A stretch of 11,794 nucleotides of DNA from Coriobacteriia bacterium (GTDB lineage: Bacteria; Actinomycetota; Coriobacteriia; Anaerosomatales; PALSA-660): the NCBI GenBank assembly GCA_030652345.1, contig JAUSAU010000066.1:1-11794 (forward strand). The letters run 5' to 3'. Both the position numbers and the translations under genes were made by a program. The notes beneath the pieces were generated by a model that had not been told where the DNA came from, searched no databases, and worked only from the letters and a program-made list of their open reading frames with translations. This document shows positions 1-11,794 of this stretch, one piece after another (positions within the stretch are counted from its first letter, which is position 1; every line of letters begins with the position of its first letter).

Positions 1-669
1 ATCCCGACCCGCAAGACCGAGACGTACACGACCGCCGCGGACGGCCAGACCAGCGTGGAGATCCACGTTCTTCAGGGTGAGCGCGAGATCGCCGCGGGCA
101 ACAAGACCCTCGGCAAGTTCCACCTGGCCAACATCCCGTCCGCTCCGCGTGGCATCCCGCAGATCGAGGTCACCTTCGACATCGACGCGAACGGCATCGT
201 GAACGTCTCGGCCAAGGACCGCGGCACCGGCCAGGAGCAGAAGATCACCATCTCCGGCTCCACCGCGCTCTCGGACGACGAGGTCGAGTCGATGGTCACC
301 GACGCGGAGTCGCACGCCGAGGACGACCGCAAGAAGAAGGAAGAGGCGGAGGCCCGCAACATCGCCGACACGCTCGTCTACACCACCGAGAAGACCGTCA
401 AGGACCTCGGCGACAAGGTTCCGGAAGAGACCAGGACGGCCGTCGAAGAGGCGGTCGCCGAGACCAAGAAGGCGCTCGAGGGCGAGGACACCGACGCGAT
501 CAAGGCGGCGACCGAGAAGCTCCAGGAGGCCTCCTACAAGCTCGCGGAGATCGTCTACGCCGACGCGCAGGCCGCCGCCGAGGGCGACGGCACCGGCGAC
601 GAGGCGGAGACGCCCGCCGAGGACGAGGAAGTCGCCGACTTCGAGGTCGTCGAAGACGAGAAGAAATAG
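1..669 (+). CDS. dnaK: Chaperone protein DnaK (Hsp70), C-terminal part
   Basis: This is the last 222 residues of DnaK; the ATPase domain and the start lie before the window. The reading frame is open from base 1. Residues 1-85 are the end of the beta-sandwich substrate-binding domain, with the family-typical strings [11 protein letters not shown] and [17 protein letters not shown]. From [15 protein letters not shown] onward comes the helical lid, rich in Glu, Lys and Ala, ending in an acidic tail that finishes [10 protein letters not shown], as in bacterial DnaK. A full DnaK has about 610-640 residues, so roughly the last third is present. The protein binds exposed hydrophobic segments of cytosolic clients in an ATP-dependent cycle driven by DnaJ and GrpE. 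The stop is only two bases before the grpE start, so the two are almost certainly co-transcribed. Confidence 0.97.
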
Positions 670-671
670 CC

Positions 672-1265
672 ATGACCCCGCGGAAGCCATCAGACGGCCC
701 GCGCGACGAGAAGCGCGCCCCCGGGTCGGGACTCGATCCCGAACTCGAGTCCGACCTCGGGGCAATCTTCGCGGCGGCCGGATCCGTCGAAGAGGAACTC
801 GCCGACGCTCGCGAGGAAGCGGCGCGCTCTCTGGCGACCGCCCAGCGATGGCAGGCTGAGTTCGAGAACTACCGCAAGCGTCAGGAGCGCGATCAGGCGG
901 ATATCCGGGCGCGGGCGGGACAACGTATCGTCACCGAACTGATCCCCGTCATCGACGATCTTGACCGGGCGATCGATCACACCGCCGCCAGCGCCGGCGT
1001 CGCCGGAGAGCTCGAGCATCTGCTCAGGGGTGTCGAGATGGTCCGCTCGCGCATCCTCGCGGTCTTCGCCAAAGAGGGCGTCGAGGTCATCGATCCGCTC
1101 GGCCAGGCGTTCGACCCTCACGCGCACCAGGCGGTCAGTCAGCGTGAGGATGTCGGCGTGCCCGAGCACACGGTCGTCGAGGTCTACCAGAAGGGCTACC
1201 GCATGGGCGGCATCGTGGTGCGGACGGCGATGGTCGTCGTGAGCACCGGCGGACCCGGAGAGTAG
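672..1265 (+). CDS. grpE: Nucleotide exchange factor GrpE
   Basis: This 197-residue protein is GrpE, which releases ADP from DnaK and so resets the chaperone cycle in the cytosol. Residues 1-35 are a variable charged head. Residues 36-85 form the long dimerising helix and contain FENYRKR (64-70). The helical part continues with [12 protein letters not shown] (90-101). The C-terminal beta domain that contacts the DnaK ATPase lobe shows FDPHAHQAV (147-155) and the signature [21 protein letters not shown] (171-191). Length is normal for actinobacterial GrpE. The ATG at 672 lies two bases after the dnaK stop, with a modest purine-rich ribosome site (GAGAAG) inside the end of dnaK, consistent with translational coupling. 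Confidence 0.97.
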
Positions 1266-1276
1266 GAGCCCACGCC

Positions 1277-2410
1277 ATGGCCGCCAAGGACTACTACGAG
1301 ACCCTCGGCGTTCCCAAGAGTGCGACCGCCGACGAGATCAAGAAGGCGTTCCGCAAGGCGGCTCGCAAGCACCACCCGGACACGGGCGGCACCGAAGAGA
1401 AGTTCAAGGAGCTCAACGAGGCCTACGAGGTCCTGTCCGACCCGGAGAAGCGCTCGCAGTACGACCAGTACGGCGCCTACTTCGGGGGAAACCCGCCTCC
1501 GGGCGCCGGCGGATCCTCCGGCGGCGCGGGTTGGCCGGGCGGGTACGCCTCCGGCGGACCGGGCGGGGCCTACGCCAACGTGGACCTCGGCGACTTGTTC
1601 GGGAGCGTCTTCGGTGGCATGGGAGGCGTCCAGGGTTCCAGCGCGTCTCCCCGCAGCCCCAGCCGCGGCAAGGACCTGACCTACGAGGTGTCGCTGACGT
1701 TCGATGAGGCGATGGAGGGAGTCTCGACCAAGGTCGATGTCCATCGCGCGGAGGCGTGTCCGACCTGCAAGGGCGGCGGCGCGGCGCCCGGCACGGGGCC
1801 CACGACCTGCCCCGTGTGCAGAGGCACCGGTCACCAGGCCCAGGGGCAGGGGCTCTTCTCGTTCTCGCGCCCGTGTGCGCGCTGCGGCGGGAGCGGCACG
1901 GTCATCGAGACACCCTGCTCGACCTGCCGCGGCAAGGGCCGGGTCATCAAGGTCAAACCCGTCCCGGTCAAGGTGCCTCCCGGTGCGGCCGACGGCGGCA
2001 AGCTCCGCTACAAGGGCAAGGGCGAGCCCGGTATGTCGGGCGGCCCTGCCGGTGACCTCTACGTCGTCACGCGCATCAAGCCGCACCCGTACTACACCCG
2101 GGAGGGCTCGGACGTCGTGCTCGAGCTGCCCGTGACGTTCTCCGAGGCGGCCCTGGGTGCCGAGATCGAGGTACCGACTCTGGACGGGCGCGTGAAGCTG
2201 AAGGTCGCGGCCGGTACCGTCGACGGCAAGATCTACAAGCTTCCCGGCAGGGGAGCGCCGAAACTCAAAGGCGGCGGCCGCGGCGACATGAAGGTCCGCG
2301 TGAAGGTCCGGACGCCGACGGACCTGAGTGCCGAGCAGAAGGAACTGCTCAAGCGCTTCGCATCGGCGCGGGGCGACAAGGACACGGTGCGCGAGCACCT
2401 GTCGAAGTGA
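1277..2410 (+). CDS. dnaJ: Chaperone protein DnaJ (type I Hsp40)
   Basis: This 377-residue type I J-protein delivers unfolded clients to DnaK and stimulates its ATPase. The J domain spans about residues 5-67, with the essential HPD triad at 33-35. A Gly-rich linker (69-118) ends in the DLFGSVFGG segment. The zinc-finger domain has all four CxxCxGxG repeats, starting at C161, C178, C200 and C214, so both zinc sites are intact. The C-terminal client-binding and dimerisation domains follow, with [19 protein letters not shown] at about 232-250 and [11 protein letters not shown] near 335-345. The start is supported by AGGAG at 1264-1268, eight bases upstream and overlapping the grpE stop. It is the third gene of the dnaK operon and lies 19 bases before hspR. 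Confidence 0.97.
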
Positions 2411-2429
2411 CGAAGGGAAGCTGAGAGAG

Positions 2430-2846
2430 ATGCCGCGCAGGCGCAGGATCGTCGGGGGCGGGAACGATCGGCCCCTCTACATGATCAGCGTGGCCGCCGA
2501 TCTTGCGGGTGTGCATCCTCAGACGCTGCGGATCTACGAGCGCAAGCAGCTCGTCAGCCCGTCGCGGAGCCAGGGCAACACCCGCTTGTACTCGGACGCC
2601 GACATCGACCGACTCCGCCTCATCCAGCAGCTCACGCAGGAAGAGGGCATCAACCTCGCCGGCGTGGTTCGGATCATCGAGCTCACCGACGAGCAGGCCC
2701 ACCTCGAGGCGGAACTCGAGCAGTTGCGCGCGCTCGTGCAGGTCATGCGCCGCCGCATCGCGGAGAACGAGGTGCGCGCCCGCAGTGTGGTGCGCACCGA
2801 CCTCGTCCTCATCCCCCGCGGCGGGCTGCAGCGCCGTCACGGGTGA
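2430..2846 (+). CDS. hspR: HspR-like heat-shock repressor, MerR family
   Basis: This 138-residue protein matches HspR, the MerR-type repressor that in actinobacteria silences the dnaK operon, and often clpB, by binding HAIR inverted repeats with DnaK as co-repressor. The winged helix-turn-helix spans about residues 17-63 and contains [20 protein letters not shown] and the wing segment [11 protein letters not shown]. It is followed by [21 protein letters not shown] (65-85), highly typical of HspR, and a coiled-coil-like stretch (90-118). The frame stays open upstream inside dnaJ, but the ATG at 2430, with an AGGGAAG/GAGAGAG purine region before it, gives the expected length. A later in-frame ATG at 2481 would cut off the basic head (PRRRRIV). 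As the last gene after dnaJ, it implies autoregulation of the operon. Confidence 0.93.
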
Positions 2847-2863
2847 CCGACCACCCCATCTTT
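2841..2863 (+). terminator. Possible weak intrinsic terminator at the hspR stop
   Basis: GGGTG (2841-2845) pairs with CACCC (2852-2856) across a six-base loop, followed shortly by CATCTTT. The stem overlaps the hspR stop codon. It is only five base pairs with a short T run, so it may only weakly end the dnaK operon transcript. Confidence 0.3.
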
Positions 2864-2944
2864 GACATCGACGGATCGGCGACCTTCAGACCGAAGACCC
2901 CCGCTCCCGCGCAGAAGCGCTCTTCCCGCACGGCCGCGGAGCGG

Positions 2945-2975
2945 TAAGATTGCAGGAAGCGACGGTTGTCGTCGC
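2945..2975 (+). promoter_or_regulatory. Possible promoter -10 and hairpin before the lipoprotein gene
   Basis: The 177-base gap between hspR and the lipoprotein gene contains TAAGAT (2945-2950), a fair -10 hexamer (4 of 6 to TATAAT) without a convincing -35. Nine bases later comes an inverted repeat GCGACG-GTTGT-CGTCGC (2959-2975), around the expected transcript start, which could be an operator or a leader hairpin. Support is sequence resemblance only. Confidence 0.3.
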
Positions 2976-3023
2976 GAACACTCCATGACACGTAGCGGTA
3001 CCGAGATGCAGGGGGTCGAAGGC

Positions 3024-3386
3024 ATGAGCCAGAACCACAAGAGCCGTTCCGTCCGCATGACCGCCATCCTGGTGGTCCTCATGCTGGCGTTCGGCGCGGT
3101 CGCGCTGGTCGGCTGCGGCGGGACGAAGGAGGCCCCGGGCGGCCCCTCCGGCACCGGAGCGCCGAAGGACGTCAAGTACGCGGCCCCGGCCGTGGCGAAC
3201 GAGGTCCTCGCCGCCGCCGCGGCGGCCGGCTACAAGTTCGACAAGAGCTTCGTATGGGTGCTCGAGGGCGAGAGCCCGGCTGCGGCGGAGATCGCCGGCC
3301 CGCTGACCGCCAAGGACGGCTCGAAGACCGAGAAGCTCGCGCTGCACAAGGGCAAGGACGGCAAGTGGGCGGTCGTCGCGAAGTAG
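3024..3386 (+). CDS. Small lipoprotein of unknown function
   Basis: This 120-residue predicted lipoprotein is not one I recognise. A basic head (KSRSVR) is followed by a hydrophobic stretch (about residues 13-28) and the lipobox LVGC with Cys31, so the mature protein should be lipid-anchored on the outer face of the membrane. A Gly/Pro/Thr-rich linker (about 32-47) precedes a compact C-terminal domain of about 70 residues with an Ala-rich helix ([17 protein letters not shown]) and a Lys-rich end ([19 protein letters not shown]), probably beta-rich. The ATG at 3024 is chosen because AGGGGG lies eight bases upstream and the signal peptide is of normal length. In-frame starts at 2985 and 3006 would only add residues before the signal, and 3057 would remove its charged head. 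It sits alone between hspR and clpB, so a role in envelope stress is possible but unproven. Confidence 0.8.
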
Positions 3387-3394
3387 CCTGACGC

Positions 3395-3476
3395 ACACAC
3401 GACCCGTCGAGCCGGGTCCGCGCTCAGGCAGCCGTCGAACGGCGGTGTGGGTGCGGATGTCCGGCTCGACGTGTGT
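3395..3476 (+). promoter_or_regulatory. Large imperfect inverted repeat in the clpB leader
   Basis: In the 169-base gap before clpB, GTCGAGCCGG (3406-3415) is perfectly complementary to CCGGCTCGAC (3461-3470). Beyond a five-base bulge, ACACAC (3395-3400) also pairs with GTGTGT (3471-3476). The 45-base loop contains its own hairpin, GCCGT-CGA-ACGGC (3431-3443). Together they could fold into a 16-pair branched RNA. It may terminate the lipoprotein transcript, though no T tract follows, or act as a structured 5-prime leader of clpB. No matching known riboswitch class is recognised. Confidence 0.45.
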
Positions 3477-3555
3477 CCCGGGGACGACCCCGTCCCCGCC
3501 GGGAAGGAACGAGGCGGGCCCCACGAGGGCCGCGCGACGAAGGACGTGAGTGAGA

Positions 3556-6141
<2,586 letters not shown>

Positions 6142-6154
6142 CGGCTCCCGGCGG

Positions 6155-6160
6155 TACACT
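6155..6160 (+). promoter_or_regulatory. Possible -10 element for the PASTA lipoprotein gene
   Basis: TACACT matches four of six bases of TATAAT and lies 33 bases before the start codon, in the 52-base gap after clpB. No -35 match is seen at the usual distance, so the call rests on this hexamer and position alone. Confidence 0.3.
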
Positions 6161-6193
6161 GTTCGCACGAAGACGACCTGAGGGGGGAGACCG

Positions 6194-6922
6194 ATGAGGC
6201 TCCGATCGATCGCACTCGTCGTGGTGCTACTCGCGGCCGCGCTCGTCGCCGGCTGCGGAACGGCGGTTCCGGACGTGAAGGGCATGACGGCCGCTCAGGC
6301 GACCGAGGCGTTGTCCGCCACGGGTTTCAAGGCCGGTAAGGTCGAGTACGATCCCGCGGGTGCCGGCGCGAAGGGCGCCGTCTTCGCTCAGGATCCGGCG
6401 GCAGGCCAGCGCGTCTCGGCCGGTGCGGTCGTCAACCTCACGGTGGCCGGTCCGGCGCCGGTCGCGGTCCCAGCTCTCACCGGGATGACGCGCGACGGGG
6501 CCGCCTCGGCCTTGGCGGTCGTCGGTCTCACCGCCGGTGCCGTCACAGAGTCCTACGACGCGGCAGCCGCCGGCACGGTGATCTCACAGGTGCCGGCTGC
6601 GGGCTCGGTGGGCGCGGTGGGCGACACGGTCGCGTTCGCGGTCAGCCGAGGGCCGAAGCCATCCGGCTCGGGCAGCGCGGGCACGGACGATTCCACGGAC
6701 AAGCCGCCCGCGATCAGCAAAGTGAAGGTCCCTGCGCTCAAGAGCCTCAAGCTCGCGGCTGCACAGGCCAAGCTCGCGTCGGTCGGGCTGAAGTACAAGC
6801 ATGTCCTCGGCGCCGGCGACGGGATGGCCGATGTGGGCTTCGTCTACAAGCAGGTCCCGGTTGCCGGGACCGTCGTTGCCAAAGGCACCGTCGTGACCGT
6901 CTACAGTTGGAAGGGCCCGTAG
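6194..6922 (+). CDS. PASTA-repeat lipoprotein without a kinase domain
   Basis: This 242-residue protein has a lipoprotein signal (MRLRSIALVV, then a Leu/Ala core) with lipobox LVAGC and Cys21, so it should be anchored on the outer face of the membrane. The rest consists of three PASTA-type repeats at about 24-85, 91-153 and 177-239. Each opens with a V-P-x-[VL] segment (VPDVKGM, VPALTGM, VPALKSL), has the A-x-x-x-L helix, and ends in a QxPxAGxxV turn (QDPAAGQRV, QVPAAGSVG, QVPVAGTVV). A polar Gly/Ser/Asp linker separates repeats two and three. PASTA modules usually sense peptidoglycan on Ser/Thr kinases or penicillin-binding proteins, but neither partner is fused here. AGGGGGGAG (6181-6189) is a strong ribosome site. 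Its substrate and partner are unknown. Confidence 0.88.
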   Translation: MRLRSIALVVVLLAAALVAGCGTAVPDVKGMTAAQATEALSATGFKAGKVEYDPAGAGAKGAVFAQDPAAGQRVSAGAVVNLTVAGPAPVAVPALTGMTRDGAASALAVVGLTAGAVTESYDAAAAGTVISQVPAAGSVGAVGDTVAFAVSRGPKPSGSGSAGTDDSTDKPPAISKVKVPALKSLKLAAAQAKLASVGLKYKHVLGAGDGMADVGFVYKQVPVAGTVVAKGTVVTVYSWKGP

Positions 6923-6935
6923 CCCTCGGGCACGA

Positions 6936-8141
6936 TCAGGCGGCAGGCTCCCGCGGCGGAAGCGGCGGCGCGGGCCGGGCGATGAGCTTCGAATACGCGT
7001 AGGGCACGACGCCCAGCGTCAGCACTCCCGCCAGGAGGCCGGGCGCCCACGCGCCGACCGTCTGGAGCAGCGCGCCCGCCACCGACGGCGCGGGGATGCG
7101 CGTCAGCGATCCGAGGGCCGTCGACAGCCCGATGATGCCGCCCACCTCGTCGGGGTAGACGGCCTTCGTCAGCGCGCTGCCGACGATCGTGTTGGTGACC
7201 GCGAGCCCGATCGACAGGAACGGCATGACGGCGAGGAGCACCCAGACGTTGGGGACGAACCCCCAGACGCTCAGTGCGAGTCCGGCGACGATGCTGGCGC
7301 CGACCATCAGACGAGCGTCGCTGAAGCGCTTGGTCAACTGCCCGATGAGGCCGACCTGGATGATCACCTGCAGGATGCCGACGTAGCCGAGCACCAGCCC
7401 GTTCGCACGCGCGTCGAGTCCGAGTGAGTGTGATGCCCAGAGCGTGAACCCGCCTTCGAACACCGCGAAGGTGAAGCCCGTCACGATGCGCAGCCACAGG
7501 ATCGGACCGACGCGCGGGAGCGCGAGCGCGGTCGCGAGCTCGTGGAGGTTGAACCCGTGGGCGGGCGCCGCGGCGATCTCTGCGCGACGCTCTGCGGACA
7601 GCGACTCCTTGAGCACGAACGCCACGAGCAGCAGGTTGACCGCGGCCAGGCCGGCCGCCACGAACGGCGGCACGTGCAGGCCGATACCGGACAGCAGCCC
7701 GCCGCTCACGGGACCGAGGATGAATCCGAGTCCGAAGGCGGCGCCGATGAGCCCGAACGCCTTGCCGCGGTCCTCCTCCGACGTCACGTCCGCCATGTAC
7801 GCCTGCGCGACCGAGATGTTGCCGCCGGTGATGCCGTCGATGAGCCGGCTCACGAACAGCATCCACAGCGCGGACGAGAAGCCCAGCATCAGAAGTGCAC
7901 AGACCGTGCCGCCGATGCTGAGCAGCAGGATCGGCTTGCGCCCGTAGATGTCCGACATGCGCCCGAGTATCGGTGCGGCCACGACCTGCGCGAGCGGATA
8001 CATCGAGAAGATGAGGCCGGTCACGAACGGGTTCGCACCGAACTTGAGCGCGTAGTCGGGCAGCAGCGGCAGGACGAGCGAGAAGCTCAGCATGTCGACG
8101 AGCACGATGCCGAAGATGACGAGCAGGCGACGGTCCTTCAC
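6936..8141 (-). CDS. MFS multidrug/tetracycline-type exporter (DHA1 family)
   Basis: This 401-residue, probably 12-helix carrier of the major facilitator superfamily is expected to export a drug or small toxic compound in exchange for protons. TM1 carries VDMLSFSLVLPLLP, with Asp16 where TetA-type exporters have a conserved acidic residue. The loop after TM2 has motif A (GRMSDIYGRKP, 60-70). TM4 carries the RLIDGITGG segment (99-107), and TM5 motif C (GFILGPVSGG, 139-148) is the antiporter signature. The start is GTG at 8141, backed by GGGAG (8150-8154 on this strand) eight bases upstream. It lies 73 bases after the HsmA-like gene on the same strand and may share its transcript. It ends 13 bases from the convergent PASTA gene. 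The true substrate cannot be read from the sequence; a tetracycline-resistance label would overstate it. Confidence 0.88.
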   Translation of the reverse strand: MKDRRLLVIFGIVLVDMLSFSLVLPLLPDYALKFGANPFVTGLIFSMYPLAQVVAAPILGRMSDIYGRKPILLLSIGGTVCALLMLGFSSALWMLFVSRLIDGITGGNISVAQAYMADVTSEEDRGKAFGLIGAAFGLGFILGPVSGGLLSGIGLHVPPFVAAGLAAVNLLLVAFVLKESLSAERRAEIAAAPAHGFNLHELATALALPRVGPILWLRIVTGFTFAVFEGGFTLWASHSLGLDARANGLVLGYVGILQVIIQVGLIGQLTKRFSDARLMVGASIVAGLALSVWGFVPNVWVLLAVMPFLSIGLAVTNTIVGSALTKAVYPDEVGGIIGLSTALGSLTRIPAPSVAGALLQTVGAWAPGLLAGVLTLGVVPYAYSKLIARPAPPLPPREPAA

Positions 8142-8184
8142 GGAGCAGGCTCCCGGGGCGGTGGCTGGTGGTCCGATGGAGGAT

Positions 8185-8198
8185 ACCCGTTCACGGGT
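8185..8198. repeat. Perfect short palindrome between the HsmA-like and MFS genes
   Basis: ACCCGT and ACGGGT flank a two-base centre, giving the 14-base site ACCCGTTCACGGGT, 16 bases after the HsmA-like gene stop and 43 bases before the MFS start. It could be an operator or a small hairpin. It also contains the heptamer CCGTTCA found in the leaders further right. Confidence 0.45.
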
Positions 8199-8214
8199 GC
8201 GCGAGCGAGGGTCG

Positions 8215-8601
8215 CTACGAACCGCGCGTCATCCCGGCCACCATCCCGGTGAAGTACGGCACGAGCCAGATCAGCCAGACGGCGATGCTCCACCGGTGGA
8301 ATGTCGCCCGCGCCTCCGGTGTGCCGCGCAGCAGCGTCCGTGTCGCCCACGCCGCGTGGGCCGCCATGAGTACGAACGCGGCGATCCCGGTCACCCCGTG
8401 GACGCTCAGCCATTCCATCGGTCGAGCGAGCAGTTCGCCCATCATCCACGAGGCCACGCCGTCGCACGTCAGGCCGAGCCAGAAGGCGATGACGTGCCAC
8501 GCGCGCAGATCGCGGACCGCTCGCTCGCTCCATACCCCGAGCGAGTAGAAGGCGAGTGCGGAGGTCATGAGTATGGTCGGTAGTATGAGTTCGGCAGGCA
8601 T
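8215..8601 (-). CDS. Four-helix membrane protein, HsmA-like family
   Basis: This 128-residue integral membrane protein has four predicted helices at about 4-24, 35-54, 66-90 and 104-123. Conserved-looking patches include FYSLGVWSER (18-27), WHVIAFWLGLTCD (35-47), VHGVTG (67-72), AAHAAWATRTL (80-90) and FHRWSIAVWLIWLVPYFTGM (101-120). This pattern matches my memory of the small HsmA-type family (a TIGRFAM hypothetical membrane family), whose function is not established as far as I know. Four histidines (36, 68, 82, 102) lie in or at the ends of helices; His68 and His82 are 14 residues apart in helix 3. The ATG at 8601 directly abuts the opposite-strand divergent region. AGGA lies seven bases upstream, while TAGGAT in the same place resembles a -10 element, so the transcript could instead be leaderless. 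It is followed on the same strand by the MFS exporter gene. Confidence 0.75.
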   Translation of the reverse strand: MPAELILPTILMTSALAFYSLGVWSERAVRDLRAWHVIAFWLGLTCDGVASWMMGELLARPMEWLSVHGVTGIAAFVLMAAHAAWATRTLLRGTPEARATFHRWSIAVWLIWLVPYFTGMVAGMTRGS

Positions 8602-8805
8602 ATGAGCATCCTATACGGAATCGACGCGCGGCGCGCCATTCACCGACGCTGTGACGCCGTTCACCGCCGCCGGGGGAGGCGACGCGTTACGCGGTGTCGA
8701 ACCCTTCTCCATACTGCCGACCTGATGCGGCTCGTGCCGCGTGGCCCGCCAGCCACCGAGACGCATCCGAGACTGTCCGTGCATCCGCTCTCAGGGGGAC
8801 CCGCT
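8602..8805. other. Divergent promoter region between the HsmA-like and OFA carrier genes
   Basis: This 204-base gap separates two divergent genes and must hold promoters for both. On the minus strand TAGGAT, 7-12 bases before the HsmA-like ATG, is a good actinobacterial -10. On the plus strand CATACT (8710-8715) with TTACGC 17 bases upstream is a weak candidate for the carrier. The frame of the carrier stays open back to 8602, but that extension is Arg/His-rich with no carrier similarity and no ribosome site. Confidence 0.5.
8636..8663 (+). promoter_or_regulatory. Two CCNTTCA units 21 bases apart
   Basis: CCATTCA (8636-8642) and CCGTTCA (8657-8663) lie exactly 21 bases apart, extending to ATTCACCG and GTTCACCG. 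They sit between the two divergent starts, about 35-60 bases from the HsmA-like start and 140-170 from the carrier start. The same heptamer at the same step occurs before the cytochrome gene, suggesting a shared operator. Confidence 0.45.
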
Positions 8806-10071
8806 ATGCCTCGTACCGCTTCCGCGCGCGGTTGGATCGTCACGCTGGCCGGCTTGGGGATCAATCTGGCGCTCGGCGTCCTCTACTCATGGAGCGTCAT
8901 CGCCAAGACCCTCACGAAGACGTGGGGGTGGAGCGCCGGTCAGGCGAACCTTCCCTACGCGATCGCTGTGGGGACGTTCGCGCTGATGATGGTGTTCGCC
9001 GGGCGGGCGCAGGACCGATTCGGGCCGCGCATCGTCGCGAGCGTGGGCGGTGCTCTGACCGGTGCGGGGCTTCTCGTCGCGAGCATGGCGAGCGCCGGCA
9101 ACGCGCTGCCGATGCTTCTCGGCTTCGGGCTGCTCACGGGCACGGGTATCGGGTTGGGATACGCCGCGGCGACGCCGGCCGCGGTGAAATGGTTCCCTCC
9201 CGCTCGCAAGGGTCTGATCACCGGTCTGGTCGTGGCGGGCTTCGGCCTCGCCTCCGTCTACATCGCGCCACTCACCACGCAGCTGCTCGGTGCATACGGG
9301 GTCCAGGGCACGTTCCGTGTGCTCGGCGGCGCCTTCCTCGTCGTGACGGTCGGCCTCGCCCAGCTGCTCGTCAACCCGCCTGCGGGCTACGTCGCCGCGG
9401 GTGCGGCCGCCGGTGCGGCGACCACCGGCTCCCAGCGCGACGAGTACGACTGGCGCGACATGGTGCGCACGCCGCAGTTTGTGCTGCTGTGGGCGATGTA
9501 TGCCTGTTCCGCGTTCGCCGGACTGATGATCATCGGCCACATGGCGAAGATCGCCACGTTGCAGGCGGCCGGAGCCGACCTCGGATTCCTGCTGGTCGCG
9601 GTCCTCGCGATCGGGAACGCGTCGGGCCGCGTCGTCGCGGGCATCGTGTCCGACCGCATCGGCGGCATCCGTACGATGCTCGTGGTCTTCACGATCCAGG
9701 CCGGGCTCATGTTCGCGCTCGCGTCCGCCGACACCGCCGCCCTGCTCGTTCCCGTGGCTGCCGCCGTCGGCTTCTGCTACGGCGCGAACCTCTCGCTGTT
9801 CCCGTCGACGACCGCGGGGTTCTTCGGTACGAAGCACCTCGGCGTGAACTACGGACTCGTCTTCACCGCATGGGGTGTCGGCGGTGTCTTCGGATCGATG
9901 ACGGCGGGCAGCATCGTCGACAGCGCGGGCAGCTACGGTGTCGCGTACGCGGTCGCCGCTGTCCTCTGCCTCGTCGCGTCGGCGCTGACCTTCGCCACGA
10001 AGGCCCCGCGTCCGCGCAGTGTGGAGTCCATCCGGGCCGCCGGGCCCGAGAAGGCGGAAAAGGCCGCCTAG
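8806..10071 (+). CDS. OFA-family MFS carrier (oxalate/formate antiporter type)
   Basis: This 421-residue, probably 12-helix carrier belongs to the oxalate:formate antiporter branch of the MFS. Typical strings are LGVLYSWSV (23-31) in TM1, GRAQDRFGPR (66-75) as the loop after TM2, GTGIGLGYAAATPAAVKWFP (112-131) in and after TM4, KGLITGLVVAGFG (135-147), and VNYGLVFTAWGVGG (347-360) in TM11. Arg275 in TM8 may correspond to the substrate Arg of OxlT, whereas Trp356 occupies the TM11 stretch where OxlT has its second substrate-binding basic residue; alignment is needed. The substrate is probably a small carboxylate, but it is not known. ATG 8806 is chosen because AGGGGGA (8793-8799) lies six bases upstream and TM1 begins at once. 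The tail (401-421) is charged and cytosolic. It shares a leader motif with the cytochrome gene downstream. Confidence 0.88.
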   Translation: MPRTASARGWIVTLAGLGINLALGVLYSWSVIAKTLTKTWGWSAGQANLPYAIAVGTFALMMVFAGRAQDRFGPRIVASVGGALTGAGLLVASMASAGNALPMLLGFGLLTGTGIGLGYAAATPAAVKWFPPARKGLITGLVVAGFGLASVYIAPLTTQLLGAYGVQGTFRVLGGAFLVVTVGLAQLLVNPPAGYVAAGAAAGAATTGSQRDEYDWRDMVRTPQFVLLWAMYACSAFAGLMIIGHMAKIATLQAAGADLGFLLVAVLAIGNASGRVVAGIVSDRIGGIRTMLVVFTIQAGLMFALASADTAALLVPVAAAVGFCYGANLSLFPSTTAGFFGTKHLGVNYGLVFTAWGVGGVFGSMTAGSIVDSAGSYGVAYAVAAVLCLVASALTFATKAPRPRSVESIRAAGPEKAEKAA

Positions 10072-10095
10072 GTCTGCTCAGCATCGCTCCGAAGT

Positions 10096-10145
10096 CCGTT
10101 CATCGCTTACTAGCGACCTTTCAGTAACACATAGCGACCGTTCAG
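10096..10145 (+). promoter_or_regulatory. Three 21-base-phased CCNTTCA repeats before the cytochrome gene
   Basis: CCGTTCA (10096-10102), CCTTTCA (10117-10123) and CCGTTCA (10138-10144) recur at exact 21-base steps. Units two and three are 14-base direct repeats, TAGCGACCTTTCAG (10111-10124) and TAGCGACCGTTCAG (10132-10145), differing at one base. A TCGCT-TACT-AGCGA inverted repeat (10103-10116) bridges units one and two. Two helical turns per step would place a bound protein on one DNA face. The array ends 123 bases before the cytochrome start, a good position for an activator or repressor. The remaining 10146-10268 shows no clear promoter. Confidence 0.6.
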
Positions 10146-10268
10146 CCGACATTAACGGCATGGGACGGAGCTACTGTCCGATCCGGGGCCACACCGGACA
10201 TCTCGCGAGCCGAGATGGTGGCCAGGAGTGGCGAGACGCCACAGGACAGGGATGAAAGGGGTAGGGCG

Positions 10269-11009
10269 ATGAAGGCGACAACGATCCGCCGCGCTATGGT
10301 CCTGGCCGTGGCATGCACGGTCCTCACACTCTCGGGCGCCATGTCGGCGTTCGCCGATGCGCCGCTGTCTTCGGACAACACGACATGCAGGGGATGCCAT
10401 GAGGCGCGCCGGCCCGGCGCAGCCGTTCCGGTCGCGACCTTCAGCGACGGTGTCAACTACACGCTGTGCCGCTCCTGTCACTGGATCGACGGCAACGTCT
10501 GGGTCGACGCCTATCGTCACAAGCACGTCCCGGGCTCGGACTGTCAGCGCTGCCACTTCGGCATGGGCGATCGCGGACCCGACTACCGACCCGTGGTCCG
10601 CACGTCGTCGGGCTTCTTCAGCACCCGCAACATCCGCTCGATGAGCGCGGCACAGATCCACGCGGTCCATGTCAACGGCTCCTGGCCGCAGAGCGGTACA
10701 GCGGTGGCCAACGGCCCGAACTACTGCAACTCCTGCCACGCGCCGGCCGCGTGCGATGCATGTCACGTGACCCAGGCCGGGCACCGTCAGCACGGCATGG
10801 GTTCCGCCGCATCGCGCACGGCCGCTGCATCACCGTCTCGTCTCGTGGCGAACGGGACCCGGATCGGCGTCACCTGGGTGCCGACTGCGGTCGGCAGGTC
10901 GCAGACATGCCTGAGCGTCGGCTGTCATGGCACCGGCCTCCCGGCTCCGGCCCCCGCGTGCTCCCCGTGCCACACTCGCGAGTCCGCCGGGCATCGGCCC
11001 GCCAAGTAG
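10269..11009 (+). CDS. Secreted multiheme c-type cytochrome (seven predicted hemes)
   Basis: This 246-residue exported electron carrier has a Sec signal peptide (residues 1-29, basic head MKATTIRR, likely cut after AFA) and no other membrane segment. Six CxxCH sites begin at C40, C67, C92, C153, C162 and C231. A seventh, CLSVGCH (214-220), has a four-residue gap (CX4CH), as in some cytochromes c3. All 14 cysteines of the mature chain are used by these sites. Exactly seven further histidines (84, 86, 131, 134, 172, 175, 242) remain, enough to give every heme a second His ligand. The ATG at 10269 is preceded by AAGGGG (10256-10261); an upstream in-frame GTG at 10215 would only add residues before the signal. 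I do not recognise a named subfamily. It would move electrons outside the membrane, but its partners are not in view. Confidence 0.9.
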   Translation: MKATTIRRAMVLAVACTVLTLSGAMSAFADAPLSSDNTTCRGCHEARRPGAAVPVATFSDGVNYTLCRSCHWIDGNVWVDAYRHKHVPGSDCQRCHFGMGDRGPDYRPVVRTSSGFFSTRNIRSMSAAQIHAVHVNGSWPQSGTAVANGPNYCNSCHAPAACDACHVTQAGHRQHGMGSAASRTAAASPSRLVANGTRIGVTWVPTAVGRSQTCLSVGCHGTGLPAPAPACSPCHTRESAGHRPAK

Positions 11010-11032
11010 CGATCGCTCTCCAGCACCCCTGC

Positions 11033-11075
11033 GATCGGGGCCGGCGCCGCCGTGACGCGGCGGCCGGCCCCGATC
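11033..11075 (+). terminator. Strong hairpin terminator after the cytochrome gene
   Basis: GATCGGGGCCGGC (11033-11045) is perfectly complementary to 11063-11075. After a one-base bulge, GCCGC (11046-11050) pairs with GCGGC (11057-11061) over a six-base loop, giving 18 pairs in all. No T run follows (CTCTGTACG), so it is of the tail-less type common in GC-rich actinobacteria. It lies 24 bases after the cytochrome stop. Confidence 0.75.
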
Positions 11076-11154
11076 CTCTGTACGTCTGGCGACCCGCGCG
11101 CGACGAGCGCCGCAGTCGGTGGTACCTTCTTCTGGCACATCCTTCGCGACCATC

Positions 11155-11170
11155 CGGCGCACCTGCGCCG
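11155..11170. promoter_or_regulatory. 16-base palindrome upstream of the ABC ATPase gene
   Basis: CGGCGCA (11155-11161) and TGCGCCG (11164-11170) flank a CC centre, 23 bases before the ABC ATPase start. The symmetry and position suit an operator for a dimeric repressor controlling the transporter. In DNA this GC-rich, some chance palindromes are expected. The rest of 11076-11193 shows no clear promoter. Confidence 0.4.
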
Positions 11171-11193
11171 TCTGTTCTTCTCGAAAGGCCGAC

Positions 11194-11794
11194 ATGGCAG
11201 TCAAGCGCCCCGCCGAGACGCTCATCCGCCTCAGCTCCGTCTTCAAGACATACGACACGGGTGAGGTGCCCTTCACCGCGCTCAAGAGCGTCGATCTCGA
11301 GGTGCACCGGGGTGAGTTCGTGGGCCTCATCGGGAAGTCGGGCTCCGGCAAGACGACGCTCATCAACATGATCACGGGCATCGACCGTCCCAGCTCCGGC
11401 GAGGTCGTCATCGACGGGACGCCCGTCCATTCGCTGTCCGAGAACCGCCTCGCGATGTGGCGCGGCCGCACCATCGGCGTCGTGTTCCAGTTCTTCCAGC
11501 TGCTCCCGACACTCACCGTGGTGGAGAACGTGATGTTGCCGATGGACTTCTGCGACGTCCACGCGCCCCGCGAGCGGGAGTCCTACGCGCTGGCCCTGCT
11601 CGAGCAGGTGGAGATGGCGGACCAGGCCTACAAGCTTCCCTCTGCACTCTCCGGCGGTCAGCAGCAGCGCGTCGCGATCGCTCGCGCGCTCGCGAACGAC
11701 CCGCCGATGCTCGCCGCCGACGAGCCGACCGGCAACCTCGACTCCGCGACCGCGGAGGCGGTCTTCGAGCTGTTCGAGAAGCTCGTGTCGGGGG
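11194..11794 (+). CDS. ABC transporter ATP-binding protein, MacB/LolD type (partial)
   Basis: The first 200 residues of an ABC ATPase are visible; the gene runs past the window end. Motifs are Walker [10 protein letters not shown] (47-55), the Q-loop stretch [18 protein letters not shown] (96-113), signature [15 protein letters not shown] (152-166) and Walker B with catalytic Glu in [13 protein letters not shown] (172-184). The [17 protein letters not shown] segment and DEPTGNLDS are characteristic of the MacB/LolD/FtsE group, which work with FtsX-like permeases in export, lipoprotein handling or cell-wall control rather than nutrient import. The head (residues 1-10) is slightly extended. AAAGG (11184-11188) lies five bases before ATG. 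A permease gene is expected immediately downstream but is not in view. The remaining 25-40 residues (D-loop His region) are missing because the window ends. Confidence 0.92.

Follow-up and report, generated by a model that had tools for sequence, protein, structure and literature searches.

What would bind three short direct repeats set at even steps before the gene of a multiheme cytochrome c? The repeats lie in a contig from a Coriobacteriia bacterium of the Anaerosomatales, which was analyzed over its whole 11,794 nucleotides (hereafter the window). The window opens with the end of dnaK, followed by grpE, dnaJ (assigned by eye), hspR (NCBIfam), a small lipoprotein-like ORF, and clpB (Pfam). 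Past clpB come a PASTA-like lipoprotein ORF (by eye) and, in reverse orientation, a Tet-like MFS gene and an HsmA-family gene. The window closes with an OFA-family MFS gene, the cytochrome gene, and the gene of an ABC-type ATPase, in that order. The features under discussion are collected in Table 1.

Table 1. Positions in the window of the repeat units and of the genes and leader associated with them
Feature	Position	Strand	Basis
Putative operator, unit 1, CCGTTCA	10096..10102	+	direct reading; scored by PFOR matrix
Putative operator, unit 2, CCTTTCA, 21 bp past unit 1	10117..10123	+	direct reading; PFOR matrix
Putative operator, unit 3, CCGTTCA; with flank GACCGTTCAGCCGACA, common to the L237 leader	10138..10144	+	
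Candidate weak fourth unit, CTGCTCA, 22 bp 5' of the unit at 10096	10074..10080	+	inferred
5' leader, predicted to fold, 3' of the putative operator and 5' of the start codon	10174..10249	+	z -2.53
Multiheme cytochrome c, 246 aa	10269..11009	+	six CxxCH, one CX4CH; signal-peptide-like N-terminus (by eye)
Second putative operator, unit 1, CCATTCA, 170 bp 5' of MFS start	8636..8642	+	sequence; PFOR matrix
Second putative operator, unit 2, CCGTTCA, 149 bp 5' of MFS start	8657..8663	+	sequence; PFOR matrix
OFA-family MFS monocarboxylate transporter	8806..10071	+	NF049980 (L-lactate MFS model) above cut-off

The reverse MFS protein (6936-8141) is related to Tet exporters but reaches the cut-off of no Tet model (among the best 25 of 61 families); the HsmA-family gene (8215-8601) adjoins it on the same strand. 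The best full-length matches to the window ClpB are 81-82% identical and include one from the Anaerosomatales (locus L020, genome G017).

The repeats and known operators of similar layout

When the sequence was re-read, the three CCNTTCA heptamers were found where the original prediction had placed them, in 21-bp steps, within the gap of 197-198 bp on the plus strand between the MFS stop (10071) and the cytochrome start (10269). Units two and three also proved to be near-identical in context, as had been said, with TAGCGACCTTTCAG (10111-10124) and TAGCGACCGTTCAG (10132-10145) agreeing by eye at 13 of 14 positions. The window contains nine CCNTTCA heptamers on its two strands where 2.97 are expected, and nine or more were reached in none of 200 shuffles. 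It contains three CCNTTCA-N14-CCNTTCA pairs, against a single pair in one of 1000 dinucleotide-preserving shuffles and none in the remaining 999. Pairs at 21 bp being as frequent in shuffled sequence had been named beforehand as fatal to the idea, and this was not the outcome. The exact 21-bp triple did not appear in any of these shuffles, and a motif-free test, in which any evenly spaced heptamer triple with at least 6/7 identity was counted, gave 2 of 1000 shuffles of the leader. The triple is real and not a product of chance. A search of 8560-10300 for sigma-70-like promoters gave none.

A second pair of units, at 8636 and 8657 and again 21 bp apart, lies upstream of the gene for the OFA-family transporter. 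This protein scores 414 bits against the NCBIfam model for L-lactate MFS transporters (cut-off, 320) and shares 31% identity with E. coli YhjX in the aligned part; YhjX itself belongs to the OFA class. The named homologs, among the matches listed, come mostly from Coriobacteriia MAGs, and no relative was found in the viral contigs scanned with the transporter.

The original prediction knew of no described operator with a 21-bp layout. That claim was mistaken, since such spacing is reported for BtsR at btsT (20/21), for YpdB at yhjX (21), and for CoxC and RcoM, all LytTR regulators (PMC4847170, PMC11347149). LytTR sites are described as repeats of 9-11 nt, direct or inverse, that are separated by 11-13 nt (PMC4847170), and the window units have the direct-repeat form of this layout. 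The closest comparison is with the BtsS/BtsR (YehU/YehT) system of E. coli, in which BtsS senses pyruvate and BtsR activates btsT (PMC10653868). The BtsR site is printed as CCGCTCA, CCGCTTA, and CCACTCA, with steps of 20 and 21 bp (PMC4847170). We located these units 183 to 142 bp before btsT, and all three fit CCRYTYA at 7/7. Like the btsT operator, the window triple consists of three CCRYTYA-type units on the strand of the gene in steps of about 21 bp, and it agrees with CCRYTYA at 20 of 21 positions (7, 6, and 7 by unit). It differs in having steps of 21/21 and in its middle unit, CCTTTCA, which deviates at position 3. The targets differ as well, BtsR acting on the pyruvate symporter BtsT (CstA family), whereas an OFA transporter and a multiheme cytochrome follow the window sites.

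The other known systems share part of this arrangement. YpdB, of the YpdA/YpdB (PyrS/PyrR) pair, is reported to bind upstream of yhjX, its sole direct target, at GGCATTTCAT repeats with 21-bp spacing (PMC4847170); direct repeats at 21 bp before an MFS gene are common to both, but the YpdB half-site differs from the window units and yhjX has two units rather than three. The operons of LytTR Regulatory Systems (LRS) carry ACCACTTAC repeats with 12 bp between them (PMC6193735), which resemble those of the window in both unit and period, although LRS use an inhibitory membrane protein rather than a kinase and their sites precede their own operons. The CoxC and RcoM operators are functional triples, with LytTR units spaced by about two helical turns (PMC11347149). 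This layout is also that of the window, but the half-site is different, the regulators sense gases, and CoxC represses. In the half-site itself, the window units resemble those of BtsR, which fit CCRYTYA at 7/7 three times over, and those of LRS.

From the GTTCA core of the units, the original prediction had drawn a likeness to the sites of PhoP-type regulators of the OmpR family, which do bind direct repeats. The M. tuberculosis PhoP site, as described in PMC4832192, has 7-bp motifs and a 4-bp spacer, and its period is accordingly 11 bp against 21 bp here. Before the pyruvate:ferredoxin oxidoreductase genes treated below, spacing 21 is prominent together with 20, 41, and 42, while spacing 22 does not occur. 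The likeness is not supported, and binding by an OmpR/PhoP-type response regulator is very unlikely. We return to LytTR operators as the preferred reading.

Pairs at 21 bp before genes of relatives

For comparison across genomes, the unit was relaxed to CCRYTYA, and pairs at spacing 21 were compared with pairs at spacings 9-44, with thresholds of at least 12/14 and at least 13/14. The choice of CCRYTYA was not blind, because the BtsR half-site was already known when the unit was fixed. Loci of OFA transporters were picked by protein only, 29 of them with actinobacterial titles (including L047, L071, and L073) and 46 others. Because the genomes are related, the promoter counts that follow are not counts of independent events: at 12/14, 14 of the 29 actinobacterial OFA promoters had a pair at 21 bp, against a mean of 2.54 for the other spacings (highest, 7), and at 13/14 there were 10 of 29 against a mean of 0.34 (highest, 2). 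Opposite-strand pairs at 21 bp numbered one and none at the two thresholds. Where pairs were found among the 26 loci listed, they lay 113 to 184 bp before the start. In the 46 loci from outside the Actinobacteria, we counted 2 against 1.23 at 12/14 and 2 against 0.23 at 13/14, so that similar sites are rare there (2/46). The exact CCNTTCA pair was absent from all 80 transporter loci, and an initial matrix, applied with a strict threshold to each unit, recovered just four transporter loci at 21 bp. The expected conservation before transporter orthologs was thus borne out for relaxed pairs, in about half of the actinobacterial loci, and failed for the exact form.

A second set of promoters was provided by the gamma gene of pyruvate:ferredoxin oxidoreductase (PFOR), which was chosen because two genomes (L310 and L311) had exact pairs there; these two are left out of the main counts. 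At 12/14, 24 of 27 PFOR promoters had a pair at 21 bp, against a mean of 3.00 at other spacings, and at 13/14 there were 14 of 27 against 0.83. On the opposite strand the counts were 1 and 0. With L310 and L311 included, the counts become 26/29 and 16/29. All 16 pairs listed share the strand of the gene and are located 132 to 191 bp upstream of its start. Spacings 20, 41, and 42 were also high, as is expected from triples with steps of 20 or 21 bp, and spacing 22 was zero at each threshold. In the loci L310-L339, the candidate operator before the PFOR operon is a LytTR-like one with 21-bp spacing, also as a triple with steps of 20/21 bp. The contig with the PFOR gene also carries a LytTR gene, at a distance of about 18-23 kb, in at least 22 genomes.

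The spacing alone would also fit an activator of the AraC/XylS family, since these proteins likewise bind direct repeats about 21 bp apart; our literature search on AraC half-sites at 21 bp found no paper. With one AraC family model, HTH_18, matches were present in 18 of 61 relatives (16 over the cut-off) and absent from G019, G020, and G102. The first two of these genomes have the PFOR site (L338 and L330) and the third has the triple, all without HTH_18, and the half-site matches LytTR units. An AraC/XylS protein is thus a highly improbable binder, and we continue with the LytTR reading.

A matrix was built from 52 units of PFOR promoters only (26 loci) and used to score pairs at 21 bp on both strands of the window. 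The pair at 8636 ranked first (22.5 bits), followed by those at 10117 (18.0) and 10096 (13.3), with the fourth at 8.9. When 65 other spacings were scored over the whole window, their best pairs averaged 11.6 and reached at most 18.7, which places the 8636 pair above every control spacing and the 10117 pair nearly so; the 10096 pair, taken alone, is not above them. The candidate weak unit CTGCTCA at 10074 scored 11.0, not above the control mean of 11.6.

Smaller sets of promoters gave mixed counts. For operons with Usp, DUF485, and symporter genes near LytTR genes, 3 of 7 loci had the pair against 0.14, with 2 at spacing 20; the pairs are in reverse orientation. Promoters of ccmE had it in 3 of 30, one close trio, also in reverse orientation; in three close genomes (L277, L278, and L123), exact 21-bp pairs lie about 275 bp before this gene of cytochrome c maturation. 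Among 40 LytTR loci (L149-L188), relaxed CCNTTCA pairs were found 19 times at spacing 36 versus 9 times at spacing 21.

The cytochrome, its leader, and its relatives

The cytochrome matches Pfam Cytochrome_C7 weakly, under the cut-off. When the protein database was searched at E 1e-3 with the single sequence, only the protein itself was retrieved, and in the genome contigs no homolog was confirmed. Relatives were found by a six-frame search of related genomes together with a two-sequence profile, and were present in 37 of 99 genomes. A further 15 homologs (P0123-P0137), of metagenomic origin, were also found. A DNA search with the leader gave short matches in 2 of 149 genomes.

The closest relative, 42-44% identical, is in genome G102 (locus L237), and here the surroundings are also conserved. 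By tblastn, the locus matches the window at GrpE, DnaJ (68%), and HspR (64%), then at the lipoprotein ORF, at the Tet-like MFS in reverse orientation (55%), at the cytochrome, and at the ABC ATPase (87%), with no hit to clpB or to a complete OFA gene. Its leader contains CCGTTCG, CCGTTTG, and CCGTTCA at exactly 21/21 bp, which begin 152, 131, and 110 bp before the cytochrome start and agree with CCRYTYA at 19 of 21 positions. The window and this leader do not differ in the third unit and its flank, GACCGTTCAGCCGACA. Among 5000 first-order Markov leaders, none reached the score of the L237 triple, and none of 5000 reached that of the window triple. The opposite strand of the L237 leader has another 13/14 pair. 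In a test of 22 cytochrome leaders, for which a script had guessed the starts, the 21 other than L237 had no 13/14 pair. The anticipated conservation in orthologous leaders was therefore seen, as a degenerate triple (19/21), in the one syntenic cytochrome leader found. Two further cytochrome sites were found by pattern: in G009, an exact pair at two four-heme genes, the first of them 93 bp downstream, and in G033, an exact pair at an ORF followed by a 15-heme gene.

The region 10172-10280 is predicted to fold into a closed, multi-branched structure (-41.7 kcal/mol, z -2.53), and 1 of 200 shuffles folded as well. The repeats could in principle have arisen by chance, or mark a structure of the leader RNA rather than a protein site, and the good folding of the downstream leader would agree with the latter. 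The shuffles, the conservation of the 21-bp spacing across promoters, and the lack of an Rfam match at gathering score all speak against this, and we regard an origin by chance or RNA structure as extremely unlikely. Rfam searches of the window leader gave no family at gathering score and three sub-threshold matches at the level of chance; a riboswitch reading of this leader was rejected for want of a family at gathering score. At 13 of 16 loci of cytochrome relatives, a c-di-GMP-II riboswitch was found (L218, L220, L221, L222, L227, L228, L229, L232, L234, L235, L236, L244, and L245, with L235 and L244 being the same place); L224, L226, and L237 are without one.

A putative LytTR system and its signal

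LytTR domains (PF04397) were found in 291 of the 296 genomes of the class that were searched, and no LytTR gene was seen in the window. In G107 (locus L139), an exact triple stands just past the 3' end of the gene for a LytTR response regulator, which adjoins a kinase with His_kinase and GAF domains; a DUF485-like gene (just under the cut-off) and a symporter gene are also near. The regulator shares 38% of its residues with BtsR and 34% with YpdB. A similar locus (L186) has a symporter that hits SSF and a His_kinase and GAF kinase beside its LytTR regulator. Two LytTR types recur in the relatives inspected, one in these kinase/symporter operons and the other in nfn-like operons, where it adjoins small exported ORFs with degenerate 21-bp pairs (in L177, L178, L179, and L181, the pairs precede the small exported-looking ORF). 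G102, the genome with the conserved triple, gave the nfn-like-operon type as the sole type found and not the kinase-adjacent one; the nfn-like-operon type may be the binder there, or the assembly of G102 may be incomplete.

The class also has another abundant group of regulators, the LuxR-type proteins with 10-12 transmembrane segments, in which several of its genera are rich (PMC9734109), and one of these might use the repeat. A crude regular expression for the LuxR helix flagged no ORF (L101-L140 except L120-L123), and the E. lenta paper, in the portion available, names no such repeat (PMC9734109). On these two results we rejected a LuxR-type regulator and consider it most improbable. In the portions available of regulator papers on the class (PMC9734109, PMC10269533), no site of this kind is named, and the titles and abstract openings found in the literature name no LytTR site or regulon in Coriobacteriia.

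We conclude that the triple and the 8636/8657 pair are very probably operators of the BtsR/YpdB kind, through which one LytS/LytTR two-component system would co-induce the transporter and the cytochrome. One LytTR domain would occupy each CCRYTYA-like unit, and the step of 21 bp, two helical turns, would align the bound regulators along a single face of the helix. This agrees with the cooperative regulator that had been proposed from the spacing, which is now the likely reading. A LytS-type kinase would phosphorylate the LytTR regulator, whichever paralog this is, and the phosphorylated copies would bind cooperatively and recruit RNA polymerase. Transcription would be activated, on the analogy of YpdB at yhjX.

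The signal could be pyruvate or a related small carboxylate. That pyruvate is sensed is suggested by the target genes alone, namely PFOR, the OFA transporter, and the SSF-type symporter. The similar sites at OFA-transporter and PFOR promoters likewise favor the carboxylate sensor guessed at in the original prediction. Two cultured species of the Anaerosomatales are described as failing to grow on, or to oxidize, pyruvate or lactate, and as using H2 or formate (PMC9686372). For this reason formate, acetate, and internal pyruvate are also possible signals.

The operator class is known, but its placement before an adjoining carboxylate transporter and multiheme cytochrome, along with the conserved copy before PFOR, looks new. 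A likely class of regulator can thus be named for a multiheme cytochrome in a mostly uncultured lineage, and the regulation of such a cytochrome would be tied to carboxylate uptake and pyruvate oxidation. We more tentatively suggest that deep-branching Coriobacteriia might have one BtsR-like LytTR system with a carboxylate-responsive regulon of PFOR, OFA and SSF-type uptake, and a multiheme cytochrome, with many related cytochromes placed instead under c-di-GMP-II riboswitches; we think this nearly as probable as its opposite. If this single-regulon reading is true, a carboxylate signal would switch electron disposal. As a model of the site, CCRYTYA-N14-CCRYTYA is usable for the prediction of LytTR targets in Coriobacteriia.

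In its exact form, CCNTTCA-N14-CCNTTCA, the pair is present in 154 of the 296 class genomes. By hand count there are about 246 matches in the 296 genomes against about 56 for a backward control, and exact CCRYTCA pairs are weakly enriched in relatives (76 versus 59 in the control, also by hand); these genome-wide exact counts are not decisive because many of the pairs lie in coding sequence. The intergenic exact pairs that we inspected are near genes for PTS permeases, a CstA gene, and a glycoside hydrolase gene beside a LytTR regulator, and another is near a DeoR-like/1-phosphofructokinase pair (by eye). An exact CCGTTCA triple in G022 (L122:8737-8785) adjoins a DtxR-type regulator/FeoB pair on the other strand.
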